Positions 1 through 52,993 of a stretch of 52,993 nucleotides of DNA are shown here, one piece after another; within the stretch, counting starts at the first letter, position 1; each line of letters begins with the position of its first letter. The position numbers were made by a program, and so were the translations under genes. Under the pieces are notes generated by a model. That model was given only the letters and a program-made list of their open reading frames with translations, had not been told where the DNA came from and searched no databases. Source of the DNA: a virus; IMG/VR virus record IMGVR_UViG_3300048834_000646, positions 1-52,993 of that record. One strand, given 5' to 3'.

Positions 1-23
1 CTCCCGGGCGGTCGCCTCTTTCA
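1..23. repeat. Terminal overlap, left copy
   Basis: These 23 bases are identical to 52970-52992. The next base differs (g here, t at 52993). They equal the right arm of the terminator hairpin at the far end of the window, without its left arm. The simplest reading is that the ends join into a circle or a circularly permuted genome of about 52,969 bp and that assembly broke in the hairpin. Confidence 0.8.
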
Positions 24-37
24 GGGAGAGTACTCGG

Positions 38-427
38 ATGGGACAGAACGGGAAGCCGGATCTGGACGCGGCGACGCTTGCCGCGCACGGGCAGCTCGCC
101 ATGCAGCAGCTGCTCAACCAGGCGGCCGGCCAGCGCTACATCGATCATCGCAACGTGATGCAGGCCGCGGTCAACCTGCTCGAGTCGATCGACCTGCCGA
201 TGATCATCACGGTGACGGCCGCGCGGCTTCGCCAGATCGAGGAGGGCGGCGGGGACGCGGCGGATATTGCGATCGAGAAGATGGCGCTGGTCGTGGCGCG
301 ATCGCTCCTGAGCGCGCAGCAGAGCTGCCGGCGCGCGCACGACGCGGCCGCGGCGCGCGCGGCCTCCGGGATCGAGACACCGGCGGGCGGAGCGGAAGGC
401 GAGGGCGGCCGGATCGTCCTCCTGTAG
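38..427 (+). CDS. Small helical protein, function unknown
   Basis: 129 residues, not recognised. It looks mainly alpha-helical with Ala-rich stretches (about residues 10-105) and a Gly-rich acidic tail before the end GRIVLL. A purine-rich site (gggagag, 24-30) lies 7 bases before the ATG. If the ends of the window are joined it follows the tail fibre gene in the same direction, past the terminator hairpin, so it starts a short transcription unit with the next two genes. No domain or membrane segment is evident. Confidence 0.7.
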   Translation: MGQNGKPDLDAATLAAHGQLAMQQLLNQAAGQRYIDHRNVMQAAVNLLESIDLPMIITVTAARLRQIEEGGGDAADIAIEKMALVVARSLLSAQQSCRRAHDAAAARAASGIETPAGGAEGEGGRIVLL

Positions 428-501
428 CGACTGCTTGTGCCGCGCCGAGCCGCCCTGTACTTTCTCCTCACCCGTCACGCTTTCCCGGAAGAGGTCACGC
501 C

Positions 502-708
502 ATGCCCGAGCAGTGCAAGCGGTGCCGCAAGCACCGGACGGAGGCCAAGCTCGACCGCCTCCTGACGACTACGGCGCAGATCCTCGAGCTGTCCATGTCG
601 CTCGTGGAGTTGGCCCTGGAAGACGACGCGGAGCTGGAGAAGATCGAGGCCATGCGAAACCAGCTGCGCTCACGCCGGGAGAAACTGGCTGCAGCCATAG
701 CGAGTTGA
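502..708 (+). CDS. Small coiled-coil protein with N-terminal CxxC
   Basis: 68 residues. The N-terminus has C-K-R-C (residues 5-8). The rest is a predicted amphipathic helix, probably coiled coil, ending in REKLAAAIAS. A ggaagagg site lies upstream of the ATG. The C-terminal 25 residues resemble the matching helix of the next gene (LEKIEAMRNQL...REKLAAAIAS against LENLTAALATK...REAIAAAIS), so the two may be diverged duplicates. Role unknown. Confidence 0.65.
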   Translation: MPEQCKRCRKHRTEAKLDRLLTTTAQILELSMSLVELALEDDAELEKIEAMRNQLRSRREKLAAAIAS

Positions 709-757
709 CGCAGTACCCCGCAGGATCCTTTTCACCATTCGCTCAGGGATACACACC

Positions 758-1066
758 ATGACCGGACCACGCCCGACCCCGCGGCTCGATGCCCTCACGG
801 CCGAAGTCGCCGCCACCACCACCGTTGAAGATTCGGTGCTCCAGTTCATCGACGGCCTGCAGGAGCAGCTCGCGGAAGCGATCGCCTCCGGCGATCCCGT
901 CGAGCTCGAGAACCTCACGGCCGCCCTCGCGACGAAGCGCGAAGCGATCGCCGCGGCCATCTCGGCCGAGACGCCGTCGTCCGGCGACGGCACCACCGGC
1001 AGCGGTGATACCGGCAGCGCCAGCCCGGGCACCGGCCCGGTGGACGAGGACGGCGACGAGGGCTAA
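758..1066 (+). CDS. Small helical protein with Gly/Ser/Asp-rich tail
   Basis: 102 residues. Residues 25-70 form one long helix related in sequence to the previous gene. Residues 70-102 are a low-complexity Gly/Ser/Thr/Asp tail, likely disordered. Last gene before a strong terminator (1096-1130). Phage proteins of this shape are often minor virion or decoration proteins, but nothing here proves that. Confidence 0.65.
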   Translation: MTGPRPTPRLDALTAEVAATTTVEDSVLQFIDGLQEQLAEAIASGDPVELENLTAALATKREAIAAAISAETPSSGDGTTGSGDTGSASPGTGPVDEDGDEG

Positions 1067-1095
1067 CCTCGGCGCAGGGCTTTGAGGGACAGACG

Positions 1096-1130
1096 AAGCG
1101 CCGATCTCCGCAGTCCGGAGGTCGGCGCTT
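1096..1130. terminator. Convergent hairpin terminator
   Basis: A 15-base arm (1096-1110), a 5-base loop (1111-1115) and a 15-base arm (1116-1130) pair with a single G-T/A-C wobble. The outer bases are aa...tt, so it can act in both directions. It lies between the plus-strand genes ending at 1066 and the minus-strand gene ending at 1153, as expected for a bidirectional terminator. Confidence 0.8.
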
Positions 1131-1152
1131 TGTCGTGGTCAGCCGGCGCGGG

Positions 1153-1689
1153 CTAGAAGATCAGGTCGGCGATCGACCACGCGCGCGGCCGCAGCGCGGC
1201 GCGCTGGTAGAGGGGATGGCAGGGCTCCGCCGTGCGCCTGGTGAAGCCGAGCACGAACAGCGGCAGCCCCTCGAGGAGCCGCAGCACCTCATGCACGCGC
1301 GGCCGCTCCGCCCTGGCTCCCCACGCGCAGAGGACCAGACCGGCTGCCCGCGCTTGGGTCTGGATGTGCCAATCGTTGTCGGGCCCGATCACGGCGGCGC
1401 GCCGAAGCGCGTCCGACTGGCCGGGGAGCGTCCGGACGGCCTCCGGATCCGTCGAGCGCAGGGCGTAGAGATTCGTGACGACCAGCGCGGGGTAGCCCCA
1501 CTCGCGAGCGTACCGGAGGCACCGGCGGATCGTCGGATCATCCTGCTCCGCGGTCGCGGTCGACGGATTCAGCATGAGGAAGTTGCAGGGGGCCCCGGGA
1601 GCCCATCGGCGCTCGAGGCGGTAGCGGAGGAGCCCGCAGGGGCTGAAGGCGGCCAGAGAGGCCATAGGGACCGGGGGCGGGGCCTTCAA
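1153..1689 (-). CDS. DUF1643 family protein
   Basis: 178 residues from a TTG that overlaps the stop of the upstream gene (cttTGA type overlap). An in-frame ATG eight codons in (coordinate 1665) is an alternative start. It carries the DUF1643 hallmarks: LNPSTATAEQDDPTIRRC, then W-G-Y followed by VTNLYALRSTDP. The family is common in phages and bacteria and is thought to be enzymatic, but its reaction is not established. Cotranscribed with the O-like gene, so a role near replication or nucleotide metabolism is possible; this is inference. Confidence 0.85.
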   Translation of the reverse strand: MKAPPPVPMASLAAFSPCGLLRYRLERRWAPGAPCNFLMLNPSTATAEQDDPTIRRCLRYAREWGYPALVVTNLYALRSTDPEAVRTLPGQSDALRRAAVIGPDNDWHIQTQARAAGLVLCAWGARAERPRVHEVLRLLEGLPLFVLGFTRRTAEPCHPLYQRAALRPRAWSIADLIF

Positions 1690-2321
1690 AGCTCGATACG
1701 CAGCTGGTCATCCGGCAGGACGTGGTCCGGCCGTGAGGGAGCGAGGATCGCGCGCCAATCGCACGCCGTGCCGATGAGCTCCGGCTGGCCGCTTTTTCTC
1801 TCGCGCTTGCGCCCTTCTTCGTTAGAAAACTTAGAAGTCGTTGGTAGATCACCGGTGATCCCCGCCGAGGGATCATCCGTGATCCGCGCGGGGATCATGG
1901 GTGATCCCCGCTCCGCCTTCCGCGGGCGGCTCAGGGTGAGGAGCGTCGCGCTGACCTGTTGGGGAGCCTTGACCCGCTTCATCGAGCCGTGCTCGGGATG
2001 CCGCCAGCGATAGATCGAGGCGCGCTTCACCGGCCCGCGCGACTGCAGCTCGACCTCGAGCCAGCCGCACCGGACGAGCTGCGCGATCGCGCGCTTGATC
2101 GTCGGCACCGAGACGCCGCCCACCTCGGCCAGATCGGCCTGGGAGGGGCGGCACTCGCCGCGCTCGTTCATGTAGCCGCCGATGAGGCCGGCGACGCCTT
2201 TCGTGGTCAGGTGCAGGCGGCGATCGAGGATCAGCTCCCACGGCACGATCGAGGCGGTCCGGCGGTCGTTCAGGGGCGGGACGTAGGGCCGCACGATCGT
2301 GCGGCGCGAGGGGGCCGTCAT
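1686..2321 (-). CDS. Winged-helix replication initiator-like protein (lambda O-like)
   Basis: 211 residues. Residues 25-110 match the winged-helix domain seen in phage replication initiators: PWELILDRRL, then TKGVAGLIGGYMNE, SQADLAEVGGVSVPTIKRAI as recognition helix, and GWLEVEL as the wing strand. Residues 135-170 are a linker encoded by three 14-bp dyads next to an AT-rich stretch (1813-1906), the arrangement of lambda O, where origin iterons lie inside the gene. The C-terminal 35 residues have no recognised domain; in lambda O this end binds the helicase loader. No helicase or primase gene was recognised, so host proteins are probably recruited. The ATG lacks a clear Shine-Dalgarno site. 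Confidence 0.65.
   Translation of the reverse strand: MTAPSRRTIVRPYVPPLNDRRTASIVPWELILDRRLHLTTKGVAGLIGGYMNERGECRPSQADLAEVGGVSVPTIKRAIAQLVRCGWLEVELQSRGPVKRASIYRWRHPEHGSMKRVKAPQQVSATLLTLSRPRKAERGSPMIPARITDDPSAGITGDLPTTSKFSNEEGRKRERKSGQPELIGTACDWRAILAPSRPDHVLPDDQLRIEL
1813..1906. other. Putative replication origin inside the O-like gene
   Basis: Three related dyads, gatcaccggtgatc (1847-1860), gatcatccgtgatc (1871-1884) and gatcatgggtgatc (1893-1906), have start-to-start spacings of 24 and 22 bp, about two helical turns. Directly beside them, 1813-1843 is unusually AT-rich for this genome. Iterons plus an unwinding region inside the initiator gene is the lambda-type origin plan. Origin function is inferred. 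Confidence 0.5.
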
Positions 2322-2474
2322 GGCAGGAGGGGCATGGGAGGTCCGGAAGAAAAGAGTCGCCCTGTCCTGCCTGTGGAGGTGTCCTCAGCGGGCGCTGATG
2401 ACCAGGCGCTTCAGGGCGATTCAGGCGTGGCGGCGAGCTCCTCGGCACGGCTCCAACCGTGCCCCGGGTGCCAC

Positions 2475-2480
2475 AGTATA
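2475..2480 (-). promoter_or_regulatory. Possible -10 box for the minus-strand operon
   Basis: On the minus strand this reads tatact, one base from the sigma-70 consensus. No good -35 is seen. It would give a leader of about 150 bases before the O-like gene, containing a perfect 7-bp hairpin (2444-2450 with 2457-2463). Confidence 0.25.
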
Positions 2481-2531
2481 GCCAAGCCGCGGCCGGGGAC
2501 GCCACCCCGGCTGTGCCGGGGCGCGGTCTAC

Positions 2532-2563
2532 TTGCCAACTAGCGCACCGCCGCTATATATAGC
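2532..2563 (+). promoter_or_regulatory. Candidate early promoter and operator
   Basis: ttgcca (2532-2537) and tatata (2554-2559) are separated by 16 bases. The -10 lies in a perfect 12-bp palindrome, gctatatatagc (2552-2563). The first downstream gene (2595) encodes a ribbon-helix-helix protein, a class that often binds such short dyads in its own promoter. The 10-mer tatatatagc recurs with one change at 13238-13247. Confidence 0.5.
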
Positions 2564-2594
2564 CGCTGGCCCCACCACAGAACCGAGGCAATCG

Positions 2595-3014
2595 ATGGGA
2601 CGAAAGAGGACCGCAACGCGCGAGCGCAGGACGCCCGAGCAGGTCGCGGCGGAAGGAAGCACGATCACGATCGCTGCCGCGTTCCCTCCGGATCTCGCGG
2701 CCCATCTCAAGACGCTGCGCGGGACCACCGGTCGATCGGTCAGCTCGATGATCGTGGAGGCCGTGCGCCTGTGGATGGATCCCCCGGCCAGCGCGGGCCC
2801 GATCGGCAACGGGCCGTCCCCGCGCGCGCTCCCCGACGCAGGGGCCGCGGCCGAGGATCTCGCGGGCCTGTCGCCGGCGGACCGAGAGGCGATCGAGAAG
2901 TATCAGCGCGAGATCGCGGAGGGCGGGTCGGGCTTCACGCCTTCGGCCGACAGCGTGCGGCCGCCGCCGCTCCCCACTCTTCCGGAGATCCCTTGGCAGG
3001 ATCTTCCGCAGTAG
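2595..3014 (+). CDS. Ribbon-helix-helix regulator
   Basis: 139 residues from the ATG at 2595; the frame stays open far upstream, but this ATG follows a gagg site and the promoter. Residues 20-58 fit the RHH fold: the strand STITIAAAF, then PPDLAAHLKTLRGTTG, then RSVSSMIVEAVRLWMD as the second helix. The N-terminus is basic. The C-terminal 80 residues are Pro/Ala-rich and acidic with little structure. As first gene of the early operon, directly behind a palindromic promoter, it is likely an autoregulator. DNA target and partner are inferred. Confidence 0.75.
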   Translation: MGRKRTATRERRTPEQVAAEGSTITIAAAFPPDLAAHLKTLRGTTGRSVSSMIVEAVRLWMDPPASAGPIGNGPSPRALPDAGAAAEDLAGLSPADREAIEKYQREIAEGGSGFTPSADSVRPPPLPTLPEIPWQDLPQ

Positions 3015-3026
3015 CACAAACACAAC

Positions 3027-3051
3027 GCGCCACCGGAGGCCGGTGACGCGC
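3027..3051 (+). terminator. Hairpin after the regulator gene
   Basis: caccgg/ccggtg (6 bp, 3-base loop) is extended by gcgc/gcgc with a 2-base bulge. No T-run follows. It may attenuate transcription between the regulator and the downstream replication genes, which would let the regulator be made in excess. Confidence 0.4.
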
Positions 3052-3148
3052 TGCGTCAGGGAAGCACCCACAGGAGAAGCCGTCAGCGCGACACTCGGAG
3101 CCGCGTCGACAGACCAGTATACCTGCTCCGGATTGAGGACCGCAAGAC

Positions 3149-4504
3149 ATGGGAACCACAGGGAACCCCTTCGCTCCCGCAGTGCGCCAGCGACGGCCGA
3201 TGCGTATCGCCGTCACCGGCCCGTCGGGCTCGGGGAAATCAGAAAGCGCGCTGCGGATCGCGCGCCAGATCGTCGGCCCCTCGGGACGCATCGCCGCGAT
3301 CGACACGGAGAACGACGAGCTGCTGCTGTACGCGAACGACCCGGGCATCGGGAGCTTCGATCACGTCTCGTTGCGCCCGCCGTATCACACCTCGAAATAC
3401 CTTGAGCTGATGAGGTTCGCGGTCGACCAGAAATACGACGCGCTCGTCGTCGACTCGATGACGCACCAGTGGGCCGGCGAGGGCGGGATCCTGCAGCGCA
3501 AGGACCTGGCGGACGCGAAGCCGGGAAGCAACCCCTGGGTGAATTGGGGGCCCTTCACGATCGAGCACAACGCCTTCGTCGCCACCCTGCTCAACTATCC
3601 CCTCTGGATCATCTGCACGCTGCGCAGCAAGACCGAGTACACGCAGGAGGGCTCAGGCCGCGGCTCGAAGATCGTCAAGCTCGGGACCGCGCCGATCACG
3701 CGCGAGGGCACCGACTACGAGTTCTCCCTCGTCTTCGACATGGACACCACGCACCACGCGACCGCGATCAAAGGCCGCGGCGCGATCACGGCCAAGTTCG
3801 AGGGGCATCGGCTCGACTTCCGAGATCCGCGCTGGGTGAAGGAGATCCTCGACTGGCAGGCGAGCGCGGAGGAGCCGCCGCCGCCGGTCACCGAGGCGCA
3901 GGTCGCCACGCTGGCCGACCTGGCCAAGGATCCGCTCTGGACCGAGAAGGAGGCCGGGGCGATCCTGAGGAAGGGCTCGCAGCTCCGTCTCGCGAGCGAG
4001 ATGGAGGACTTCCTCGCCGAAGGCGTCGCCGCGCTGGTCGATCGGCGCAGGAAGGCCGGCGGGGAGGAGGGCGAGAGCGAGGCCGAGGACGAGGGAGCCG
4101 GCGAGGGGGAGGATCCCCAGCCGGCCGAGGAGCCGCCGCGGGCGCAGGACGACTTCTCCGAGCCCCCGGCGGTCCTCCTGCAGCAGACGGCCGAGGACGC
4201 GGCGCTCGAGCGGCAGCTCGACGCGGCGCAGGCCGGTGCCGCGGGCGAGGAGCAGCCCTCGCTGCTCCCGAAGGAGCCTGAGGCTGAGCCGGTGCCGAAG
4301 GCGACGCATGCGGTACCGGTCGAGGCCCTCGAGCCGCTCGAGCCGCTCGAGCCGCTCGGCGGCGGATCCGCGCGCGTCGACTGGCGCGGCGTGCTCGGCG
4401 GAAAGGCTCCGACGCCGCCGATCACGGATCCGGTCCCGCTCAAGACCAACCCGCGCCCTTTCGCCCCGGCTCCGGTGAAGGGCGAGGACGATCTTCCTTA
4501 CTGA
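3149..4504 (+). CDS. RecA-like/AAA ATPase (Sak4-like) with SSB-type C-terminus
   Basis: 451 residues. The first ~240 form a compact phage ATPase: Walker A GPSGSGKS (24-31), conserved I-D-T-E (51-54), Walker B LVVD (99-102) followed by S-M-T-H-Q-W. Phage ATPases of this type (Sak4, RecA-like) serve recombination and replication. Residues 300-430 are an acidic, Pro/Glu-rich linker containing a 9-bp tandem repeat (EPL three times). The last residues, GEDDLPY, imitate the acidic tip of bacterial SSB (DDDIPF type), which docks host repair and replication proteins. Such a tail on an ATPase is unusual. An exonuclease gene follows, consistent with a recombination/replication operon. Confidence 0.8.
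   Translation: MGTTGNPFAPAVRQRRPMRIAVTGPSGSGKSESALRIARQIVGPSGRIAAIDTENDELLLYANDPGIGSFDHVSLRPPYHTSKYLELMRFAVDQKYDALVVDSMTHQWAGEGGILQRKDLADAKPGSNPWVNWGPFTIEHNAFVATLLNYPLWIICTLRSKTEYTQEGSGRGSKIVKLGTAPITREGTDYEFSLVFDMDTTHHATAIKGRGAITAKFEGHRLDFRDPRWVKEILDWQASAEEPPPPVTEAQVATLADLAKDPLWTEKEAGAILRKGSQLRLASEMEDFLAEGVAALVDRRRKAGGEEGESEAEDEGAGEGEDPQPAEEPPRAQDDFSEPPAVLLQQTAEDAALERQLDAAQAGAAGEEQPSLLPKEPEAEPVPKATHAVPVEALEPLEPLEPLGGGSARVDWRGVLGGKAPTPPITDPVPLKTNPRPFAPAPVKGEDDLPY
4328..4354 (+). repeat. 9-bp tandem repeat, three copies
   Basis: ctcgagccg is repeated three times without change and encodes Leu-Glu-Pro three times in the flexible linker of the ATPase. Such in-frame units vary easily by slippage and probably only set linker length. 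Confidence 0.8.
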
Positions 4505-4568
4505 CGCCATCCCCGGGCCGCGCGCACCTCCGCGCGCGGTCCCCCGGCGCGTCCGCTCTGGAGCCACT

Positions 4569-5207
4569 ATGTCGTTCCGCGCAGTGTTTTGGGACTTGGA
4601 GACTTCCGGCCTCTCGTTTGAGAAGGGCGCGAAGGTGATCGAGATCGGGGCGCTGATTGTCGAGCCCGATGGGACGGAGGTCGAGCAGTCCTGGCTGCTG
4701 AAGCATCCGGGGCTGCAGCTCTCGCAGGAGATCGTGGATCTCACCGGCATCACCAACGAGCTGCTCGAGGCGGAGGGCCGCGATCCGGCCGCCTGCATGG
4801 CGGAGTTCCTGCCGCTCTTCGATGGCCGGCAGCACGTCACGCACAACGGGCTCCGCTTCGACGTGCCGTTCCTCCTGCACACGGCGCGCGTGACGCTCGG
4901 GCTGACGATCCACGAGGTGGCCGCGCTCTCCGCGGATCTCGATCGCGAGATCCTCGACACCGCCGTGATGTTCAAGGCGCGCAAGCTCCGGGAGGTACCG
5001 CGCCCGGAGGAATCCTTTCACTCCTTCGGCAAGCGGATCATGGCCATTCGCGCGCTGGGCCTGAAATACAATCTGCGCGCCTGCTGCGACTGGCACGGCA
5101 TCGATATCAGCGATCTCCAGCAGCACCGCGCGCTCGGCGACGTGCACGCCACGCGCCGGCTCTTCAACGCCCTCGTGGCGAGCCCGGGCAGCGCCGATGA
5201 GTCGTAA
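4569..5207 (+). CDS. DnaQ-like 3'-5' exonuclease (DEDDh)
   Basis: 212 residues with all DEDDh motifs: Exo I FWDLET (D9, E11), Exo II HNGLRFD (N93, D98) and Exo III HRALGDVHAT (H186, D191). Length and spacing match single-domain proofreading-type exonucleases. It should degrade single-stranded 3' ends with two metal ions. No DNA polymerase gene was recognised, so it may assist a host polymerase or trim DNA during recombination with the upstream ATPase. The stop overlaps the next gene by 11 bases. Confidence 0.9.
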   Translation: MSFRAVFWDLETSGLSFEKGAKVIEIGALIVEPDGTEVEQSWLLKHPGLQLSQEIVDLTGITNELLEAEGRDPAACMAEFLPLFDGRQHVTHNGLRFDVPFLLHTARVTLGLTIHEVAALSADLDREILDTAVMFKARKLREVPRPEESFHSFGKRIMAIRALGLKYNLRACCDWHGIDISDLQQHRALGDVHATRRLFNALVASPGSADES

Positions 5208-5586
5208 GCGGAAGAAGGCCCCCGCGCCGGCACGGCGCTGGGTACCGCACAGCGCCACGAACCGGCTCTGGCGCGCGGTGCGCCGGGGGCGCGAGGCCCA
5301 CCGGGACGAGGTCCAGCGTGGCCACGAGGACAAGCTCGCGCGCCTCGTGGCGCTCGGGCAATGCGACGCGCGGCCGCGTGGCCAGTACAGCTGGCGCATC
5401 GTGACGAGGGAGCCGCCGCAGGAGGTGGACTTTTGGTCCCGCACCGGTCGCTGGCGGACGCCGGACGGGAGGCGGGAGGGGCAGGGCTGGCACACGCTGC
5501 TCGCCTTCCTGCGCATCACCCCGAAGAAGCGGAAAACTGTTGCACGTGGAACATCTCACACCAAGGGAGAGACAGGGACGCCATGA
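5197..5586 (+). CDS. Basic protein, function unknown
   Basis: 129 residues, strongly basic (Lys/Arg/His-rich N-terminal 60 residues and KKRKT near the end). A Trp/Gly-rich core, YSWRIVTREPP...WRTPDGRREGQGW, suggests a small folded domain. Overlaps the exonuclease gene (11 bases) and the next gene (ATGA), so translation is coupled. The charge fits nucleic-acid binding, but no family was recognised. Confidence 0.7.
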   Translation: MSRKRKKAPAPARRWVPHSATNRLWRAVRRGREAHRDEVQRGHEDKLARLVALGQCDARPRGQYSWRIVTREPPQEVDFWSRTGRWRTPDGRREGQGWHTLLAFLRITPKKRKTVARGTSHTKGETGTP

Positions 5587-6224
5587 CGAAGAAGACCACG
5601 AAGAAGAAGAGCGCCGCGCGCCGCGGGGAGATCCCCCTCCGGCCGCCGGTCGGGAAGCTCACCACCGCGGACCGTCGGCTGCTGATCCGCGCGCAGGAGG
5701 ATCTCAGCAAGGTCGTCTCGGCCGCGAAGTCTGCGCTCGAGAAGCTGCAGGCCACCTCGCCGGATCTCTCGCAGATCGCGATCGAGTCGCACCGGCTCGG
5801 GCAGCTCCTCACCGAGTCGCACGATCGCGAGGAATGGACCTTCGATGAGGACCGGCGCGAGATCGCCGTGCAGGCGCTGGTCATCCTCCTGGGCAAGCTC
5901 GACAAGATCCGCGGGGATCAGGTCGCGCTCACGATCCTGCCCAACGACACCGATCACGTCATCACGCACACGAAGGAGCTCGCCGCGCTGATCCATGGCG
6001 CGCCGCTCGGGCTCGAGGAGGACAAGCAGGAGGAGTTCGGTGAGCTGACCGTGCCGGTCGCGCCGGCCGTCGAGGAGACCGAAGACGAGCGGATCGCCCG
6101 CGAGGACGCGGAGTTCCTTGCCGGCGGCCCGCAGCACCGCGCCGGGAGCAAGGCCGCGGAGCCGAGCGATCCCAAGGGGCGTCATGGCATGAAGGTCGAG
6201 CGGGGAGGGCCGATCGATGAGTAG
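5583..6224 (+). CDS. Helical protein, function unknown
   Basis: 213 residues from the ATG at 5583, which overlaps the preceding stop. A Lys-rich start (KKTTKKKSAARR) is followed by helices with coiled-coil character (residues 30-85) and an acidic stretch (145-185). No motif recognised. It sits between an exonuclease gene and a Gp157-like gene, so it probably belongs to the DNA-metabolism operon. Confidence 0.7.
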   Translation: MTKKTTKKKSAARRGEIPLRPPVGKLTTADRRLLIRAQEDLSKVVSAAKSALEKLQATSPDLSQIAIESHRLGQLLTESHDREEWTFDEDRREIAVQALVILLGKLDKIRGDQVALTILPNDTDHVITHTKELAALIHGAPLGLEEDKQEEFGELTVPVAPAVEETEDERIAREDAEFLAGGPQHRAGSKAAEPSDPKGRHGMKVERGGPIDE

Positions 6225-7212
6225 CGACACCGCCGCAGCTCCGCCGCCGAACAATCCGAGCGTCTACGTCATCGAGGAAGAGGCCCGCCGGCTGGATCTC
6301 CTGCTCGCCGAAAGCGACGGGGAGCTGACGCCGGAGATCGAGGCCTGGTGGGATCAGCACAAGCTGGAAGCCGCGAAGAAGGTCGACCGGATCAGCTCGG
6401 TGCACCGCCGCCTGTCGGCCGAGGTGGGCATGGTCGATGAGGAGATCACCCGGCTGAAGGGACTCAAGGTCGCGAAGCAGAACGCGATCGCCAGCGTGGA
6501 GGAGTTGGTCGACCGGCTCTTCACCGCGCTCGGCGTGTCGGAGATTTCCGGACCGACCGGCGGCACCTGGAAGCGCATCGGCAAGGGCGGCACGCGATCG
6601 ATGGACGGCTCCCGGCTCACCCTCGAGGCGCTGCAGCAGGTCGCGCCGCAGCTGATCGAGCATCCGGCCCCGACCACGCCGCCGGACCGACCGGACACCG
6701 CGCGCGCCCGGGAGATCATGGACGACGCCGCGCGGCGCTTTGCCGCCCGGATGGAAATGGAAGCGGCCAATCGGGGCGAGAAGAACGACTTCAACATCGA
6801 CGCCTATCGGCTGCTGCTCGTGGCGGAGCATATCCGCGAGGAGCGCGAGATGCGGGGAGAGGAGCTGGAGCGCGCGGCCGCGGCGGAGCGGGATCACCAC
6901 GCCTTCGAAGAGACGGTGGGCGAGGAGACGCGCCTGTGGCGCGTGGCGGCGATTGCGGCGATCCCCGGCGACTACGCCGAGGGCGAAGCGCAGCCCAGCC
7001 TGGTCGCGCTGCAGCGCGTGCGGCAGGCGGCCGATTTCGAGGCCGCGAGCGATTGGGAGCTGGTCGTGCACGTGACGCCGGCCGACAGCCCGGGCGACCT
7101 GCCGGCCGGCGCGCGGATCCTCGCGTCGATCGAGCCGCGGGGCTACACCGTCAAGCTCCGCACGCCCAGCCCGAAGCCGTCGAAGAAGCTGCTCGCGAAG
7201 GAGGCGTCCTGA
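6217..7212 (+). CDS. Siphovirus Gp157-like protein
   Basis: 331 residues. The N-terminal 135 resemble the phage Gp157 family: an acidic start (VIEEEARRLDLLLAES), a long coiled coil (EVGMVDEEITRLKGLKVAK) and a short beta end (GGTWKRIGKGG). The family is frequent in siphovirus early regions; its biochemical role is unsettled. The C-terminal half is a second helical region and a small beta-rich domain (GARILASIEPRGYTVKL) not seen in typical short members. Overlaps both neighbours by a few bases. Confidence 0.55.
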   Translation: MSSDTAAAPPPNNPSVYVIEEEARRLDLLLAESDGELTPEIEAWWDQHKLEAAKKVDRISSVHRRLSAEVGMVDEEITRLKGLKVAKQNAIASVEELVDRLFTALGVSEISGPTGGTWKRIGKGGTRSMDGSRLTLEALQQVAPQLIEHPAPTTPPDRPDTARAREIMDDAARRFAARMEMEAANRGEKNDFNIDAYRLLLVAEHIREEREMRGEELERAAAAERDHHAFEETVGEETRLWRVAAIAAIPGDYAEGEAQPSLVALQRVRQAADFEAASDWELVVHVTPADSPGDLPAGARILASIEPRGYTVKLRTPSPKPSKKLLAKEAS

Positions 7213-7442
7213 TGAGCTTCAGTCACGCGCACCTGAGCCAGCGCGAGAAGATCGAGCGCCTCAGCGCGCTCGCCGGCGCGATCAGCACGAAGCAGGCGGA
7301 GATCGAGGTCCTGCAGCGCGAGCATCGCTCGCTCGAGTGGGATCTCACGCACAACCTCATGCCGAAAACGCGAAAGCGGAAACCGCCGGCGGAGAAGGCG
7401 GAGCCGCCGGCCGCGGCGGATGCAGGATCGGCCGAGGGGTAG
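7212..7442 (+). CDS. Small coiled-coil protein
   Basis: 76 residues from an ATG in a TGATG overlap with the preceding stop. Residues 8-48 are a predicted coiled coil (EKIERLSALAGAISTKQAE). The tail is basic then Ala/Pro-rich. Possible accessory subunit of the Gp157-like protein, judged only by coupling and coiled-coil content. Confidence 0.65.
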   Translation: MSFSHAHLSQREKIERLSALAGAISTKQAEIEVLQREHRSLEWDLTHNLMPKTRKRKPPAEKAEPPAAADAGSAEG

Positions 7443-7514
7443 CACGCAGTCTCAGGGAGGCGCAGGACTCTCCCGGCATCCCGCCGGGGGAGCATCACAG
7501 GGAGAAGCGAAACG

Positions 7515-9140
7515 ATGACACAGAAGAGCGACGTAGCGATCGCACCGGCTTTGGCCGAAGTCCCGGCCCTCGCGGCGGAGTTGGAGCAGATCCCGATCGG
7601 CAACCTGAAGGAGTCCCCGCTCAATCCGCGCCAGACGTACGATCGCGCCGAGATGGCGCAGCTGGTGGAGAGCATCCGGACGCACGGCGTGCTCGAGCCG
7701 CTCCGCGCGCGGACGATGGGCGGCGGCCCGCACCTGCTGGTGAGCGGGCACCGCCGGTATCGCGCGGCGAAGGAAGCCGGTCTGTCGGTGGTCCCCGTCT
7801 TCCTCGGGAAGATGACGGACGCGCAGTACCTCGAGCTGCTCACCCTGGGCAACCTGCATCGGAAGGATCTGCATCCGCTCGAGGAGGCGCGCGGATTCGA
7901 GCTCCTGATCAAGGAGCTGCGCTACGACGTGCAGCGCATCGCGGAGCGCGTCGGCCATTCCACCACGCATGTCTACGACCGGCTCAAGCTGCTCAGGCTC
8001 ACGAAGCCCCTGCAGGATCTGTTTCAGGAGGGGCACCTGACGACGGCCCACGCGGTGATCCTCTCGCGCCTTGACGCGGCGAGCCAAGCGCGGGCGCTCG
8101 GCTCCGCGAAGGATCAGTGGCGTAGCTCCGCGATCTTCACCTCGGAGACGCTGCGCGGGCACGAGCCGCTGGCGCTCGAGTCGCGCGGCGCGGATCCGTG
8201 GCACGGCGTGAAGGCCGTCAGCGCGCGCGAGCTGCAGGCGTGGGTCGACAATCATGTGCACTTCAATCCGGCCGCGGAGGATCTCGCGAATCTCTTTCCC
8301 GAGACGCAGCGCGTCCTCGCGGCCGCGAGCACCGGCGACATGAAGGTCGTGCAGATCACGCACGAGCACTATGTGCAGCCCGACGCGCGGCAGGGCAAGA
8401 TCATCGGGCCGCGCTCCTGGAAGCGCGCGGATGGCCAGCTGACGTCGAAGGAGTGCGAGCATAGCGTCGTCGGCGTGATCGCGGCGGGCCCCGGCCGCGG
8501 GGAGGCATTCCGCGTCTGCATTGCGAAGAAGAGCTGCGCGATCCACTGGCGGCAGGAGAAGGCGGAGGCCGCCCGCCGGCAGGCCGATCGCGAGAAGCAC
8601 GGCGGGGCAACGGTCTCGCAGCGGGAGAAGGAGAAGGAGTCGCAGGAGCGTCAGCGCCGCGAGGCGCAGCGCGCCGCGGAGGAGCAGTATCGGAAGAGTC
8701 TGGAGCGGGCACGGCCTGCGATCGTCAAGGCGATCTATGACGTGATCGCGAAGGCCCCGGTCGGCATGACGAGCACAGCCGCGAAGCTCGTGCTGCAGCG
8801 CTGCTCCCATTACGGGGCCAACCGGCCGAAGCTCGCCAAGGCGGGACAGGGAGCCGACGATGTGGTGCGCCTTGCCGCGCTGCAGATCCTGCTCTCGGCC
8901 GCGAACAACTCGTGGTCGCTGCTCCGCGACGGCGGCAAGCAGCTAAAGGAATTTGGCATCGACGTGCGCGCGATCGCGGACGCGGTCACTCCCGCGCCGG
9001 CGCAGAAGGTGAAGGCCGCGAAGAAGGCGAAGCCGGGGGCCAAGGCGAGGCCGGGGGCCAAAGCGAAAAAGGCCGCGGCACCGGCACGCAAGAAGGCGGC
9101 GAAGAAGGCCGCGCCGAAGCGTGGGCGAGGTGCCCGGTGA
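7515..9140 (+). CDS. ParB-like protein with histone-H1-like tail
   Basis: 541 residues. Residues 20-200 contain the ParB/Spo0J N-terminal domain: NPRQTYD, then SGHRRYRAAKEAG (the arginine-rich CTP-binding motif), and a helix-turn-helix near 135-165 (RIAERVGHSTTHVYDRL). The middle holds a Cys-containing segment (near 315-345) and a long charged coiled coil (345-395). The last 45 residues are Lys/Ala/Pro-rich with an 18-bp DNA repeat, like bacterial histone-H1-like tails. No ParA gene is nearby, so plasmid-type partition is unlikely; DNA compaction, replication control or regulation is more plausible. The start has a ggagaag site. Confidence 0.85.
   Translation: MTQKSDVAIAPALAEVPALAAELEQIPIGNLKESPLNPRQTYDRAEMAQLVESIRTHGVLEPLRARTMGGGPHLLVSGHRRYRAAKEAGLSVVPVFLGKMTDAQYLELLTLGNLHRKDLHPLEEARGFELLIKELRYDVQRIAERVGHSTTHVYDRLKLLRLTKPLQDLFQEGHLTTAHAVILSRLDAASQARALGSAKDQWRSSAIFTSETLRGHEPLALESRGADPWHGVKAVSARELQAWVDNHVHFNPAAEDLANLFPETQRVLAAASTGDMKVVQITHEHYVQPDARQGKIIGPRSWKRADGQLTSKECEHSVVGVIAAGPGRGEAFRVCIAKKSCAIHWRQEKAEAARRQADREKHGGATVSQREKEKESQERQRREAQRAAEEQYRKSLERARPAIVKAIYDVIAKAPVGMTSTAAKLVLQRCSHYGANRPKLAKAGQGADDVVRLAALQILLSAANNSWSLLRDGGKQLKEFGIDVRAIADAVTPAPAQKVKAAKKAKPGAKARPGAKAKKAAAPARKKAAKKAAPKRGRGAR
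9024..9059 (+). repeat. 18-bp tandem repeat in the ParB tail
   Basis: Two 18-base units (9024-9041 and 9042-9059) differ at one position and encode the KAKPGA/KARPGA units of the basic tail. Confidence 0.75.
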
Positions 9141-9553
9141 GGGCGGCGGCCGACATTCTCTTCCCGCTTTCCAGCGTCGTGTTTCTGGCGCTGGTGCTTT
9201 GGTGGAGACGTGAGACTCGGCGACTGCGCGCAACCTGCGAGGCGACGGGCAGGGATTTCACGCGCCTGCAGCAGATCAACGCGGTGATGGCCGGCGATAT
9301 CATGGGCCAGATGGCGCGCGGGGACGCCGCTCGAGAGGCGCTGCGCGAGGCCTCGCAGGCGTTCCTCTCCGGCCTTCAGATCCAGCGCGACGCATGTCAC
9401 GCGGAGCGTCAGGTCATGGTGCGGGAATACCGCGAGCTGCGGGAGCGCGCAGGCAAGGAGCTCGCGGAGCAGGCCGAGATCATTGGCACCCTCCAGGCGG
9501 AGCTGACAGAGCTCCGCCGCAGGCGGAACATCGCCAGGGTGCAGGGCCGATGA
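9137..9553 (+). CDS. Single-span membrane protein with coiled coil
   Basis: 138 residues from GTG overlapping the ParB stop (GTGA). One membrane helix lies at residues 6-24 (ILFPLSSVVFLALVLWW), followed by a charged, coiled-coil cytoplasmic or periplasmic domain to the end. The shape resembles an inner spanin, but it lies 40 kb from the lysis genes within the DNA module. A membrane anchor for the replication or partition machinery is an alternative. Confidence 0.65.
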   Translation: MRAAADILFPLSSVVFLALVLWWRRETRRLRATCEATGRDFTRLQQINAVMAGDIMGQMARGDAAREALREASQAFLSGLQIQRDACHAERQVMVREYRELRERAGKELAEQAEIIGTLQAELTELRRRRNIARVQGR

Positions 9554-9930
9554 AGCGGAGCAAGCTGCACGACGATCAGCGGCCGACGGCGTCGTCCCAG
9601 ACCGCCGAGCTGCCGATGTTCGCCACGGTGAAAGCGACCGCGCGCGAGGCGGATCCGGCGTCCTCGCACGACGGGGCCGCGCAGATCAATCGCGAGGGAC
9701 ACGCGAAGGTACAGGGCGCGCGCATCACCGAAGCCCTCGCGGCGATCTGGCCGCGCGGGATGACCTGCGACGAGCTCGACCTGCAGCTCTTCCACGGCGT
9801 CCATACCGCCGGGAAACGGATGACCATGCTCGAGGACGCGCTCTGCGTAGAGCGCACCGACGAGCGACGAATTACGCGCGGGCACGTCCGCGCCATTGTC
9901 TGGAGAGAGCGACGCTATGGCCCTGAGTAA
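9550..9930 (+). CDS. Winged-helix-like small protein
   Basis: 126 residues from an ATGA overlap. Residues 50-110 look like a winged helix-turn-helix: ARITEALAAIWPRGMTCDELD, a second helix, then a basic RTDERRITRGHVRA region. Phages often carry such small wHTH proteins beside nuclease or recombination genes. DNA-binding function is inferred. Confidence 0.6.
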   Translation: MKRSKLHDDQRPTASSQTAELPMFATVKATAREADPASSHDGAAQINREGHAKVQGARITEALAAIWPRGMTCDELDLQLFHGVHTAGKRMTMLEDALCVERTDERRITRGHVRAIVWRERRYGPE

Positions 9931-10126
9931 AGAGGAGCGGATCCTGCGAATCAGCGAGGCCGCGGAAGACGCCTCGACCCTGAGCCACGGCCTCCTGATC
10001 GGCGGGATGCCGGTCGAGGAGGTCCGGCATCACACCTGGATGCTGATCTGGAATCGCCTGCGGGACTGCGGCGTGATCGCGCCGCTACCGCTGCCGCCAG
10101 AGGAGCCGAAGCAGCCATGGGATTAA
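9917..10126 (+). CDS. Small helical protein, function unknown
   Basis: 69 residues. The ATG at 9917 was chosen over an upstream TTG (9896) because a ggagagag site lies directly before it. Two helices (residues 4-30 and 37-53) and a Pro-rich acidic tail. Its end overlaps the nuclease gene by 10 bases. Confidence 0.6.
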   Translation: MALSKEERILRISEAAEDASTLSHGLLIGGMPVEEVRHHTWMLIWNRLRDCGVIAPLPLPPEEPKQPWD

Positions 10127-10671
10127 CCGAGGGGCGGATCCGGATCCCGAAGTGGGGCGACGCCAAGGAGTCCGAGCACCAACGCTGGTGCGTCGCGCTG
10201 CTGGTGGCGCTCGGCTTCGAGTCCCCGATCTATGTGACCGATCAGGGCGTCCGCGTGCTGAAGCATGAGGACGGCTCCGTCAGCGGCGATCCGCGCGGCA
10301 CGCGCACCACGGCCGGCCAGCCCGATATCAGCTATGGCTTCCACCTCGGGCGCGGCCTCCTCGTGATCTTCGAGGTCAAGCCGCCGAAGCGGGCCCGGGC
10401 GCTGGCCGGTCGCCTCGAGCGCGGCGCGAAGAACAAGGCGCAGCTGAAGGAGTATCGCAACGCCGGCGCGCAGCAGCACTTCGGCGCGCTCGCGCGCCGG
10501 CTGGGCGAGGCCGTCCCCGCGATCCGGTATGGGTACGGCTCGCTGCCCGAGCTGCTGGCCTCCCTGCTCGGCCCCTTCACGGTGCCCGAGCTCACCGCGG
10601 CGCTCAAGCGGTGCCCGCTCCCCTTCGATCTGCACGCGGAGGCCTTGGCCCTCATCAGCCGGTCCAAGTAG
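10117..10671 (+). CDS. VRR-NUC-type PD-(D/E)xK nuclease
   Basis: 184 residues. The core motif reads GQPDIS (D70), then LLVIFEVKPP (E86, K88), with an upstream ESEHQ helix (E18/E20) and a downstream QLKEYRNAGAQQHF helix. This order matches VRR-NUC nucleases related to Holliday-junction resolvases. It likely cuts branched or flap DNA during phage recombination or packaging. Placed beside the wHTH gene and upstream of the modification-like cassette. Catalytic residues are complete. Confidence 0.75.
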   Translation: MGLTEGRIRIPKWGDAKESEHQRWCVALLVALGFESPIYVTDQGVRVLKHEDGSVSGDPRGTRTTAGQPDISYGFHLGRGLLVIFEVKPPKRARALAGRLERGAKNKAQLKEYRNAGAQQHFGALARRLGEAVPAIRYGYGSLPELLASLLGPFTVPELTAALKRCPLPFDLHAEALALISRSK

Positions 10672-10700
10672 GTTCCTCGGGACTCCTTCCCCAGGCTGAT

Positions 10701-11360
10701 ATGTCTCCCGCCGCACCACGCCAGAAGAAAGCCCCTGCCCCGCCGGCCGTCAGTCCCGAGGCCGCGGCGGCGGGGATCCCCGACGCCCTCAAGGGCCGGC
10801 GGATGGCCTTCGAGATGATGAGCCCGAAGCGCTGCAAGCCCAACCCTGACAATCCGCGCCGGATCGATGATGACAACCGGGAGCGCCTGAAGGCGGGGAT
10901 CACGCAGCTCGGCTGGGTGGACCCGATCATCCTGCGCGCCGAGAGCCGCGTGATCCTCGGCGGCCATCAGCGGCACGATATCGCGATGGAGCTCAAGTTC
11001 CCGAAGGTGCCGGTCGTCCTGGTGTACGGGCTCAGCGACTCGGAGGCCGAAGCGGTCACGATCATTCTGAACAACCCCGCCGCGCAGGGCGAGTGGGATC
11101 TCGACAAGCTCACCGCGTCCCTCGGCCGGCTCCGGGATCAGGAGTTCCCCCTCGAGCTGACCGGCTTCGATCGCGCGGCCGCGGACAAGATGCTGGCCGG
11201 CGTGCCGGCGCTGGCACCACCGACCTCCCTCGATCCCGGCGACGGCCGGTACCGCGAGCAATACGGCGTGATCGTGATCTGCGCCGACGCGACCGAGCAG
11301 GAGGCGATCTACAACCGCCTGCAGCAGGACGGCCTCGACTGCCGCGTGGTGGTGACCTGA
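10701..11360 (+). CDS. ParB N-domain protein of a modification-like cassette
   Basis: 219 residues. Residues 35-140 form a ParB-type N-terminal domain: NPDNPRRIDDDN, GITQLGWVDPIIL, then VILGGHQRHDIAMEL, the analogue of the GxRR nucleotide-binding motif. It lacks the helix-turn-helix of full ParB. Residues 170-219 form a small separate unit (YGVIVICADATEQEAIY...CRVVVT), predicted beta-alpha-beta. This pairing is familiar from phage proteins next to DNA-modifying enzymes. The stop overlaps the next start (TGATG), so it is coupled to the ABC/GNAT fusion. A role in DNA binding or nucleotide-dependent control of that enzyme is inferred. Confidence 0.75.
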   Translation: MSPAAPRQKKAPAPPAVSPEAAAAGIPDALKGRRMAFEMMSPKRCKPNPDNPRRIDDDNRERLKAGITQLGWVDPIILRAESRVILGGHQRHDIAMELKFPKVPVVLVYGLSDSEAEAVTIILNNPAAQGEWDLDKLTASLGRLRDQEFPLELTGFDRAAADKMLAGVPALAPPTSLDPGDGRYREQYGVIVICADATEQEAIYNRLQQDGLDCRVVVT

Positions 11361-12514
11361 TGCGCGTCACCGTCCGCAATCGCACCAGCGACTTCAACAG
11401 CTACCGCGCGGCGCGCGTCAAGTCGCTCTTCAACGCCGAGAACGGATGCAACTTCGATCTGGAGGCCGAGCTGCCGATCGAGGAGTCGGACTGGCGCGTC
11501 GGCGCGATCGTGGGACCGTCCGGATCCGGCAAGAGCTCGCTCGGCCGTTTGCTCTGGGGGCCCGAGGCGATGTGGTCGCCGGCGTGGCCGTCCGATCAGC
11601 CGATCATCGACGCGATCGCGCCCGGGGCGGACTTCAACGACGTCACCGCCTCGCTGGCGGCCGTGGGCCTCGGCTCGGTGCCGGCGTGGCTCCGGCCCTT
11701 CCCGATCCTCAGCAACGGGGAGCAGTTTCGCGCGAACCTGGCGCGCGTGATCTGCGACGCGCCGGAGCGCGTCGTCATCGATGAGTTTACCTCGGTGGTC
11801 GATCGGCAAATCGCCAAGTTCGGCGCGCTCGCGTTTCAGAAGGCGTGGCGGCGTACGCGTGGGCAGGCCGTGCTCCTGAGCTGTCACTACGACGTGCTCG
11901 AGTGGCTGGAGCCTGACTGGATCTTTGACACCGCGACCGGCCTCTTCGATAGGGGGTCACTTCGGCGGCCCCGCTTTGATCTCGAAATTTTCGAGACGGA
12001 CTGGCGATATTGGCCCCATTTTGAGCCGCATTACTATTTGACACTGCCGAAGATGATCGCGGCGCGCTGCTATGTGGCCACGATCGACGGCGAGCTCGTG
12101 GCGCACGTCGCGGTCGGTACGAAAAACGTCGGCAAGATGGTCGAGGCGCGCGCCTCGCGGATGGTGGTGATGCCGGAGTTTCAAGGAGCCGGGATCGGGA
12201 TCCGATTCCTGAACGCAGTCTGCGAGCTGCAGCTGCGCGGCGAGGGGAGACTTCCCGGCCGGAAGGTCACGACCATTTTTCACACCTCGCACCCCGGCCT
12301 CTGCGCAGGGCTGCGCCGCGATCGCAAGTGGGCGCAAACGAGCGCGGTCCTCCTCGGCACCAACAAGGCGAAGTCCCGCGCCAGCATCAGCAAGTCGCAG
12401 AAGGTCACGCGACCAGGCGCGCCGATCAATGCAGGGTACGGAGGACACTTCCGCGCGGTGCAGGGATTCCGCTACCTCGGTGCCGAGCGCGCCTGCGCGC
12501 CGCAGGGATCGTGA
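11360..12514 (+). CDS. ABC-ATPase fused to GNAT (Mom-like) acyltransferase
   Basis: 384 residues, two domains. Residues 20-195 are a soluble ABC ATPase: Walker A GPSGSGKS (52-59), signature LSNGEQ (117-122), Walker B VVIDE (138-142), D-loop near D148 and switch His176. No membrane segment or transporter partner is present. Residues 205-384 are a GNAT-type acyltransferase: RMVVMPEFQGAGIG (267-280) is the acyl-CoA-binding motif A, with SHPGL and RAVQGFRYLG later. The GNAT-fold Mom protein of phage Mu modifies adenine in DNA, so this may be an ATP-driven nucleobase modification enzyme. Overlapped by ParB-like and formyltransferase genes. Substrate unknown. Confidence 0.8.
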   Translation: MRVTVRNRTSDFNSYRAARVKSLFNAENGCNFDLEAELPIEESDWRVGAIVGPSGSGKSSLGRLLWGPEAMWSPAWPSDQPIIDAIAPGADFNDVTASLAAVGLGSVPAWLRPFPILSNGEQFRANLARVICDAPERVVIDEFTSVVDRQIAKFGALAFQKAWRRTRGQAVLLSCHYDVLEWLEPDWIFDTATGLFDRGSLRRPRFDLEIFETDWRYWPHFEPHYYLTLPKMIAARCYVATIDGELVAHVAVGTKNVGKMVEARASRMVVMPEFQGAGIGIRFLNAVCELQLRGEGRLPGRKVTTIFHTSHPGLCAGLRRDRKWAQTSAVLLGTNKAKSRASISKSQKVTRPGAPINAGYGGHFRAVQGFRYLGAERACAPQGS

Positions 12515-13236
12515 CCACGACCGCACCGCTTCGCGTCTACCTCTGCGGCCAGCAGGACTTCGGCCGGCGCACGCTGCAGCTGCTCCTCGCCATGCCGGGG
12601 ATCGAGGTCGTCGGCGTCAGCGCGCCGGAAGTCTCGCGCGCCTCGGGGCGGATCGATCGACTCTGGGATCTCGCGCATGAGCATGCGCTGCCCTGCCTCG
12701 CCGCGGGCCAGCTGCGTGCCGAGCTGCTGCCGGCGCGCACCGACCTGATCATCGCCGCCCACTCGCACGATTACCTCGGCCGCCTGACGCGCGCGCGCGC
12801 GACCCTGGGCGCGATCGGGTATCACCCCTCGCTGCTGCCTCGCCATCGCGGGCGGGATGCTGTTCGCTGGACGCTGAAGATGCGCGACCCGATCGCCGGC
12901 GGCACCGTCTTCTGGCTCGGCGACGCGATCGACGCCGGGGATATCGCGGCGCAGGACTGGTGCTGGGTGCTCCCGGACGACACGCCGGCCACGCTCTGGC
13001 GGCAGCGCCTTGCGCCGATGGGCCTGCGGCTCTTCGCTCGAGTCCTCGCGGACCTACAAGCCCGCCAGATCATCCGGGAGCCGCAGGAGGAGGCCGTGGC
13101 CACCTGGGAGCCCTCGTGGGGCCGGGAGCCCCTCTTCCGGCCGGAGTTGCCCCTCCTCGGGGACGGCGGCCCGGGCCGTCTGGCGGGCTGGACCGTCCGC
13201 CGGGGGGAGGGGGGCTGGCGCGGACCGGTGCCTTAG
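12511..13236 (+). CDS. Formyltransferase-like protein
   Basis: 241 residues from GTG overlapping the previous stop (GTGA). The N-terminal part matches the Fmt/PurN fold: VYLCGQQDFGRRTLQ start, LIIAAHSH, then YHPSLLPRHRG and DAIDAGDI. The catalytic triad of PurN/Fmt is Asn-His-Asp; His105 and Asp141 are present, but the Asn position is Gly103. The typical Fmt C-terminal tRNA-binding domain is missing. It may transfer a one-carbon or related group to a small molecule or to DNA in the same pathway as the ABC/GNAT protein. Last gene of the operon. Confidence 0.75.
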   Translation: MTTTAPLRVYLCGQQDFGRRTLQLLLAMPGIEVVGVSAPEVSRASGRIDRLWDLAHEHALPCLAAGQLRAELLPARTDLIIAAHSHDYLGRLTRARATLGAIGYHPSLLPRHRGRDAVRWTLKMRDPIAGGTVFWLGDAIDAGDIAAQDWCWVLPDDTPATLWRQRLAPMGLRLFARVLADLQARQIIREPQEEAVATWEPSWGREPLFRPELPLLGDGGPGRLAGWTVRRGEGGWRGPVP

Positions 13237-13237
13237 A

Positions 13238-13247
13238 TATATTTAGC
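13238..13247 (+). promoter_or_regulatory. AT island, candidate promoter of the small-gene operon
   Basis: tatatttagc is a rare AT-rich patch, 69 bases before the first small gene. tatatt fits a -10 box (5 of 6); no good -35 was seen. It differs by one base from tatatatagc at 2554-2563, suggesting one regulator or polymerase factor acts on both operons. Confidence 0.45.
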
Positions 13248-13290
13248 GGGTAGGCAGGACCGGTCTGCGAGGGCAGCCGGAACAGAGTAA

Positions 13291-13310
13291 GCCGCGAGGG
13301 CGGCAAGGAG
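13291..13310 (+). promoter_or_regulatory. Hairpin plus ribosome binding site, copy A
   Basis: gccgc-gagg-gcggc (13291-13304) forms a 5-bp stem with tetraloop, directly followed by aaggag (13305-13310) and, after five bases, the ATG at 13316. Same unit occurs before three other genes nearby. Confidence 0.7.
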
Positions 13311-13315
13311 TAGAA

Positions 13316-13615
13316 ATGTCGGTCCCCACCAGCAGCATCTCCCAGCGCGACGGCCACGGCAATCTGCACCGGCACACCGACTCGGTAGTCGGCGTCGTGA
13401 TCCCCTACCCGACGGCCGGCACGCCCATCGATCTCCTCGGCCTGAAGCGCGTCCGCGCCACGGTCGACGGCCGCGCGGTCGAGGCCAACTTCGATGGCCC
13501 CGAGGCGCTCGGGGAATCGGTGACCGTCTTCCCGCACGTGATCAACGGCAAGGTCTGGAGCTTCCGGAAGGCCGATCTTCGGCCCTTCCTCACCACCGCT
13601 CGGGGAGGGATCTAA
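13316..13615 (+). CDS. Small protein, function unknown
   Basis: 99 residues, beta-rich in the middle (VVGVVIPYPTAG, RVRATVDGRAVEA), ending FRKADLRPFLTTARGGI. First gene of the small-gene operon, preceded by a hairpin/Shine-Dalgarno unit. Two bases separate its stop from the next start. No family recognised. Confidence 0.7.
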   Translation: MSVPTSSISQRDGHGNLHRHTDSVVGVVIPYPTAGTPIDLLGLKRVRATVDGRAVEANFDGPEALGESVTVFPHVINGKVWSFRKADLRPFLTTARGGI

Positions 13616-13617
13616 TC

Positions 13618-13881
13618 ATGACGCCGACCGCACAGATGCTCGCCACGCCTGAGAGCCTGACGGAGCTCCTCCGCGAGATCGACACCGCCGCGCACTGCGA
13701 GGGCGTGCATCCCGACGTCCTGTACCGGGAGCTCGGCTGGAGCGAGGCCGATGCCCGGGCCGCCGTGCTCGAGCTGATGGTGGACGCAGACGGGAACGAC
13801 CGCGCGACGGTCAACGTGCCGAGCGCCGAGGCGCAGCAGCTCGCCATCCGTCTGTCCGCGATCCTCGAGTCGCGGGGCTAG
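13618..13881 (+). CDS. Small acidic helical protein
   Basis: 87 residues, acidic, helical, with a conserved-looking segment GWSEADARAAVLELMVD that resembles a small helix-turn-helix-like unit. The start follows a ggaggga site in the end of the previous gene. No function assigned. Confidence 0.65.
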   Translation: MTPTAQMLATPESLTELLREIDTAAHCEGVHPDVLYRELGWSEADARAAVLELMVDADGNDRATVNVPSAEAQQLAIRLSAILESRG

Positions 13882-13927
13882 CTGGCCGGGGCTCCGTCTC
13901 GGCCGCTCCAAATCCTGAGGGAGGTGG

Positions 13928-14017
13928 ATGGTGTGGAGATCGACGGTACCACGGGCGCTGACCTTCGCGGTGATTGTGCTGGAAGCGGTGATTCTGATCG
14001 CAGTCGCAGTACGCTAG
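13928..14017 (+). CDS. 29-residue single-span membrane peptide
   Basis: A short frame from ATG 13928 to TAG 14015-14017 encodes a basic N-terminus (MVWRSTVPR) and one hydrophobic helix (about residues 10-28) ending in Arg. A strong gaggg/ggagg site stands directly upstream. It fills an otherwise empty gap between two small genes. Size and shape fit a toxin-like, anti-defence or membrane-modulating micropeptide; this is inference. Confidence 0.5.
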   Translation: MVWRSTVPRALTFAVIVLEAVILIAVAVR

Positions 14018-14033
14018 ACCAAGATCCTTACAG

Positions 14034-14052
14034 GCCGCGAGGGCGGCAGGAG
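14034..14052 (+). promoter_or_regulatory. Hairpin plus ribosome binding site, copy B
   Basis: gccgc-gagg-gcggc (14034-14047) followed by aggag (14048-14052), six bases before the ATG at 14059. Confidence 0.7.
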
Positions 14053-14058
14053 CTAGAG

Positions 14059-14418
14059 ATGGGATACACGACTCGGGAAGGGAAGATGAGCGCCGGCGAC
14101 CTCGCGGCGGACCTGACGCGGGACTGCGGAGGGGATCTCGAGGCGGCGGCGGATCGCGCCGAGGTGATGCTCAGGCAGGCGGGGAGCGCCGCCACCTCGA
14201 TCACCGCGCTCCTGCCGGAGGCGGCGCTGATCCTCCGCCGCCGCGCCGACACGATGGGCCGCGTCTCCCTCGCCAGCTCCCACCAGGCCGCGTCGGACCT
14301 TCCGCCGGCCGAGGCCTGCTCCCTCTGCGGGGGCAACGGCCGACTCGGCAGCGATATCCCCTGCCCCGCCGAGTGCCACGCCGCCGAGCCGGCACTCGCC
14401 TCCCGGTCCCACCACTAG
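14059..14418 (+). CDS. Small protein with C-terminal cysteine cluster
   Basis: 119 residues from the ATG behind hairpin unit B; the frame is open further upstream, but the longer version would overlap the 29-residue peptide and lacks a site as good. Residues 10-75 are helical. Near the end, CSLCGGNGRLG then C-P-A-E-C-H gives a CxxC...CxxxC pattern like a small DnaJ-type zinc knuckle. Function unknown. Confidence 0.7.
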   Translation: MGYTTREGKMSAGDLAADLTRDCGGDLEAAADRAEVMLRQAGSAATSITALLPEAALILRRRADTMGRVSLASSHQAASDLPPAEACSLCGGNGRLGSDIPCPAECHAAEPALASRSHH

Positions 14419-14428
14419 CCACCAACAT

Positions 14429-14447
14429 GCCGCGCGTGCGGCAGGAG
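14429..14447 (+). promoter_or_regulatory. Hairpin plus ribosome binding site, copy C
   Basis: gccgc-gcgt-gcggc (14429-14442) followed by aggag (14443-14447), seven bases before the ATG at 14455. The loop differs from the other copies while the stem is kept, pointing to selection for structure. Confidence 0.7.
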
Positions 14448-14454
14448 CACCACC

Positions 14455-14733
14455 ATGGGCAATCCGCGCTTGCAGGAAAAGATCGACCGGCTTCAGGAGA
14501 TCAAGGGCGAGATGAAGGAGCTGCTGGGCGAGGCGTACGAGCTCCTTCGCGACACCAAGGAGTTTGAGCACGCCCGATGCTACTGGATCGCCCATATCAC
14601 CTGCTCGCTCGACGGCGACCATCAGTACCTCGACCGCTCGGCGACGATGCAGGATTCCATCGATGTGCTCCTGGAGGCGCGCGACGAGGACGCGCCGGAG
14701 CCGGCCGCCCAAGGATCGAGCGACCCCGCGTAA
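14455..14733 (+). CDS. Small helical protein, function unknown
   Basis: 92 residues. Residues 5-40 form a charged helix (EKIDRLQEIKGEMKELLGEA), the middle holds CYWIAHITC and the tail is acidic/Pro-rich. Preceded by hairpin unit C. No recognised domain. Confidence 0.7.
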   Translation: MGNPRLQEKIDRLQEIKGEMKELLGEAYELLRDTKEFEHARCYWIAHITCSLDGDHQYLDRSATMQDSIDVLLEARDEDAPEPAAQGSSDPA

Positions 14734-14752
14734 CCAGTAGGTCCCCCACGAT

Positions 14753-14772
14753 GCCGCGAGGGCGGCAAGGAG
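14753..14772 (+). promoter_or_regulatory. Hairpin plus ribosome binding site, copy D
   Basis: gccgc-gagg-gcggc (14753-14766) followed by aaggag (14767-14772), five bases before the ATG at 14778. Here an extra t-a pair extends the stem to 6 bp. Confidence 0.7.
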
Positions 14773-14777
14773 TCACG

Positions 14778-14996
14778 ATGGCCACCACCCAGCAGAGCCC
14801 GACCGCCGTACGGCGCGCCGACTGCATCCGGAAGACCACCAACAATATCGGGTGGGCGCTGATGCGCCTCTCGCCGCTGACCGGCGCGCCTGACCTCCAC
14901 GACATTCGCGCCGCGGCGAAGATCCTCGCCTGCGCGGCCGCCGACCTGGCCAAGCTCGCGCCGGATCTCCCGGCCGAGGAGCTGCCGCCATGCTGA
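14778..14996 (+). CDS. Small helical protein, function unknown
   Basis: 72 residues starting behind hairpin unit D. Helical, with paired cysteines (RRADCIRK and KILACAAADLAKL). The C-terminus (EELPPC) overlaps the next start by seven bases. No family recognised. Confidence 0.65.
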   Translation: MATTQQSPTAVRRADCIRKTTNNIGWALMRLSPLTGAPDLHDIRAAAKILACAAADLAKLAPDLPAEELPPC

Positions 14997-15307
14997 CACC
15001 TCAGGAGGCGGTCTACGCCCTGCCGGCGATCCCGGAAGCGATCCGGGACGCGTTCGCGGACTGGCAGGAGTCGGCCACGGCCGGCGTCCCCGCGGGCGAA
15101 GTCTGCGACTGGATCGACAGCCAGGTCGGCGGCGAGCCGATCGGCCTGACGCCCGACACCGACGAGTACTCGGCGTGGTGGGGTGACTTCTGGCAGCTCT
15201 TCGAGTCCTGGCTCGAGAGCGGCGACACCGAGGAAGTCTGCGACGAGTGCCGCGCGAACGGGCCCAACCGGACCTGCGCCTGCGGCTCCGCCGGGGGTGA
15301 CCGGTGA
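14990..15307 (+). CDS. Small acidic protein with cysteine-rich end
   Basis: 105 residues, very acidic and Trp-rich (WWGDFWQLFESWLES). The end carries CDECRANGPNRTCACG, a possible metal-binding knuckle. Charge and Trp content would fit a DNA-mimic or inhibitor protein, but this is speculation. Overlaps both neighbours. Confidence 0.7.
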   Translation: MLTPQEAVYALPAIPEAIRDAFADWQESATAGVPAGEVCDWIDSQVGGEPIGLTPDTDEYSAWWGDFWQLFESWLESGDTEEVCDECRANGPNRTCACGSAGGDR

Positions 15308-15597
15308 GGGCCCGCCGAGTTCCGATCGAGACGGTCCGCCCCGGCGCGGTCATCATGCCGCCGGCCCGGGAGCTGTCGCTCTGGATGCGACGCAGGGCGC
15401 GGGAGCGCGGGCTCCTCGAGCCGGCCCTGTACCTCACGGTGCGTGAGGTCGCGGAGGCGACGCCGGACCGGCGCGGCCGATGGCTGATCGTGCGGTGCGA
15501 TCACACGCCGGAGTGGCTCGGCGACTCGCGGCCGTCCGTGTTCAGCTTCAAGGCCCGCCCCGGCACACCGTGGCCGATCCTCGCGGAGGCGACCTGA
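15304..15597 (+). CDS. Small basic protein, function unknown
   Basis: 97 residues from GTG overlapping the previous stop. It has a beta-rich pattern: ETVRPGAVIMPP, YLTVREVAEATPDRRGRWLIVRCD. The spacing suggests a small PUA- or SH3-like barrel, not confirmed. Coupled to the next gene by TGATG. Confidence 0.65.
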   Translation: MRARRVPIETVRPGAVIMPPARELSLWMRRRARERGLLEPALYLTVREVAEATPDRRGRWLIVRCDHTPEWLGDSRPSVFSFKARPGTPWPILAEAT

Positions 15598-15821
15598 TGG
15601 GGCATCCGGCCACCAAGCGGCGTCGCAAGGCGGTCCCGCTGCCGCACCCTGACTATCTGCCCACCACGCCGCGCGAGCTGGCGACCGTCCGGCTGCAGGA
15701 CGCCGCGCGCTTCCGCGTCTGGTACCAGCAGCGCGGCAAGGAGCTCAGCGCCCTGTGCTCGAGGATCTGCCTGCGCGACGTGCGCGCGCTCCGCGACGCA
15801 AGCGTGGCGGTGCTGCCGTGA
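15597..15821 (+). CDS. Small basic protein, function unknown
   Basis: 74 residues, basic start (KRRRKAVPLP), then helical (RELATVRLQDAARFRVWYQQRG). TGATG coupling to the previous gene and GTGA to the next. No function recognised. Confidence 0.6.
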   Translation: MGHPATKRRRKAVPLPHPDYLPTTPRELATVRLQDAARFRVWYQQRGKELSALCSRICLRDVRALRDASVAVLP

Positions 15822-16150
15822 GTACGCGAGACATGGGCTTCGGCGCATCGCACGCCGACGGCTGCCCGCCGGGGCTGACGCCGCAGGGGATCCGATTCAA
15901 CGACGAGCTCGTGAGCGCGGATGGGATCCGCGTCACGCTGCTCTTCGAGCCGCACAACACCTCCGAGCAGATTCAGGCGGCGCGCAGCTGGTGCCGGAAT
16001 CAGTTCGACGTCGTCGGCCGTGTGGAGCTGCGCACGCTCAGCGCGGTCGAGTGGGAGTGGGAGGGATGGTACCGCCGGCACGGGCTCGACCCGGCCGCGT
16101 ATATCGCATCTGCGTCAGGCTGCACCGCGCTCGGCGGGACCGAGCCCTAA
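15818..16150 (+). CDS. Small protein, function unknown
   Basis: 110 residues from GTG (GTGA overlap); an ATG at 15833 is an alternative. It contains IRVTLLFEPHNTSEQIQAARSWC and Trp-rich EWEWEGWYRRHG, an alpha/beta pattern with no known family. Followed by a 15-base gap with a ggagag site for the next gene. Confidence 0.65.
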   Translation: MSTRDMGFGASHADGCPPGLTPQGIRFNDELVSADGIRVTLLFEPHNTSEQIQAARSWCRNQFDVVGRVELRTLSAVEWEWEGWYRRHGLDPAAYIASASGCTALGGTEP

Positions 16151-16165
16151 CCGGAGAGAATCACT

Positions 16166-16582
16166 ATGCGCCGCGTTATCAGCAACGGATCCAGTCCTGC
16201 GGATCAGGATCTACCCGCACTCTTTGACGTCCTCACGCGGGAGGTACTGGACCCCCGCTTCGAGTCCTATGGCAACTTCGTGACGCCCAACCCCTGCGAG
16301 GGCGTGTGCGTCGGGAAGGATGCCGGCGGCCGCTTTCTCTACGTCGACGGGAAGCCCTTCTATCCGGGACGCAAGGCGGTGCGCTTCTTCGGCAACTTCC
16401 TGCGGGTGGCGCATGTCTTCCAGATCGACACCGACGAGCCGGCGCTGATCAAGCAGCTCACCGAGCTGATCCGCGCCAACCAGGCGACCGAGGCGTACCA
16501 GCGTGCGCGCACGGCGTGCGGCCAGCATCTCCGGGACACCACCGTCGGTGCGCTCGAGACCGATGCCGCGGTGCCCGCCTGA
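16166..16582 (+). CDS. Small alpha/beta protein, function unknown
   Basis: 138 residues. Middle segment NFVTPNPCEGVCVGKDAGGRFLY and DGKPFYPGRKAVRFFGNF is beta-rich. The last 50 residues are helical. A ggagag site precedes the ATG. The final codons overlap the next start. Not recognised. Confidence 0.7.
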   Translation: MRRVISNGSSPADQDLPALFDVLTREVLDPRFESYGNFVTPNPCEGVCVGKDAGGRFLYVDGKPFYPGRKAVRFFGNFLRVAHVFQIDTDEPALIKQLTELIRANQATEAYQRARTACGQHLRDTTVGALETDAAVPA

Positions 16583-16827
16583 TGGCGACGCCGACCGAGG
16601 ATCTCTGCGAGCAGCTGAAGGATCTCACCGGCGCGCTGCGGGATCTCACGCGCGCGGTCGACCTGCTCGCGATCGAGCATCCCAACCGCGCCACGTCGGC
16701 CGCCATCCGATCGCGCACCGGCGCGATCGCGCTCACGCTCGAGAAGCTGCAGCGGCGGTCGCTTGATACCAGCCAGGTGCTGCGCACGCTGCAGGACGCG
16801 CGGGCGCAGGCGGGGCGGTCCCGCTGA
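16582..16827 (+). CDS. Small coiled-coil protein
   Basis: 81 residues of almost continuous helix (TEDLCEQLKDLTGALRDLTR), likely a coiled-coil dimer. Starts on the last base of the previous stop and ends on the first base of the next start. No function recognised. Confidence 0.65.
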   Translation: MATPTEDLCEQLKDLTGALRDLTRAVDLLAIEHPNRATSAAIRSRTGAIALTLEKLQRRSLDTSQVLRTLQDARAQAGRSR

Positions 16828-17009
16828 TGCGGCTTCGCTTCGTGGGGATCATTCTGCCGCGGCAGGCCGCGGCGAGCACGAGCGCCCTGGCCGATCGCCT
16901 GACGGAGTGGGGGCTCGATCAGGCCTCGCGCCTGCCGAGTACTCGGTGGATCCTCCATCGGGATCTCGGCGCGCGCACGGTGATCATGGAGGCACGCGAT
17001 GGCGAGTGA
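16827..17009 (+). CDS. Small protein, function unknown
   Basis: 60 residues with a beta-alpha-beta look (RLRFVGIILP, helix, TRWILHRDLGARTVIMEARDG). Overlaps both neighbours. Not recognised. Confidence 0.6.
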   Translation: MRLRFVGIILPRQAAASTSALADRLTEWGLDQASRLPSTRWILHRDLGARTVIMEARDGE

Positions 17010-17235
17010 GACAGCGAAGGCCGGCGCGATGAGTCGGCGCGCGGCCAAGGCGATGGCGCGGCAGCTCTTCGGCGCGAGCGCGAAGACGGGCATCTCGGTC
17101 GCGGGAGGCGATCCGATCTGCGAGATCTTCCGCACGCGCGAGGACACCGCGCAGCAGGAAGTCCTCGGCCGCGGGATGAGCTGGGCCGAGGCGATGGTCG
17201 ACGCGATCAGCAATCACCGGGAGGAGGAATCATGA
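16999..17235 (+). CDS. Small basic protein, function unknown
   Basis: 78 residues; basic helical N-terminus (MSRRAAKAMARQLF) followed by GISVAGGDPICEIF and a C-terminal helix. Its end contains the ggaggagg site for the next gene. Not recognised. Confidence 0.6.
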   Translation: MASETAKAGAMSRRAAKAMARQLFGASAKTGISVAGGDPICEIFRTREDTAQQEVLGRGMSWAEAMVDAISNHREEES

Positions 17236-17651
17236 CGGACGGCTTCGCGATCTGGAGCTGGGAGCACCGCGCGTGGTGGCGGGCCCGTCGTCAGGGCTAC
17301 ACGCTCAACCCTGCCGACGCGGGGATCTACACCTTCCAGGAGGCCGCGGAGATCGTCGTCGGCCATCGCCCTCCCGGCAGGGAAGTCGCCGTGGATCTGC
17401 ACGCCGCGCTCCGCGGCGCGCCGAGCAATCCCGCGGAGGAGAACCCCGGCCGACGGCCGCCGCTGGCGAAGGAGCGCGTCGACGCGCTGATCCGCGAGCG
17501 CGTCAGGACGAGCGGCCCCATGCTGATGCGGGAGATCGGCTACCTGTCAATCACGCGAAGCGATCTGCGGGAGGATGATGGATCCCTGTCCGCCGTCGAG
17601 GTGCTGCACGCGGATGTGATCGCGGCGCTCGATGCGCGGGAGGCATCGTGA
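17232..17651 (+). CDS. Phage conserved protein with Trp-rich N-terminus
   Basis: 139 residues. The N-terminus IWSWEHRAWWR...GYTLNPADAGIYTFQEA is a pattern seen in uncharacterised phage proteins (a W-S-x-E-H-x-x-W-W segment followed by Gly-Tyr and an AGxY block). The rest is charged and helical. Strong ggaggagg site before the ATG. Confidence 0.7.
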   Translation: MTDGFAIWSWEHRAWWRARRQGYTLNPADAGIYTFQEAAEIVVGHRPPGREVAVDLHAALRGAPSNPAEENPGRRPPLAKERVDALIRERVRTSGPMLMREIGYLSITRSDLREDDGSLSAVEVLHADVIAALDAREAS

Positions 17652-17974
17652 GCGACACGCCGATCGCGCCGCCGGCGGGCGATCTCAACTCCGAGTTCGA
17701 CTCCGAGTTCACCGCGCCCGCCGACGCGGACTTTGTCGCGCGATGGAAAATGGCCGGGGGCCGCGGGCCGAGTGTCGTGCAGGATACCAACGTGCCGCTC
17801 GTGTCGAAGAACGCGGTCGATCGGGAATATCCGCTGGTCCTGGCGCGGATCACCGAGGTGCAGCGCGAGCTCTCGATGCTGACGGCGTATCGTGAAATGA
17901 TCGAGGCGATCGCGGCCGCCGCCGGCGCTCCGCTGCCAGGTGCCGGCAGCACCAAAGCGGGAGGCACGACGTGA
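17648..17974 (+). CDS. Small acidic protein, function unknown
   Basis: 108 residues from GTG (GTGA overlap). Acidic N-terminal half (LNSEFDSEFTAPADADF) and a C-terminal helical half (residues 65-95). The duplicated SEFDSEF comes from two ctccgagttcgactccgagttc units. Not recognised. Confidence 0.65.
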   Translation: MSDTPIAPPAGDLNSEFDSEFTAPADADFVARWKMAGGRGPSVVQDTNVPLVSKNAVDREYPLVLARITEVQRELSMLTAYREMIEAIAAAAGAPLPGAGSTKAGGTT

Positions 17975-18180
17975 GCAAGCTGCCGAAGGCGCGACGGTCC
18001 AAGGCGCAGCTCGAGCGGCTGGTGGAGCTGCATCGTGTGGCGCGCGAGGTCGTCGGGATGACGCACCGCGCGCTGAAGGGCGTCGGGCCCGCTGACTATC
18101 CTGCTCTGCGCCGCAATCTCTCGGCGATGGATCAACTATCCCACACTCTCGAGGACGATGATGCACAACCCCAGCTCTGA
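17971..18180 (+). CDS. Small helical basic protein
   Basis: 69 residues from GTG (GTGA overlap); basic start (SKLPKARRSKAQLERLVEL), helical, acidic end. The tail overlaps the next gene by 23 bases. Not recognised. Confidence 0.6.
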   Translation: MSKLPKARRSKAQLERLVELHRVAREVVGMTHRALKGVGPADYPALRRNLSAMDQLSHTLEDDDAQPQL

Positions 18181-18862
18181 CGCCCCCCTGCCCGGGCTCG
18201 CGCCCGCGCCGCGCGCCGCCGAGCGCACCACGGCCACCCGCCAGCCCGAAACGGTTCTGATCGCGTGCCCGAATCACCGCCCAGGGTGGCTGACCGGCAG
18301 GTGTCGCCTCTGCGGGCCGGCCACTGGCGCATACTACGGGCTGCTGCTGGTGCCGATGGCGGCCGGCGAATTTGATCGGCTGATCGGGCCGGCCATGGCC
18401 GCGCTCGAGTCGGCCCTCGCGCGGCTCTTCAAGCTGGGCGAGGTCGACGTCCTGTCCCGGTGCCGCGCGATTCTGAAGGCCCGCGGATATCGGCCGGTGC
18501 CGCTCTCGGAGACTGGCACCGAGCAATGGCTCGCCGAGGATACCGTCCGGCTGCGCGAGGCGTGGCACTACCTGCAGCTCGGCCGACCGATCGACACGCG
18601 GGAGCTCTGCGCGATCGCGCGACGCTTTCAGGCGCGCTTTCAGGAGCAGCTCGCTCGGAGCGAGGATCAGCGCAGCAACATCCTCCGCGCCTTCGGCGAC
18701 GCGATGTACCGGCAGGGCCTCCACCAGTCTGGTGGCCGGCAGGCGGACACCTCCCTGCACGCCGCGGCGGTCAAGGATCGGATCGGCGCGGAGCTCGCGC
18801 TCGAGAAGCTGGACCGGCGAGAGCAGGAGATCCGCCGGGGAGACCGCCATGACGGAGCCTAA
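18158..18862 (+). CDS. Helical protein with cysteine motif
   Basis: 234 residues. An N-terminal CPNHRPGWLTGRCRLC segment gives Cys-His-Cys-Cys, a probable zinc site, after a disordered Ala/Pro lead. Residues 65-225 are mainly helical. The start has a cgagga-type site inside the previous gene. Function unknown; one of the larger genes of this block. Confidence 0.65.
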   Translation: MMHNPSSDAPLPGLAPAPRAAERTTATRQPETVLIACPNHRPGWLTGRCRLCGPATGAYYGLLLVPMAAGEFDRLIGPAMAALESALARLFKLGEVDVLSRCRAILKARGYRPVPLSETGTEQWLAEDTVRLREAWHYLQLGRPIDTRELCAIARRFQARFQEQLARSEDQRSNILRAFGDAMYRQGLHQSGGRQADTSLHAAAVKDRIGAELALEKLDRREQEIRRGDRHDGA

Positions 18863-19199
18863 GCCCCTGCTCGGCGAGGCCGGCCTCTACCGGCGGCGCT
18901 CGGTGCCATCGACCGCGATCCAGTGGACCGGGGACAATCGGGCGGCGATCCTTGCGCTCGAGCAGGAGGGGAAGATCCCCGCCGTTTCGTGGGAGGTCTA
19001 CGGCGTCATCGAGCGGCTGACGGTCGCCACGGTCGAGCCCGACGCGGGCTGGGTGCCGGTGCCGCTCTGGAGCTGGATCTGCATCAGCTACTCCGGCGTC
19101 GTCACCGTCGTGTCGCACGCGTCCTTCTTCGTGATCTACGAGCCGGCGGCCGCGCCGGTCCCCTCTCCATTTGCGAAGGAGGCCGCCGGTGCTGACTAG
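18849..19199 (+). CDS. Phage QWTGDN-type conserved protein
   Basis: 116 residues. YRRRSVPSTAIQWTGDN at the start and a closing FFVIYEPA match a widespread small phage family that begins K-x-R-K-x-x-V-x-x-x-A-x-Q-W and ends with F-x-x-x-Y-E. The usual central GD-Y/V-G-turn is present as WICISYSGVVTVV. Biological role is unknown although the family occurs in many unrelated phages. Confidence 0.7.
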   Translation: MTEPKPLLGEAGLYRRRSVPSTAIQWTGDNRAAILALEQEGKIPAVSWEVYGVIERLTVATVEPDAGWVPVPLWSWICISYSGVVTVVSHASFFVIYEPAAAPVPSPFAKEAAGAD

Positions 19200-19503
19200 C
19201 CAGGATCGCGCGCTCTTCCCCGGCGTGCTGAACCGACCCGAGATGTACAGCGGCGCGGACGACGAGGGCCTGATCCTCTGGGCCTTCTTCCGCTACCTGC
19301 GCCGGTCCCATCCCTTCCGCTTCGCGGAGATCCGCGCGAGCGCGAGGGGATCCCGCCGCGAGGCGTACCGCTGCACCATTTACGAGCCGGATGACGCGCG
19401 CCGCCCTTATGCCTGCGGCGAGGGCGAGGGCCCGCACCTCGCGGTGCTCGCCTGCCTGAAGGAGTTCCAGACGCGGATCAAGTCGGAAGGGGGCACGCTG
19501 TGA
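19189..19503 (+). CDS. Small protein, function unknown
   Basis: 104 residues. GTG at 19189 was chosen because a perfect aaggagg (19177-19183) lies five bases upstream. It contains PEMYSGADDEGLILWAFFRYL and basic RASARGSRREAY. Overlaps the previous gene by 11 bases and the next by 4 (GTGA). Not recognised. Confidence 0.65.
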   Translation: MLTSQDRALFPGVLNRPEMYSGADDEGLILWAFFRYLRRSHPFRFAEIRASARGSRREAYRCTIYEPDDARRPYACGEGEGPHLAVLACLKEFQTRIKSEGGTL

Positions 19504-20135
19504 GGACGACGACGCGCCCGATCAGTACCTATCCCGTTCCGGAGACGCCGTCGGCCGAGCGGCGGTACTCGCAGTTCAAGGCCTCGTGGGCGAAGGCGAC
19601 CGAGCTGCTGTATCGCGAGCTCTCGTATCTCGGCGTCACCGAGCTGATCCTCGAGATCGACGTGCATCCGTGGGATCTCCGACAGGACGGGATGCCGCGG
19701 GCCAACGCGCGGCCGCAGGGCCCGCGCGTCGTCGTCTACGCCACGCTGCCGAATCGTGATCTCCGGATCCCCTGCGACACCTTCCGCGATCACGCACACA
19801 ACCTCTACGCGATCGCGCTCACGCTCGAGAAGCTCCGCGCCATCGATCGCTACGGCGTGACCACGCAGGGCGAGCAATACCGAGGCTTCACGGCGCTGCC
19901 GGCCGTCACCTCCGTCACCACGCGCGTGGAGGCCGCCTGGGCAACGCTCGAGCGCGAGGCCGGTCGCGACGGACTCCCGATCGAGCGCGAGAAGCGAACG
20001 CGCGAGGCGATGGATATCCTCTTCCGCGACGCCACGCGTCGCGCCCACCCGGACGCCGGCGGATCGGACGAGCGGATGGCGCACGTCAACCGCGCGCGCT
20101 CCACCATTCAGGAGAGCCTGCTCCGTGACGACTGA
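19500..20135 (+). CDS. J-domain-like phage protein
   Basis: 211 residues from GTG. The C-terminal 45 residues look like the second half of a J-domain: FRDATRRAHPDAGGSDERMAHVNRA with the His-Pro-Asp triad at 183-185, which in DnaJ proteins triggers the DnaK ATPase. The N-terminal 150 residues form a separate domain (WDLRQDGMPRANARPQGPRVVVY, ALTLEKLRAIDRYGVTTQGEQY) that recurs with J-domains in actinophage-type proteins. It may recruit host DnaK to a phage complex. The N-terminal target is unknown. Confidence 0.75.
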   Translation: MRTTTRPISTYPVPETPSAERRYSQFKASWAKATELLYRELSYLGVTELILEIDVHPWDLRQDGMPRANARPQGPRVVVYATLPNRDLRIPCDTFRDHAHNLYAIALTLEKLRAIDRYGVTTQGEQYRGFTALPAVTSVTTRVEAAWATLEREAGRDGLPIEREKRTREAMDILFRDATRRAHPDAGGSDERMAHVNRARSTIQESLLRDD

Positions 20136-20391
20136 AATCAAGTGTGCCTGTTGCGGCCTGCCGTACACTGAGCACGCCCCGGAGCGGCCGGCGATCTGCC
20201 GCCGATGCTACGTCGCGGCCACGGATCTGGCCGGCACGCCGGAACGCACGCGCTGGCTCTATGACGAGTGCGAGAGTCCGGAGTGCGGCAAGCTCCTGCC
20301 GAGCGAGGCGCTGGCCTGCCCGCACTGCCTGACGCCGACCAGCCGCCGTCCCTCCTTTCTCGCGCCGCCGATCACGCGGGAGGAATCGTGA
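20125..20391 (+). CDS. Zinc-ribbon-like small protein
   Basis: 88 residues from GTG. Four cysteine pairs: C-A-C-C, C-R-R-C, C-E-S-P-E-C and C-P-H-C, indicating two zinc ribbons or one treble-clef plus ribbon. Overlaps both neighbours. Such proteins bind nucleic acid or host transcription factors; here that is inference. Confidence 0.7.
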   Translation: MTTEIKCACCGLPYTEHAPERPAICRRCYVAATDLAGTPERTRWLYDECESPECGKLLPSEALACPHCLTPTSRRPSFLAPPITREES

Positions 20392-20912
20392 GGCCGATCT
20401 CGACCGGCTTCGACGGCGAGCGGATCGTCGCGGAAGAGCAGCTCGAGTACTGCCCGCTCCCGGCCTTCGCCTACCTCGACCAGGACGGCACGCCGGTTCA
20501 GCTGATGCGCTACACCTTCACGCCGGCGGAGCGCGCGGCGATCGCGGCCGGCGACGATCTCGCGCTCTCGATGCCCGGGCTCGTCGCGCCGCACTGTCTG
20601 CGGCTCTGGGGTGAGGAGCTGGAGCGGCACGCCGGCGGGGCCGCCCCCGCGAGTCCCGCGTCGGATCCGCACGAGTTCCCGCACCTCGAGGTGGACTTGC
20701 GGCGCGTGATGGATCAGCTGCGCGGGATCCTGCCGCGCGGGATCGGATTCACGGTCATGCTCTTTCACTACGCCAAGCGGAACGGCCTCGCGTACGGCTC
20801 GACCGCGGAGCGCGAGGACGTGCTCGTGATGCTGCTGGAATTTCTCAGGAAGCAGGACGCCGCAATGCTACTCCGCGCCATGCAGCGCGCGGACCAACCC
20901 ACAGGAGGGTGA
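20388..20912 (+). CDS. Protein of unknown function
   Basis: 174 residues from GTG (GTGA overlap). The N-terminal half is beta-rich with LEYCPLPAFAYLDQDGTPVQLMRYTFTPAERAAI. The C-terminal half is helical. The start of the ggaggg site for the next gene lies at its end. Not recognised. Confidence 0.65.
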   Translation: MRPISTGFDGERIVAEEQLEYCPLPAFAYLDQDGTPVQLMRYTFTPAERAAIAAGDDLALSMPGLVAPHCLRLWGEELERHAGGAAPASPASDPHEFPHLEVDLRRVMDQLRGILPRGIGFTVMLFHYAKRNGLAYGSTAEREDVLVMLLEFLRKQDAAMLLRAMQRADQPTGG

Positions 20913-20914
20913 TG

Positions 20915-21874
20915 ATGTCAGGGACAGGGAATGCCACGCCCGAGCGCGTGGCCATCGGGAAGCTGAGCCGGGAGGCGCACCTCGATCTGCTGCGATCGAT
21001 GCTCGCCGAGTATGTCGGGCCTGACGACGCGGAGCGGATCATCAACGAGATCAAACCGCCCTTCGTCGTCCTGTACCGCAGGAAGGAGAAGGGACCAATG
21101 CCCACAGCGCTGTGCCCGGGATGCCTGGCGATCGTGCGCGACGTCGAGGGGATGCTTGCCGAGCCGATGCAAGAGTACCTCGAGTCGCACGGCCGCCTGC
21201 CCGAGTGCCAGCATCAGGCGGACGCGGCATCGGAGGCCCCGCGCGAGATCACCCCGGAGGACCTTCGGCTGGCATCGGAGTCGTGTCGCGAGGCCGGGAT
21301 CGATCTCACGCCCCTACTCCGTGCCGCGCACACGATCGAGGCCAAGGACGCGCGCATCGAGGAGCTGACGATCCATCGCGACGCGGCGCGCGACGCCTAC
21401 CTCGACGCGAGCCGCGCGCTGACGTCGGCGCGAAAGGAGCGGGACGCTGCGGTCCTCAGCCAGACCGAGGCGGAGCGGAAGCGGGACTTCTTCCTCGAGT
21501 GCAAGGAGACCGAGATCAAGGAGCTCACCGGCACCTGCCGGGAGGCCGAGGCGAAGGCGCTCGAGAGCCGCCGGCGGATCGAGGCGCTCGAGGAGGCGAT
21601 CAATTGGGCGATGGGATGCGGGACGAGAGCGCAGCCGATATTCCCGGCGGGCCCGGACGCTCGGCGGTACGAGTGGCGGGGCGCGCTGGCGGTGTTGGCG
21701 GGCATGGCGTACGACCCTGCGGTGAGCCGCTATCTGCCCACCCGGCAATTTATGGTCGAGTCGATCGACCTGGGCGAGCTCATCCGCTTCCCCGGCCTGC
21801 GCACGACGGACCGGACGCTCGATGCCGCCGGGGATGGGAACGCCATCCGCCCGACGCCGAAGGGGGATACATGA
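20915..21874 (+). CDS. Long coiled-coil protein with cysteine motif
   Basis: 319 residues from ATG 20915; GTG 20909 and ATG 20912 are in frame but sit too close to the aggagg site (20903-20908). Residues 65-95 hold CPGCLAIVRD...ECQH, a possible zinc site. Residues 130-235 are a long coiled coil. The C-terminal part (GPDARRYEWRGALAVLAGMAYD) is a small separate domain. Function unknown. Confidence 0.65.
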   Translation: MSGTGNATPERVAIGKLSREAHLDLLRSMLAEYVGPDDAERIINEIKPPFVVLYRRKEKGPMPTALCPGCLAIVRDVEGMLAEPMQEYLESHGRLPECQHQADAASEAPREITPEDLRLASESCREAGIDLTPLLRAAHTIEAKDARIEELTIHRDAARDAYLDASRALTSARKERDAAVLSQTEAERKRDFFLECKETEIKELTGTCREAEAKALESRRRIEALEEAINWAMGCGTRAQPIFPAGPDARRYEWRGALAVLAGMAYDPAVSRYLPTRQFMVESIDLGELIRFPGLRTTDRTLDAAGDGNAIRPTPKGDT

Positions 21875-22131
21875 CGCGGCGGAAGCTGATCCTCCTGATC
21901 CTGCTCTATGCCGTGGGCTTCTACGGCACCGGGGCGCTGCAGGCCTCGCGCGCCTGCCCGCGCGTCGCGCTCTTCCGCTCGCGAGAGGCGGCCGTCGCCG
22001 ATAGTCAGCTGGGCGTCCTCTTCTCCGGGCTCCTGTGGCCGGTCATCCTGCCGATTCTCGCGCTCGATGAGATCCGGGACCGCATCAATCCGGCGCTCCG
22101 GACCTGCCCCGCTGCGGACGGTGCCTCGTGA
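21871..22131 (+). CDS. Small membrane protein
   Basis: 86 residues from ATGA overlap. A first membrane helix at residues 5-22 (KLILLILLYAVGFYGTGAL) and a second near 47-64 (LGVLFSGLLWPVILPILAL), with a basic N-terminus. Possible superinfection or membrane-remodelling factor; no family recognised. Confidence 0.65.
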   Translation: MTRRKLILLILLYAVGFYGTGALQASRACPRVALFRSREAAVADSQLGVLFSGLLWPVILPILALDEIRDRINPALRTCPAADGAS

Positions 22132-22460
22132 GCGGGCGGGACGCGCTGGCCGAGGCGCTGCTGCGGGCCGGCGTGCCGGAATGGGGGAAGGCGGATCTGC
22201 GCGCCTCGTCCCCCGCGCGCTTTCCTGAGTCGGTCGCCGCGTACGCCCCGCTGATCCTTTCCGTCCTGCTGGCGGATCCGGAGATGATCTGGCGGCTGCC
22301 TCCCGGCGTGAAGCGCATGGCGCTCCGCACCTTCCTCGCGGAGGCGCTGCTGGATCCCGCCAGCTTCACCGCCAGTCCGGACGAGGCCTTCCGCGCTCGC
22401 CTGATGGCGCTCCTGGACGATCTGGCCACGGTGCGGGAGGACGACGCGGATGGCGGATGA
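22128..22460 (+). CDS. Small helical protein, function unknown
   Basis: 110 residues from GTG (GTGA overlap), entirely helical by eye (DALAEALLRAGVPEWGKADL, FLAEALLDPASFTASPDEA). Acidic end overlaps the ASCH gene by 11 bases. Not recognised. Confidence 0.6.
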   Translation: MSGRDALAEALLRAGVPEWGKADLRASSPARFPESVAAYAPLILSVLLADPEMIWRLPPGVKRMALRTFLAEALLDPASFTASPDEAFRARLMALLDDLATVREDDADGG

Positions 22461-22914
22461 GCTGCGCGCGCTTTCGATCCAGCAGCCCTGGGTGAATCAC
22501 ATCCTCTACGACGGCAAGCGCGTGGAGAATCGCAGCTGGTACACGCGCTATCGCGGTCCGCTCTTCCTGCATGCGGCCAAGACCACCGACGGCCCGCTCC
22601 CGGCGCACCGGCACGACTTCGTGCGCTCCGCCCTCTGCGGGCTGGCCACGGTGGTGGACTGCCTGCGCGCCGATCAGACGCTGGCGAAGCATCCCGCGCA
22701 GGAGCCGTGGATCTACGGGCCCTATTGCATCGTGCTGGCCAAGGTCCGCCCGATCCGCCCGATCCTCGCGCGGGGCTACCTGAGTATCTATCCCCTCGCG
22801 TCCCGGCCGTGCCCCGCCGAGGTCATCGAGGCCGCGGCGGCGGAGCTCCGCTCCTATCTCGCCCTTCCCGCAGCACCACCAACCGGAGATGATGATGCAG
22901 CAGATCCGCTATGA
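22450..22914 (+). CDS. ASCH-domain protein
   Basis: 154 residues. The start ALSIQQPW, the central GKRVENRSWYTRYRGPLFLHAAK and the later YGPYCIVLAKVRPI are the classic ASCH signature of a PUA-like RNA-binding fold. Members bind or process RNA or modified nucleosides; one bacterial member hydrolyses N4-acetylcytidine. Given the acyltransferase-containing cassette in this genome, a link with modified nucleosides is attractive but unproven. Confidence 0.85.
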   Translation: MADELRALSIQQPWVNHILYDGKRVENRSWYTRYRGPLFLHAAKTTDGPLPAHRHDFVRSALCGLATVVDCLRADQTLAKHPAQEPWIYGPYCIVLAKVRPIRPILARGYLSIYPLASRPCPAEVIEAAAAELRSYLALPAAPPTGDDDAADPL

Positions 22915-23266
22915 CGAGCAGGGCCGGCGCGATGACGAGGTGACGCGCGTGGACTCGATCGAGCAAGTACGGCAGGCGATGATCCGCGTCGGGAACCGCG
23001 AGGTGCGCCTGCATCCTCCCGGCTCCACCTTCGACGCGTGGCACAAGGGGAAGCGGTTCCGGTACCGCGTCGACGAGGACGGCAGCCTGTGGCAGGTCAC
23101 GCCGTGGCCCGAGCGGATGCTACGCACGGCGGCGGAGGTCGCGGCCGCCTCGAAGCCGAAGGAGGAGCGCATCGCCGAGCTGCGGCGCGAGATCGCCGAG
23201 CTGATGCGGGACGGATCCTCCAAGGCGCTGCTCCCCGCCCCGGTGGAGGGCACGAGCGATGAGTGA
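22895..23266 (+). CDS. Small protein, function unknown
   Basis: 123 residues. Three ATG codons stand in a row (22889, 22892, 22895); the last has the best distance from the ggag site. Beta-rich core (REVRLHPPGSTFDAWHKGKRF) and a charged C-terminal helix. Overlaps the ASCH gene. Not recognised. Confidence 0.65.
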   Translation: MQQIRYDEQGRRDDEVTRVDSIEQVRQAMIRVGNREVRLHPPGSTFDAWHKGKRFRYRVDEDGSLWQVTPWPERMLRTAAEVAAASKPKEERIAELRREIAELMRDGSSKALLPAPVEGTSDE

Positions 23267-23468
23267 GAGCGTCGGAGAAGCGTTCCCGAAGGAGCAGCAA
23301 CGGCTCCGGGAGCTACTGGCGATTTATCGGGGGCTGGAGGGCGGCGTCGGCGCGTTCGGGGCAGCGGGGATCGAGCAAACGCTGCAGCGTGCCGATCAGG
23401 CGATGGCGAGCGGTGACGTGGTGGCCATCGTCCAGGCGTTTGCGGAGATGCAGGGGTGGCAGGAATGA
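23259..23468 (+). CDS. Small helical protein, function unknown
   Basis: 69 residues, helical (QQRLRELLAIYRGLEGGVG). Overlaps its neighbours at both ends. Not recognised. Confidence 0.6.
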   Translation: MSESVGEAFPKEQQRLRELLAIYRGLEGGVGAFGAAGIEQTLQRADQAMASGDVVAIVQAFAEMQGWQE

Positions 23469-24073
23469 CCGCGCCGACGTCCGAGCGCCGCGTGCCGGAG
23501 GAGTTCCTCGCGCGCTATGCCGACCCGAGCGACGCGCTCTCCGATCCGGTGCGGCGTGACCTCGCGCTCGACCTGACCGAGACGCTGCGCATCATCGAGC
23601 GTCGGCGCGTGCACTGCGCCTACTGCGGCGAGGATATCATCGACGTTCGGAATCCGGCCTCGTCGCTGGCGGTGCAGGAGCACATCCTGCAATGCGCGAA
23701 GCATCCGGCCGCGAAGATCGTAGCCGAGGCCGAGGCCCAGGTGGCCACCCTCTCCACCGAGGCGGAGCGGCTGAGGGATCAAGTCGCCACGCAGGCGAAG
23801 GAGTGGTATGCCCGGGTGGCTGATCTCCGCACCGAGGTGGAGCGGCTGACCAAGGAGAAGGCGGAGGCCCTGTCCGTCGCGCTTGAGCTGGATGCCGAGG
23901 TCAAGCGAATCGCAATGGTTGGCGGCACCAAGTCTGCCATTACCGCACGGTCAAAGCTGGCGCTGTCAGGTGTCGGAATGATCCGCCCGCCGCTCGACAA
24001 AATCCGCGCCCGTCTCGCCGCGCTCTCGCTCCCCACCCCCGCCGAACCCGAGGTGAAGAATGACCAGTCCTGA
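23465..24073 (+). CDS. Cys/His motif and coiled-coil protein
   Basis: 202 residues from ATG overlapping the previous stop. Residues 48-80 hold CAYCGEDI...VQEHILQCAKH, a C2H2/C3H-type zinc finger pattern. Residues 85-150 form a coiled coil. A nucleic-acid-binding or scaffold role is possible. No family recognised. Confidence 0.65.
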   Translation: MTAPTSERRVPEEFLARYADPSDALSDPVRRDLALDLTETLRIIERRRVHCAYCGEDIIDVRNPASSLAVQEHILQCAKHPAAKIVAEAEAQVATLSTEAERLRDQVATQAKEWYARVADLRTEVERLTKEKAEALSVALELDAEVKRIAMVGGTKSAITARSKLALSGVGMIRPPLDKIRARLAALSLPTPAEPEVKNDQS

Positions 24074-24830
24074 GTCCCGGCCCCGTGTGGAGGGGGAGGA
24101 TAGCGTCGAGGGTAAGGCGTGGGAGATCATACAGGCGCTCGCCAAGTCGACGGATCTCGTGAGGGAATACGTCGGCGGGCTGACCGCGCGATACAACACC
24201 GCCCTCGCCGAGAACGCTCGCCTCACCGCCGAGGCGGTAATCTGGAAGTCCTCGCTCGAGTGCTGGGGCCGGCATCATCCGTGGTGCTGGCTGGTCACGC
24301 AAGCCGGAGTCGAGGGCGCGTATTGCAACTGCGGCTACAAGGAGGCGCTGACGGGAAAGGACCGGAGCCACCAGGCCGCGCCGATGTCGCCGCACGAGGA
24401 GGAGCAGGTCCGGCGCTTCGAAGCGCGCGTCGCTGCGAACGGTCGCCTCCCCACCCACGCCCCGGAGGCGATGCCACCTGAGCCGAAGTGCCTCACCTGT
24501 GGACTCTATTGCGGCCACGAGATGGTGCCTGAGATCCGGTGTAAGTGCGTGTTCCCTGTTGTGATGCCGCGAGTTGGCAAAGCGCCCCCCGCCCCGGAGG
24601 CCGATCAGAAGCGGCTCGATCGCGAAGGCGAGCTGACCCTCCCGGAGGTGCGCGAGCTGCTGCGCGCGGCCGTCAGTCAGCACGACTCTGCTCGTGCCGC
24701 GGCTCTCCGCTGGAAGCTGAGCGCCCCCTATCTCTGCGAGGTCATGAACGGCACGCGAGATCCGGGGCCGAAGATCCTCCGGCTGCTGGGACTGGAGAAG
24801 CGGACCACCGTCCGCTACGCCCATGTGTAA
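24060..24830 (+). CDS. Protein with C-terminal lambda-repressor-like HTH
   Basis: 256 residues. A helical N-terminus is followed by several cysteines (CNCGYKE, CLTCGLYCGHE, CKC), suggesting a metal-binding middle. Residues 200-250 look like a Cro/C1-type helix-turn-helix: RAAALRWKLSAPYLCEVMNGTRDPG then ILRLLGLEK, as in phage XRE-type proteins. It could be a transcriptional regulator of the small-gene or late region. Start overlaps the previous gene by 14 bases. Confidence 0.65.
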   Translation: MTSPESRPRVEGEDSVEGKAWEIIQALAKSTDLVREYVGGLTARYNTALAENARLTAEAVIWKSSLECWGRHHPWCWLVTQAGVEGAYCNCGYKEALTGKDRSHQAAPMSPHEEEQVRRFEARVAANGRLPTHAPEAMPPEPKCLTCGLYCGHEMVPEIRCKCVFPVVMPRVGKAPPAPEADQKRLDREGELTLPEVRELLRAAVSQHDSARAAALRWKLSAPYLCEVMNGTRDPGPKILRLLGLEKRTTVRYAHV

Positions 24831-25032
24831 GCCGCGGCGATTTCTCGCGCGGTCCCCGCATGTCGGCCCGATCTCCTCGATCCTGATCGAGGTCCATGCC
24901 GTCTTCGACATGGTCACCATCTGGAATCGCGGCGGGAAGGCCGGCCGGCTGTCGCTGATGCGCGGCGACGGGATGGCGCTGGTCGATCTCCTGCTCCCGG
25001 CGGGGCAGCGTGACGAGGTGCCCGATGAGTAA
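24823..25032 (+). CDS. Small protein, function unknown
   Basis: 69 residues, with HVGPISSILIEVHAVFDMV and a beta-like middle (SLMRGDGMALVDLLLP). Overlaps neighbours on both sides. Not recognised. Confidence 0.55.
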   Translation: MCKPRRFLARSPHVGPISSILIEVHAVFDMVTIWNRGGKAGRLSLMRGDGMALVDLLLPAGQRDEVPDE

Positions 25033-25354
25033 GCGCCCGCCGCCTCCCGACTACAGCACCGCGCCGGCGTCCTGGATCCGCACGCCGCCGCCGCCCAAGG
25101 CCCGGAAGCTCGGCATCTGGCCGCGCCAGAGGCCCGCGCCGGATCCCCTCCGGTGCGAGGCGATCACCGCCACCGGCAGCAACGCCGGCAAGCAGTGCTA
25201 TAACTCCTGGTCGATGCGGTTCGAAGGCGTCGGCTACTGCGACAAGCATCATCCGGTCCGGATGGCCGAGATCGAGGCGCGGCGCATCTATCGCCTGATC
25301 ACCGGACTCGAGCAGATGGGATTCACCGTTCGCGCAACAGGGCGTGCGTCATGA
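25025..25354 (+). CDS. Small protein with Cys/His site
   Basis: 109 residues from ATG 25025. A Pro-rich start is followed by RCEAITATGSNAGKQCYNS and GYCDKHHP, a C...C...C..H pattern typical of small phage zinc proteins that begin C-x-A-x-T...G-x-x-C. Overlaps the previous gene by eight bases and the next by four. Confidence 0.65.
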   Translation: MSKRPPPPDYSTAPASWIRTPPPPKARKLGIWPRQRPAPDPLRCEAITATGSNAGKQCYNSWSMRFEGVGYCDKHHPVRMAEIEARRIYRLITGLEQMGFTVRATGRAS

Positions 25355-25665
25355 AGCGGATCCGCTGCTGGCTCGTGGGCCACGATCCGGATCCCGGCAG
25401 CCTCCTCTTTCAGGGCACCGCGGTCACGATCTGCCGGCGGTGCGATTCCGTGACGCCGCGCCGCGCCACCGGCTGGGGGAAGGCCGGGAGGAGATCCCGC
25501 CCGCGCCTGCCGCGCGCGATCGAGATCGGCATCGTCGTGCTGATCGTGGCGATCCTGCTCCGGATGGCCCTCGACATGAAGGACTGCCAGTCCCGCGGCG
25601 GGACCTCGGTGCGCGGCGTCTTCTGGCTCGTCTGCGTCCCCTCCTCCGGAGCTCCGCATGAGTGA
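25351..25665 (+). CDS. DUF1660-like small membrane protein
   Basis: 104 residues from ATGA overlap. The N-terminus MKRIRCWLVGHDPDP then ICRRCDS resembles phage DUF1660 proteins (M-K-x-x-x-C-x-x-x-G-H ... C-x-x-C). Unlike those it continues into one membrane helix (residues 57-75, AIEIGIVVLIVAILLRMAL) and a short Cys-containing tail. Role unknown. Confidence 0.65.
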   Translation: MKRIRCWLVGHDPDPGSLLFQGTAVTICRRCDSVTPRRATGWGKAGRRSRPRLPRAIEIGIVVLIVAILLRMALDMKDCQSRGGTSVRGVFWLVCVPSSGAPHE

Positions 25666-25924
25666 CCCTGCAGCGCCAAGCCCCGAGCGCAGGCTCCCCG
25701 CGCTCTTCGAGATCCCCACCGCCGCGCGCTGCGATACCTGCCGCAGCTGCCGCGCGGTCGGCTACTGGATCACCACGGCCAAGGGGAAGCAGATGTTTGT
25801 CGAGGTCGATCACTCCGATCGCCGGCAGGCAGTCCCCGCCCCGGGGCAGCCCGGGAAGGGGCAGTCCCACTTCATCCGCTGCCCCCAGGCCGGCATGTGG
25901 CGCGGGCGGAAGTCCCCGGCCTAG
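25658..25924 (+). CDS. Small protein with CxxC pair
   Basis: 88 residues; CDTCRSCRAVGYWITTAKGK and a later HFIRCPQAG suggest a zinc ribbon. Last gene of the small-gene operon; hairpins follow at once. Not recognised. Confidence 0.65.
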   Translation: MSDPAAPSPERRLPALFEIPTAARCDTCRSCRAVGYWITTAKGKQMFVEVDHSDRRQAVPAPGQPGKGQSHFIRCPQAGMWRGRKSPA

Positions 25925-25954
25925 CAGGGCTCCACAACCCCCGGCTCCCCCTCC

Positions 25955-25974
25955 GGAGGCCCTAGCGGGCCTCC
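25955..25974 (+). terminator. Hairpin closing the small-gene operon
   Basis: ggaggccc/gggcctcc, perfect 8-bp stem with the loop tagc, 31 bases after the last stop codon. No T-run follows; two further hairpins stand downstream. Confidence 0.6.
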
Positions 25975-26061
25975 CACCCCTCCCTCCGCACTCTCAAGGC
26001 ATCCTCGGGCCGACGCGCCCTCCTCCGGTCCGGCCTACGGGCCGGCCGGCCGCCTCCGTGG

Positions 26062-26086
26062 GAAGGGTGAGCGAAGCGAGCCCTTC
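26062..26086 (+). terminator. Second hairpin near a T-run
   Basis: gaaggg/cccttc outer stem with an inner cg/cg pairing, followed after nine bases by tttt (26095-26098). Possible backup terminator before the late region. Confidence 0.4.
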
Positions 26087-26235
26087 GGGCCGCGTTTTGC
26101 ACATTTCGGGCGCACTTTCGAGCATGGGACGCTTTCACCGCGCCCGCGGGGCTGATAGACTCAGGCAGGGTTCTGCTAAGCGGCACTCGATCACGCGCCC
26201 AAGGCGCGGGATTGCTCTCCCTCTCCGATGACACT

Positions 26236-26961
26236 ATGACAGCACGGGCAAGCGGCACCAACGCGCGAGGGAAGCATCCCGGCGGCCGGCCATCCAAGAT
26301 CACCCGCAAGCTGATTGAGGAGATCGCATTAGCGGTCGAGCGCGGTAACTACTTCGAGACCGCCTGCGCGATGTACGGGATCTCCCGGGTGACGAAGCTC
26401 GCGTGGCTGCGGCGGGGACGATCTGCCATAGAGGCAGCAGAGAAGGCGGGGGCGGAGGACAAAGAGAAGGGAAAGATTGAACCGCAGGAGAAGCTCTACG
26501 TCGAGTTTCTTTACGCAATAGAAATCGCGCAGGCGCGCGCCGAGGCGCACGACCTCGGGATCGTGACCGGCGCGGCGGTCGGCGGCATGGATCAGGGCGA
26601 GGTGGTCGAGACGCGCAAAGAGGTGCCGGTGCTCGCCCCGGATGGGAAGGCGGTGCTCGGCCCGGACGGGATGCCCCTCCGCACGACCGAGGTGACCACG
26701 ACGCGCAAGCTCAGCAAGACGCTCCCCACCTGGCAGGCCGCCGCGTGGAAGCTCGAGCGTCGGGATCCGGCCCGCTTCGGCCGGCGCGTGGTCGATGTCA
26801 ACAACAAGCACCAGAACCCGGACGGCTCGCCGCTGGCAGGTCGCGAGAAGCGCGTCCGGCTGTACCTGCCGCACAACGGCCGCGAGGCGAGCGCGGTGGT
26901 CGATAGCGCGCCGCCGGCACCGCCGGTCGCACCGCCCACGGCGGCGGAGCCGACGCCGTGA
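26236..26961 (+). CDS. Terminase small subunit
   Basis: 241 residues from ATG 26236. Residues 15-65 are a helix-turn-helix unit typical of small terminases: HPGGRPSKITRKLIEEIA, NYFETACAMYGISRVTKLAWL. A helical middle (KLYVEFLYAIEIAQARAEA) is the usual oligomerisation region. The C-terminus is Pro/Ala-rich. It should recognise the packaging site and load the large subunit two genes downstream. An upstream TTG (26212) is a weaker start option. Confidence 0.8.
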   Translation: MTARASGTNARGKHPGGRPSKITRKLIEEIALAVERGNYFETACAMYGISRVTKLAWLRRGRSAIEAAEKAGAEDKEKGKIEPQEKLYVEFLYAIEIAQARAEAHDLGIVTGAAVGGMDQGEVVETRKEVPVLAPDGKAVLGPDGMPLRTTEVTTTRKLSKTLPTWQAAAWKLERRDPARFGRRVVDVNNKHQNPDGSPLAGREKRVRLYLPHNGREASAVVDSAPPAPPVAPPTAAEPTP

Positions 26962-27326
26962 CCACGCCCAGGACGGAGCCGATCGCGATCCCGCGTCTCT
27001 GCGAGCCGTGCCGGCGTCATCTCCTGATCGGCTCCCTGAGGCTCGGGCCCGAGGATCCGTGGGCGGCCGCCGAGGCGCTGGCGCAGCTGCTGATGCTGCA
27101 GCGCATCGTCCGCGATCGCGCGGTGCAACGGGCCACCGAGCGCGACGCTGCCCGCCTCGAGCCGTACCTCGCCGAGCGGGGATGCCCGGGCTGCGCGTGG
27201 CCACTCCTCCTGGAGGATGCGATCGGCGTCCTGCTGCGCGGCGTCTCCCACGCGGCCGCGGTGCTGCAGTTCACCGCGCGCGACCCCTACCATCCGGTCC
27301 GCCGGCCGCGCCCCCGGCCCGCGTGA
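26958..27326 (+). CDS. Small Cys-containing protein between terminase genes
   Basis: 122 residues from GTG, overlapped on both sides (GTGA). It has two cysteine pairs: CEPCRRHLL and CPGCAW, separated by about 60 residues of helix. Genes between the terminase subunits are often HNH nucleases, but no HNH motif is present. Function unknown. Confidence 0.65.
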   Translation: MTTPRTEPIAIPRLCEPCRRHLLIGSLRLGPEDPWAAAEALAQLLMLQRIVRDRAVQRATERDAARLEPYLAERGCPGCAWPLLLEDAIGVLLRGVSHAAAVLQFTARDPYHPVRRPRPRPA

Positions 27327-28699
27327 CCCTCGACGCCGAGGCCGTGGCCGAGGTGACGCTCGGCCCGCAGCCCGGGCCGCAGGAAGCCTTTCTCTCCAGC
27401 TCGGCCGACGTGGCCATCTATGGCGGGCAAGCCGGCGGCGGGAAGTCCTTCGGGCTCCTGCTCGAGGCGGCGCGCCATATCGAGAACCCGCGCTATGGCG
27501 GCGTCATCTTCCGGCGCTCCAACCCCGAGATCATGAACGAGGGCGGGCTCTGGGATACGTCGATGACGATCTATCCCTCCCTCGGCGGCGTGCCGATCGA
27601 GGGCAAGTCGGAGTGGCGCTTTCCGGAGTGGGGATCCACGATCCGGTTCGCCCACCTCGAGCACGAGAAGTCGCGGCTCAGCTGGGGCGGCTCGCAGGTT
27701 CCCTTCTTCGGCTGGGACGAGCTGACCACCTTCACCGAAAAGCAGTTCTGGTACATGCTGATTCGGAACCGCTCGGACTCCGGCGTCCGGGGCTACATGC
27801 GCGCGACGACGAATCCCGACGCGGACTCGTGGGTCGCGCGCCTGGTGAAGTGGTGGGTCGATCAGGAGACGGGGTACGCGATCCCCGAGCGCAGCGGGAT
27901 CCTGCGCTGGATGCACCGGCAGGGGGATGAGATCCTGTGGGCCGACTCGCCCGAGGAGCTGATCGCCGAGCATCCCGACGCGCTGCCGAAATCCTTCACC
28001 TTCATCCCCAGCTCGATCTACGACAATCCGATCCTGCTGAAGGGCAACCCGGACTATCTCGCCTCGCTCAAGGCGCTGCACCTGATCGAGCGCGAGCGCA
28101 TGCTGCGCGGCAACTGGAAGATCCGCGCGGAGGCGGGCAACGTCTTCAACCGCGACAACTTCGAAGTGATCGCCGCGCTGCCCGCGGGCTGGCGCTACAT
28201 GGTCCGCCAGTGGGACAAGGCGAGCAGCTCGGACGGGGATTGGACCGCCGGCGTCCTGCTCGCTTACTATCCATCGGGCATGTACGTGGTGGTCGACGTC
28301 AAGCGGGTGCAGTTCCGTCCCGGGGCGCGCGAGACCCTGATCAAGAACACCGCCTCGCAGGATGGCCGCGCGACGGTCGTCGGGCTCTTCCAGGATCCAG
28401 CCGCCGCCGGCGTCACGGATCTGCACGCCACCGTCACGATGCTCGCCGGCTACTCGATCGAGCACGCCGTCGTCAGCGGCGACAAGGTCACGATGGCGTC
28501 CCCCTGCGCGGCGCAAGCCGAGGTGGGCAACATCAAGGTGCTGCGGGCGGAATGGAACGAGGACTTCCTCGCGGAGCTGCACGCCTTTCCGACGCGCGGC
28601 ATTCCGGATGACCAGGTCGACGGATTGACCGGGGCCTTCAACACGATCACCCGACTCAAGAGCAAGCTCCCCACGAAGGTTTCCTCCCGAGGCGCATGA
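27323..28699 (+). CDS. terL: Terminase large subunit
   Basis: 458 residues from GTG. Packaging ATPase: Walker A GGQAGGGKS (34-42), Walker B FFGWDE (D132, E133) and a coupling region TTNPDADSW. Nuclease domain: RQWDKASSSDGDW, a second acidic segment VGLFQDPAAAG and the late IPDDQVDGLTGA. Length matches single-chain phage terminases. It cuts concatemeric DNA and pumps it into the procapsid through the portal encoded next. Confidence 0.95.
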   Translation: MTLDAEAVAEVTLGPQPGPQEAFLSSSADVAIYGGQAGGGKSFGLLLEAARHIENPRYGGVIFRRSNPEIMNEGGLWDTSMTIYPSLGGVPIEGKSEWRFPEWGSTIRFAHLEHEKSRLSWGGSQVPFFGWDELTTFTEKQFWYMLIRNRSDSGVRGYMRATTNPDADSWVARLVKWWVDQETGYAIPERSGILRWMHRQGDEILWADSPEELIAEHPDALPKSFTFIPSSIYDNPILLKGNPDYLASLKALHLIERERMLRGNWKIRAEAGNVFNRDNFEVIAALPAGWRYMVRQWDKASSSDGDWTAGVLLAYYPSGMYVVVDVKRVQFRPGARETLIKNTASQDGRATVVGLFQDPAAAGVTDLHATVTMLAGYSIEHAVVSGDKVTMASPCAAQAEVGNIKVLRAEWNEDFLAELHAFPTRGIPDDQVDGLTGAFNTITRLKSKLPTKVSSRGA

Positions 28700-30258
28700 T
28701 GAGCGACACTCCCGATATCAAACTGCCCGAGTACGCGGCCGCCGCGCCGATCTGGAAGCAGTCCCGCGACGCGCTCGAGGGGACGCGCACGATCCGCGCG
28801 GCAGGGGAGGATTACCTCGCGCGCTTCGCCGGCGAGGGCGACGACGTGTTCGCGCTGCGCCTGAGCGGCGCGGTGTTCTTCAACGGCTTTGCGCGGACCA
28901 TCCGCGCCATGACCGGCCTCGCCACGCAGCGCCCGCCGAAGAAGGTCGACGTGCCGGCGATGGTGGTGAAGCACATGGAGCGCATCGATCGCCGCGGGCG
29001 ATCGCTCAACGCCTTTCTCTCGTCGTCGCTGGACGAGCTGCTCGCGATGGGCTGCGGCGGCATCTTCGTGGACTCGCCGGCCGTCCCGATCGGGCAACGG
29101 CCCGTCTCGCTGGCCGAGGAGCAGCGCCGCGGCCTGCGGCCGTACTGGATGTGGATCGCGCCGGAGGACGTCACCTGGATCGACTGGCGGCTCGTCGGCT
29201 CGGCGATGGTCGTCTCGCACTTCGTCCGGCGCGCGGTCGAGAGCAAGCCGGACGGCCGCTTCGGCGTCGTGGAGGCGGAGGTCTATTGGGAGTATGTCGC
29301 GCCGCTCACCGGCCCGGTGCAATGGTTCAAGTGGGAGTGGGTCGAGAAGGAGGCGAAGAAGAGCGCGAAGAAGGGTCCGAAGAAAGAGAGCGTGCCGGAG
29401 CTCGAGCTGAAGATCACCAGCGAGGGGACGCTCTCCCCGCGCCTGAAGGGGATCCCGTTCGCCAGCTGCCCCGTCGGCAAGGGCAAGCACGATTTCTATC
29501 GCGTCTCCCCGCTGCTCGACCTGCTCGATATCAATCTCCGCCACTACCAGACCGACGCCGCGCTGCACTGGAACCTGCTGATGCAGGCGTATGGCGTCTC
29601 CGTGCGCCTGGGCGCGGTGCCGGACCTCAACGGCGATCTGCCGCCGGTGCCGATGGGCCCCTCGGTCATGGTGGACATTCAGAACCCGCAGGGCGACTTC
29701 AAGATCGTCGGCCCGCCGAGCGAGGCCTTCGAGCCGCAGATGCGATCGATGCAGATGGACGTCACCAACATGGCCACGATCGGGCTCGCGTTCATGCAGC
29801 CGACGACGCGCGCGGCCGAGACGGCCGAAGCGCGCCGCCTCGACATGCAGGCGGGGCAGGCCACGCTGCGCGACGTGCTCGAGCTCTTCAAGGACTGCGC
29901 GGAGGCGGCGACCGCGTTTCACGCGCAGATCATCGGCAAGGCCGACAAGGACGGCGAGGGCGGCAGTCTCGAGTTCGCCTTCGACTTCGATGACTCGCTG
30001 CTCTCGGCCGATCTGCTCAACGCCCTCAGCAACATGCAGGTGAAGGGACAGCTCACGCTCCCGACGCTGCTCAAGGCGGTCGCACTCGGCAAGCTGCCCG
30101 AGGACTTCGATCCGGAGGAGGAAGCGATCGCGGTCCAGCTGCAGGGCATCCCCATGCCGGGAGACGAGCCGATCATCCCGAAGAAGCCCGATCCCGCGCC
30201 GAAGGATCCGGCCGCGGTGCCGCCGGCCGAGCCTGACGCGCCGGGGACCGGCGCGTGA
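28696..30258 (+). CDS. Portal protein (DUF4055 type)
   Basis: 520 residues. Middle and C-terminal parts match the DUF4055 portal family: RAMTGLATQRPP, WIAPEDVTWIDW, DLLDINLRHYQTDAALHW, and the late AETAEARRLDMQAGQATL. It should form the dodecameric DNA channel at a capsid vertex. The start overlaps the terminase stop; a second ATG three bases on is possible. The C-terminal 40 residues are Pro/Asp-rich. Confidence 0.9.
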   Translation: MMSDTPDIKLPEYAAAAPIWKQSRDALEGTRTIRAAGEDYLARFAGEGDDVFALRLSGAVFFNGFARTIRAMTGLATQRPPKKVDVPAMVVKHMERIDRRGRSLNAFLSSSLDELLAMGCGGIFVDSPAVPIGQRPVSLAEEQRRGLRPYWMWIAPEDVTWIDWRLVGSAMVVSHFVRRAVESKPDGRFGVVEAEVYWEYVAPLTGPVQWFKWEWVEKEAKKSAKKGPKKESVPELELKITSEGTLSPRLKGIPFASCPVGKGKHDFYRVSPLLDLLDINLRHYQTDAALHWNLLMQAYGVSVRLGAVPDLNGDLPPVPMGPSVMVDIQNPQGDFKIVGPPSEAFEPQMRSMQMDVTNMATIGLAFMQPTTRAAETAEARRLDMQAGQATLRDVLELFKDCAEAATAFHAQIIGKADKDGEGGSLEFAFDFDDSLLSADLLNALSNMQVKGQLTLPTLLKAVALGKLPEDFDPEEEAIAVQLQGIPMPGDEPIIPKKPDPAPKDPAAVPPAEPDAPGTGA

Positions 30259-31067
30259 GGTACGTCCACCAGACCGACACGGATCCGGATCCGCCGCACG
30301 ACTTCTACCCCTCGCTGTCGGGGAATCGGCCGGGGCAGATGCGCGCCGAGCTGTACGCGCTCTGTCGGCTCCTGCAGCAGCTGGACTGCGCCTCCTGGCT
30401 CGAGGTCGGCTGCCGGGAGGGCGACGCCTTCCACGCGGTCGCCTCGATGCTGCCGCGCGTCTCGCGCGAGGGGGATCCGCGCGCGACGCGCATGGTGGCG
30501 ATCGAGCTGCCCGAGCAGCTGTGGGGCCGGACGGGAACGCTCCCCATGCTCGAGCGCGCCGCCGACGCCGCGCGCGCGCTGGGGCACGAGGTCGCGGTGC
30601 TGGCCCTGAACAGCCAGGACGCGGAGACGGCGCGTCGCGCGGCCGCGCTCGGCCCCTTCGACGCGGTCCTGATCGATGCGGATCACAGCTATCGCGGCGT
30701 GCGTCGGGATTGGGCGCTGTACGGGCCGCTCGCGCGCAAGATCTGCTGCTTCCACGACATTCACGGCGAGGGGCAGACCACGACGGCCGTCGGGCCCAGC
30801 GACGCGCCGCGCGTCGCGATCGAGGTGCCGAGGCTCTGGCGTGAGATTGTCGACGCCGGCGTCTACGCGACGCTCGAGATCCGCGCCCCCGGCTCCAAGA
30901 TGGGGATTGGTGTCGTCTTCATGCAGGACAACGGCGCGCACGTGCTCACGCCGGCAGAGGCCGCGCGCCGCTTCCCGCATCTCACGCCGGCCGAGCTCGC
31001 CGGCACGCTCGCCGCGCGCGTCGATCGCCTGCTCAGCAAGCGCGCCGCGCAGGGCGCAGGGGCATGA
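30255..31067 (+). CDS. Class I SAM-dependent methyltransferase-like protein
   Basis: 270 residues from GTG. SAM-binding motif WLEVGCREGDAF (50-57 core), then VAIELPEQ and LIDADHSYRGVRRDW (D141, D143, H144), followed by CCFHDIHG. This is the Methyltransf_24/cephalosporin-hydroxylase-like pattern that usually methylates small molecules or sugars. It lies between portal and MuF-like genes with coupled start and stop, an odd place for a metabolic enzyme. It may act on glycans together with the glycosyltransferase-like gene 3 kb downstream; inference. Confidence 0.75.
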   Translation: MRYVHQTDTDPDPPHDFYPSLSGNRPGQMRAELYALCRLLQQLDCASWLEVGCREGDAFHAVASMLPRVSREGDPRATRMVAIELPEQLWGRTGTLPMLERAADAARALGHEVAVLALNSQDAETARRAAALGPFDAVLIDADHSYRGVRRDWALYGPLARKICCFHDIHGEGQTTTAVGPSDAPRVAIEVPRLWREIVDAGVYATLEIRAPGSKMGIGVVFMQDNGAHVLTPAEAARRFPHLTPAELAGTLAARVDRLLSKRAAQGAGA

Positions 31068-31351
31068 GCGTCTATCGCCGGCCGAGCCAGGCCAAGGGAT
31101 TCACGCTCGTCGTCATGGATAGCGGCGGCCGCGCCTTCTACCGGCTCGAGGACGCCGACGCGATCGACAACGCGATCGACATGGAGCTGGAGCGCGTCGT
31201 CGTCACGAGCCTCTTCGGCAGTCGCGCGCGCCTGAGCCTTGCCTGCGTCGCGCTCGTGCACCGCGTGCTGCCGGAGGAGCTGGAGGCGGAGATCCTCGAA
31301 GACGAGGCCGAGGAAGCGCACCAGAAGGCTGAGGAGATGCGCGGCAAATGA
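31064..31351 (+). CDS. Small protein in head module
   Basis: 95 residues; beta start (GFTLVVMDSGGRAFYRL), middle helices and an acidic coiled tail (EEAHQKAEEMRGK). Overlaps both neighbours. Possibly a capsid assembly accessory. Not recognised. Confidence 0.65.
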   Translation: MSVYRRPSQAKGFTLVVMDSGGRAFYRLEDADAIDNAIDMELERVVVTSLFGSRARLSLACVALVHRVLPEELEAEILEDEAEEAHQKAEEMRGK

Positions 31352-32292
31352 GCGCCGCCAGCCTCGCCGCGGCAGCCCTTCGGAATGAGGCGCGAGTGCT
31401 GCGCCTGATCCCGTCGCTCCGTACGGCGTGGCTCGCGACCGTCGAGGGGATCCTGCAGAATTTGCGGATGCGCGCCCTCTTCCAGCCGGGGCAGTCGTCC
31501 CGCGTCCTCGAGACGCTGTTCGCGAGCCCGGAGATCGAGGCGCTCTCGCTGGCCGAGCGGGCGACATGGCGCGACGCGTACGCGCAGGCGGGGACCTGGG
31601 CGCAGCGTGATCTGCCGTCCCGCTATGTGCGCGGCCCCTTCGACGTCACCTCGGTCTCGTCGCTGCGCGTGCTGCGGCGCTGGGAGACGCGGATCTTCGA
31701 TCTGCAGCTCGACGTGGCGAAGCAGGGCCTGCATTACGGCAGCGAGCTGGCATGGGTCCGCGGCATGAAGGCCGAGGCGCGCTATCGGCTCGTCGGCAAC
31801 AGCGTCGGGATCGGTCCCACCTCGTGGGATTGGGTGACCAGCTACCGCGACGACCTGCTCGCCGGCGAGGTAGGATCCGCCCGAGGCCGCCGCCTCCACG
31901 ATCAGCGGTACAAGCTGCGCGGGATCCCGAAGGAGGGCCTGTCGGAGGAGGCGGTCGACAACCTGGTGGCGAAGTATGCCAAGCGCGTGCAGCGCTACCG
32001 GGAGAACACCGCGATTCGCACCGCCGGCCTGAACGCCTATCGCGCAGGGCAGCAGGAATCCGTCGAGCAGGCGATCGCGCTGAACGGCGTCAATGCCTCG
32101 CTCTTCCGCCGGCGCTGGATCACGCGCCTCGATGGCAAGGAGCGGCCGACGCATCACGACATGAACGGCGAGCTGGTGGGCATCAACGAGCCGTGGATCG
32201 TGGACGGAGTAGGGCCACAGATGACGCCGGGAGAGGACGAGTTCAACTGCCGGTGTACCGTGGGGTATGTTATCGGAGTTCCCAAGAAGTAG
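31348..32292 (+). CDS. MuF-like head morphogenesis protein
   Basis: 314 residues. The C-terminus carries the MuF (phage Mu gpF-like) signature: RRWITRLDGKERPTHHDMNG, then MTPGEDEFNCRCTVGYV, with the paired cysteine end FNCRC. The N-terminal two thirds is helical. In related phages these proteins sit at the portal inside the head and help assembly or are ejected with DNA. Confidence 0.85.
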   Translation: MSAASLAAAALRNEARVLRLIPSLRTAWLATVEGILQNLRMRALFQPGQSSRVLETLFASPEIEALSLAERATWRDAYAQAGTWAQRDLPSRYVRGPFDVTSVSSLRVLRRWETRIFDLQLDVAKQGLHYGSELAWVRGMKAEARYRLVGNSVGIGPTSWDWVTSYRDDLLAGEVGSARGRRLHDQRYKLRGIPKEGLSEEAVDNLVAKYAKRVQRYRENTAIRTAGLNAYRAGQQESVEQAIALNGVNASLFRRRWITRLDGKERPTHHDMNGELVGINEPWIVDGVGPQMTPGEDEFNCRCTVGYVIGVPKK

Positions 32293-32316
32293 GCTCGCCA
32301 CCCATCGAGGAAGATC

Positions 32317-33105
32317 ATGAAAGCGAAGATCGGCACGCTGGAAGACGTCGCAGAGGGCATGCGCGGAGAGTACGAACCGAATCCCGACACGGCCGAGGGC
32401 GGCTTTGTGCTGAAGCTCGAGGGCGCGGAAACGCATCCCTTCAACCTGGGGCTCGTCCAGAAGAACAAGACGCTGATCAAGGCCGAGAGCGACGCGAAGA
32501 AGGCGCTCGAGGCGTACGGCGGTCGGGATCCGGCGCGGATCAAGGAGCTCGAGGACGCGGCCGCGGCCGCGGAGGATGCACGGCTCCGCGCCGAGGGCAA
32601 TTGGGACGCGAAGGAAGCGGCCGTCCGCAAGCACTACGAGGAGACGGTCATCCCGCCGCTGAAGGCGGATCTCGCGCTCGCCGATACCTTCCTCGAGCGC
32701 ACGCTGGTCAGCGATGCGATTCGGTCGGCGGCCGAGGAGGCGGGCTTCCATGCGAACCTGATCGTGCCCTTCGCCTCGCCGCTGGTGAAGAAGGTCAAGG
32801 TCGACGGAGGATTCGCCGCGCGCGTGCTGGCCGCGGATGGCAAGACCGAGCGCATCGACGGCGCGACCGGTCAGCCGTTCACCGTGCTGCAGCTCCTGAA
32901 GGAGATGGCGGCCAAGGAGGATTATCAGCCGCTCCTCAAGCCGACCGGCGCGGACGGTAGCGGCAGCGGGGATGGCAAGGGCGACAAGGGCGTCAAGGTG
33001 CCCTTCGATCCGAAGAAGGCCACGCAGGCGCAGAAGTCGGCCTTCATCCGGGAGCATGGGATCGCCAAGTGGACCGCGCTGATGGAAGGCGCGAGCGAGG
33101 CCTGA
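32317..33105 (+). CDS. Capsid scaffold-like protein
   Basis: 262 residues, directly upstream of the capsid gene. Coiled coil at residues 45-110 (KAESDAKKALEAYGG, ELEDAAAAAEDARLRAEG). A small C-terminal basic helix (KKATQAQKSAFIREHGIAKW) matches the capsid-binding end of scaffolds. The Gly/Asp-rich hinge lies near 215-230. Position and architecture fit a GP20-like scaffolding protein. Confidence 0.75.
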   Translation: MKAKIGTLEDVAEGMRGEYEPNPDTAEGGFVLKLEGAETHPFNLGLVQKNKTLIKAESDAKKALEAYGGRDPARIKELEDAAAAAEDARLRAEGNWDAKEAAVRKHYEETVIPPLKADLALADTFLERTLVSDAIRSAAEEAGFHANLIVPFASPLVKKVKVDGGFAARVLAADGKTERIDGATGQPFTVLQLLKEMAAKEDYQPLLKPTGADGSGSGDGKGDKGVKVPFDPKKATQAQKSAFIREHGIAKWTALMEGASEA

Positions 33106-33132
33106 TCGAGCGGCCAGAGCGGAGCGGTGACG

Positions 33133-33159
33133 GCGGGCAGGGGCGATCCCCCTGCCCGC
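33133..33159 (+). terminator. Strong hairpin between scaffold and capsid genes
   Basis: Perfect 11-bp stem (33133-33143 with 33149-33159) and loop cgatc, 27 bases after the scaffold stop. No T-run follows. It may stop or pause transcription, or protect a processed capsid mRNA. Confidence 0.6.
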
Positions 33160-33403
33160 GGTCGTATCCGGTGGCAGGGTTGCGCCTCGCTGCCGGGGGC
33201 TGATACTGTTTCCCCAGGCAGCAGGGAGACGCACCGGCCAAGCCGGACGCCTTGAGCTGCATCATCGAGCAGGGATCGACTGGCCAAGCCATCGCCCGCG
33301 CTCACCTTCCGCTCCGTGCTAAGCGCGGGCAAGGATGCTCCCACTAGATCCCGGCCCGCGCGTTTGCGTTCGTGGCCGTGGACAACCCCCCGACGAGGTT
33401 GCC
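33160..33403 (+). promoter_or_regulatory. Structured leader of the capsid gene
   Basis: With the preceding hairpin, the gap between scaffold and capsid is 298 bases, the longest untranslated stretch inside the late genes. A 9-bp stem, gcccgcgct (33294-33302) with agcgcgggc (33322-33330), lies 70 bases before the capsid ATG. A weak promoter is possible at ttgcgc (33179-33184) with tgatactgt about 18 bases on. Separate high-level expression of the capsid is the likely purpose. Confidence 0.4.
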
Positions 33404-34384
33404 ATGTCCATCGGAAAGAAGACGGATTTCAAGATCTACCATGAGCAGTTCTTCGGCGGCCAGCTCGAAGCCATCGTGCAGATGATCGATGGATTCAACG
33501 CGGCCAGCCGGAATGCGCTCGTGCTGCAGTCGAAGCTGCTCAAGGGCGACTACGCTTACGAGTCCTTCATGAACGACATCACCCTGATCACGCGGCGCGA
33601 TCCGACCAGCGTGGCGACCGCCGACGACACGGCGATGACGCAGGGCGAGATGATCAGCGTGAAGCTGAACCGCAAGATCGGCCCGGTCGCGAACACGATC
33701 GACTCCTTCCGCAAGATCGCCGCGGATCCGGAGCTCTTCTCCTTCATGTTCGGCCAGATGTTCGGCCCGAAGAAGGTGCAGGAGATGCTCAACACCGCGA
33801 TCTCGGCGCTGGTGGGCGCGATCGGCACCACCACGGCCAACATGTACACCGTGCCGACGAACGGCGTCCTCAGCTTCTCCGGCCTGGTGAACGGCCTCGC
33901 CAAGTTCGGGGATCAGTCTTCGCGGATCACCGCGTGGGTGATGCACTCGAAGTCCTACTTCGATCTCGTCGGGCAGGCGGTCACGGACAAGGTCTATGGC
34001 GTCGCCGACGTCGCGATCTTCGAAGGGACCACCGGCACGCTCGGCCGGCCGGTCATCGTCACCGATGCCCCGGCGCTCAAGATCTCGAGCGGCGGCTCGG
34101 TGCCGACCTACACCTACGCGACGCTCGGCCTGGTCGAGGGCGCAGCGGTCGTGGAGGAAAGCGAGGAGCAGGAGATCGAGAGCCAGCTGATCACCGGCTT
34201 GGAAAACCTCGTCATGCGGATTCAGGGCGAGTACGCCTACAACCTCGGCCTCAAGGGCTACAAGTACGACGTCACGAGCGGCGGGCTCAACCCGGATGCG
34301 ACCGCGGTCGCGCTCGGCACCAATTGGGACAAGGCCGTGACGTACGACAAGAACCTGGCCGGCGTCCGGATCATCTCCACCTGA
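33404..34384 (+). CDS. Major capsid protein
   Basis: 326 residues from ATG 33404, chosen for its gagg site; an in-frame ATG at 33335 lacks spacing. HK97-type capsid features: long N-terminal helix (HEQFFGGQLEAIVQMIDGF), extended loop segment, P-domain (WVMHSKSYFDLVGQA) and the closing block IFEGTTGTLGRPVIVTDAPAL typical of major capsid proteins. Between scaffold and connector genes. Gene-order and sequence agree. Confidence 0.85.
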   Translation: MSIGKKTDFKIYHEQFFGGQLEAIVQMIDGFNAASRNALVLQSKLLKGDYAYESFMNDITLITRRDPTSVATADDTAMTQGEMISVKLNRKIGPVANTIDSFRKIAADPELFSFMFGQMFGPKKVQEMLNTAISALVGAIGTTTANMYTVPTNGVLSFSGLVNGLAKFGDQSSRITAWVMHSKSYFDLVGQAVTDKVYGVADVAIFEGTTGTLGRPVIVTDAPALKISSGGSVPTYTYATLGLVEGAAVVEESEEQEIESQLITGLENLVMRIQGEYAYNLGLKGYKYDVTSGGLNPDATAVALGTNWDKAVTYDKNLAGVRIIST

Positions 34385-34401
34385 TCGGCGTCAGTTGAAT
34401 C

Positions 34402-35415
34402 ATGATGAAGCGTCCGCATCTCGTCACGATTCCCGGAGGGCGTGGGCCGAAAGGCCTGCGTCCTCCGATGCGGCTGCTCGTCAGCTACACCGCCCCGGGG
34501 ACGTCCCCCTACATCGATGACTTCTGCGCCGGCGCGCGCGCGTCGGGGTGGCGCGTCGTCCATCGCGAGGGCCGGCTGTGGACTGCCGGCTGCGACCTGA
34601 TCGATTGCGACCTGGTCGTCGTCAACGGAACGCGGAGCACGCCGGGAGTGGTCGCGGCGGCCTATCGCGCCGCCGGGATCCCGGTCTGCGTCTACGACCT
34701 GCCGCCCTTCCGCTTTGTGCCGGGAGCGTGGGCCGGTCTCTTCCGGGATCTCGCGGGCAACCCCTTCCTCCCCGCGGCGGGCCTGCCCGACCGTCTGAGC
34801 GCGTTTCCCCTGCCGCCGCGGCTCTCCCCCTCCCTCAAGGGGCCGTTGGTGCTCGTGGGGCAAGTGGCGACCGACAGCTCCCACCGGATCACGCCCGCGG
34901 AGTATCAGGCGTGGCTCCGCGACGCGGCCGCGGCGCTCGACGCGTCCGGGCAGCCGTGGGTCTACCGGCCCCATCCGAAGCAGTCGCAGCCCCTGCTCGA
35001 GCTGGCGGACTATCGCGCCTGCCCGATGAACGAGACGATCCCGCAGATGCTGCTTTGGGCCCGCGGCGTGATCTGCTGGGGCTCGACCGTGCAGTACGAG
35101 GCGCTCTATCATCGCGTCCCGGTGTCGATCGGCGTGCGCGGGGACGCGCTCCTTCCCGCCCCGCGCTCCGACGCCGAGGCCGATGCAATTCTGCAGGCCG
35201 TCGGCTGGAATCAGTTCAGCCCGGACGAGCTGCGCTCGGGACTGGCGATCGGGATCCTGACGGACGGCCCGCCGATCGCGCCGGCCGCCGAGCCCGCGGC
35301 CGAGGAGATTCCGATCGCGGATCCGGATCCGGCCGAGGATACAGCGGGGCCAGCAGCAGAAGCGCCGCGCACCAGCGCGCCGCGCCGGCAGCGTAGTCAG
35401 CGGAGGTCTGCGTGA
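34402..35415 (+). CDS. Glycosyltransferase-like protein in the capsid module
   Basis: 337 residues. The middle resembles GT-B enzymes of capsular polysaccharide synthesis: LVLVGQVATDSSHR, then WVYRPHPKQ (Arg-Pro-His-Pro, the nucleotide-sugar binding turn) and ARGVICWGSTVQYEALYHRVPVSIG. The N-terminal half is a Rossmann-like alpha/beta domain. The last 60 residues are disordered. Its place between capsid and connector genes suggests glycosylation of virion proteins or of host surface sugars. Substrate unknown; the assignment is by pattern only. Confidence 0.65.
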   Translation: MMKRPHLVTIPGGRGPKGLRPPMRLLVSYTAPGTSPYIDDFCAGARASGWRVVHREGRLWTAGCDLIDCDLVVVNGTRSTPGVVAAAYRAAGIPVCVYDLPPFRFVPGAWAGLFRDLAGNPFLPAAGLPDRLSAFPLPPRLSPSLKGPLVLVGQVATDSSHRITPAEYQAWLRDAAAALDASGQPWVYRPHPKQSQPLLELADYRACPMNETIPQMLLWARGVICWGSTVQYEALYHRVPVSIGVRGDALLPAPRSDAEADAILQAVGWNQFSPDELRSGLAIGILTDGPPIAPAAEPAAEEIPIADPDPAEDTAGPAAEAPRTSAPRRQRSQRRSA

Positions 35416-35933
35416 GCTTCACCCTGGTTGCAACGCCGGGAGCCGACGACGCGAATTCCTATCAGGAGCTCGCGGCGTTCAAGCTCTTCCTTGAGAGCTA
35501 CCCTTGGGCCCCGACGAAGACGGATCCCCAATGGAATCAGCTGCTCGCGCAGGCCGCGCGGCTCATCGATCGATTCCGCTATCTGGGCACGCCGAGCTTC
35601 CCGGGCGTGCAGGCGCTGGCGCATCCCCGCGAGTACCTGCCGATCGCGGACAGCGACGGCACCTACTACGACCCCGCCGCGATCGCGGTGCCGGTCGTCC
35701 GCGCCCAGGCGGAGCTCGCGATCTGGCTCGGGCAGAGCGACGCGGATCCGATCGAGCCGACCGGCCTCGAGGAATTCACGGAGGTGAAGCTCGGCCCGCT
35801 CGCGGTGAAGATGGCGGAGATGCCGCTCGCGCAGCTCAAGCCGATGATCCCGCCGAGCATCATGATGCTCCTGAGCCCGCTGATGAGTTCCTCCAGCGTG
35901 CCCGGGTTTCGCCGGATCGTGCGGACCGCATGA
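35412..35933 (+). CDS. Head-tail connector (DnaT-like domain family)
   Basis: 173 residues from GTG. ANSYQELAAFKLFLES...QLLAQAARLIDRF...ALAHPRE matches the DnaT-like connector family that acts as the first head-tail adaptor behind the portal. C-terminal VKLGPLAVKMAEM and a Met-rich helix are typical. Coupled to neighbours. Confidence 0.8.
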   Translation: MSFTLVATPGADDANSYQELAAFKLFLESYPWAPTKTDPQWNQLLAQAARLIDRFRYLGTPSFPGVQALAHPREYLPIADSDGTYYDPAAIAVPVVRAQAELAIWLGQSDADPIEPTGLEEFTEVKLGPLAVKMAEMPLAQLKPMIPPSIMMLLSPLMSSSSVPGFRRIVRTA

Positions 35934-36310
35934 GCGCGCTCACCGGCAAGCTCGCGCGCATCGCGCTCAAGCTGGTCACCAAGTTCGGTGGTCCGATCAC
36001 GATCACGCGCAACGCGACGGGCACCTACGTCCCGGCGACCGACAGCTTCTCGAGCGGGCCAACGACCGCGTCGATCACCGGCAAGGGCTTCGCCGCCACC
36101 GAGGACCGGCTCAAGCTGGATCCGCGAGGAGACTTCGCGACCTCTGAGGTGCTGCTGCTCCTGGCCGCGGATCCGACGTGGACCTTCACGCCGAACGAGA
36201 TCGGGCTGCGCACCACGTGGGCGGGCCGCGGGTGGCGCGTCGATCGCGCGGCGCAGATCAATCCGGAAGGCGCGCAGGTCGTGCTCTGGCTGGTGGGGCT
36301 GGCGCAGTAA
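35930..36310 (+). CDS. Head closure/neck protein
   Basis: 126 residues from ATG 35930. Small beta-rich protein (FGGPITITRNATGTYVP, GLRTTWAGRGWRVDRAAQI) of the size and position of the stopper/neck protein between adaptor and tail-completion genes. Family match is by position and beta pattern. Confidence 0.65.
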   Translation: MSALTGKLARIALKLVTKFGGPITITRNATGTYVPATDSFSSGPTTASITGKGFAATEDRLKLDPRGDFATSEVLLLLAADPTWTFTPNEIGLRTTWAGRGWRVDRAAQINPEGAQVVLWLVGLAQ

Positions 36311-36714
36311 TGTCGCGCAATGTGGACGACTCGCAGTGGGACGGCGTGATTGCCGACTTCGCCGCGCGCGTCGAGCAGTTCGGGCCGGACTACGTCTTCG
36401 GCGTCGCGATCAAGGCGCACGAGCGCATCAAGGAGCGCACGCCGGTCGGGGACGGGCCCCTCGCCGGCACCGCGAAGAACAGCTGGCAGCTGACGGCCGA
36501 GGCGGCGGGCGTGTACGAGATCACTACCGACGTGGTGTACATGCCGGTGCTGGAGTTCGGCGAGTACCCCGGCGTCGGGCCGCGCACGGTGCAGACGCCG
36601 GAGGGGATCTTCTCCTCGCAGGCCCCGGCCGGAATGTTCCGCATCACCGCGCAGGAGCTGCCGGCGATCGCGGATGAGGCCGCCGCCGAGCTCGCGCGAG
36701 CGATCGAGGGATGA
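36310..36714 (+). CDS. Tail-completion protein, HK97 gp10-like
   Basis: 134 residues from ATG 36310. Contains AHERIKERTPVGDGPLAGTAKNSW, the R-T-P-V-x-x-G pattern of HK97 gp10-like neck proteins, and a C-terminal helix. In this family it caps the tail tube at the head. Overlaps the next gene. Confidence 0.8.
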   Translation: MSRNVDDSQWDGVIADFAARVEQFGPDYVFGVAIKAHERIKERTPVGDGPLAGTAKNSWQLTAEAAGVYEITTDVVYMPVLEFGEYPGVGPRTVQTPEGIFSSQAPAGMFRITAQELPAIADEAAAELARAIEG

Positions 36715-37163
36715 CGACGCGCCGGCAGGTCAAGGCGGGGCTGCGGGGCTGCCTGGTCGCGGTCAGCGGCCTGCCGCCGGCGGCGCGGCGCAAGTGGCAG
36801 AACCGTGACTTCAAGCCGCCCGCGGTACCGACCGACGTCGAGGGCACCGGGGCAAACTTCGTCTGGGTCGAGGACGCGTTTCTGTACGGAGCCAGCACCC
36901 TCCGCGAGCTGAATTCCCGGACGCGCACGCGGCGCACGGAGATCTATCAGATCTCGCTGCGGGCTCCGCGAGACTTCGGGACGAACATCCTCGATGATCT
37001 CGCCGACGCGATCGAAGACGCGTTCCGCGCCGCCACGATTCTCGGCGATCCGGGCAACGAGGCGACCGCGCTCACGATCAACGACGTAGGTGTGGGCCCT
37101 CCTCTCGAGGAGACAACATGGTGGCATCTCCCGGTGTCCATCTTTTTCCAGTACGACCACTGA
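36711..37163 (+). CDS. Tail terminator protein
   Basis: 150 residues. RRTEIYQISLRAPRDFGTN and DLADAIEDAF with a closing beta segment (LEETTWWHLPVSIFFQYDH) match the DUF4128-type tail terminators. They form the ring that stops tail-tube growth. Position before the tail tube gene agrees. Confidence 0.8.
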   Translation: MTTRRQVKAGLRGCLVAVSGLPPAARRKWQNRDFKPPAVPTDVEGTGANFVWVEDAFLYGASTLRELNSRTRTRRTEIYQISLRAPRDFGTNILDDLADAIEDAFRAATILGDPGNEATALTINDVGVGPPLEETTWWHLPVSIFFQYDH

Positions 37164-37180
37164 ACGCAGAGGGGTGAACC

Positions 37181-38086
37181 ATGGGACGTCAACGCTCGAT
37201 CATTGGCCTTCGATACGCCGCGCAGCCCACTCCGCTGACCGCGCCGACCACGGGCTGGAAGGGACTCCGCTTTACCGGCGAGTCGATCAAGACGGATACG
37301 CAGGTGGTCCGCTCGAACGAGATCGTGGGCAGCCGGGAATCGTCCGGCGCGCTGCGCGTCGGCCAGACCGGCGGCGGCGGGATCAATCTCGAGTGGCACT
37401 ACGAGACGTTCGATGACTTCCTCGACTTCGCGCTCGGCGGCGGCTGGGTCAGCGACGTGCTGACGGTCGGCCCGGACCCGTCGCTCTTCGCGGTCGAGAA
37501 GGCGTGGGGCGACCTGGCCACGCCGAAGTTCGACCTGTACACCGACTGCCAGATGACCGGCTTCACGATCGAGGCGACGCTCGGCGGCATCATCACCGGC
37601 GGGTTCACCTTCGTCTCGAAGGGCGGCGTGATCGGGACCGCGAAGGCCGCGTCGGGCTCCGTGGCCGCGGTCAACGCGAATCCGATCTGGACCTCCACCG
37701 ACTGGATCCGCGCGATCGCCGAGGGCGGCGCACCGATCAGCGGCATCACCTCGTTCAAGCTGCAGGCGCAGATCGCGTCGCGCACGCAGGGCGAGCTCGG
37801 CACGCCGGACGTGACCGGCACCGCGGCCGGCGAGTTCGTGCTGACCGGCTCGCTCACGCAGTATCTCTCGGACACCGCGCTGGTGGCCAAGGCGCGCGCC
37901 TTCACCGATTCCTCGCTCTCGGTGGAGCTGGGTGGCGTCTCCGCGAAGAAGTATGTGATCGACATCCCCGCGATCAATTACCAGACCGACTCGGAGCTTG
38001 CGGGCGGCAAGGGTCAGGATGTATTCGTGGAGACCCCCTGGGAGGCGAAGGGGCCCGGGACTCTCACCATCACACGGACGGCCTGA
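37181..38086 (+). CDS. Major tail tube protein
   Basis: 301 residues. Start features YAAQPTPLTAPTTGWKGLRFTGESI and SNEIVGSRESSG are typical of siphovirus tail tube proteins. A Gly-rich beta sandwich core and closing KGQDVFVETPWEAKGPGTL follow. Directly before the G/GT chaperones and tape measure, the standard tail-module order. Confidence 0.85.
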   Translation: MGRQRSIIGLRYAAQPTPLTAPTTGWKGLRFTGESIKTDTQVVRSNEIVGSRESSGALRVGQTGGGGINLEWHYETFDDFLDFALGGGWVSDVLTVGPDPSLFAVEKAWGDLATPKFDLYTDCQMTGFTIEATLGGIITGGFTFVSKGGVIGTAKAASGSVAAVNANPIWTSTDWIRAIAEGGAPISGITSFKLQAQIASRTQGELGTPDVTGTAAGEFVLTGSLTQYLSDTALVAKARAFTDSSLSVELGGVSAKKYVIDIPAINYQTDSELAGGKGQDVFVETPWEAKGPGTLTITRTA

Positions 38087-38502
38087 TGAGCTTCAACCTG
38101 ACCAAGCAGTTCGGGACGGATCCCGATACTGAAATCAACGGCTACCGCTTCGAGCTGGGCGGCGGAGCCTTCATCCTGATCGCGCGCGAGGACAATCCGT
38201 TCTACCAGCAGGTGATGCGGGACGTCCTCGAGCCGTACACCGCGATCATCGGCAAGATGGAACCGGCCGAGTTCGACAAGCTCCTCGTGAAGGGCCTCGC
38301 CAAGGGCATCATCCGCGGCTGGGGCGGGCTCACGGAAGGCGAGGATGATACGCCGGTCGGCGAGTACTCGCCGGAGAAGGCGGAGGCGCTGCTGCTGCAG
38401 CCTGGCGACTTCCGGAAGACCATCGAGGGGATTTCGAAGCAGGTCCGCTTCTACCGGCAGGCCAACCTGACCGCGACCAAGGAGACGCTGGGAAACGAAT
38501 AG
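38086..38502 (+). CDS. Tail assembly chaperone G
   Basis: 138 residues from ATG 38086. Helical protein in the lambda gpG position. Its stop is preceded by a -1 slippery site (38490-38496), so a minority of ribosomes should make the longer GT product. It probably coats the tape measure protein before tail-tube assembly. Confidence 0.85.
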   Translation: MSFNLTKQFGTDPDTEINGYRFELGGGAFILIAREDNPFYQQVMRDVLEPYTAIIGKMEPAEFDKLLVKGLAKGIIRGWGGLTEGEDDTPVGEYSPEKAEALLLQPGDFRKTIEGISKQVRFYRQANLTATKETLGNE

Positions 38503-38840
38503 TCTGGGAGATGGAGTGGGGGCCGTTCCTTGAAAAACTGGCCGGCCCCATCTCCCGCGGTGAGTGTGTTTTCTGGAACGAGCAGCCGGTCGTCCTCGCC
38601 CAAGATCGCTGGCTGCTCGGGGCCTTTCGAGATCTCAACACTTGCCGCACCGTCGGCGTTCGCGATGGCCTGATTCCATGGACGGCCATCGATGCCTATG
38701 CGAGGCGCTATCGCATCGTCGGCGAAGACTTCGAGACCCTGGCCGCGGTGATCCGGCACATGGACCTCTGCTGGATGGAATTCCATAACGAGCGCTCCGC
38801 GAAGGAAGAGGAGCCGGAGCCCGAAGACGATGCCAGCTAA
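38086..38840 (+). CDS. Tail assembly chaperone GT (frameshift product)
   Basis: A 251-residue fusion: 137 codons of G to AAC at 38494-38496, a -1 shift, then 38496-38840 in the second frame. The second part (WTAIDAYARRYRIVGEDF, AVIRHMDLCWMEFHNE) resembles the T domain of tail chaperones. It recruits tail tube subunits in lambda. The frame is open from the shift to 38840. The only ATG in the second part (38511) touches a ggag site and lies in a hairpin, so independent translation is unlikely. Confidence 0.8.
38490..38556 (+). other. Programmed -1 frameshift site with stimulatory hairpin
   Basis: gggaaac (38490-38496) is an X-XXY-YYZ heptamer in the G frame (GGA AAC). Nine bases later a hairpin starts: gggagat (38506-38512) pairs with atctccc (38550-38556), and ggggcc (38519-38524) with ggcccc (38544-38549). 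The G stop codon TAG (38500-38502) follows one codon after the heptamer. Confidence 0.85.
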
Positions 38841-41800
38841 CGTCGCAACACTCAGACTCACGATCGACGGCTCCGGAGCTATCTCCGGAGTCTCGTCGTT
38901 TTCGGATGCCGCGCGCGGCGCGACGGCCGCCGGCGAGGAGGTGAAGACCAGCGCGATGGAGGTACAGGCGGCCGTCGACGCGATGGGCCGCTCGCAGACG
39001 GAAGTCGCCGCCGCGATCGACAAGGAGTCGGCCGCGCTGGCGCAGGTCAGTACCGCGCTCGCCGGGACCGCGCAGGCGCAGGAGCAGTTCAACCTGGCCA
39101 CCGAGAGCGGCCGCGCGGCCCGGGACGCGTATTTCGAGCAGCTCGATCGCGAGGTGGCCGCGGAGAACGCCGCACGGCAGGCCGTCGAAGCGCACATGCA
39201 GGTGGTCAACGCGCAGACGCGGGCCACGCAGGAGCGCGGGCGGGCGGAGGCCGAGGCGTGGGTGCAGAGTCTCAAGTCGGCCGAGGCGACGCAGGTCGCG
39301 ACCGAGGCGGAGCAGAAGCGCCTTGCCTCCTACCAGAAGCTGGTCGCGAGTACTGAGAAGTCGATCGTCGGCCTGAAGGAGGAGCTCGCGCTCGCGCAGG
39401 CGAACGCGGCCGGCAACCTCGAGGAGGCCGACGCGATCATCGCCTCGGCCAACGCGCGGCGCGCCGAGATCGAAGTGCAGCGGCTGTCGATCGGGCGCAA
39501 CGCGGATGAGATCGCGCAGATCAAGCTGATCGTGGCCGAGAAGCAGCGGCTCGTCACCTCGCTGCAGCAGACGCAGAATGCCTCGAGCGGGACCGCCCTC
39601 ACGAATGGGAAGCTCCGCTCCTCCCTCACCTCGCTGCTCACGACGGTGGCCGGTGTCCCGGGCCCGGTGGGGCAAGTCGCGAGCAGCCTCTCCTCGATGG
39701 CGATCGGTGGCGTGGTCACGGTGGGCCTCCTCGCGGGGCTCACGGCGATCAGCTACCTCTACGAGAAGCTGACGGCCAACTCCCGCAAGCTGCGCGAGGA
39801 AACCGAGCGGCTCACCAAGTCCCTCAGCGAGCAGGCACAGGAGCAGGCGGGGCTCAAGGCGCTCAGCGATCGCGCGCTCCTGCTCAAGCAGGTCGAGTCG
39901 GCGCAGCTAAGCCTGTCGCGTGCGCAGGCCCGCGAGTCGCGGCCGGTCGAGTTCAACCCGCGCACCGACCTGCCGGTCAGCCGGGGGTACGGCCCCAGCC
40001 TCGCCGACGCGGAGAAGAAGGCGGCCGAGGCCGCCGAGGTCCTCGCGCAGTTCGATCGGAACGCGTCGGCGCAGCTGATCGGCTCCACGCAGGCCCTCGC
40101 GGTCGCCCGCGCGAAGGCGACCGGGGATCTCACGAAGATCGAGGCGGCGCAGCGCGCGGCCGCCATTGCCTCGCTCGAGGCGCAGATCAATGCCACGCAG
40201 GGCCTGACCGTCGCGCAGAAGGAGTATCTGCGCGTCACCGGCCTCGCCACGATCGAGCTCGACCTGCAGGCGGTGGCCACCGAGAAGGCACGCGCGAGCA
40301 GCGACGCGCGGCGGGCCCAGCTGGCGCAGGTCCGCACGGCCGAGTTGGACGCGGCGATCGCCCTGGCGGATGCGGCGAAGGACTACGACGCCAAGCAGCG
40401 GGCGCAGGCGGCCAAGACCGCGTTCGAAGTGAGTCAGCAGCTGATCGGCATGGACCACCTGAACGCGGCCGAGAAGGAGCGCTATCGGCTCGCGCGCCTC
40501 TCCGGGGACGCGATCGCCACGCAGGCCGAGAACACGCGGCGCACGGAGGAGGTCGAGAAGAAGCGGCTGACCACGCTCAAGGCCTCCTTCGATTCCGAGC
40601 GGTCGCTGCAGGAGCTGGTCGACAAGGGCGCAACGCTCCGGAGCCAGCTGAATCAGAGCGACCTGGCGCAGGCGCAGACGGCGCTCGAGATCCGGCATCG
40701 CGCGGAGCAGGCGGCGCTGAAGGAAGCGGCCGCGCTGGACCCGATCATCGCGGCCAACATCGAGATCCGGCAGACTCAGCTCGACGTCAATCAGGGCCTC
40801 GAGCGGCAGCTCCTGCAGCGCGACGTGCTCGCCCGCACCGCGCAGGAGGCGAAGGATCTCGCCGACCTGCAGTATCAGGGCGATCAACTCGCCCTCGCGC
40901 TCGCGGGGAAGTCGTACGAGGCCGAGGTGCGCGCGATCGACGCGACGTACAAGCACGCCGTCGCCGCGCTCGACTTCGCCAGGGCGCAGGGGACGATCAG
41001 CGAGGGGGCCTATCAGGCGCAGCTGGCGCAGCTCAAGCACAACCAGTCGCTCGAGCAGACGCAGGTCGAGTACAAGGCGCTCGGGGGCATTGCCGATCAG
41101 GTGCTCAGCGGTCTCTCGAGCGCGACCGACGATCTCTTCCGGGATCTGCTCTCGGGCGGTACCGACGCCTTCGCCAAGCTCGCCGAGAGCATCCTCGGCA
41201 CGGTGCAGCAGCTCGCGATCGACCTCGCCAAGATCGGCCTGCTGCGGGCGCTGGTCGGTGGCGACACGGCCGGCCAGTCGCAGGAGGAGCTGGTCAAGCA
41301 GCTCAGCGGGAAGCTGACCAAGGTGCTGGCCGATGTGCAGAAGAAGATCGGCAAGGAGGGCGTCGGCGCGATCGCCGGCGCGGCGGTCGGCTTCGGCGTC
41401 GGCTCCTCGACCGGCAGCCCGCTCGCCGGCGGCCTCTCGGGCGCGGCAACAGGCCTCGCGGTCGGCGGCCCCGTCGGCGCGATCGTCGGTGGCATCGGGG
41501 GCATCGTCGGCGGCCTGCTGGGGCACGCGAATTCGATCAAGCAGATCCAGAAGACCTACGACACCGCGACGAAGAATTTCGAGCGCTCGCTCGATGAGTT
41601 CGTCAAGGGGCTGACCGGCGTCTATGACGGCTATATCGGCCAGCAGAACCGCCTCAAGGATGCGGTCGCGGCGCAGGGGGATCAGGCGCTGCGCGTCTTC
41701 GATCTCTCGCTGCTCTCGCGCGATCTCGAGAAGTTCGGCGTCGACTACGCGGATCTCTCCAAGATCCTGAAGGAGGAGGGGGTCGAAGGGATCAAGCGCG

Positions 41801-42909
41801 TGCGAGATCTCTTCGCGGGATCGGTCAAGTCCACCAAGGACATCGACATCCTGATCGCCGAGCTGGAGAAGCTCGGCGGCGGGGCGACCGAGGCGGCCGA
41901 CAAGCTCGCGGCGGCGGAGTCCGCGCGGCAGACGCGCATCTCGCAGGATCTCGAGTCGCAGCTGAGCCAGGCCAAGCTGCGCGGCACCGAGGATCCGGCC
42001 GCCCAGCGCGCCCTCGAGGATCGCCTGCAACAGCTCGCGCAGGAGCGGCGCTACATCGAGGCGACCGCGGAGCTCTACACCGAGCAGCAGCTCGCCACGC
42101 TCCGGCTCCTCGACGCCGAGGAGACGCTGGCCACGCAGCGCGAGCGCGCGGCCGAGGATCAGCAGGCGCAGGCGGCCGCCGAGCGGACCGCCCGGGACTT
42201 CTCGCTGGATCTCCTGCAGCGCGAGGCGGCGCTGTCGCAGGACGCCGACCAGGCGAAAGCGGCCGGGATCGCGATCCTTGCCGCGCGGCAGCAGGACGAG
42301 GCGGCCGCCGCGCAGAAGCTGCTCGATGCCGGCACGCTCACGCAGGAGCAGTTCGAGCGCCTTGCCGCGGTCATGAGCGGGGAGATGATCGCCGCGCTGA
42401 ACAGCACGAGCGGGGCGATCGACCAGATCGCCACGGCCGCGCAGATTCTGAGCGACAACGCCTCGGCCCTGAGTCAGCAGTTCGATGTCTTCGGGACGGA
42501 TCTGGACGAGCAGGTACGCCAGCTGGGCGAGCTCTACGGATTCCAGGGGAAGTCGATCGAGGATCTGCAGGCGCTGTACACCAAGGTGACGCCGGGGGAG
42601 GCAATCTCCGAGGAAGCGAAGACGCTCAACGACGAGATTGCGCGGTTCATTACCTTGCAGCGGCAGGCCGATGCGGCCAACACCGTGAACGCCGGCACGG
42701 CCGACACGGCGCGTACCGCGCGGGCCACCTCCCCGACCGGAAACGTCATCAATGGCAATGTGGCCGTGAGCATCACGATCAACACCACGAGCAACGAGCT
42801 GAACGATCCGGAGCGCTCGGCCGAGGCGATCGCGACGCGCGTGAACCGGATCCTTGGTGGCCGCCTCTCGCTTGAGCGCCGCGCGCGCGGCTTGTCGCTG
42901 ACGGTATGA
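38830..42909 (+). CDS. Tape measure protein
   Basis: 1,359 residues, the joint longest class of gene, mainly coiled coil. Hydrophobic segments near residues 290-315 (GGVVTVGLLAGLTAISYL) and a Gly/Ala-rich, membrane-active-looking stretch near 850-905 (GAAVGFGVGSSTGSPLAGG) are typical. From the rule of about 0.15 nm per residue the tail should be near 200 nm. It is preceded by GT and followed by tail tip genes. Its length sets the tail length and it may form a channel in the host membrane. Confidence 0.95.
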   Translation: MPANVATLRLTIDGSGAISGVSSFSDAARGATAAGEEVKTSAMEVQAAVDAMGRSQTEVAAAIDKESAALAQVSTALAGTAQAQEQFNLATESGRAARDAYFEQLDREVAAENAARQAVEAHMQVVNAQTRATQERGRAEAEAWVQSLKSAEATQVATEAEQKRLASYQKLVASTEKSIVGLKEELALAQANAAGNLEEADAIIASANARRAEIEVQRLSIGRNADEIAQIKLIVAEKQRLVTSLQQTQNASSGTALTNGKLRSSLTSLLTTVAGVPGPVGQVASSLSSMAIGGVVTVGLLAGLTAISYLYEKLTANSRKLREETERLTKSLSEQAQEQAGLKALSDRALLLKQVESAQLSLSRAQARESRPVEFNPRTDLPVSRGYGPSLADAEKKAAEAAEVLAQFDRNASAQLIGSTQALAVARAKATGDLTKIEAAQRAAAIASLEAQINATQGLTVAQKEYLRVTGLATIELDLQAVATEKARASSDARRAQLAQVRTAELDAAIALADAAKDYDAKQRAQAAKTAFEVSQQLIGMDHLNAAEKERYRLARLSGDAIATQAENTRRTEEVEKKRLTTLKASFDSERSLQELVDKGATLRSQLNQSDLAQAQTALEIRHRAEQAALKEAAALDPIIAANIEIRQTQLDVNQGLERQLLQRDVLARTAQEAKDLADLQYQGDQLALALAGKSYEAEVRAIDATYKHAVAALDFARAQGTISEGAYQAQLAQLKHNQSLEQTQVEYKALGGIADQVLSGLSSATDDLFRDLLSGGTDAFAKLAESILGTVQQLAIDLAKIGLLRALVGGDTAGQSQEELVKQLSGKLTKVLADVQKKIGKEGVGAIAGAAVGFGVGSSTGSPLAGGLSGAATGLAVGGPVGAIVGGIGGIVGGLLGHANSIKQIQKTYDTATKNFERSLDEFVKGLTGVYDGYIGQQNRLKDAVAAQGDQALRVFDLSLLSRDLEKFGVDYADLSKILKEEGVEGIKRVRDLFAGSVKSTKDIDILIAELEKLGGGATEAADKLAAAESARQTRISQDLESQLSQAKLRGTEDPAAQRALEDRLQQLAQERRYIEATAELYTEQQLATLRLLDAEETLATQRERAAEDQQAQAAAERTARDFSLDLLQREAALSQDADQAKAAGIAILAARQQDEAAAAQKLLDAGTLTQEQFERLAAVMSGEMIAALNSTSGAIDQIATAAQILSDNASALSQQFDVFGTDLDEQVRQLGELYGFQGKSIEDLQALYTKVTPGEAISEEAKTLNDEIARFITLQRQADAANTVNAGTADTARTARATSPTGNVINGNVAVSITINTTSNELNDPERSAEAIATRVNRILGGRLSLERRARGLSLTV

Positions 42910-45900
42910 GCCTCTCGCGGACGCCCTTCATCTCGATTCGCAATGACACCATTGCGCGGCCGGGATCGAAGCGCCTCGTCGACGTCGGCGGTACCAGCGC
43001 GGAGGAGCGACGCCGCGGCGGCGCGGGCCGGATCGCCTGTCTCTATGGCGAGACGGAGGATGGCACCGGCGGCTGCACGCTCACGGTCCCCAGCAGCTCC
43101 AACGCGCTCACCGCGCTGGCCGTGCGCAACGTGATCCATATTCGGGACGGCGCGCGCCGCGCCTACGAGTACCGGATCCTGTCCCTGAGCGACTCCGCCA
43201 CCGGCGACGCGGTGACCGCGACCGCGGTGCCGATCCTGCAGGACCTGGCGGATATCACCCTGACCACGCTCGTCGGTACCGCGCGGACGAGCCGCATCAG
43301 CGGGATCAAGTCGCCCGAGGGCTGGTGGAATGAGCTGATCCTCCCGGAGCTGCTCCGCCGCGGCATTAATTACTTCACGCTCAGCACCGTCAGCGTGGAC
43401 GGAGCCTTCCCCTTCGACTTCAGCGGCAAGAAGGCGCTCTGGCTCCTGCGGCAGATCGTGCAGAATACCGAGCACTCCGTTCGCGCGGTGCTCTCGCCGG
43501 ATCTCTCGACCTATCTCGTGACGATGAGCTTCCCGACGCCGGCCGTGCGGATCCCGGTCGTGGTCGGTGGCGACGTGATCGCGCTCGATCGCGATATCCT
43601 CGGCTCCGAAATCGAAACGATCGTCGTCCCCTACGGCGCAACGGCCGGTGGCGATCCCGCGCCGGCGGGCATCGAAGGCGTGCCCTGGCTGCTGCAGAAT
43701 CCGGATGGGGCCACGGCGGAGATCATGGATCCCGACGTCGCCAGCGCGTCCTTCGCGATCGAGGACGATCAGTTCGTCGGCGACCCCGAGGATCCGCCGG
43801 TGGGCATTGCCTATCCGGACAAGGCGCTCGCCGGCGGCTGGCCGCCGCAGACCATCGCCGCCGCCGGCAGCGATCCCGCGCGCGTCGTGGAGACGCTCCG
43901 CGTCGGCGAGTACCTCTACTCCGTGTTCCGCTGCGGGACTGGCGTCGCCGGCGAGGTGCACAAGGTCAACGCGCTGACCACGGCGGACGAGCTGACGATC
44001 CCGGTCGGGCTGCAGCCGGGGGGCGCGATCTATCTCCCCGGGCCCTCGGTGCTGGTGGTGAGCTGTACGGAGTCCGACACGCTCGATGTGATCGACGCGG
44101 CGACGGATACGGTGGTCGGATCCCTGGTCGGCATCCCGTCACCGACGCGCCTCTACTACGACGCGGCAAGGGACGCGATCATCGTCCTGACGGCTGGCGG
44201 CGCGATCTATATCCTGCGACTCTCGCCCGCCACCTTCCTGTACGAGTTTCCGCTTGGCGTCATCGGGGAGCTCGTCGTTGCGGAGGTGCCGGAATCCGAG
44301 CTCGCCCCGAGACTCTCGATCGTGACTGAGTTCCCGCTCGGCATTGTGGGCGAGCTGCTTGTCTCGGAGGTGCCCGAGGCGACGGTGGCCTCGAGTATTG
44401 CCGTGGCGCGGATCTCCGGGCTCGGGGCCACCGACGCGGTGATCGCCGAGGACCGCCTGTGGTGCGTCAACGCGGCCGACCTCGATCTCTCGAGCGTGGA
44501 TCTGGTCACCGGGACGCTCGTCGCCACCACGACGCTGATCACCCTGCTTGAGACCGGCGACGAGCCCGAGGCGTGGGCGCTGATCGGATACGACGCGGCG
44601 AGCGATCAGCTCTTCCTCGTCGGGACCAATCCCTCGGGCAACAAGTGGTCGCTGGCGATCGTGGATCCGGCGGTGCCGGCAGTCCTGGTGGAGTCGCGGC
44701 CGGATACCGTCACCTACTCCCGGCCGACGCGCATCACGGCGTGGGGCGGCAAGGTGTTTCTCCCGCGCGAGGACGCGAAGTATCTCCTCCTGAGCGGCGT
44801 CGACGGCAACGTGCTCGGCGCAGGATTGTTCTGCGGCGGCACGGTGGATCTCACCAGCGCGAGTCTGCTCGATGACGAGGGATGGATGGTCGTCGGCGAC
44901 ACCGGCTCCCGGCTCCATCTGTGGGACTTCCGCACCGGCTGCGCGCTGGTGCTCCGGAAGATCGTCGGCGTCGAGGCCAGCGCCTCGCGCGTCACGCTGG
45001 CGAACGGGCACCTCGGCCCGCTCCGCGAAAATTTCCCCGTCTTCATGATGGAGAACGACGGCACCACCATGGTGGAGCTCTGGTCGCCGACGGCCGTGCG
45101 GATCTACGGTCCGCTGAGCTATCCCGAGGGCTCGCCCTTTCGCGGCGAGCGCAATCTCGTCATGCGGCCGGTGCCGGAAAACTTCGAGAGCGCGATCGGC
45201 GTCCTCGGCAACGTCCTGCTCGATGAGACGACGCCGGGAGACATGGAGTCGCGCTGGCACGATCCCGACAGCCAGGTCGATACGGTGGTCGTCCGCCACG
45301 CCTATACCGCGCCGGCCAACGTCTCCGGCTTCGACGTCGACCTGAGCGCGGCCGGATTCACCGAGCCGGACACCTCGGGCATCACCGCTTTCGAGTACAC
45401 CGGCGGCGACCCCGCGCGGTACTTCGTCTGGAATACGTACGGCGGCGTGCTCCCGAAGAGCGGCAGCTCCGACACGGCGATCGCGCGGCTGAATGCGGAC
45501 CTCGTAGACAAAGGCTTCCACGCGAAGATGGACCTTTATCACCTGGCGATTGACGGGCCCAGCGACACGCTCTGCCTCGTCTTCAACTGCATCGATACGG
45601 TGCTCGGGAGCTGGGGCAACGACGACTGCCTGCGCTTTCGCTGCGGGCGCTTCGGCAGCGGCGCGGTCGAGCTCTCGCTCGAGCAGATCGCCCCGGGCGG
45701 GGCCGTCTCCGTCCTGGGGGATCCGAACATCATCAACGTGTCGTTTCCGCTTTCGAGCTCGATGACCATCGGCGTGCGTGTGGATCCGGTGACCTATGCC
45801 GTAACGACCTACTACGACGCCGGGGCCGGCGAGGTCGCGGGGCCGAGCGGCGTCGTGCCGGTGGGCATGCGCGGGGACCATCACCGCCGGATGGGGCTCT

Positions 45901-47009
45901 ACAGTATTCGCCAGAACGCCGGCTCCGGCTTTCAGATGGGCAACTTTCACATCTACTACGATGAGCCGGTGCTGTACACGCCCGCCGCGAAGACGGTCGG
46001 CAAGCTGGTGACGGGGTTCAACTGGGACTCGTGGGGCTACGACTACGCGGATCTGCAGGTCAAGGAGTTCCCGCCCAACTATGTCTTCAATCCCGGCGAC
46101 TTCCTGATCCTCGTGAAGTCGAGCGGCAACATCGTCACGGCCGTGCGCTCGCGCGTCGTCACCGATGCGGCCGGCACCGCGACCGTGAAGACGCAGGTCA
46201 ACGGCGGGCAGTCGCGCGGCCTGAGCTCGGGGAACGATCTGGCGATCTGCTACCGCCGGCATCCGAACGATCAGCGGGCGCTCAGCTCGGAGTGGTTCGT
46301 CTGGTCGAACATCGGCGGCAGCGTGCCCGAGTACACCTTCGACGTGCTGATCCCGCCGACGCCGCGGCCCGGGGCCTCGCTCTACTTTGCGATCGAGGCC
46401 TATCTCCGCGCGCCGGCGGTCGACTATCCCGAGCCGATGCACGCGGTGCTCGTGGCGTACGGCACGCCGACGTATCCCACGCCCAGCCTGCCCCTGCTCG
46501 ACGCCGATTTCGTCGCGACCGCGGAGCAGCTCACGGTCAGCCCCTACTATGCCGGCGACGCGTGGCGCGACGTCTCGTGCGTGCTGCCCTGCGCGGCGCT
46601 GCCGGCGGACTCGTACGGGCACGGCTGGTACACGCTCAGCCTGCGGAAGAATCCCGCGGTGCTGTATATCCGCCGGATCTCGATCTATTGGGGATTCGAG
46701 GGCGTGCCGGCCTTCGGCTACGGCAACGGCGTCAGCGGGATCTGGGGCGTCGGCATGCTGGCGCTGTTCAACAAGAGCGAGCCGGGGATCGCGTACCGCG
46801 TCCAGTCCAAGGAGGCGACCCCGCAGATCGAGCTGGGGAGCGAGCTGATCCTCACCGACCTCGCGCGCAACATCGTCAACGCGCGGCCGCGCGTCGTGAG
46901 CTGGCAGCGCGAGCTCGAGGCCGGCGATGCAGACTTCCACCTCCCGACGTATGAGCTTGAAAACCGCAGCCGGTCGCTGATCCGCGAGATCGCAGCGATG
47001 GGAGGATGA
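42906..47009 (+). CDS. Large tail-tip protein with propeller-like insertion
   Basis: 1,367 residues, starting on the tape measure stop. The N-terminal 250 and the C-terminal 400 residues look like tail-hub/tip regions. Between them, residues 350-620 hold repeated propeller-type blades, such as TLDVIDAATDTVVGSL (YVTN/NHL-like). A 30-residue unit is duplicated (EFPLGVIGELVVAEVPES and EFPLGIVGELLVSEVPEA). Residues 800-1000 look lectin-like. It probably forms the tail tip and takes part in host recognition. Exact family not recognised. Confidence 0.75.
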   Translation: MSLSRTPFISIRNDTIARPGSKRLVDVGGTSAEERRRGGAGRIACLYGETEDGTGGCTLTVPSSSNALTALAVRNVIHIRDGARRAYEYRILSLSDSATGDAVTATAVPILQDLADITLTTLVGTARTSRISGIKSPEGWWNELILPELLRRGINYFTLSTVSVDGAFPFDFSGKKALWLLRQIVQNTEHSVRAVLSPDLSTYLVTMSFPTPAVRIPVVVGGDVIALDRDILGSEIETIVVPYGATAGGDPAPAGIEGVPWLLQNPDGATAEIMDPDVASASFAIEDDQFVGDPEDPPVGIAYPDKALAGGWPPQTIAAAGSDPARVVETLRVGEYLYSVFRCGTGVAGEVHKVNALTTADELTIPVGLQPGGAIYLPGPSVLVVSCTESDTLDVIDAATDTVVGSLVGIPSPTRLYYDAARDAIIVLTAGGAIYILRLSPATFLYEFPLGVIGELVVAEVPESELAPRLSIVTEFPLGIVGELLVSEVPEATVASSIAVARISGLGATDAVIAEDRLWCVNAADLDLSSVDLVTGTLVATTTLITLLETGDEPEAWALIGYDAASDQLFLVGTNPSGNKWSLAIVDPAVPAVLVESRPDTVTYSRPTRITAWGGKVFLPREDAKYLLLSGVDGNVLGAGLFCGGTVDLTSASLLDDEGWMVVGDTGSRLHLWDFRTGCALVLRKIVGVEASASRVTLANGHLGPLRENFPVFMMENDGTTMVELWSPTAVRIYGPLSYPEGSPFRGERNLVMRPVPENFESAIGVLGNVLLDETTPGDMESRWHDPDSQVDTVVVRHAYTAPANVSGFDVDLSAAGFTEPDTSGITAFEYTGGDPARYFVWNTYGGVLPKSGSSDTAIARLNADLVDKGFHAKMDLYHLAIDGPSDTLCLVFNCIDTVLGSWGNDDCLRFRCGRFGSGAVELSLEQIAPGGAVSVLGDPNIINVSFPLSSSMTIGVRVDPVTYAVTTYYDAGAGEVAGPSGVVPVGMRGDHHRRMGLYSIRQNAGSGFQMGNFHIYYDEPVLYTPAAKTVGKLVTGFNWDSWGYDYADLQVKEFPPNYVFNPGDFLILVKSSGNIVTAVRSRVVTDAAGTATVKTQVNGGQSRGLSSGNDLAICYRRHPNDQRALSSEWFVWSNIGGSVPEYTFDVLIPPTPRPGASLYFAIEAYLRAPAVDYPEPMHAVLVAYGTPTYPTPSLPLLDADFVATAEQLTVSPYYAGDAWRDVSCVLPCAALPADSYGHGWYTLSLRKNPAVLYIRRISIYWGFEGVPAFGYGNGVSGIWGVGMLALFNKSEPGIAYRVQSKEATPQIELGSELILTDLARNIVNARPRVVSWQRELEAGDADFHLPTYELENRSRSLIREIAAMGG
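44242..44382 (+). repeat. Diverged tandem duplication in the tail-tip gene
   Basis: Two units, starting with gagtttccgcttggc (about 44242) and gagttcccgctcggc (about 44329), encode near-identical 18-residue stretches but differ at many third positions, so the duplication is old and the protein sequence is under selection. Confidence 0.7.
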
Positions 47010-47013
47010 TGAG

Positions 47014-47802
47014 ATGAGCGATGCCCGCGTGACCGTCAATCGGAAGCCCCTCGAGGCGTTCGGGCTCGTCCCGATCAACCTGGAGGAGTGGCTCAGCGCC
47101 CCCAGCGTCACCTACGGGACCGTCGTGCCGGCCGGCCGGATGGGATCGATCGCGACCGTCGCCGGCGCGAGCTACGCACCGCGCCCGCTCATGCTCGGCG
47201 TGCGGACGAATTCCGCGACCACCGACGAGGAGGCGCGCGCGATCCTCGACGCGTGGTACCTCCACTGTCAGGGGATGCTCGAGATCTGCATCCAGGACGA
47301 CCCGAGCAAGGTCTGCTATGGCCTCTTCGAGGCATCGGCCGGCGGCGTGGAGGGGATCAAGCTGCTCAGTCCGAAGCTCACCACGATCGGCAAGATCACG
47401 TGTCACGACCCCTTCTGGTACCGGCCGGCTCCGACCTCCTTCGGGGCCGCGGCCGGCACGCGCGTCGTGGTCCCGGTCGGCAGCGCGACCTCGCGGCTCC
47501 ATCTCGCGATCGCCGGCCCGTACACCGATCCGATCCTGATCCTGCGCAATCGCTCGGGGACCGAGATCGATCGCATGCCCTTCACCGATACCGCGGCCGA
47601 CAGCTCGATCTTTCTCGACCTCGACTTCGATCGGCAGCAGCTCGATCGCTATGTGGCCGGCGTGCGGTCGGCCCCCAACAATGCGTACGAGCTGCTCGAT
47701 CCCGAGCACTCGTTCTTCGTGGTCGACCCGCTCGATGGCGCAACGCTCGAGGTCACGAGCGGCGGCCTCACCGGTCTGGCCTGGGAGGCGTTCCTCGTAT
47801 GA
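47014..47802 (+). CDS. Distal tail protein-like
   Basis: 262 residues. The N-terminal half resembles siphovirus distal tail (Dit) proteins: RKPLEAFGLVPINLEEW, PLMLGVRTNSATTDEEARAIL, and a later GKITCHDPFWYRPA, followed by a galectin-like beta half (residues 140-262). It should form the hub ring between tail tube and tip fibres. The usual order places Dit before the tip protein, here it follows the large one. Confidence 0.7.
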   Translation: MSDARVTVNRKPLEAFGLVPINLEEWLSAPSVTYGTVVPAGRMGSIATVAGASYAPRPLMLGVRTNSATTDEEARAILDAWYLHCQGMLEICIQDDPSKVCYGLFEASAGGVEGIKLLSPKLTTIGKITCHDPFWYRPAPTSFGAAAGTRVVVPVGSATSRLHLAIAGPYTDPILILRNRSGTEIDRMPFTDTAADSSIFLDLDFDRQQLDRYVAGVRSAPNNAYELLDPEHSFFVVDPLDGATLEVTSGGLTGLAWEAFLV

Positions 47803-48518
47803 GTCCACTGCCCGCGTATCGCAACCGCCTCAGCCGGCAGAACCGATTCCTCTTCAGCTGGTCGGCCGACGACGGCGAGGCCACCTACTCGCGCTCCGGC
47901 CAGATCGGCGTCCTCGCGCGCGCGTCGGCGGGTTCCGTCGTCACGTCGACCGGCACCGCCGCGGTGGCGCAGGGGCAGCCGCGGTGGCTCTCCACGGCCA
48001 AGGGGGCCGCGCTCCTCCTGAAGCCCACGGACGAGACGCTGACCTTCGACTGCGAGTGGCTGCAGCAGCCCCTCTCGCTCTACGTCGCGGGATACATTCA
48101 GCAGCCCACCGACGGCACGACCGCCACGCGGCGAGTCTTCCGCCTGGGCAGCGGGGTCGCGCCCTCGGTGGATCTGATCGCGAAGGTGGCGAGCGGCGAC
48201 TGCGAGGCGGTCTATGTTGACGGGGCGAGCGCGCCGGCCTCCAGTCTGACCTCCGGCAATCCCGTGCTCGGCGATTACGTCGAGCTGCTGCTCGTGCTCG
48301 ATGCGGCGCGGAAGATCCAGCTCACGCGCGCGATCAACGAGGGGGCCGCGCAGGTTGGCGCATTGAGCGCCGCCGGCGCAGCGTTCGCCGGCGGGTATGC
48401 CGGCAGCCGGCTCCGCTTCGCGGACGGCAGCGTGGCGGCAGCCTTCGCGTATCGTCAGGTGCGCATCGCCGCCGGCTCCGCCATGACGCTGGACGACGCG
48501 CGGACGGATAACGCATGA
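47799..48518 (+). CDS. Lectin-like tail protein
   Basis: 239 residues from ATG 47799 (overlap with the previous stop). A beta-sandwich pattern of concanavalin/LamG type: FLFSWSADDGEATYS, LSLYVAGYIQQP, DYVELLLVLDAARKIQL. Likely a carbohydrate-binding baseplate protein. Role inferred from position and fold pattern. Confidence 0.6.
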   Translation: MSPLPAYRNRLSRQNRFLFSWSADDGEATYSRSGQIGVLARASAGSVVTSTGTAAVAQGQPRWLSTAKGAALLLKPTDETLTFDCEWLQQPLSLYVAGYIQQPTDGTTATRRVFRLGSGVAPSVDLIAKVASGDCEAVYVDGASAPASSLTSGNPVLGDYVELLLVLDAARKIQLTRAINEGAAQVGALSAAGAAFAGGYAGSRLRFADGSVAAAFAYRQVRIAAGSAMTLDDARTDNA

Positions 48519-48940
48519 TGCCGCCCGACGCCGCGGCCGCGCAGATCTTCGGCGATACGGTGATCACGTCCCTGATCACCGGCGGCATTATTGGCGGGCT
48601 GATCCTCTGGCGCAGCAACGCGGTCAACGCGGCACGCTTCGATGACTTCAAGGCCGCCTACAAGGAGATGCGCGAGGAGGAGCGCGAGCAGCGGCACGAG
48701 GATCTCGCCGGCCTGAAGCAGTCCCTCGATGGCATGGGCTCGCGCGTCTCCACGCTGACCGAGTACGTGACGCTGGTGCGCGGAGTGATGACCGGCGTCG
48801 ACGGCAAGAACGGGATCCGGAGCGAGGTTCGGGATCTCAGGGTCCGCGTCGCCGCGATCGACACGCGCGTGACGCGCGTCGAGATGACGACCGGCGAGAC
48901 GACCCGCCGAGTTGATGGGATGGACAGGAACGACAGGTAA
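48515..48940 (+). CDS. Membrane-anchored coiled-coil protein, lysis-associated
   Basis: 141 residues. One N-terminal membrane helix (residues 13-32, FGDTVITSLITGGIIGGLILW) is followed by a charged coiled coil to the end (EEEREQRHEDLAGLKQSL). Positioned first in the lysis region, it might be a pinholin-type or accessory protein. Start overlaps the lectin-like gene. Confidence 0.6.
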   Translation: MMPPDAAAAQIFGDTVITSLITGGIIGGLILWRSNAVNAARFDDFKAAYKEMREEEREQRHEDLAGLKQSLDGMGSRVSTLTEYVTLVRGVMTGVDGKNGIRSEVRDLRVRVAAIDTRVTRVEMTTGETTRRVDGMDRNDR

Positions 48941-48970
48941 GACCGCACGCTCACTCTCAGGAGGCTTCCG

Positions 48971-49501
48971 ATGAACCGCTCGCTCCGCTCGCTCGCCCTC
49001 GCCGCCCTGCTGCTGGCCGGCCTCACCGCTCCCCCCGCGCTCCGCGCGCAGGAGGGGAGCACCTCGCTCCTGCTCCTGACCTCGCTCCCGATGCAGGAGC
49101 TGCCGCCGGTCCTCGACACGATGCCGGTGGTCCCGGATACGGTCGTGACCCCGCCCGACTCGGTCGCGGCCGGCGTGGTGCTCCCCGCCATGCCGTTCAG
49201 CCTCGCGTGGCTGAAGCAGTTTGTCGTGATCAATCAGCTCTGGTGCGCCATGTTCCTCACCTCGGCCATGCTCTTTGCCTTCGCCAAGTACTGGCCGGGA
49301 TTCGCGGGGATCTCCGACGCGGCCACGATCGTGGTGCAGCTGATCATCGGGTGGCTGCTCTCGTACGCCGTCACCAGCTGGGGCGGGAAGCCCGACGCCG
49401 AGATCAACGCGCTGATCACGACAGGCATGTCGGCGATCGCGTCCGGCTACATCTTCCGCCTCGGGAAGAAGCAACCAGGCAACAGCGCGCCACCGAAGTA
49501 A
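48971..49501 (+). CDS. Holin candidate with cleavable-type signal peptide
   Basis: 176 residues. Residues 1-27 look like a signal peptide (MNRSLRSLALAALLLAG...PALRAQ), followed by a Pro-rich linker. Three hydrophobic segments follow: INQLWCAMFLTSAMLFAFA, DAATIVVQLIIGWLLSYAV and ALITTGMSAIASGYIF, ending in a basic tail. This fits a class I holin with an added exported N-terminal segment. It stands right before the endolysin and has a ggagg site. The signal peptide of Ala-Gln type is reminiscent of Gemmatimonadota. Confidence 0.6.
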   Translation: MNRSLRSLALAALLLAGLTAPPALRAQEGSTSLLLLTSLPMQELPPVLDTMPVVPDTVVTPPDSVAAGVVLPAMPFSLAWLKQFVVINQLWCAMFLTSAMLFAFAKYWPGFAGISDAATIVVQLIIGWLLSYAVTSWGGKPDAEINALITTGMSAIASGYIFRLGKKQPGNSAPPK

Positions 49502-49520
49502 CCCCCGGCCTTCCCTTAGA

Positions 49521-49553
49521 GCCTCTGCCCGCGCGCCCCGCGCCGGCAGAGGC
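49521..49553 (+). terminator. Hairpin between holin and endolysin genes
   Basis: gcctctgcc/ggcagaggc, a perfect 9-bp stem, encloses a GC-rich loop and ends 14 bases before the endolysin ATG. ggag and tttt follow. It may be a partial terminator that balances endolysin expression, or a structure sequestering the ribosome site. Confidence 0.55.
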
Positions 49554-49567
49554 ATTGGAGTTTTCTG

Positions 49568-50092
49568 ATGTCGTACGCAAGCGCCCTCGCCTTGACCCTC
49601 GAGATCGAGAAGCTGTGGTATGCCGGCGACCGGCCGAGCGATCCGAACCCGACGATGAAAGGCGTCACGCAGAACCGCTACAACAAGTTCCGGAAGGAGA
49701 ACAGCCTCCCTTGGCGCTCGGTGCGCGAGATCGAGGAGAAGGAGCTGCAGGCGATCTATTACACCTATTGGGTCGCGGCGCACTGCGCGGAGCTCGGCCC
49801 CCTGGCCGCGACGGTGGTCTTTGATCACGCGGTGAACGCCTCACCGGAGGCGGCGATTCGCGTCATGCAGGCCGTGACCGGCGTCGCGACGGACGGTCGC
49901 TGGGGACCGAAGACGGCCGCGGCCGTGCAGGGCTGGGTTGGCGAGGACGTGTCCTTCGCGACGGCCCTCTGCTGGGCGCGCCTCGATCACTACTATCGGC
50001 TGGCGCTCAGCCCGCGCCTCCGGCCGAATCTGACGAGCTGGCTCGATCGCGTGCGGAAGCTCTACAAGGTGCTGGAGCTCGCCCCGCGGTGA
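49568..50092 (+). CDS. GH108-like endolysin with variant catalytic motif
   Basis: 174 residues. TMKGVTQNRYNKFR, then SVREIEEKELQAIYYTYWVAA, FDHAVNASPEAAIRVMQA and GVATDGRWGPKT match the GH108/peptidoglycan-binding 3 muramidase family (about 170-190 residues). The family motif E-G-G is read here as Y-A-G-D (18-21), with Glu only at 12 and 14. So the acid residue is displaced or absent. It should cut the glycan backbone of peptidoglycan once released by the holin. Confidence 0.75.
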   Translation: MSYASALALTLEIEKLWYAGDRPSDPNPTMKGVTQNRYNKFRKENSLPWRSVREIEEKELQAIYYTYWVAAHCAELGPLAATVVFDHAVNASPEAAIRVMQAVTGVATDGRWGPKTAAAVQGWVGEDVSFATALCWARLDHYYRLALSPRLRPNLTSWLDRVRKLYKVLELAPR

Positions 50093-50295
50093 GCGCCTCC
50101 CTCGAGCCGCCGATGCGCGCCCGGGCCCGGGCGCTGATGGCCGAGTACGGCGGCGACTTCACCGCGGCCGAGAAGCGCTGCGCCTTCGAGAAGTTGCTCG
50201 CGGCGACCGAGGGGAACGATCTTCTGTACGAGGAATGGGACGTCCTGCTTTTCAACCTGCACCGGCTCTTCGGTGCACCAACCATGATCGGGTGA
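50089..50295 (+). CDS. Small helical protein, function unknown
   Basis: 68 residues from GTG (GTGA overlap with the endolysin). Helical throughout (RARARALMAEYGGDFTAAEKRCAFEKLL), no membrane segment. Possibly a lysis regulator; not recognised. Confidence 0.6.
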   Translation: MSASLEPPMRARARALMAEYGGDFTAAEKRCAFEKLLAATEGNDLLYEEWDVLLFNLHRLFGAPTMIG

Positions 50296-50300
50296 CACTC

Positions 50301-50801
50301 ATGCGTAGCTCCCTCGGAATGCTGCTCCTCCTGGTCGCCTGCTCCCATTCGCCTCGGCCCCCCATCCCGCGGCCGCCCGCGCCGCAGCCGCCGCCGCCGG
50401 CACCGCTCCCGCCGTCCCCGCCGCCGGTCCCGACCGCGTATGACTCGGTCGCGCCGATCCTGCTCACCGTGCCGGCCGGCGTCGGGGCGGTCCGCGTCGA
50501 GTTCGGCTATCTCGAGCGCGTCGACTCGGTCCGATGGAATCTCGACCGCGTGTTTCTCGGGACCGAGAGCGGGCCGGCAGGATCCGGCGCGCCGCGCGCC
50601 GGCGGGCTGGTGGCGATCACCGGTCCGCCGCTTGATACGCTGGGCTGGGTGTACATGCGCGAGACGCTGCGGCCGGCCGATCTTCGGCTGACCGCGCAGG
50701 AGGCGACCGCGGATTCCACCGGCGGCTATCGCCCCGCGCCGACGAAGGGGATCCTCTTGCGAGTTGGCGCGGCGCGCCGCGCGCCGCGGCTCGAGCAGTG
50801 A
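50301..50801 (+). CDS. Pro-rich lipoprotein, outer-spanin candidate
   Basis: 166 residues. Lipobox LLVAC (Leu-Val-Ala-Cys, Cys near residue 16) after a short hydrophobic signal, then a 30-residue Pro-rich linker and a beta domain (SVAPILLTVPAGVGAVRVEFGY). Rz1-type outer spanins are Pro-rich lipoproteins, though usually shorter. It overlaps the next gene (GTGA), which encodes an inner-membrane coiled-coil protein, so the pair could be o- and i-spanin in reversed order. Upstream GTG 50292 is an alternative start. Confidence 0.6.
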   Translation: MRSSLGMLLLLVACSHSPRPPIPRPPAPQPPPPAPLPPSPPPVPTAYDSVAPILLTVPAGVGAVRVEFGYLERVDSVRWNLDRVFLGTESGPAGSGAPRAGGLVAITGPPLDTLGWVYMRETLRPADLRLTAQEATADSTGGYRPAPTKGILLRVGAARRAPRLEQ

Positions 50802-51523
50802 CCACGGAAGACGCGCGCCCGCCGCGGCAGGGGTTCCTTGCCGGCACGGTGCCGGTCTGGCTGCTGCTGCTCTTCCTGCTGGCGCTCCTCGGCCTGGGCA
50901 TCGCGCTGGCCCTCGAGTCCGCCGCGGCGCGTCGCAACGGCCTCGCCGCGGACTCGCTGGTGGCGGCGCGCGACACCACGCGCCTCGTGGCCCCGCTGCG
51001 CGGGCAGATCGCAGGGCTGGCGGCAGAGCGGGCGGTCTGGCAGCGCCGCGCGATTCAGGCGGAGCTCGCGGCCGACTCGCTCGATCGCAAGCTGAAGCAG
51101 CGGCCGAAGGCGGCGGCCGACGTCGCGGTGGTGGTGCGCGTCGACACGCTCCGCGACACGACCGTCGTCCGCCGGGATGACGCCGACACACGGATGGCCA
51201 GCTTCCACCAGTACCGCGCGCCCTTCCGGATCTGGTCGGACGTCACGCTGCCGGCGACGGGCCCGGGATCACTCGAGACGATCGTCCTGATGGACTCCCT
51301 GAATCTCATCGCCCGCGTGATCTGCGGTGCGTCGCAGAACGGCATCACGCCGGCGACGATCGAGATCCGCGGCCCCGCCTGGGCCGGGATCGGCATCCGG
51401 CAACCGCAGACGGATCCCGGCGTCTGCAATCCCCGCCGGGATGTCTCGGTCGGCTTGCGCGTGCCGGCATGGACCCACGTCATTACCGCGGTGCTCTTTT
51501 TCTTCTTCGGCCTTCAATTCTGA
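50798..51523 (+). CDS. Membrane coiled-coil protein, inner-spanin candidate
   Basis: 241 residues from GTG. Membrane helix at residues 18-40 (VPVWLLLLFLLALLGLGIALAL), then a coiled coil to about 105 with DSLVAARDTTRL, and a beta domain. The C-terminus ends in a second hydrophobic stretch (HVITAVLFFFFGLQF). Rz-type inner spanins have the N-terminal anchor and coiled coil; the extra beta domain and hydrophobic end are unusual. Overlaps the lipoprotein gene. Confidence 0.55.
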   Translation: MTTEDARPPRQGFLAGTVPVWLLLLFLLALLGLGIALALESAAARRNGLAADSLVAARDTTRLVAPLRGQIAGLAAERAVWQRRAIQAELAADSLDRKLKQRPKAAADVAVVVRVDTLRDTTVVRRDDADTRMASFHQYRAPFRIWSDVTLPATGPGSLETIVLMDSLNLIARVICGASQNGITPATIEIRGPAWAGIGIRQPQTDPGVCNPRRDVSVGLRVPAWTHVITAVLFFFFGLQF

Positions 51524-51533
51524 GAGGTATGCC

Positions 51534-51890
51534 ATGTCCGGATCCACCAAGCAGGTCAAGCCCATGGACAAGCCGGCGAACGAGCCGCCGCCGCCGCCTC
51601 AGGGACCGCAGGAGGGACACGCGGTCACGCGGCACGACGCGCGCTTCGAGATCATCGGCTTTCGCGATCGGAACCGGATCGCGATTCTGATGACGCACCG
51701 CTCGGTCGGCGGGCCCTCGTCCAGCGACGCGATCCGCACGCAGGACCTGATCCCGGTGCAGACCGAGGCCGGCGACGACGTCCCGGGCGAGTGGCGCGTG
51801 GCCACGCCGACCGAATTTGCCGCGGCCGTCGACGCCGCCGCGATCGCGGACGCCGCGCCGGCGGACGTGCCCAGCACCGACAAGACCTGA
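51534..51890 (+). CDS. Small protein, function unknown
   Basis: 118 residues from ATG 51534 with a gagagg site. Pro-rich start, beta core (ARFEIIGFRDRNRIAILMTHR), Ala/Asp-rich acidic end. Between the spanin-like pair and tail fibre; possibly a virion accessory. Not recognised. Confidence 0.65.
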   Translation: MSGSTKQVKPMDKPANEPPPPPQGPQEGHAVTRHDARFEIIGFRDRNRIAILMTHRSVGGPSSSDAIRTQDLIPVQTEAGDDVPGEWRVATPTEFAAAVDAAAIADAAPADVPSTDKT

Positions 51891-51901
51891 GGGCCTGACC
51901 G

Positions 51902-52906
51902 ATGCCGACGCCGACGTTCAAGGACCTCGTGCAGGAGACGAGCACGACCACCGGGACCGGGACGTACGATCTCGACGGCTCGGCTCCGACAGGCAAGCGC
52001 AGCTTCATCGCCGCGGGCCTCGATACGGAGACGGTCACGTATCTCGTGACCGATGGCGTCGATTGGGAGATCAACGAGGGCGTCGTCGCGGCGGGCTCTC
52101 CGCCGACGCTGACGCGCGGGACGCTGCTGGATTCCTCGACCGGATCCGCGATCGACTGGCCGGGTGGGACGCTGCGCGTGGGGCTGGTGCTGACCTCGCG
52201 CGATATCGCGACGGCGCTCGCCGGCGTGGGCGGCGGCGGGGGACTCCCCTTTCCGCTTTCCGCCCCGGCCTCGCCCTCCGCCTTCGACGAAGAGTTCACC
52301 GGGGCCAGCCTCGACGCCAAGTGGACCGTCATGAACAGCATGACGGCTAGCGGGAGCACCATCCAGTACAATTTCGACGGCACCTGGCTCTTGATTCCGA
52401 TGGTGGCCAACTCGACAGAGACCGCCCGACGCTACCGGATCCGGCAGACGATCAGCGGGATTCCGGCGGCGACGGAGTTCACGATGGTCGCTCGTATCGC
52501 GCTCGCCTCGTTCCCGTCGCTGAACGCAGCGATCACCCTGTCGTGGGGTGACAACGCGGCCTATAACACCGGCAACGCCTGTCTGGTGCGCCTCGACGTG
52601 GACAGCACGAATTTCCGCATTGGGGCCTACACAGTCGGGTTCACCGAGGTGACGGCCAACATCCCGCTCGGCGCGTCCCAGGTCTACATCGGATTCCGGC
52701 GAGACGAGGACAACATCTTCGACTGCTTCTGGTCGCTCGATGGGATCGGCTGGCGGCTGCTGTGGGGGGCCTCGACGCGCAACTACGCCTTCACGAATCT
52801 CTTCCTCGACATGAATGGGGCAACCAGCGGGAACACGGTCAGCATGATGGGCGTGGATTTTATTCGGGTGAACGACGCCCGCTTCTACCTTCCGCGCAAC
52901 GACTAG
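51902..52906 (+). CDS. Tail fibre or receptor-binding protein
   Basis: 334 residues. The N-terminal 110 match phage tail-fibre starts: VQETSTTTGTGTYDLDGSA, VDWEINEGVVAAGSP, LTRGTLLDSSTGSAIDWPGG. A Gly-rich hinge (GVGGGGGLPF) leads into a beta domain of LamG type (FDEEFTGASLDAKW to the end), likely the receptor-binding part. Far from the tail genes but common for phages to end with such a gene. A perfect terminator follows. Confidence 0.8.
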   Translation: MPTPTFKDLVQETSTTTGTGTYDLDGSAPTGKRSFIAAGLDTETVTYLVTDGVDWEINEGVVAAGSPPTLTRGTLLDSSTGSAIDWPGGTLRVGLVLTSRDIATALAGVGGGGGLPFPLSAPASPSAFDEEFTGASLDAKWTVMNSMTASGSTIQYNFDGTWLLIPMVANSTETARRYRIRQTISGIPAATEFTMVARIALASFPSLNAAITLSWGDNAAYNTGNACLVRLDVDSTNFRIGAYTVGFTEVTANIPLGASQVYIGFRRDEDNIFDCFWSLDGIGWRLLWGASTRNYAFTNLFLDMNGATSGNTVSMMGVDFIRVNDARFYLPRND

Positions 52907-52952
52907 GCGCTGTAGCATCCCTGCGCGGAGCTGAGGGGCAAGGGTAGCTTTC

Positions 52953-52983
52953 CGACCGCCCGGGAATTCCTCCCGGGCGGTCG
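52953..52983 (+). terminator. Perfect hairpin terminator at the window end
   Basis: 13-bp perfect stem (52953-52965 with 52971-52983), 5-base loop attcc, followed by cctcttt. It ends the late transcript after the tail fibre. Its right arm is also the first sequence of the window. Confidence 0.9.
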
Positions 52984-52992
52984 CCTCTTTCA
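52970..52992. repeat. Terminal overlap, right copy
   Basis: Identical to positions 1-23; see the left copy. The final t (52993) disagrees with g at position 24, a probable end-of-contig error. Confidence 0.8.
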
Positions 52993-52993
52993 T

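Follow-up and report, generated by a model that had tools for sequence, protein, structure and literature searches.

The closest described systems carry the sites of replication initiation within the gene for the initiator itself. Phage lambda, whose ori lies in gene O, and the Stx phages have spaced inverted-repeat sites within the initiator gene, and those of lambda, its iterons, are inverted repeats of imperfect form (PMC7466680). In staphylococcal plasmids with an origin of the pSK41 (RepA_N) type, the winged-helix N-terminus of the initiator binds repeats in the central part of rep, and the linker that the origin encodes is dispensable (PMC5703833). At oriL of phage SPP1, gene 38, which encodes the origin-binding protein, contains direct repeats and an AT-rich unwinding element (PMC6316719). 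The oriV of repABC plasmids is located inside the initiator gene repC, together with an AT-rich region, and replication is lost when this origin is altered by silent changes (PMC3155836).

The locus reported here lies in a window of 52,993 bases, by which we mean the whole stretch of viral DNA that was analysed; its features are collected in Table 1. With lambda it shares spaced inverted repeats of mixed codon phase within an initiator gene, here at spacings of 22 and 24, and an AT-rich tract directly downstream of them. Lambda has four sites of 18-19 bp and the present locus three 14-bp GATCA dyads; the locus also differs in having an initiator with no Pfam match to Phage_rep_O (PF04492; threshold E 0.1), and in its adjacent gene, which belongs to DUF1643, no P-type loader gene being recognised beside the initiator. 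Compared with the pSK41 type, no Pfam match to RepA_N was obtained (up to E 0.1), the likeness in fold is weak, and the C-terminus is short and disordered rather than a folded DnaG-binding domain. Phage SPP1 encodes a loader and a helicase of its own and possesses a second origin, none of which was detected here, and no iterons were found in the repC described for the repABC plasmids, in contrast to the present gene.

Table 1. Features of the initiator gene, with positions in the window
Feature	Position	Strand	Details
Replication initiator gene	1686-2321	minus	211 aa; HTH_36 winged-helix N-terminal domain, disordered linker, short C-terminus
Winged-helix DNA-binding domain	2003-2240	minus	residues about 28-106; proposed dyad binder; PF13730 and AlphaFold2
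Dyad 1 in gene direction	1893-1906	minus	GATCACCCATGATC; plus strand GATCATGGGTGATC; encodes GSPMI, residues 139-143
Dyad 2 in gene direction	1871-1884	minus	GATCACGGATGATC; plus strand GATCATCCGTGATC; encodes RITDDP, residues 146-151
Dyad 3 in gene direction	1847-1860	minus	GATCACCGGTGATC, perfect palindrome; encodes GITGDL, residues 154-159
AT-rich tract, proposed unwinding element	1793-1851	none	richest 40-mer 1812-1851

The initiator gene, its dyads and the AT-rich tract

The 211-aa product matched the Pfam family HTH_36 (PF13730, 3e-10) and, among the PHROGs, phrog_270, annotated as 'replication initiation protein' (4.6e-11), as well as the O-like families phrog_391 (3.7e-8), phrog_678 and phrog_345. 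An AlphaFold2 model, for which 18 related sequences served as input, was confident over the winged helix and of low confidence from about residue 112 to residue 211. Its structural neighbours in a viral library include phage 'replication protein O'; those in the PDB were weak matches of a sort common to winged helices, plasmid Rep and DnaD structures included, and the weak Foldseek matches include the initiator/Rep structures 4pt7 and 5kbj. By homology and by its modelled fold, the gene is predicted to encode an initiator-type DNA-binding protein. Homologue searches of viral contigs, phages and plasmids yielded no close relative of the initiator, and the neighbouring AAA protein had no close relative in viral contigs.

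A sequence-only reading of this DNA had proposed three spaced 14-bp dyads inside the replication gene, in the linker that follows the winged helix. Both parts of the proposal were borne out. The three dyads, of the type GATCA-N4-TGATC with start spacings of 24 and 22, occupy residues 139-159, within the predicted disordered part of a protein whose confident fold ends at about residue 106, and the approximately 50 residues left after the array are likewise predicted by AlphaFold2 to be disordered. No exact GATCA-N4-TGATC besides these three was found in the record, and nowhere else in it do three identical-arm dyads fall within 100 bp; when the whole window was shuffled by dinucleotides, any three-dyad array of that kind was present in 2 of 100 shuffles. 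Dyad 1 (GSPMI) is read in one codon phase and dyads 2 and 3 (ITDD/ITGD) in another, which indicates that DNA rather than peptide is conserved. When the gene was recoded synonymously 20,000 times according to phage codon usage, three dyads appeared in none of the recodings and two dyads in four. From the two codon phases and the recoding test taken together, the dyads look as though they are kept at the DNA level and not as peptide. A repeated peptide of a low-complexity linker would fit the disorder of this region and the short, similar peptides that the dyads encode, but there are two different peptides in two codon phases, the spacing of 22 is not a multiple of 3, the codons are rare and none of the 20,000 recodings gave the array, so that we regard this explanation as scarcely credible.

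The AT-richest 40-mer of the initiator gene adjoins dyad 3, downstream in gene direction, and reaches 60% AT against a window mean of 31%; the earlier claim that the dyads lie beside the most AT-rich stretch of the gene is thus correct. Elsewhere in the window 60% AT is reached at only three places, each comprising one or two positions. The codons of the tract are rare, equally low values being found in only 0.26% of the 18-codon windows of 11 other ORFs, and its AT content was reached by none of 20,000 recodings. The dyad recoding test and the codon use of the AT-rich tract are two separate signs of selection on DNA.

Binding of the dyads by the encoded winged-helix protein could also serve as an operator or handcuffing site for expression or copy number instead of as an origin. 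GntR/MarR-type winged-helix proteins bind such dyads, and the initiator has weak Pfam matches to families of this type. Against this, the sites lie more than 400 nt into the gene, beside its AT peak and not at the gene start, a search for a promoter-like site in the interval 1000-3200 found none, and an operator would not be expected to have its AT-rich tract always on the same side, as is the case throughout the family. We consider such a regulatory site improbable.

The comparison with lambda was placed on a common footing by reading gene O with the same scripts as a positive control. In lambda the iterons are spaced by 20, 24 and 23 and their codon phase is mixed; the AT-richest 40-mer of gene O follows directly on iteron 4. 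In gene direction the order is the same in the window as in lambda: winged helix, dyads, AT-rich tract, C-terminus. Arrangement, spacing, orientation and DNA-level constraint, all read with the same scripts, support the proposed likeness to the plan of lambda ori. The accompanying statement that sequence and palindromic form differ from lambda stands for the sequence, whereas the form differs in perfection and not in kind (PMC7466680). Anatomy and conservation thus support the interpretation of the locus as a lambda-type internal iteron origin.

Internal repeat arrays in other replication genes

Viral contigs were scanned for two GATCA dyads separated by 4-14 bp, and such pairs were recovered in 23 contigs. 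Whenever a pair was located in a long ORF, the gene encoded an HTH initiator, and two unrelated lineages of these were represented (L002/L011 and L004/L007); in both, the last dyad marks the start of the AT-richest 40-mer of the gene. In the remaining contigs the pairs lie outside ORFs, and these are a different matter from the arrays in initiator genes. Two sets of contigs (L003, L009 and L015; L008, L010, L012 and L019) carry conserved GATCA dyad clusters outside ORFs of at least 60 aa, a different class, perhaps of operators or origins. Runs of GATCA/TGATC with a 10-bp period, approximately one helical turn, were observed outside ORFs of at least 60 aa in L005, L020, L021 and L022. Bacterial genomes scanned for GGATCA-N4-TGATCC pairs yielded four pairs in tandem, none of them covered by a recognisable initiator gene. 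The idea that GATCA-type dyads are marked by a lysine in the recognition helix (present in 3 of 3 cases, against 3 of about 24) was discarded as unsupported; a counter-case is a new HTH initiator with ATCAC-type dyads (L249), which has aspartate at that position.

Peptide motifs suggested GTCAC-NN-GTGAC as a sister dyad; no published work naming it was found in the open-access literature. Tandem pairs of this dyad are present in at least 120 viral contigs, mostly inside replication genes. The matches were clustered, each gene was defined by its longest frame, and cases with ambiguous reading frames were set aside, which left, among the matches listed, 49 non-redundant genes; as these were chosen for the dyad, they show what such arrays look like and not how frequent they are. 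The palindrome CTGCA-NN-TGCAG served as a control. Among the matches listed, the dyads are spaced mostly by 22-24 bp and placed near mid-gene, and mixed codon phase was found in 31 of the 49 genes but in only 1 of 31 control genes (p = 2e-8). The control spacings were multiples of 3 in 93% of cases, as in true peptide repeats. In the same listed matches AT was in excess over the ORF in the 80 bp downstream of the dyads (p = 3e-7; control, 0.93). The AT-richest 40-mer lay just downstream in 22 of the 49 genes, where 13% would be expected. Pfam families recognised among the listed genes were HTH_36, DUF1376, DnaT, Phage_rep_org_N, DnaD_N and, in one case, Phage_rep_O, and dozens of the listed array members matched replication-initiation PHROGs.

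These arrays bear on two further explanations of the dyads in the window. The first is that a GATC-rich cluster works through Dam-type methylation and not through initiator binding, a notion prompted by the six GATC in 60 bp, the window maximum. GATC is common throughout the window, however (751 copies against 463 expected from dinucleotides), and the equivalent GTCAC-dyad arrays have no GATC in the dyad core; methylation is accordingly a most unlikely basis for the array. The second is that the dyads form a parS-like partition site for one of two ParB-like proteins of the phage, which encodes ParB-domain genes at 7515-9140 and 10611-11360. The TCAC/GTGA core of parS is similar to that of the dyads. 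We judge this very improbable, since ParB-like genes occur in only 1 of 63 array loci (each locus being a part of its contig), the arrays sit in initiator genes, and TTCACGTGAA is absent from the window.

As a search for perfect identical-arm dyads misses the imperfect iterons of lambda, a mismatch-tolerant repeat search was applied to 14 initiator regions of named phages. These were selected by protein homology to two family members alone; the two query proteins came from the dyad-selected set, and the members of the sample were not picked for repeats. Three to six internal repeats were found in 12 of the 14 initiators, against weaker three-copy sets in 3 of 24 neighbouring genes (p = 1e-5), and the 12 represent about ten independent cases, because JBD68 and U2 (same repeats) and LittleTokyo and Juno112 (same host and gene order) are related. 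The repeats lie mid-gene after the HTH, with successive spacings mostly of 21-25 bp, some of 17-18 bp and a few of at least 30 bp. Their codon phase is mixed in nine initiators and constant in those of YeP1, C72C1 and ZF40, where peptide repeats are possible. Judged from these sequences, HTH_36-type phage initiators seem as a rule to contain internal repeat arrays. Gene O of Pseudomonas phage LESphi3 (L236, nt 2010-2843) has six mid-gene internal repeats of the GCAGgAaATGCACC type with 17-bp and 22-bp spacings, which by their sequence are a clear candidate origin, unannotated in the record.

A model for initiation and its wider meaning

Computation has established the dyads, their spacing, the AT-rich tract and the side on which it lies, the constraint at the DNA level and the recurrence of such arrays in other initiators. 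On these we base the view, which we hold to be very probable, that the locus is a theta replication origin inside its own initiator gene, in which the winged helix would bind the dyads, the resulting complex would melt the AT-rich tract and a helicase would be brought in; dyad binding, melting, helicase loading and the replication start are thus what we infer from the arrangement. Each 14-bp dyad would be bound by the encoded winged helix, probably as a dimer, and, with the three occupied dyads about two helical turns apart, the resulting assembly would be compact and would melt the AT-rich tract next to dyad 3. The host replicative helicase would then be recruited by the C-terminus of the protein or by an unrecognised partner. 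On this view the amino acids of the linker arise incidentally from the DNA sites, and the disorder of this segment leaves them free to vary.

Three family searches detected no DnaB (PF03796), IstB/DnaC-type loader (PF01695) or family-A polymerase in the record, a contig that may be incomplete. The DUF1643/phrog_3230 gene (1153-1689, minus strand) shares four bases with the end of the initiator gene and occupies the position of the loader gene P in the lambda order, which makes its product a possible candidate for the unrecognised partner. The cumulative GC skew has its minimum at 1038, near the array, in a profile so weak as to be indistinguishable from noise or gene orientation. At 1092-1134, between two convergent genes, there is a strong hairpin with 19-nt arms that are 89% complementary and a 5-nt loop, which is probably a two-way terminator.

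The two ParB-domain genes, both on the plus strand of one phage, point to a possible plasmid-like or partition function. Two neighbouring plus-strand ORFs (11093-12514 and 12328-13236) encode an ATP-binding/GNAT acetyltransferase combination (phrog_11143, 8e-146) and a formyltransferase-like protein (phrog_9240, PF00551), an unusual cargo for a tailed phage.

More tentatively, and with the balance of our judgement somewhat against it, one origin grammar may be common to the phage replication gene families HTH_36, DUF1376, DnaT-type and Phage_rep_org_N: a TCAC/GTGA-cored dyad repeated mid-gene, mostly every 21-24 bp, followed by an AT-rich tract. A dyad with this core can be read in only two of the three codon phases because the third contains a TGA stop, and this limit, if true, would tie the evolution of origin and linker together. 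Were the grammar shared, sequence alone would suffice to locate the origin in many uncultured phages.

The locus provides a testable origin for a GC-rich phage of which the collections searched yielded no close relative. An origin inside the initiator gene is a known plan, that of lambda, and the more useful outcome is the likely general rule for HTH_36 initiators. If the repeats are the rule, they would allow origins to be predicted, and binding specificity to be set against recognition-helix sequence, across many uncultured phages.

Follow-up and report, generated by a model that had tools for sequence, protein, structure and literature searches.

A phage cassette built around an ABC ATPase-GNAT fusion protein is a predicted DNA-base acylation module

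Gene layout and domains of the cassette

The window analysed here is the whole of a 52,993-bp virus contig (IMG/VR record IMGVR_UViG_3300048834_000646), which we assign to a tailed phage because genes for the small and large terminase subunits, portal, head morphogenesis and major head proteins are present at 26.2-34.4 kb. About 13 kb before the terminase genes, without adjoining them, three genes follow one another on the + strand, encoding a ParB-domain protein (10701-11360), an ABC ATPase-GNAT fusion protein (ABC-GNAT, 11360-12514) and a formyltransferase (12511-13236). The stop codon of the ParB-domain gene overlaps the ATG of the ABC-GNAT gene by 1 nt (TGATG, 11358-11362), and the ABC-GNAT stop overlaps the GTG start of the formyltransferase gene by 4 nt (GTGA, 12511-12514); an initial annotation, which had described three start/stop-overlapped genes, was accurate in coordinates and overlaps. 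The features are the following:

10701..11360, + strand: ParB/Srx-domain protein with a C-terminal tail domain, P0002, 219 aa (PF02195 ParB_N 7.6e-07; phrog_620/498 at ~1e-30)
11250..11357, + strand: tail domain, putatively beta-alpha-beta (phrog_28816, 1.2e-11; in 166/170 loci)
11360..11965, + strand: ABC ATPase domain of P0001, residues 1-202 (motifs; AlphaFold model m59f46a813ca9, mean pLDDT 86.9; PDB Z up to 15.5)
11966..12511, + strand: GNAT acyltransferase domain of P0001, residues 203-384 (Acetyltransf_7 7.2e-07; model me609ad65292a, pLDDT 90.1)
12511..13236, + strand: formyltransferase-like protein P0003, 241 aa, domain at ~residues 7-202 (PF00551 Formyl_trans_N 9e-17; phrog_9240 6.5e-53)

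All five ATPase motifs are present in the ABC-GNAT protein P0001 (384 aa), namely Walker A (GPSGSGKS, 52-59), the signature (LSNGE, 117-121), Walker B (RVVIDE, 137-142), the D-loop (SVVD, 145-148) and the H-switch (SCH, 174-176). Residues G52, S54, G55, G57, K58, S118, G120, D141, E142, D148 and H176 were invariant in an alignment of 45 relatives, in agreement with the earlier description of the motifs as intact. The GNAT domain carries the acyl-CoA loop QGAGIG and the family motifs H-x-Y-L, TSHP and GYGGH; within it, the relatives show no variation at Q275, G276, G278 and G280 of the loop or at Y226, R267, P272 and W324, and hardly any at H224 and in the TSHP motif (309-312). Pfam placed ABC_tran and Acetyltransf_7/1 on P0001, each above cut-off, and phrog_11143, a PHROGs family of unknown function, spans its full length (4e-146). 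Given this full-length match and the many relatives found across viruses, phages and prokaryotic genomes, ABC-GNAT is not a chance ORF.

Using AlphaFold with the alignment of 45 relatives, we modeled the whole of P0001 and searched for similar folds, whereupon residues 1-202 matched ABC ATPases in the PDB. As the matches listed for this model were taken up by ABC ATPases and told nothing about the GNAT part, we modeled the GNAT domain alone (112 sequences), and this second model aligned with the acetyl-CoA-dependent GNAT 1y9k at Z 13.7 (rmsd 3.2 A over 137 residues), Foldseek likewise returning GNATs. Since invariant motifs are joined by confident models with matching folds, we regard the combination of an ABC ATPase with a GNAT fold as secure, and the fusion proposed in the initial annotation is borne out by the Pfam domains and the models alike. 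A C-terminal domain without a GNAT fold, which that annotation had named as grounds for rejecting its reading, is not what the models show.

The GNAT domain had also been called Mom-like, a label that found no sequence support. At E up to 1, the Mom profile PF25680 reported neither P0001 nor its GNAT domain, while Mu Mom itself scored 2.5e-75, and a profile-profile comparison (hhalign) of the GNAT domain with Mom yielded a probability of 0.1%; at the sequence level, these two results do not support membership of the Mom family. The Mom structure 8bv8 is absent among the 50 matches listed for the GNAT model, such an absence being no proof either way.

A near-constant tail domain and an optional ParB domain

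Searches for relatives of ABC-GNAT gave 143 viral-contig stretches, 51 phage records and 485 prokaryotic genome stretches, and numerous stretches of the last kind are evident prophages as judged by their neighbour genes. Carriers include phages of Gordonia (Axumite and Mariokart among them), Streptococcus, Lactococcus, Oenococcus, Pseudomonas and Porphyromonas, among others. The relatives form two clades, a close one that holds the contig's copy (~55-69% identity) and a distant one (~35%), which are parted by the deepest midpoint split in a tree of 135 sequences. Split versions from Firmicutes showed no conserved canonical slippery heptamer; the Streptococcus and Lactococcus versions have a -1 frame overlap.

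The most regular companion of ABC-GNAT is the tail, a conserved stretch of ~38 residues that forms the C-terminus of P0002 and reads as beta-alpha-beta by its sequence pattern, not from a model. Its profile matched directly upstream of ABC-GNAT at 31/31 close viral, 56/59 distant and 79/80 genomic loci, with the tail gene usually overlapping ABC-GNAT by 4 nt in the close clade or 22 nt in the distant clade. Upon searching in the reverse direction, by tblastn of two tail consensus sequences against 50,697 phage records, we obtained 24 records, 24/24 of which carry ABC-GNAT, all falling within the 51 carrier records mentioned above; a genome sample of 369 relatives contained 1 carrier and was too sparse to extend this test. 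Because of this co-occurrence in both directions, the tail is very probably a subunit or dedicated cofactor of ABC-GNAT.

The ParB domain, by contrast, is an optional attachment to this constant partner. The tail is encoded by a small gene of its own at 15 of the close viral loci and 53 of the genomic ones and is otherwise the C-terminus of a ParB-domain protein; in the distant clade it stands alone in 0/59 loci and is usually ParB-fused. On the tree of 135 sequences, the stand-alone and fused states interchanged ~13 times. We hence rejected the ParB domain as an essential partner, since stand-alone tails replace ParB-fused ones. P0002 was also rejected as a ParB partition protein, as it matches ParB_N only (residues 37-124), shows no HTH_ParB match in the Pfam search and scores 25.0 bits with TIGR00180 against a cut-off of 58.45. 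While the ParB N-domain annotated at this locus is genuine, its match being above cut-off, the constant member of the cassette is thus the tail.

The Com slot and the substrate

The genomic context of the stand-alone-tail relatives points to DNA modification. In Pseudomonas phage Komp_PAO1_1, the tail, ABC-GNAT and formyltransferase genes come after a tail-fibre assembly gene, the same slot behind the tail-fibre genes that com-mom occupies in Mu. Among the genes upstream of stand-alone-tail prophage loci are members of baseplate and tail-fibre families, with recurrent matches to phrog_6417 ('translational regulator'), a family that Mu Com itself matches; the regulator-like proteins also match 'gpCom control of modification' in PHROGs, down to 1.3e-08, and show the Com zinc-finger pattern. 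With Mu Com as the sole query, we detected a Com-like ORF directly upstream of the tail gene at 35/54 genomic loci with a stand-alone tail, as well as in Komp_PAO1_1, compared to 0/23 genomic ParB-type loci, 0/70 other viral loci and 0/2662 control ORFs, and the same query returned no Com-like ORF upstream of the cassette in the IMG/VR contig. As com runs into the beginning of the tail ORF in 30/36 loci, control by Com seems to be exerted on the tail gene, which is the first cistron; in Mu, com overlaps mom by 50 nt.

In 13 other phages that we inspected, the gene after Com encodes Mom in 3 (Mu, JD024 and PAN70, the last judged from sequence) and a DNA methyltransferase in 10 (Curvibacter TJ1; Burkholderia Mana, AP3 and KS5; Pseudomonas Bise, Phipami28 and B3; Stenotrophomonas Smp131; Escherichia Chuche; and Moraxella Mcat3, the last again judged from sequence). 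Prophages L210 and L211 have D12-type adenine methylases behind Com, by sequence, and at locus L208 no recognisable modification gene was found behind it; a match in Anaerostipes was left out as too weak (E 0.1). Since the Com slot of the other phages inspected holds Mom or DNA methyltransferases, its occupation by the cassette argues that the cassette modifies DNA, and it constitutes the strongest evidence to this effect, independent of any domain analogy. Of the DNA hypermodification system that the initial annotation had envisaged, this context and the GNAT fold speak for the core, whereas kinship to Mom is not supported and the constant partner is the tail, not the ParB domain. ParB-type cassettes often lie just before terminase genes (Gordonia Axumite, Streptococcus, Lactococcus P335, Leptospira LE3, several viral contigs and prophages), a position that would suit modification shortly before packaging and that we take as a weak hint.

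Some observations count against a DNA substrate. The phage of the IMG/VR contig is without Com and has its cassette distant from the terminase genes. Furthermore, proteins and small molecules are the usual substrates of GNAT enzymes, and acetyltransferases acting on these are the best fold matches among the 50 listed for the GNAT model. The sequence of the domain shows no link to Mom.

The same fold matches would suit a modifier of RNA or host proteins. In this reading, ABC-GNAT would acylate tRNA, the ribosome or RNA polymerase, as TmcA/NAT10 does with RNA and the phage GNAT Rac with RNA polymerase, and the formyltransferase would share that target. Work cited in PMC7824862 describes acetylation of the host's RNA polymerase by phage GNATs, and the GNAT profile weakly matches RNA cytidine acetyltransferase (E 0.02), but the latter match is insignificant, with other GNATs scoring similarly. 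Moreover, the profile search found no RNA-binding domain, the formyltransferase is without a tRNA-binding domain, and the Com slot is, among the phages inspected, common to Mom and DNA methyltransferases only, which together make an RNA or protein target unlikely.

A toxin-antitoxin or anti-host module, with the small upstream tail protein restraining a GNAT toxin of the aminoacyl-tRNA-acylating kind, has a far smaller chance still of being correct. GNAT toxins are an established class, and a small gene does lie directly upstream of the GNAT with a 4-nt overlap. However, the tail of the distant clade is usually ParB-fused and never stands alone, the GNAT shares its polypeptide with an intact ABC ATPase and has a formyltransferase behind it in one clade, and Mu-like relatives have the module in a Com-regulated slot.

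The formyltransferase, a working model and known systems

A formyltransferase gene lies directly downstream of ABC-GNAT in 20/29 intact close-clade viral loci and 66/80 genomic loci but in 0/59 distant loci, and it is thus confined to one clade. In these 86 loci, the two genes are mostly joined by a short start/stop overlap, and some close loci without the formyltransferase have a 57-73-aa ORF in its stead. Lactococcus phage P335 is a carrier of ABC-GNAT in which the formyltransferase is missing. Conversely, 12/13 phage records with a similar formyltransferase also carry ABC-GNAT.

The nearest solved chain to P0003 is 2bw0, the hydrolase domain of 10-formyl-THF dehydrogenase (5.9e-23), other solved matches being Fmt (7e-13), ArnA (1.6e-07) and PurN (1.5e-05). 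We rejected P0003 as a full-length Fmt, as TIGR00460 gave 53.5 bits against a cut-off of 201.5 and covered profile positions 2-203 of 315 only, the C-terminal tRNA-binding domain being missing; the annotation of P0003 as a formyltransferase that lacks this domain was therefore correct. Across 83 sequences, His105 is kept in 98% and Asp141 in 100%, while the position of the catalytic Asn holds Gly in 66, Ile in 8, Ser in 4, Val in 3, Ala in 1 and a gap in one, and never Asn. 10-Formyl-THF dehydrogenase is also without this Asn, and the whole enzyme passes formyl to a 4'-phosphopantetheine thiol. P0003 resembles it at the level of the hydrolase domain only. An auxiliary metabolic role, with the formyltransferase as a PurN-like purine-pathway enzyme merely adjoining an unrelated acetyltransferase, would explain the annotation as phosphoribosylglycinamide formyltransferase in PHROGs and Komp_PAO1_1 but is highly improbable in view of the close linkage to ABC-GNAT in both search directions, the absence from the distant clade, the lost Asn and a TIGR00639 score of 37.2 bits against a cut-off of 150.1.

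Overall, the cassette is probably a DNA-base acylation module of phages, with the context arguing strongly for DNA as the substrate. We propose that the ABC domain, on the model of other soluble ABC ATPases, would act as an ATP-driven dimer and bind or deform DNA together with the tail subunit, upon which the fused GNAT could reach an exocyclic amino group (N6 of A or N4 of C) and acylate it from acyl-CoA. In the phage of the IMG/VR contig, the ParB-domain protein that carries the tail may assist in loading the complex onto DNA or in targeting it there; in Mu-like phages, where the tail gene stands alone, the operon would be under Com control. The clade of the contig has an added one-carbon enzyme, related to the hydrolase domain of 10-formyl-THF dehydrogenase, which would most likely contribute a formyl, loading it onto CoA or attaching it to the group installed by the GNAT. 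The outcome may be a small DNA mark that shields phage DNA from host nucleases.

As the acyl donors of GNAT enzymes are CoA thioesters, a supply of formyl-CoA is a natural hypothesis: the formyltransferase would charge CoA, a 4'-phosphopantetheine thiol like the acceptor of formyl in 10-formyl-THF dehydrogenase, with formyl from 10-formyl-THF, and the ATP-driven ABC-GNAT with its tail would transfer the formyl to a DNA base amine, a scheme that we put forward as a tentative and rather doubtful one. Its main alternative is that the formyltransferase formylates an installed glycyl-type amine. If the formyl-CoA scheme holds, the phage would carry N-formylated (or formyl-glycylated) bases, of which we know of no earlier description in DNA. 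DNA hypermodifications are a main route of phages around restriction and a source of new enzymes, and base acylation powered by an ABC ATPase would, if true, be new biochemistry, as would the supply of a DNA mark by a one-carbon enzyme. As several carriers of the cassette are already in culture, the prediction is testable there, and the tail domain and the Com slot offer direct handles for reconstitution and genetics.

The com-mom operon of Mu is one of the closest known systems. Mu Mom (PF25680 / phrog_1384) is a GNAT-fold enzyme, as is ABC-GNAT by its models, and the Mu-like relatives of ABC-GNAT occupy its slot after the tail-fibre genes behind a Com-like zinc finger (Mu Com being phrog_13819), which overlaps the next gene as Mu com overlaps mom. 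Unlike com-mom, however, the cassette has a fused ABC ATPase, a separate tail subunit and an added formyltransferase, and the copy in the IMG/VR contig is without Com. The RNA cytidine acetyltransferases TmcA/NAT10 likewise carry their GNAT and an NTPase module on a single chain, but their NTPase is of the helicase type, not ABC, and their substrate is RNA; with the profile match being insignificant, the likeness is an analogy only. P0003 shares YHPSLLPRHRG, VLPDDT, the His and Asp and the replaced Asn with the hydrolase domain of 10-formyl-THF dehydrogenase, whereas the phage enzyme is stand-alone, with no carrier or dehydrogenase domain, and mostly has Gly, not Ile, at the Asn position.

The closest precedent is the prediction by Iyer 2013, according to PMC7824862, that a GNAT coupled with an ABC ATPase carries out an uncharacterised acyl modification of a DNA base, phage pT24 being an example. 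The protein of Tenacibaculum phage pT24 is a homologue of P0001 (tblastn 1e-34) with the same domain order, and P0001 couples an ABC ATPase to a phage GNAT as judged by its domains, its models and this homologue. Hence, the core idea of an ABC-GNAT acylating a DNA base is not new. Our literature search found no later experimental test of this prediction and nothing on a formyltransferase with a GNAT in phages or on modification in Gordonia phages. As restated in PMC7824862, the prediction of Iyer 2013 comprises the ABC ATPase and the GNAT only; relative to this restatement, what the present analysis newly adds is chiefly the tail subunit, the slot behind Com and a one-carbon enzyme particular to one clade, and also the ParB fusion.

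Split and interrupted ABC-GNAT reading frames

The ABC half and the GNAT half lie in different frames in phages of Streptococcus, Lactococcus, Oenococcus and Thomasclavelia (loci L083, L084, L087, L088 and L089). The GNAT frame was -1 in every case, with an overlap of 97-106 nt, and the GNAT half had no evident start codon.

Overlap of the ABC and GNAT frames
L083 and L084: 6585-6687
L087: 3555-3657
L088: 3531-3636
L089: 3309-3405

This arrangement may reflect a programmed -1 frameshift; no canonical slippery heptamer was conserved among the split versions. In Tenacibaculum phage pT24, the published example of an ABC-GNAT, the GNAT domain is interrupted by an in-frame TGA (L092:4655-4657), and the annotation splits the ABC-GNAT into two genes. 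The preceding gene showed no tail domain at its end.

Stand-alone tails and Com slots

In Porphyromonas phages, the stand-alone tail (L090:5876-6004) carries the GenBank label 'acr candidate'. Because homology shows this tail to be the partner of ABC-GNAT, the anti-CRISPR label is doubtful. In the L177 prophage, Com and the tail-ABC-GNAT cassette are separated by a DNA methyltransferase gene (4911-5762), and therefore two DNA-modification genes appear to be stacked in one Com slot. The Com-like gene of Pseudomonas sp. BGI-2 (L208:1501-1686) has no recognisable modification gene behind it, and this slot has possibly decayed. Separately, the cassette occurs twice in the genome of one planctomycete (LBMAG bin5), as similar copies on different contigs (L162 and L163).

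Genes flanking the cassette

Two genes upstream of the cassette in the window are of note.

Window 7515-9140: second, larger ParB (ParB_N + HTH_ParB, 541 aa)
Window 10117-10671: gene directly upstream of the cassette

The former is distinct from the cassette's own ParB and is separated from the cassette by 1.5 kb. The product of the latter contains a GQPDI...FEVK pattern, which is suggestive of a PD-(D/E)XK (VRR-NUC-like) nuclease, and searches against Pfam and PHROG returned no match to it.

Downstream of GNAT, other genes were found.

L015:7620-7829: MKQIKTVI... ORF at the formyltransferase position
L083:7123-7491: ASCH-domain gene after GNAT in Streptococcus phage MismyG

The first, an ORF of 57-73 aa, occupies the formyltransferase position in gut phages of the window's own ABC-GNAT clade that lack this enzyme (L015, L017, L019, L021-L023 and L036) and gave no significant match in a Pfam search. 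As to the second, N4-acetylcytidine hydrolase activity belongs to one ASCH protein, and the gene behind the MismyG GNAT is a possible hint at N4-acetyl-C chemistry.
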